This document shows positions 1 through 11,342 of a stretch of DNA of 11,342 nucleotides, piece by piece. The stretch comes from an uncultured Fibrobacter sp. Lineage in GTDB: Bacteria > Fibrobacterota > Fibrobacteria > Fibrobacterales > Fibrobacteraceae. Under the pieces are notes generated by a model, which did not search any database, was not told where the DNA came from, and worked only from the letters and a program-made list of their open reading frames with translations. Position 1 is the first letter of the stretch; every line of letters starts with the position of its first letter. Location of the stretch: positions 1 through 11,342 of the forward strand of contig CAMZFJ010000028.1 of NCBI GenBank assembly GCA_947306025.1. Reading direction: 5' to 3'. The position numbers and the translations under genes are program-made.

Positions 1-656
1 ATGCCGCGGATGGAAATGTCGCAGAATTGCTCAAGCGGATTGAATCGCAAATCCCTGCGGATATGGAAGCGCTTTTGCCCACGTACGGGCTGCAATGGCG
101 CTCAACGCAGAACTTGGCTTGGTTTGCGCTTGCAACGATGGATGGCAAGTGGACCGAAAAAGCGCGAATGGCGTTTAAGTACACGGCCGAAGAAATTCTC
201 AAGCTGCAAAAAGAAGACCTGTATAGCCTTTCGATTCGCAAGTTTATCTGGGGAAGCAATGGCGATATTGCAAACCATGCGCTGACTTTGTATTTAGCGT
301 ACGAATGGTTTGGTGATGCTAAGTATCGCGTTGCCGCCATGGAGCAAATTGAATTTGTTTATGGCAGGAATCCTGTAGACGTGAGCTTTGTGACGGGTTC
401 TGCGTGGAGTTCTCCGAAGTTCCCGCACCACCGCATAAGCCATTCCGATGGCGTTGTTGAACCTGTGCCGGGGCTTGTTGTAGGCGGCATCAATGTAGAT
501 CGTCAAGATACACACCGCAATCCGCATTATCTCGGGGATGCTCCGGGAATGTCTTATGCAGATGAACAATGCTCTTTTGCCAGTAACGAAGTCGCTATTA
601 ACTGGAGTGCGCCTTTGACGGCAGCCTTGTTGTTGTCTATTTCTTCTTTGCCTTAG
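1..656 (+). CDS. Glycoside hydrolase family 9 (endoglucanase/cellodextrinase), C-terminal part, 5' end outside window
   Basis: The frame is open to the left edge (first full codon at 3), so the gene starts before the window; 217 codons are visible. The GH9 hallmarks lie in the last 100 residues: YGRNPVDVSFVTG, then PHHR (423-434, the substrate-contacting His/Arg of GH9 signature 1), then YADEQCSFASNEVAINW (signature 2). The Glu codon at 588-590 corresponds to the catalytic general acid of the family; the catalytic Asp pair would lie upstream, out of view. The usual Asn-Ala-Pro after INW is Ser-Ala-Pro here. The protein ends directly after the catalytic domain, so no C-terminal binding module or sorting domain follows. 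By family knowledge it hydrolyses beta-1,4-glucosidic bonds in an inverting reaction; whether it is secreted cannot be seen. Its last 20 nt overlap the convergent DUF218 gene. Confidence 0.93.
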   Translation, partial: AADGNVAELLKRIESQIPADMEALLPTYGLQWRSTQNLAWFALATMDGKWTEKARMAFKYTAEEILKLQKEDLYSLSIRKFIWGSNGDIANHALTLYLAYEWFGDAKYRVAAMEQIEFVYGRNPVDVSFVTGSAWSSPKFPHHRISHSDGVVEPVPGLVVGGINVDRQDTHRNPHYLGDAPGMSYADEQCSFASNEVAINWSAPLTAALLLSISSLP

Positions 657-1488
657 CGTCTTTTCCTTGAGACTTTTCTAAGGCCTTGATAGAATCTCTA
701 ACAGCTTCTTTTTCTTCTTCTGTCTTTATCTTGTCTTCAATTTTCGGAAGCAATTTTTGGAAATTGACGTTTGAGCGCATTTCACGCTTGTATTCTGCGT
801 AAGATTTGATCGGCTTGTAATAAGAGGAATCGACGGCTTCGAGCGTGTCGACGTTGAACAAGTCGATATACGACATGAATAACGCTGCCCAACTGCGGAG
901 CCAATCCTTGCGCGATTCTCTGTTGCTGTACCAGCAAGAGGCGTTATAAGTGACATGCTTGATATCTTTGGTCAAATAAACGGGGCTGTTCCCGGAAAGC
1001 TTTTGGAAAATTCTCTTGACGCGGTATGTGGAGGCGGCATCGGTCAAAAGAAGTACCGTGTCGGCCTTGTGTTTTTTTAGCCACGGGACGATTGAATAAG
1101 CTTCGCTAATTGTTGAAGGATCGTTATGCGGAACGAGGAATACGGCTTTTTCGCTAAACGAACCCTGCTTCATAAAATCTTCGGCGTAGAATTCGGAATT
1201 GCTTCTATCGCGGTAAACGCGGCGGCCGAGGAGCAGAACGGAATCTGCTTTGCCTTCTTTTAAAAGGTTGGCTGCAAAATCGCTGCGTTCGAGGTCTGCG
1301 GTTTGTCCGTCGAGTACGGCGACCCATTTGACATGTTCGAAAGAGTCGTCTTCAACAAGCCAATGGCCGCTTTTTTCAAAGATGGTGTACGTGATGATGG
1401 CGATTGCAAGTAAAACCAGCAGCGCAATTCCTACGCTGAAATTCTTTTTCTTTCGATCGTTCTTATCGGATTTTAGAATATTTGACAA
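637..1488 (-). CDS. Membrane-anchored DUF218 (YdcF/SanA/ElyC-like) protein
   Basis: This is a 283-residue protein. A lysine-rich N-terminus (residues 8-15) is followed by one membrane segment (about 17-38), which predicts a cytoplasmic N-terminus and a periplasmic domain. The DUF218 fold is recognisable from the strand-turn motif VAVLDGQTADLERSDFAA (57-73), LLLGRR (85-90), SEAYSIVPWLKKHKADTVLLLTD (128-150), YRVKRIFQKL (155-164) and WYSNRESRKDWLRSW (186-200). Relatives such as SanA and ElyC act in envelope integrity and peptidoglycan or polysaccharide metabolism; no reaction can be assigned. The family often has a His in the TS-x-x-H-x-x-R motif, and here that stretch reads TDAASTYR. A highly charged, Lys/Glu-rich tail (245-283) is extra. 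The start is TTG at 1488, because an in-frame stop lies two codons upstream and an AGG sits 7 nt before it. The gene has its own likely promoter and converges on the GH9 gene. Confidence 0.8.
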   Translation of the reverse strand: MSNILKSDKNDRKKKNFSVGIALLVLLAIAIITYTIFEKSGHWLVEDDSFEHVKWVAVLDGQTADLERSDFAANLLKEGKADSVLLLGRRVYRDRSNSEFYAEDFMKQGSFSEKAVFLVPHNDPSTISEAYSIVPWLKKHKADTVLLLTDAASTYRVKRIFQKLSGNSPVYLTKDIKHVTYNASCWYSNRESRKDWLRSWAALFMSYIDLFNVDTLEAVDSSYYKPIKSYAEYKREMRSNVNFQKLLPKIEDKIKTEEEKEAVRDSIKALEKSQGKDAKAKKK

Positions 1489-1506
1489 ATTTTACCTGCT
1501 TTTTCG

Positions 1507-1521
1507 TTACTATTATAGTAA
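1507..1521 (-). promoter_or_regulatory. Perfect -10 box inside a 15-bp palindrome, promoter of the DUF218 gene
   Basis: Read leftward, TATAAT (1517-1512) lies about 24 nt before the TTG start, which suits a short leader. The hexamer is embedded in a palindrome with 7-nt arms around one central base (TTACTAT and ATAGTAA, 1507-1521), the shape of a repressor or activator half-site pair. No convincing -35 is present: the best candidate, TTTCCA (1538-1533), is poorly spaced. Assignment is by position and hexamer match only. Confidence 0.45.
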
Positions 1522-1553
1522 ATAACCGTTGTTGGAAATTTAATTTATTTGAT

Positions 1554-1622
1554 AGTTACTAGTAACTTTGAACTCTTGAAGTGCTTCAGTTACTAGTAAC
1601 TTCGAACTCGTAACTTACCTCT
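1554..1622. repeat. Heptamer array with two copies of a 14-bp perfect palindrome (rimI / DUF218 gap)
   Basis: The palindrome AGTTACTAGTAACT occurs at 1554-1567 and 1588-1601, and the 22-nt segments beginning at each copy differ at one base. The stretch reads as 7-bp units, mostly ending in AACT (AGTAACT, TTGAACT, TCGAACT, CGTAACT). AGTTACT and AGTAACT are reverse complements of each other. A small inverted repeat, GAAG-TG-CTTC (1578-1587), sits between the two halves. The last units touch the rimI stop codon. No T-run follows, so this is not a standard terminator. The rest of the 126-nt gap is the AT-rich promoter region of the DUF218 gene. Confidence 0.8.
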
Positions 1623-2085
1623 TTAATTTAACCGAATACTTGTATAAAGCGGCGTCTTCGCCATCGGAATAATATTTTTTGCGGGAATTGTATAACACAA
1701 AACCGTGCTTCTCGTAAAAGGCGCGAGCTTTGGTGTTCCCAACACGGACTTCTAAGAAACATTGATCGCCGTCCTCTGTTAGCTTGTCCAAACCCGCTTG
1801 TAGGAGCTGAGTGCCGATGCCCTTGCGCTGTTCGGATTCTTTCGTGGCAATGCTTAACAGTTCGGAATCAGAACCAAGCAAGTGGAAAATCGCGTAACCC
1901 AGGAGTTCGCCATGGTAATCGACTTTGCCGCATTCGCCGTCTCCATCTTCGCAGACAACGCAGTAGGCATAGCTTGCGCGAATTTCAGAACGGAACTGCT
2001 TTTCATCCCAATCCTGAAATGCAAGTTCCCCTTGCAATTCGAGAACTTGTGGCAAATCATCTTCTGTCATTTTGCGAAGCTGCAT
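1615..2085 (-). CDS. rimI: RimI-like GNAT N-acetyltransferase
   Basis: This is a 156-residue GCN5-related acetyltransferase. Visible motifs are WDEKQF (26-31), the acetyl-CoA pyrophosphate loop QRKGIGTQLL (86-95), LEVRVGNTKARAFYEKHGF (111-129) and the RimI-type tail RKKYYSDGEDAALY (135-148). Glu112 and Tyr124 sit where the catalytic acid/base pair of Salmonella RimI lies. By family knowledge it uses acetyl-CoA to acetylate protein N-termini (ribosomal protein bS18 in enterics); the substrate here is inferred. A Gly/Asp-rich insertion at 46-56 lengthens the N-terminal half. I chose ATG at 2085 because GAGGAG (2096-2091) lies 5-8 nt upstream. A GTG at 2094 is in frame but overlaps that Shine-Dalgarno site. 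It lies 41 nt after tsaB, a classic tsaB-rimI pairing. Confidence 0.88.
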   Translation of the reverse strand: MQLRKMTEDDLPQVLELQGELAFQDWDEKQFRSEIRASYAYCVVCEDGDGECGKVDYHGELLGYAIFHLLGSDSELLSIATKESEQRKGIGTQLLQAGLDKLTEDGDQCFLEVRVGNTKARAFYEKHGFVLYNSRKKYYSDGEDAALYKYSVKLKR

Positions 2086-2095
2086 GATATTCACT

Positions 2096-2136
2096 CCTCA
2101 TACCTCAAAGCGACGAAGTCGCGACCTCACACCTTT
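2096..2136. repeat. Short heptamer array with GC-rich hairpin core (tsaB / rimI gap)
   Basis: CCTCA recurs at 2096-2100 and 2103-2107 (7 nt apart) and again at 2125-2129, with a CCTTT variant at 2132-2136, also 7 nt on. Between the two pairs lies the hairpin GCGAC-GAA-GTCGC (2110-2122). The layout of words, GC core, words matches the arrays at 2750-2966 and in rsgA. The right end includes the tsaB stop codon (TGA, 2129-2127). The leftmost word, read leftward, contributes the GAGGAG that serves rimI as its Shine-Dalgarno site. Confidence 0.6.
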
Positions 2137-2756
2137 AACTTCTCGAAGTACGAAGGCTGGATGTAGTTTGCTTCTTGGATAAGCGAAGGCTTTACGGTTT
2201 TAAAAAGCGGAGACCACATGCTGAGCGGCTTGTCGGTGTCGAGCGTTGTCGTGATGTTTTTCTCTGCGAATGTTGCAGAAAGAACTTCGTCGGCGAGAGC
2301 GGCTGCATCAACAACGGCGGTCTTCACGGAGCTCCTCTTGAGTCGCGCAACGACTTCTTCGGTTTCGATAAAGCTTTCTTCGTTGTTCAGGCGCAAATAC
2401 CAGAATCCATTGCGCGCGCGAATGACCACTGCAACAGAATCGTCGGCAGAACCGGCAAAGCAGGCGAGGGCCTGTAATGTTGTCACGCCATAAAGATCGC
2501 GCTTTCCGCTAAAGCAAAGCCCCTGGCAGAACGCAACACCTGTGCGCAGTCCGCTGAACGAACCGGGCCCGACTGTTACCATCACGCGCTTTACGTCGTC
2601 GAGTGTTGCACCGACTTTAGTGAGCAGAGCGTCCAAGCTTGCGCTCAAGACTTCGCCTTTGCCAGACGGGTCCACGATTTCTTCGTAAACCGAGTCCGCA
2701 CAAAGTGCCATCGAAATTCCCTTGCGGGAGGTGTCTACTATTAAGTTATAGTTCAT
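2127..2756 (-). CDS. tsaB: TsaB, t6A37 tRNA threonylcarbamoyladenosine complex subunit
   Basis: This 209-residue ASKHA-fold protein is the non-catalytic partner of TsaD. With TsaD and TsaE it installs t6A at position 37 of ANN-decoding tRNAs, using threonylcarbamoyl-AMP from TsaC. The diagnostic segment is VTVGPGSFSGLRTGVAFCQGL (60-80), close to the family GPGSFTGLRIG. The N-terminus LIVDTS (5-10) is the first phosphate-loop-like strand, degenerate as expected for TsaB. Length is near the usual 220-230. ATG at 2756 is the start, but no Shine-Dalgarno is visible: the preceding bases and the start codon itself lie in a heptamer repeat array. It is followed by rimI after 41 nt; ddl lies 225 nt upstream on the same strand. 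Confidence 0.92.
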   Translation of the reverse strand: MNYNLIVDTSRKGISMALCADSVYEEIVDPSGKGEVLSASLDALLTKVGATLDDVKRVMVTVGPGSFSGLRTGVAFCQGLCFSGKRDLYGVTTLQALACFAGSADDSVAVVIRARNGFWYLRLNNEESFIETEEVVARLKRSSVKTAVVDAAALADEVLSATFAEKNITTTLDTDKPLSMWSPLFKTVKPSLIQEANYIQPSYFEKLKV

Positions 2757-2966
2757 AGTTACTAGTTCGTAGTTACTAGAACTTAGAGCTTAGAACTTAG
2801 AGCTTAGAAGAAAGGTATTAGATAACAGGTATTAGGTGCTAGTTTCTTTATAATCGTGCCATAGGTGCCTAACTAATCTGAACCCTAAAGCCTACAATCT
2901 ATAACCTATCTAAGTTCTAAGAGCGAAGCGGTCTAAGTTCTGCCAACTGCGGCAACGCCGCTAACG
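2750..2966. repeat. Two facing arrays of degenerate heptamers filling the ddl-tsaB gap
   Basis: From 2750 to 2847 the sequence splits into fourteen consecutive 7-bp units that all begin with AG (for example AGTTACT, AGAACTT, AGAGCTT, AGGTATT). A 14-nt unit is exactly tandem at 2777-2790 and 2791-2804. After a non-repetitive centre (2848-2868), the opposite polarity appears: CT recurs every 7 nt at 2878, 2885, 2892, 2899 and 2906, and later at 2933, 2940 and 2947. The arms are complementary, with 2789-2801 the exact reverse complement of 2909-2921 (13 bp). GC-rich cores lie at 2918-2934 and at 2949-2961 (GCGGC-AAC-GCCGC). The array enters the tsaB start codon at 2750-2756. No gene or clear promoter is visible in the gap; a forward TATAAT at 2849-2854 points away from tsaB. 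Confidence 0.85.
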
Positions 2967-2981
2967 AATAAACACCAAGCT

Positions 2982-3995
2982 CTAGTCGATAATCACATCA
3001 ATGAGCTGCCTGTAGGTGATTCCGATGCAGGCTGCCTGTTGCGGCAAAAGCGATGTCGGAGTCATGCCCGGGAGCGTGTTCGTCTCGATAGCGAAGAGTT
3101 CTCCGTCCTTCGTGATGCGAACGTCTGTGCGGCTGTAGCCTGCGCCACCCAAAGCGTAGTGGGCGTTCTTCACGAGTTCCTGGATGCGGGCGGTGAGTTC
3201 CGGCGCAAATTCGGCCGGCGTCACTTCCTGGCATTCGCCATTGTACTTCGCTTCGAAGTCGAAGTATTCGCGAGTGGTCATGCGCATTTCGGTCGGCGGC
3301 AAAGGCTTTTCGCCTTCGATGTAGCCGCAGCTAGCTTCGCCACCTGCAATGAATTTTTCGCAGAGCAAGCGGTTGGAATCCTTGAACAAATCCTGAGCAA
3401 TCTTGCCCGCTTCGTCGATGTTCTTGGCGATGCCGATGCCGATAGAAGAACCTCCCAGCGGGTCCTTGATGACAAGCGGGAATCCGAGTTCGTCAGCAAC
3501 GTTCACGAGCGTATCGCCGGTAAAATCGTGCTTCCAGATGTCGCGGTTAGGCGGAGTCGGAATTCCGTTAGCGCGGTAGATTTCTTTCGACTTGATTTTG
3601 TCCATAGCCAAGGCCGAAGCGAGCAGGCCGCAACCCGTGTACGGGATGTTCCAGTTTTCGAGCATGGCCTGGATGTGTCCGTCTTCGCCCCATTTGCCGT
3701 GCAGCGCAAGGAACGCGATATCGGCAGACGGAAGTTCCGAAAGTGCCGGAGACTTCTTCTTGTTTGCTGCGGTTCCTTCAAGGCTATGGAAATAGTTTGC
3801 AGAAAAATTTGCTTTCTGGTACGGAGAAAGTTCGCGGGAAGACCAGTGCCAGGTGCCGTCCTTGTCGATGAGGACCGGGTGGATGTTGTACTTTTCCGGA
3901 TCCATGGCACGGACAACGCCGGTGCCGCTAACGACTGAAACATCATGTTCTGTAGATGGACCGCCCATCAAAACCAAAACGCGTAAACGGGACAT
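2982..3995 (-). CDS. ddl: D-alanine--D-alanine ligase
   Basis: This 337-residue ATP-grasp enzyme makes D-Ala-D-Ala in the cytoplasm for the peptidoglycan pentapeptide. All landmarks are present. GGPSTEHDVS (11-20) carries the first-subsite Glu16. HGKWGEDGHIQA (99-110) is Ddl signature 1. The ATP-grasp loop is KDPLGGSSIGIGIA (177-190). The omega-loop Tyr251 is in AKYNGE. SRTDVR carries Arg289 and Asp291, and IETNTLPGMTPTSLLPQQA carries Glu304 and Asn306, which bind the two Mg ions. The spacing of Arg289/Asp291/Glu304/Asn306 equals that of E. coli DdlB (255/257/270/272). The Tyr in the omega-loop fits D-Ala, not D-Lac, specificity. The start is ATG 3995, with AGAGG (4005-4001) 5 nt before it. 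It heads the leftward block toward tsaB and rimI. Confidence 0.97.
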   Translation of the reverse strand: MSRLRVLVLMGGPSTEHDVSVVSGTGVVRAMDPEKYNIHPVLIDKDGTWHWSSRELSPYQKANFSANYFHSLEGTAANKKKSPALSELPSADIAFLALHGKWGEDGHIQAMLENWNIPYTGCGLLASALAMDKIKSKEIYRANGIPTPPNRDIWKHDFTGDTLVNVADELGFPLVIKDPLGGSSIGIGIAKNIDEAGKIAQDLFKDSNRLLCEKFIAGGEASCGYIEGEKPLPPTEMRMTTREYFDFEAKYNGECQEVTPAEFAPELTARIQELVKNAHYALGGAGYSRTDVRITKDGELFAIETNTLPGMTPTSLLPQQAACIGITYRQLIDVIID

Positions 3996-4020
3996 AAAAA
4001 CCTCTTTAAAATCTTTGCGT

Positions 4021-4049
4021 TTTAATCTAGTAAATTAGTTATGAGTCAA
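4021..4049 (-). promoter_or_regulatory. Candidate ddl promoter
   Basis: Leftward reading gives TTGACT (4049-4044, five of six to the sigma-70 -35), a 17-nt spacer, then ATTAAA (4026-4021, three of six to the -10). A start near 4014 would leave a short leader holding the AGAGG ribosome site. The spacer region also shows AG steps at 4029, 4037, 4044 and 4051, faintly resembling the heptamer arrays. Confidence 0.35.
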
Positions 4050-4137
4050 TAGGTTATGGTGTTTTTTGCATGAAAGATTTCTCTATCGGGCAATCTAAAA
4101 ATGAAACTAAAAAATGATAAATAAAAGATTATTTTCC

Positions 4138-4167
4138 TTGCCGAAATCAACTAGCAAAATCTATATT
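4138..4167 (+). promoter_or_regulatory. Candidate promoter of the SDR epimerase gene
   Basis: TTGCCG (4138-4143) and TATATT (4162-4167, five of six) are separated by 18 nt. This predicts transcription from about 4175, leading into the AGGAGG ribosome site at 4187-4192. It shares the divergent gap 3996-4196 with the ddl promoter. The remainder of that gap is AT-rich without other recognisable features. Confidence 0.42.
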
Positions 4168-4196
4168 GGAAAAAATACGTGTTAAAAGGAGGACTT

Positions 4197-5117
4197 ATGA
4201 GAGTCTTTGTTACGGGTGGTACGGGATTTATTGGTCATTACGTAGTGAAAGCTCTTTTGGAAAAGGGGCATGAGGTTGTTGTTGCCACACGCCATCCGAA
4301 CAAGGTGCCGACATTGAGGGCTAATGCTAATGTTTCTTTTGTCGAAGCCGCTTTGACGGATTTCGAAAAAATGGGCGAGGGCCTGATCGGCTGTGATGCT
4401 TGCATTCATGTAGCTTTGGGTTGGGGCGATACCCCGAGTGCCATGCTCATGAACGATACTCGTGCGACGGTTGCACTTTTGGAAATGTCTGCTCGTGCTG
4501 GTTGCGAAAAGTTTATCATGACAAGTAGTACTTCTGCGATGGGTCGCGTACGTTCTGAAATGCGCGAAACGACAAGCAACATGCCGATAGATTTGTATGG
4601 TGCCACCAAGGCCGCAGGCGAAGCTTATGTGCTCGGTTTTAGTCATGGTTACGGAAGCCAGTTCCCCGAAGTCAAGATGAAGCGTAATATCATTCGTCCG
4701 GGTTATACGTTTGGTAATCCGGCGTTCCCTGATGGCTGTTCGCAGCCGGACCGCCGCTTCTTCGATATGGCTTATGCCGTCAAGGAAAATCGCGATATCC
4801 ATATCATCAAGAATGACGGAACGCAGTTTATCCATGCATCACAGCAGGCCCAAATTTATATGAAATTGCTGGAGTCCGATTACAATGAAGAAATTTTCCT
4901 CGGTCTCGGTTCAGAATGGATTAGCTGGAAAGAAATTGCTCAGAAGATGATTGCCCTCAAGCCGGGTTGCACGTCGAAAATTGTGGAAACCGATATGGGC
5001 TGGGGCGATGAACCGATGCTTTACGATGTCCAGAAAATCAAGGATAGCTTTGGACTTGTGTTTGATGCGCATGAATTTTTGGATGAACACATCCGTTGGA
5101 CATTCGAAAATGCCTAA
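4197..5117 (+). CDS. NAD-dependent epimerase/dehydratase family protein (extended SDR)
   Basis: This is a 306-residue extended short-chain dehydrogenase/reductase. The N-terminal Rossmann motif is TGGTGFIG (6-13). The catalytic set is Thr/Ser in MTSSTSAMG (108-116) plus Tyr134-x3-Lys138 in YGATK, followed by IIRPGYTFG (166-174), the usual post-catalytic strand. The fold is that of nucleotide-sugar epimerases, dihydroflavonol-4-reductase-like enzymes and related NAD(P) oxidoreductases; the substrate cannot be read from the sequence. I chose ATG 4197 because AGGAGG (4187-4192) sits 4 nt upstream; an in-frame GTG at 4179 has no such site and would place the Shine-Dalgarno inside the gene. It is monocistronic: its own promoter lies upstream and a strong hairpin terminator downstream. 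Confidence 0.88.
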   Translation: MRVFVTGGTGFIGHYVVKALLEKGHEVVVATRHPNKVPTLRANANVSFVEAALTDFEKMGEGLIGCDACIHVALGWGDTPSAMLMNDTRATVALLEMSARAGCEKFIMTSSTSAMGRVRSEMRETTSNMPIDLYGATKAAGEAYVLGFSHGYGSQFPEVKMKRNIIRPGYTFGNPAFPDGCSQPDRRFFDMAYAVKENRDIHIIKNDGTQFIHASQQAQIYMKLLESDYNEEIFLGLGSEWISWKEIAQKMIALKPGCTSKIVETDMGWGDEPMLYDVQKIKDSFGLVFDAHEFLDEHIRWTFENA

Positions 5118-5145
5118 TTGAATCAACGAAAAATATGGCTTATAA

Positions 5146-5177
5146 AAAAAGCGTCGCTTTCGAGAGCGGCGCTTTTT
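5146..5177. terminator. Bidirectional rho-independent terminator
   Basis: The stem AAAAAGCG-T-CGCT (5146-5158) pairs with AGCG-G-CGCTTTTT (5165-5177) through one G-T wobble. The 6-nt loop is 5159-5164. The A-tract on one side and T-tract on the other allow termination in both directions, as expected between the convergent SDR and UbiA genes. Confidence 0.9.
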
Positions 5178-5195
5178 GCTTATCTGTAAAATCTT

Positions 5196-6152
5196 TTAGT
5201 GGCAGATGATTAAGGCTATTATTCCCAAGACCATTGCCAGTTTCATGATTGACTGTGCGCGGTGGTAATTCTTACGGTGGGCGCTAATGATCGCGATGGC
5301 AAAACATGGAGTGAGTGTGATGCCCGTGATAATGAGGAATAAAGGCGGGTAATTGAATTGGTAAATCTGGTCCATGTAATAAACAGGAATCGGAAGCGCA
5401 AGCCAAGAGAGGATTATAAGGACTCCTGCGAGTCGGCGAGATTTCTTGCCGCCGGCGATAAGCGGGAATGTCACGATACCAGCCTTACGGTCGCCAGTTT
5501 TGTCTTCGAGATCCTTGTATATTTCGCGAGCGGTTGTGAGCAGGAATGCAAACGGAATTGCAGGAACGATGGCCCACATGTGTTCATCTGGGTAAGCGTT
5601 TCCGGAGAAGTTGAAGTAGTATTGCACCGCAAAGAGTAGCGGGGTGGCGCAGAGGAATCCGATGGTCATGTTCTTGACGAGCGGAGTGCGTTTGAGCTTG
5701 CGGTTGTATATGATGAGCAGTGCGCAGAGTCCCGCAAAGAACCACAGTGGGAATGTTAAGATGATGGCGCCCATCCAGCCGAATCCCAGGGCGTGGTCCC
5801 AATCCTTGACAATCCCCATAAATTTGACGCATTCAATGATTGTATTGACAAGTCCGCAAAGAAGCGTCAATACCGCGAGGGCTTTCCATGCCCTTCTGGC
5901 GTCTCTGATTTTGATTTCGCCAGTTACAAGCGGTCGCTCTGGGCGGTTGATTTTGTCGCTTGGTAGATCAAGAACGTCGTTCTCGATATTGGCGAAGCCG
6001 ATTGCTGATGCAAATCCCAATGCTTGTATAATAAGAATGGGAATGGAGGGGATATCGCGAAGCAATATGTAACCCATGATGAGTGTTGTGATTGCAATCA
6101 CGATGTTGATGGGACGAACCATCTTGAATAGTGTATAAAATGTAGATCGCAT
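5196..6152 (-). CDS. UbiA-family prenyltransferase
   Basis: This 318-residue polytopic membrane protein has about eight or nine hydrophobic helices. Both Asp-rich motifs of the UbiA superfamily are intact: N58-D59-x2-D62-x3-D66 followed by INRPERPL (68-75), and AREIYKDLEDKTGDRKAG (208-225) with Asp214, Asp217 and Asp221. These bind the prenyl diphosphate through Mg. The enzyme attaches an isoprenoid chain to an acceptor in the membrane. The NRPxRPL form is shared by digeranylgeranylglyceryl-phosphate synthase-like, homogentisate and chlorophyll-type members, and the acceptor is unknown. No quinone, haem or lipid partner gene is adjacent. ATG 6152 has no visible Shine-Dalgarno, and the upstream run is extremely AT-rich. 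The next Met (residue 11) is also without a site, so the start is uncertain by ten codons. Confidence 0.88.
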   Translation of the reverse strand: MRSTFYTLFKMVRPINIVIAITTLIMGYILLRDIPSIPILIIQALGFASAIGFANIENDVLDLPSDKINRPERPLVTGEIKIRDARRAWKALAVLTLLCGLVNTIIECVKFMGIVKDWDHALGFGWMGAIILTFPLWFFAGLCALLIIYNRKLKRTPLVKNMTIGFLCATPLLFAVQYYFNFSGNAYPDEHMWAIVPAIPFAFLLTTAREIYKDLEDKTGDRKAGIVTFPLIAGGKKSRRLAGVLIILSWLALPIPVYYMDQIYQFNYPPLFLIITGITLTPCFAIAIISAHRKNYHRAQSIMKLAMVLGIIALIICH

Positions 6153-6261
6153 AGAATTAATATATATAAATCGTGTTAGGAAGTAAAATTTTAAAGCATA
6201 TAATTATTCTAAATACATCTACAAAAAAAATAACTGTGATCTATATATCTATCTTTGGGGT
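6153..6261. promoter_or_regulatory. AT-rich divergent promoter region (UbiA gene / rsgA run)
   Basis: These 109 nt are strongly AT-rich and must promote transcription both ways. Rightward, TATAAT is exact at 6199-6204, but the hexamer 17 nt before it (TTAGGA, 6176-6181) matches a -35 poorly. Leftward, TTGTAG (6223-6218) and TATATG (6201-6196) are 16 nt apart and weak. A GGGG at 6257-6260 lies only 1 nt before the downstream ATG. No hairpin or operator stands out. Confidence 0.35.
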
Positions 6262-6549
6262 ATGCCTTTTTTCACTAAGAGTAATTTGGAAGATTTGAGA
6301 AAGGAAGCAGACCAGCTTTCTATTTGCGTCGAACATTTTCTGTATGCGGCAGAACACATTCCCGAAAGCGATTGGAAAACGAAAGGTTTTTACGACAATT
6401 GCATCGAAAAATGCAATGGAAGACTCAAGGCTATCCATTTTTTAATGGAATCAATTCGCCGTGGTCGTCCGGTAACTGAAGAGGAACTGGAAGAATCCAG
6501 GGAACTGGAAGACGAAAAACTTTCTAAATTGACAAAAAATGCGAAGTAA
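6262..6549 (+). CDS. Hypothetical protein, 95 aa, coupled to rsgA
   Basis: I do not recognise a family. The product is a small, soluble, charged protein with no signal peptide or membrane segment. It appears mostly helical, with Cys residues at 22 and 48/52 not arranged as a metal site and an acidic, Glu-rich C-terminal stretch (about 73-88, VTEEELEESRELEDEK) likely to be a single helix. The ATG at 6262 is preceded by GGGG at a spacing too short to be a good ribosome site, so the start is uncertain. Its last 11 nt overlap the rsgA start (ATG 6539, stop 6547-6549), which suggests translational coupling and argues that the frame is real. A role near RsgA in ribosome assembly is only a guess from position. 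Confidence 0.7.
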   Translation: MPFFTKSNLEDLRKEADQLSICVEHFLYAAEHIPESDWKTKGFYDNCIEKCNGRLKAIHFLMESIRRGRPVTEEELEESRELEDEKLSKLTKNAK

Positions 6550-7783
6550 CGATTTTGATTCTCTCGAAAATGAAGATGCTCCGTTGAAGAGCGTCCGTAC
6601 GTCTCGGCGCGAACACAGAAGCCGCCGTATTGACGTGATGCGGGAATTGGAATCGGGAGTAGTGGATGAACGCCCTATTAAGGAACGTTTCAGCCGCGAA
6701 TTCAAAAAGGCAAAAATCAAGCGCATCAAGAATCCGGTCGAAAATATCGGTGAAGAAAATTGCGTGGAAGGCCTCGTGCTCGAAGTGCATCGCCGCACCT
6801 GCGAAGTGCGGTTAGACGATAGAACGCTCGCTGACGCGAGCTACAGACGAGAGACGAAAGAAAATACCCCTCTCTCGTCTCTCGTCTACGAGCGAAGCGG
6901 TCTTTCGTCTAATACTGTTACCGCCATGTACCGTGCAACGACCTCCAAGACGCTTGGGGAATTCCCGGCGGTGGGCGACCGCGTTTTGCTTGGGCTTGTG
7001 AACGACGGCGATGACGAAGGCGATGGTGTAGGCTCGCAAAAGTATTGTGTTGTCCGAGTGCTCCCGCGCAAGAGCGAACTCAAGCGCCCGGGCCCGCGCG
7101 ATAGCTTTTACAAGCAGCAGACTCTTGCCGCGAACATTGACCAAGTTGTGATTGTCGCCAGCGTGACGCAGCCGGATTTCAACTACGGCTTCATGGACCG
7201 CTTTTTGCTTGCCGCGAACTTGAACGACTTGCCGTTTGTGCTGGTGCTGACCAAGATGGATTTGCTCCCGAATGGTGAAGCGGACCTTTCAAGCGACATC
7301 CGCGACTTTATGAAAATCGTCGACAAGGTGATTCCCGTGAGCGTGAAAAGCGGCGATGGTCTTGAAATCTTGCGCAATGAGCTGGTCGGGAAATCTTCTG
7401 TGTTTAGCGGAATGAGTGGCGTTGGCAAATCGACGCTCATTAACGAACTTGTTCCCGATGCCGAACTGCGTACGGGGGATGTCCGTGAACGCGATGGTAA
7501 AGGTCGCCATACGACGACATCTTCGAGCTTGTTTGATTTTCCCGGAGGCGGTTACGTGATTGACACGCCGGGCATCCGAAGCATTGGCCTCATGGATATG
7601 GAACCGGAAACGCTTGCCAAGATTTTTCCGGGATTTTTTGATGACGATCACTTTACATGCAAGTTTAGCAACTGCAAACATCTCAAGGAACCGGGTTGCG
7701 CGGTGCGTGCTGCCGTGGAATCGGGCAAAATTTCCGAAGCGCGTTATGCAAGTTATGTGCGAATCTTAAATTCAGGAAAATAG
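6539..7783 (+). CDS. rsgA: Ribosome small-subunit GTPase RsgA, with an in-frame repeat insertion
   Basis: This 414-residue, circularly permuted GTPase of the YjeQ/YloQ family checks late 30S maturation. Order: an Arg/Lys-rich extension (1-75), an OB fold (about 76-175), the permuted G domain, then a zinc knuckle. Visible motifs are G4 TKMD (238-241), G5-like SVKSG (268-272), G1 GMSGVGKST (291-299), the family-specific GRHTTT (322-327), G3 DTPG (342-345) and the zinc ligands Cys374, Cys379, His381 and Cys387. Typical members are about 300-350 aa, so this one is long. The excess comes from the N-terminal extension and from residues 92-126 of the OB fold, encoded by heptamer repeats (6814-6914). 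A second, Asp/Gly-rich loop lies at 154-166. All catalytic parts are intact, so it should work. The start overlaps the preceding stop by 11 nt and has no clear Shine-Dalgarno. Confidence 0.95.
   Translation: MRSNDFDSLENEDAPLKSVRTSRREHRSRRIDVMRELESGVVDERPIKERFSREFKKAKIKRIKNPVENIGEENCVEGLVLEVHRRTCEVRLDDRTLADASYRRETKENTPLSSLVYERSGLSSNTVTAMYRATTSKTLGEFPAVGDRVLLGLVNDGDDEGDGVGSQKYCVVRVLPRKSELKRPGPRDSFYKQQTLAANIDQVVIVASVTQPDFNYGFMDRFLLAANLNDLPFVLVLTKMDLLPNGEADLSSDIRDFMKIVDKVIPVSVKSGDGLEILRNELVGKSSVFSGMSGVGKSTLINELVPDAELRTGDVRERDGKGRHTTTSSSLFDFPGGGYVIDTPGIRSIGLMDMEPETLAKIFPGFFDDDHFTCKFSNCKHLKEPGCAVRAAVESGKISEARYASYVRILNSGK
6814..6914. repeat. Heptamer repeat array inside the rsgA coding sequence
   Basis: The units AGACGAT, AGAACGC (6814-6827) and AGACGAG, AGACGAA, AGAAAAT (6845-6865) all begin with AG in 7-bp steps. 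Opposite them, TCTCGTC is exactly tandem at 6873-6886, followed by TCTTTCG and TCTAATA (6901-6914). The arms 6845-6857 and 6875-6887 are perfect 13-bp inverted repeats around a 17-nt loop. The hairpin core GCTCG/CGAGC (6826-6830 and 6837-6841) lies between the first words. The segment 6887-6903 equals 2918-2934 of the ddl-tsaB gap at 16 of 17 positions. The reading frame stays open through the array and encodes residues 92-126 of RsgA, rich in Arg, Glu and Ser. Confidence 0.85.
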
Positions 7784-7787
7784 TGTT

Positions 7788-8198
7788 ATGTCTGATAGTG
7801 TGGTAAAAATAACGCTCATCGCTTCGATCATTTTGATGGGCTATAATATTTCTGAGTTTGCAACTAGCTTTAAAGCCGTCCGTGAAAAGATTGGTGAGTT
7901 TTTGAGATTGGCTAGGGAAAACGCGGCCACGGATGCCGATTTGCGCCTGACTAATATCGTCTCGTCTTGCCTATTGTCTATAGGCTATGTGACTCTTGTT
8001 TATTTCTCGGATATTGTGGTTTGGATTGTCGCTTTGGTTGTCCTTAAGTTGGTTATTACTCTACTTCTTTCTGATAAACTTTTGATTCAGGTTTTGCGCG
8101 ATGGGACTCTTTCTAAAAAGAGTTATCTCGTCTCGAAATTCGATGCGCTTTTTAATGCTGTGATGGGCTTTGCTTTTGCTGTAATATTGGTACTCTAA
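7788..8198 (+). CDS. Small integral membrane protein of unknown function
   Basis: These 136 residues match no family I recognise. Hydrophobic segments lie at about 5-21, 56-75, 77-95 and 117-136, so four membrane helices are likely. Between the first and second is an amphipathic, charged stretch (27-53, with KAVREKIGEFLRLARENAATDADLR as its core), and a short basic loop (97-116) precedes the last helix. Its 4-nt distance from rsgA and an AGGA (7774-7777) 10 nt before the ATG indicate cotranscription. The next gene's ribosome site overlaps its stop. Together with the following outer-membrane-type protein it could form an envelope pair, but nothing in the sequence proves this. Confidence 0.78.
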   Translation: MSDSVVKITLIASIILMGYNISEFATSFKAVREKIGEFLRLARENAATDADLRLTNIVSSCLLSIGYVTLVYFSDIVVWIVALVVLKLVITLLLSDKLLIQVLRDGTLSKKSYLVSKFDALFNAVMGFAFAVILVL

Positions 8199-8207
8199 GG
8201 TAAAAAA

Positions 8208-8852
8208 ATGAACGCAATTTCTTCGAAAATATTTATGCGCGTAATGGTCATCATTGCGTTTGCGCTTGTGGCTGCAACATCGTCATTTGCTCAAGGGCTT
8301 CCTAAGGGTTCGACAAACTCTTCGACGGGGGTGCTTAGTCCGTTTGGACAATCGTCTGGCGGAAGTGCCATGAGTATGCGACTTCCTTTGGTTTTGGGCG
8401 GTTCCTTTGGTATCGGTTCTGGTGCCGGTGTGGGCGATGGTCGCGATATTGGGCTTTGCGAAATTAAGCCAATGCTTGGCGCGTGGGTTCCCGGACTTGC
8501 TTTTGTGCGCTTGGGGTATGGTTTTTCGAGTTACGAAGAATCGGATAGCGATAATCATAAGAACGAAGTTGAAACGTCGAATTTTAGCGTTGATTTGGGT
8601 GCCCATCTTTTTAGCGAATTTTATGTGATGGGTTCTTATTCTAGAGTCAGTGCGCTTAGTGAAAATGGCGACATCGCATGGAATGAATGGAGTGTTGGCT
8701 TTGGCACATTCTGGATTGTTTTTTCAAGAACGCTCTTGACGCTTGATATTGGCTATCATTGGGTTCGTGAACATTATGACCCGTTCATTGATAAAAATGT
8801 TAAGGGCGGTAGGTTACAGATGAACCTTGGATTTGCTGTTTTTGTGTATTAG
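8208..8852 (+). CDS. Predicted outer-membrane beta-barrel or secreted protein
   Basis: This 214-residue protein has a clear signal peptide: Lys7/Arg11, a hydrophobic core (12-23) and the cleavage site SFA-Q after residue 28. The mature N-terminus (29-57) is Ser/Gly-rich and likely flexible. From about 58 on, alternating hydrophobic and aromatic strands with Gly turns (LVLGGSFGIG, AFVRLGYGFSSY, FSVDLGAHL, FYVMGSYSRV, WSVGFGTFWIV, LLTLDIGYHWV, LQMNLGFAVFVY) suggest an eight-stranded barrel. The chain ends in an aromatic residue (Tyr214), as recognised by the BAM machinery in Gram-negative barrels. A hydrophilic loop at 109-124 is Asp/Glu/Ser-rich. I recognise no specific family. AAGG (8197-8200) sits 7 nt before ATG 8208 and supports this start. 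Confidence 0.75.
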   Translation: MNAISSKIFMRVMVIIAFALVAATSSFAQGLPKGSTNSSTGVLSPFGQSSGGSAMSMRLPLVLGGSFGIGSGAGVGDGRDIGLCEIKPMLGAWVPGLAFVRLGYGFSSYEESDSDNHKNEVETSNFSVDLGAHLFSEFYVMGSYSRVSALSENGDIAWNEWSVGFGTFWIVFSRTLLTLDIGYHWVREHYDPFIDKNVKGGRLQMNLGFAVFVY

Positions 8853-8879
8853 TTTGTTTAAGAATTTGCCGAGTTTGTG

Positions 8880-9509
8880 ATGAAGAATGTTGCTGTTTTA
8901 GGTGGTGCTTTTGACCCGGTCCATAAAGACCACATGCGTGTGGCGAGAACATGCCTGGACCGTGGATTTTGTGATGAAGTCTGGTTTATGCCGAGTCCGG
9001 ATCGCTGGGACAAGACGCTGAACGCAAGCCCTGAAAATCGCTTTGCCATGCTCGAACTTGCGTTTTCAGGCGACAAGCGCTTGGTGCTTTCGGACTTGGA
9101 AATCAAGCAAGGCGATTATCGCGGCTCGTATGTTTTCTTGATGAGCCTCAAGGAAAAATTCCCGGATATCAATTTCCGTTTGCTGACCGGTGCCGACACT
9201 TACGAAGGCATTCCGCATTGGCGCGACCCGCTCAATTTTTACGGCACGAACTACAACGGGCATTTACTGCTTCGCGATATTGAATTGATTGTGTTTGCGC
9301 GTAACGGCTACCCGCAGCCGGATGTAGAACAACATAATCGTAAGGGCTATGCTCCGCTTTATTGGCTTGGCCCGGAACAGGGCTTTAACGGAGTCTATTC
9401 GAGCACGGCTATTCGCAGGGAGCTTTTGCTGAATCGTAGCGTTTGTCCGCAAGGACTGGAACCCTCGGTCTACGATTATATCATCAAGCACGATTTGTAC
9501 AGGGAATAA
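8880..9509 (+). CDS. nadD: Nicotinate-nucleotide adenylyltransferase (NadD-like)
   Basis: This 209-residue nucleotidyltransferase should adenylate nicotinate mononucleotide to deamido-NAD in NAD synthesis. The alpha/beta phosphodiesterase-type landmarks are GGAFDPVHKDH (8-18), ENRFAMLELAF (52-62), the acceptor-site segment LLTGADTYEGIPHW (101-114) and the ATP-binding SSTAIRRELL (174-183), followed by a C-terminal VYDYIIKHDLY typical of NadD. Two details differ from the norm. The HxGH motif reads HKDH, and the PPHK segment after strand two is replaced by PSPDRWDK. It is therefore a divergent member, and a related adenylyltransferase activity is possible. ATG 8880 is preferred over the adjacent in-frame GTG 8877, because the protein should begin just before the first strand; GAG at 8871-8873 is a weak ribosome site. 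The RluA-family gene follows after 2 nt. Confidence 0.85.
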   Translation: MKNVAVLGGAFDPVHKDHMRVARTCLDRGFCDEVWFMPSPDRWDKTLNASPENRFAMLELAFSGDKRLVLSDLEIKQGDYRGSYVFLMSLKEKFPDINFRLLTGADTYEGIPHWRDPLNFYGTNYNGHLLLRDIELIVFARNGYPQPDVEQHNRKGYAPLYWLGPEQGFNGVYSSTAIRRELLLNRSVCPQGLEPSVYDYIIKHDLYRE

Positions 9510-9511
9510 AA

Positions 9512-10474
9512 ATGGGCAAGGCTCCATCGGATATGTTCTTTGAAAGCGAGGTGCGCCCGGAATACGAAGGCCGCCTTTTGCTCGATTCCCTCAGCGACCG
9601 CTTCACGTACCACAGCCGCGAAGACTGGATTGATCGACTGACGCGCGGACTCGTGACGGTTAATGGTGCAGTTGCCAATGTCGAAACGATTGCGCACCGC
9701 GGCGACAAGGTCGTGTATCACGTCGAAAATTACAGCGAGCCCGAAGTCCCGACGGATTTCGAAACTGTTTTTGAAGATGATGAGTTTATTCTAGTTGCAA
9801 AGCCGGCAGGCGTTCCTGTACACCATACGGGCCGCATTTTCTACAACACGTTTGCAGCGATTATCCGCCGAGAATTTGATTCCGAAACGGCTACGCCGAT
9901 GCACCGCCTAGATCGCGATACTGGTGGACTTATCTTGTTTGCAAGGTATGGCGAAACGGCGGCGCGTTTCCAAAAAAATCTCGACCGCATTTTGCTCCGC
10001 AAGTTCTACTTGGCGGTTGTGCGCGGAAAATTCCCCGAAGGCGAAATCGAATGCAAAATGCCTTTGCGCGAAGATCCGGAAGACCCGATCCGCTTGCGCA
10101 TGCACCACCGTGCCGATGGCAAGGAATGTTTTACGCGCTTTAAACTCGTGCGCCATTTGAACTGCCCCGAAATAGCACCCGAACTTACGCTCGTCGAAGC
10201 GGAACTAATTACGGGCCGCAAGCACCAAATTCGCGCCCACCTCGCTGAGATGGGGTTCCCGATTGTGGGCGACCGCCTTTATTTCCGCGATGGCGAATTT
10301 TATCAAAAGCTTGCGCAAGGTGGCGAACTCACCGAGGATGATTTGAAGGTGCTTGGTGCACGAAACCAGATGCTTTTTGCATACAAGGTTGAACTCCAGT
10401 TGCCTTATTGGAAAGAACCGCGCATTTTCGAAAGCCACGCTTTCCCCGCGGACATGGCGAAAATTTTAGGCTAA
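9512..10474 (+). CDS. RluA-family pseudouridine synthase
   Basis: This 320-residue enzyme converts specific uridines in rRNA or tRNA to pseudouridine. An N-terminal S4-like RNA-binding segment is visible (about 20-70, with REDWIDRLTRGLVTVNGAVA). The catalytic motif HRLDRDTGGLILFAR (131-145) carries the nucleophile Asp134; the usual Ser after Thr is Gly here. The conserved RKFYLAVVRG (163-172) and TGRKHQIRAHLAEMGFPIVGDRLY (234-257) complete the fold. RluA, RluC, RluD and TruC cannot be told apart by eye, so no symbol is given. AGGGA (9501-9505) lies 6 nt before ATG 9512, and the nadD stop is 2 nt away, so the two genes are cotranscribed. A longer frame upstream exists but lies within nadD. Confidence 0.93.
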   Translation: MGKAPSDMFFESEVRPEYEGRLLLDSLSDRFTYHSREDWIDRLTRGLVTVNGAVANVETIAHRGDKVVYHVENYSEPEVPTDFETVFEDDEFILVAKPAGVPVHHTGRIFYNTFAAIIRREFDSETATPMHRLDRDTGGLILFARYGETAARFQKNLDRILLRKFYLAVVRGKFPEGEIECKMPLREDPEDPIRLRMHHRADGKECFTRFKLVRHLNCPEIAPELTLVEAELITGRKHQIRAHLAEMGFPIVGDRLYFRDGEFYQKLAQGGELTEDDLKVLGARNQMLFAYKVELQLPYWKEPRIFESHAFPADMAKILG

Positions 10475-10504
10475 ATCGGCTAAAAAACGTCTGGTGCTTT
10501 TGTT

Positions 10505-10531
10505 ATTCCCCATCTGTGCGGGAATCTTTTT
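10505..10531 (+). terminator. Probable rho-independent terminator after the RluA-family gene
   Basis: ATTCCC (10505-10510) pairs with GGGAAT (10520-10525) around a 9-nt loop, followed by CTTTTT (10526-10531). The stem is short, with three GC pairs, so termination may be partial. It lies 15 nt before the start of the DUF3450 gene, so any promoter for that gene must be near or within the hairpin. Confidence 0.5.
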
Positions 10532-10545
10532 GTATCTTATTGCAC

Positions 10546-11337
10546 ATGAATTTTTCATTCCTTCCTAAAGTATTGTTGTGTCTTGGACTTACAGGCGTAA
10601 TTGCCCAGGCCCAAGAAACGGTCGAAAGCGTCCGCCGCCAAATCAAGGCTGTTGAAGCCGAAACGGCCCGCGAAAAATCAATGCACGACGCCGAAAAAAA
10701 ACGCCATGCCGAATTCGTCGAAGTCGGTCGCAAAAAAGTGCAGAACCTCTCGGCGCAGAATAAGACCCTGAAGGCCGAAATCGATTCGCTCAAGGTCGAA
10801 CTCAAGAAAATTTCAAATGCGCGAGCCAAAACAAACGGCTCTATCCGCTATTTTGAAGGCCGCAAGACGAAGTACGCCGACTCGCTCGCAACCGTTATCG
10901 ATTCGCTAGTGCCGTTCTTCGAATCGGATTTTCCGTACCGCACGGACGAAGCCGTCAAGAACATCCAAGAAATTGCAAGCATGCTGCATAAAGGCGTTAT
11001 CGAAACGGACGACGCCCTGAACCGCACGATGGAAGTCTTCTACGACCGCATTCGCTTGGGTTACACCTCCGAAGTTTGGAAGGGCTTTTTGCAGGTGGAT
11101 ACCCGCAACGTGGCAGGAACGTATTTGCGTTACGGCGCTGTTGCTTCGATTTTCGTCGGGAACGACGGTAATGACGTCTTGTTCCTTACAAGAAACGGCT
11201 CCGGCTACGCTTGGAAGAATGTCTCCGAAGACCTCACGATGCGCACCATCCTCAAGGATGTGATGAAGGTCGCCGAAGGCAAGACCGCCCCGCGCCTTGT
11301 GACCATTCCAGTCTCTTTCCCGAAGGAGGCTAACTAA
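10546..11337 (+). CDS. Periplasmic coiled-coil DUF3450 protein, TonB/ExbB-cluster type
   Basis: This is a 263-residue protein. A signal peptide (Lys8, hydrophobic 9-20, cleavage AQA-Q after residue 22) sends it to the periplasm. Residues 24-95 form a long charged coiled coil rich in Lys, Glu and Ala. The globular DUF3450 part follows: VPFFESDFPYRTDEA (122-136), a helical segment with RTMEVFYDRIRLGYTSEVWKG (160-180), then the strand region YLRYGAVASIFVGNDGNDVLFL (193-214) and YAWKNV (221-226). In other bacteria this family stands just before MotA/TolQ/ExbB-type and TonB genes and is thought to work with that energised system; its molecular role is unknown. ATG 10546 is fixed by the signal peptide, although no Shine-Dalgarno precedes it and the upstream frame runs into the RluA-family gene. 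AAGGAGG near its 3' end serves the next gene. Confidence 0.85.
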   Translation: MNFSFLPKVLLCLGLTGVIAQAQETVESVRRQIKAVEAETAREKSMHDAEKKRHAEFVEVGRKKVQNLSAQNKTLKAEIDSLKVELKKISNARAKTNGSIRYFEGRKTKYADSLATVIDSLVPFFESDFPYRTDEAVKNIQEIASMLHKGVIETDDALNRTMEVFYDRIRLGYTSEVWKGFLQVDTRNVAGTYLRYGAVASIFVGNDGNDVLFLTRNGSGYAWKNVSEDLTMRTILKDVMKVAEGKTAPRLVTIPVSFPKEAN

Positions 11338-11342
11338 TGTTT
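11337..11342 (+). CDS. Start of next gene, 3' part outside window (probably MotA/TolQ/ExbB proton channel)
   Basis: An ATG at 11337 overlaps the DUF3450 stop as TAATG. AAGGAGG (11323-11329) lies 7 nt upstream, the best ribosome site in the window. Only Met-Phe is visible. The product is inferred solely from the usual DUF3450 neighbourhood. Confidence 0.5.

Follow-up and report, generated by a model that had tools for sequence, protein, structure and literature searches.

Short palindromes that sit in frame inside bacterial genes, and heptamer arrays inside ORFs, are already known from other bacteria. The Rickettsia palindromic elements, as presented in parts of PMC10969869 and PMC3733652, comprise several families that lie in frame in unrelated genes and are translated. 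Sections of PMC3733652 also describe intragenic REPs tagged with GTAG or CGTC, palindromes of several groups with copies within genes and compensating changes in their stems, and report different REPs near the same recB site in two Xanthomonas species. Arrays of the heptamer TAACTGA occur, according to portions of PMC4679880, in Beggiatoaceae, Cyanobacteria and Bacteroidetes; they are mostly intergenic, some are inside ORFs, and the copies within genes are mostly at protein ends. The QMITE of Coxiella burnetii, in excerpts of PMC5896051, has tens of copies, terminal inverted repeats and overlap with ORFs.

Here we describe a repeat of Fibrobacter that shares traits with each of these systems. 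As with the Rickettsia elements, short palindromes lie in frame in unrelated genes, where open frames suggest their translation; going by the descriptions, the two are set apart by the heptamer arms, the two hairpins and the TTAGACGA ends of the Fibrobacter repeat, and by the fact that in Fibrobacter one site holds many different repeats across the genus. The foot of the left hairpin in the copy studied here, CTAC, is GTAG on the opposite strand, a likeness to the GTAG-tagged REPs, but no RAYT was found beside the Fibrobacter repeats in a search of 12 genomes for Y1_Tnp. The seven-base tandem units, some of them within ORFs, recall the TAACTGA arrays, whereas Fibrobacter copies, which are palindromic and have hairpins, also occur within domains. 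As to the long head-to-tail arrays of the STRR type, our copy has two adjacent units per arm, and one G003 array has up to ~10 overlapping three-unit matches. Like QMITE, the family has tens of copies, terminal inverted repeats and ORF overlap; as a difference, no parent insertion sequence or constant target duplication was identified. The Fibrobacter repeat appears to be a separate family from the Rickettsia palindromic elements and the REPs, with a strongly recurrent site. The name Fibrobacter does not occur in the text of PMC3733652, and the matches listed from the open-licence PMC literature include no report of in-frame repeats in Fibrobacter or in its RsgA. As far as the literature was searched, what is new here is the repeat family, the strength of the recurrence at one site, and the phylum.

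The window, that is, the whole stretch of 11,342 nucleotides that we analyzed, carries the gene rsgA with the following features, and one related intergenic copy.

6539..7783, + strand: rsgA, host gene of the insert, encoding the 414-aa ribosome small subunit-dependent GTPase A (ORF, Pfam, Foldseek)
6812..6912, + strand: inserted repeat element of 101 bp, residues 92-125 (terminal inverted repeats as in dispersed copies, family matches)
6812..6823, + strand: left terminal inverted repeat TTAGACGATAGA (ends compared with dispersed copies)
6826..6841, + strand: left inner hairpin GCTCGCTGACGCGAGC (pairing across 35 distinct hairpins of the module)
6845..6861, + strand: left heptamer arm (inverted repeat I18, heptamer units)
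6871..6887, + strand: right heptamer arm (inverted repeat I18, tandem repeat TCTCTCG x2.4)
6888..6901, + strand: right inner hairpin module ACGAGCGAAGCGGT (dispersed copies; absent from the S85 insert)
6901..6912, + strand: right terminal inverted repeat TCTTTCGTCTAA (ends compared with dispersed copies)
2916..2934, + strand: GAGCGAAGCGGTCT module, intergenic copy (19 nt with 95% identity to 6885-6903; direct repeat family D13)

The protein is an RsgA with its usual parts in place: an OB fold, the RsgA GTPase domain (Pfam E-value 7.6e-54) and a putative C-terminal zinc-binding region, in which C374, C379, H381 and C387 are invariant among 59 alignment rows. The top Foldseek matches of the modelled protein are RsgA/YjeQ chains (7boi_W, E-value 1.0e-25), and its sequence is 96-97% identical to database proteins (97% to the RsgA of F. 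succinogenes S85, P0009). The reading frame is kept, as an earlier note on this DNA had stated, open through the array and across the whole of RsgA. The same note called rsgA an essential-type gene, which does not agree with the description of RsgA as nonessential in S. aureus in passages of PMC8579695.

The insert is a palindromic repeat with TTAGACGA...TCGTCTAA ends, GACGARA heptamer arms and two inner hairpins. GACGANA units begin at 6815, 6846 and 6853, and TNTCGTC units at 6873, 6880 and 6903; the array is thus short, with two adjacent units in each arm and one more unit at each end. Its lag-7 identity of 40/96 was reached by none of 1000 dinucleotide shuffles, and none of 300 shuffles attained the 13 bp of its longest perfect inverted repeat. 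The two arms are 94% complementary, and the predicted RNA fold of 6800-6925 has a free energy of -55.1 kcal/mol (z -5.15; 0/200 shuffles as good). The array inside rsgA that the earlier note pointed out is real; comparison with dispersed copies moves the bounds only slightly, from 6814-6914 to 6812-6912. The hairpin foot varies among copies, with TATAG or CTGC variants besides CTAC, and the insert in the RsgA of the cultured S85, 31 aa long, is without the right inner hairpin stretch 6888-6901.

Elsewhere in the window, inverted repeats longer than 9 bp occur in only one other region, near 1501-1531. An intergenic inverted array at 1546-1612, flanked by the ORFs 637-1488 and 1615-2094, has AGTTACTAGTAACTTTGAACTC twice with a spacing of 34, close to a 14-bp perfect inverted repeat. 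The region 2744-2960 is an intergenic composite of several heptamer types, and includes the GAGCGAAGCGGTCT module also found in the rsgA insert. The earlier note took the insert to be of the same kind as an intergenic array. This holds in part: the heptamers at 2744-2835, AGTTCAT and TAGAACT, are not those of the insert, but a 19-nt stretch, 95% identical, is common to the insert and that intergenic region.

That the segment is an intergenic-type repeat follows from its dispersed copies across Fibrobacter genomes. Using the 104-nt insert region as a query against 10 Fibrobacter genomes (counts are lower bounds in 9 of them, where 40 candidates were scored, and include the rsgA copy where present), we find at least 45 matched pieces in G001, 50 in G003, 26 in G101, 50 in G116, 48 in G109, 45 in G118, 55 in G146, 41 in G139, 3 in G002 and 16 in G022; thus, 7 of the 10 genomes have at least 41-55 pieces, and the remaining three have 26, 16 and 3. 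The copies have a common order of modules: one end and a hairpin come first, then heptamers on both sides of a variable core, and then, frequently preceded by another hairpin, the other end. Bounded copies have TTAGACGARAGA / TCTYTCGTCTAA terminal inverted repeats at both ends (one mismatch allowed). Across 35 distinct left hairpins, pairing at the outer 5 positions has a frequency of 0.88, versus 0.537 when the arms are shuffled among copies (maximum 0.663 over 1000 shuffles). Across the phylum, an exact three-unit array is present in 61 of 150 genomes, and a reversed control pattern in 1; one array in G003 has up to ~10 overlapping three-unit matches.

How does the site look in other RsgA proteins? 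We could read 45 of 46 loci from named genomes (the contig of the remaining one begins downstream). In total, 96 of 117 sequences, the window included, match the site motif; 20 of the other 21 are distant RsgAs, and the last is the cut contig. The 96 collapse to 68 distinct Fibrobacter rows. The frame is open across the site in all 96, although the search itself demanded an open frame. The turn has 4-6 residues in 17 of the 68 rows and 10-52 in the other 51, with 29 different lengths; elsewhere in RsgA no length range exceeds 7 residues, except in the N-terminal tail of about 20 residues, which is variable and where some starts are unresolved. In a database search, 118 of the best 120 of 540 passing proteins fit the site motif, and they carry 72 different insert strings, 23-89 aa long. 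Distant RsgAs (43 rows, alignment A2) have 4-8 residues at the turn in 41/41 readable rows, two being cut before it. Close relatives lack the segment or have different content, and the conservation among distant homologs that the earlier note named as its refutation did not occur.

The contents of the turn are many and unrelated. Among them are GACGARA arms, units of CTTCCTA or of ACTCCGA, a 15-nt repeat and palindromes resembling other dispersed repeats; in L004 one such palindrome is nested in a GACGARA insert. The inserts of L022 and L026 are not the GACGARA palindrome; that of L022, in the same RsgA turn, is a non-heptameric tandem repeat of 15 nt (5 codons). The L125 insert reads IPDQVGDD, which we take to resemble a translated dispersed repeat of other bacteria. 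The earlier note proposed to look for length steps of 7 codons (21 nt), and these are not seen: the 21 GACGARA-type rows, of 10-52 aa, leave remainders of 0, 1, 3, 4, 5 and 6 modulo 7. Length variation at the turn arises by module swap.

As to where the insert falls in the protein, a structure model built from a 59-row alignment (mean pLDDT 78.0) places it between strands beta2 (residues 87-92) and beta3 (126-130). Both this model and an alignment with distant RsgAs support the earlier proposal of a turn of the OB fold. The plain disordered loop that a structure prediction was to look for is not supported: the model has a short helix at 94-104, and low confidence at 113-122. Disorder-promoting residues make up a fraction of 0.807 in the inserts versus 0.645 in the RsgA core. 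An earlier model from 16 close sequences had a mean pLDDT of 56.8, and no conclusions were drawn from it; a phmmer alignment to E. coli RsgA, which places the insert against strand beta1-beta2, was distrusted, and a separate alignment was used instead. In RsgA, the h44 of the rRNA is bound by the beta1-beta2 loop (parts of PMC8579695). Judging from strand geometry, the beta2-beta3 turn would face away from h44.

When the eight insert classes are mapped on a core-gene tree of 68 rows, 32 changes are the minimum, and none of 200 label shuffles (mean 41.4) is as low, which tells us that insert classes partly follow kinship; the classes were assigned by motif matching, with some rows ambiguous (L034, L117). 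The G class by itself needs 16 changes versus a shuffled mean of 15.4, no clustering above chance, and short versus long turns need at least 11. The insert type also goes with the resident repeats of the genome. In the 50 genomes whose insert could be read, and with statistics that ignore kinship between genomes, the median number of GACGARA arrays is 41 with a G-type insert (17 genomes) versus 9 without (33 genomes; p = 1.7e-4), and that of CTTCCTA arrays is 7 with a C-type insert (14 genomes) versus 0 without (36 genomes; p = 0.004).

Some species share an insert, and the comparison with its surroundings is informative. In eight hand-picked species pairs with inserts of equal length (two pairs share one insert, and are not fully independent), the inserts differ at 7 of 729 bases versus 76 of 960 in the 60-nt flanks (Fisher p = 1.8e-12). 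At third positions the differences are 2 of 243 in the inserts versus 142 of 640 in 120-nt flanks, and the closest flank differences are 3-37 nt from the insert. An insert so much less diverged than its flanks is younger than the split of the surrounding genes, or was exchanged after it. No shared insert has another full-length copy among the best matches in its own genome; the next-best matches are ~60-80 nt at 74-86%, or ~32 nt at 90-100%. Tree tests, for which, as for the pairs, the groups were chosen after the data had been inspected, reject a clade of four genes with one 84-nt insert (p = 1.4e-5), are borderline for L012 and L042 (p = 0.04), and do not reject a clade for L082 and L084 (p = 0.55) or for L071 and L073 (p = 0.45). 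We read the shared inserts as probable recent arrivals or exchanges, and any exchanged tract would have to be short. Near identity could also come from nucleotide constraint. As its only cause, a strict constraint is made less likely by older pairs that have diverged: L001 and L003 by 10.8%, and L141 and L143, in another gene, at 12 of 110 positions. The contrast between insert and flanks is weaker at a siroheme-synthase locus than in rsgA. Taken with the changes on the tree, the divergence break and the clade test tend to indicate a site refilled or exchanged repeatedly, as opposed to the single insertion or local growth of the earlier note.

Other genes carry such arrays too. In G001 and G003, where 65 of 66 array clusters were retrieved, 28 of these 65 three-unit arrays are within ORFs that stay open for 60 aa or more both before and after the array, some of which may be chance ORFs. 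A Pfam scan of 20 such ORFs gives 16 above the curated cut-off, one sub-threshold (L210) and three without matches. Similar arrays are in frame in topoisomerase III, RsmB and HemD. When the proteins are aligned to solved structures, the position of the RsmB array corresponds to the interval between residues 297 and 309 of E. coli Sun, and the two arrays of topoisomerase III are each in an unaligned gap of their own. In pseudouridine-synthase-like and siroheme-type proteins, the array comes before the aligned catalytic part, between two Pfam domains. From their open frames, these arrays in unrelated genes would be translated. The HemD gene adjoining a siroheme-type gene (L141, 1959-3053) bears further arrays; its relatives L140 and L147 are alike in this segment, and L142 is different over most of it. 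Other palindromes are in frame in the inserts of L004 and L013 and in the ORFs of L172 and L204 (CHPEQSEGSS and PEPSRRAQDD, for example), and more than one repeat family thus seems to enter Fibrobacter proteins.

We have described a dispersed family, a copy of which is in frame in the beta2-beta3 turn of the RsgA OB fold, which agrees with the earlier view of an intergenic-type element tolerated in a protein loop, tolerance being our reading. The Fibrobacter repeats appear to behave as selfish MITE- or REP-like DNA, and one RsgA loop seems to be a spot where they have landed repeatedly. The account that we consider probable is that tolerated repeats of selfish type invade a permissive RsgA loop, swap modules there and spread. 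Repeats would land in many genomic places, and copies in genes would survive if they bring no stop codon, leave the frame intact and lie in a linker or a loop. What would make the RsgA turn unusually permissive is its position, as far as can be told, at the far end of the OB barrel from the h44-binding beta1-beta2 loop. New repeats would replace or remodel resident ones at the turn, inserts may pass between species by short-tract recombination, and the peptide would be translated and tolerated, with no function claimed for it.

Alternatively, the long polar loop could be functional, tuning the binding of RsgA to the 30S subunit or to partners. The 51 of 68 rows with at least 10 residues, the helix at 94-104 and the near identity of shared inserts would fit this, as would the lineage-specific RsgA extension with a function in plant mitochondria described in passages of PMC12672651. 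But 17 of the 68 rows, scattered over the tree, do without a long loop, contents are unrelated between lineages and match the repeats of the genome, similar arrays occur in unrelated genes, and identity extending to third positions is not expected from protein-level selection. We regard a function of this kind as unlikely.

Could the turn instead be a true exchange site, with site-directed movement of cassettes by a homing-like transposase or a guided mechanism, and borders precise to a few bases? We hold site-directed exchange to be quite improbable; if true, it would go beyond tolerance plus ordinary recombination. Two negatives count against the account that we favour: a search for PF01797 found no mobilising enzyme, and short-turn and filled sites placed side by side have borders that vary by a few bases, with no constant target duplication. 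The hairpin foot had suggested a RAYT-driven REP, a candidate that we rejected, with Y1_Tnp in only 3 of 12 genomes and repeat motifs in 0 of 4 Y1_Tnp loci (2.5-3.4 kb each).

The insert might also act as a DNA or RNA hairpin, in the mRNA or the chromosome, with the nucleotides under selection and the peptide a by-product. The strong RNA fold, the left hairpins that differ in sequence yet stay paired, and the nucleotide identity of shared inserts all go in that direction; the divergence of the older pairs, the different inserts of L022 and L026 and the absence of an insert in 17 of 68 rows go against it, and we give this possibility little credence. Slippage within rsgA, expanding heptamers without any invasion, would account for the tandem units of the insert, but the main body of the element is refuted as a local product by the dispersed copies with the same ends, hairpins and module order, the lengths ignore 7-codon steps, and a second repeat is nested in the L004 insert; local growth is very unlikely. 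Just as doubtful is the removal of the insert from the mature protein by ribosome bypass or splicing. Bypassed (hopping) elements are known from yeast mitochondria, and the insert does have a strong hairpin, but bypassed elements need not keep the frame, which is open in the 96 loci found by a search that required this. Finally, most rows are metagenome assemblies, but many independent ones agree, and the cultured S85 with its 31-aa version (P0009, 43 contigs) refutes an assembly artefact or chimeric contigs, which we practically discount.

The repeats at this turn make of RsgA a natural insertion-scanning experiment: a single loop of a conserved ribosome-assembly GTPase holds dozens of different peptides, and relatives free of an insert serve as controls. 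A gut phylum joins the few lineages whose proteins include mobile-type palindromes in translated form, and here one site is shown refilled again and again. The divergence break at the border of the insert makes the age and the route of such insertions measurable. For annotators, indels in the housekeeping proteins of Fibrobacter may be repeat DNA.
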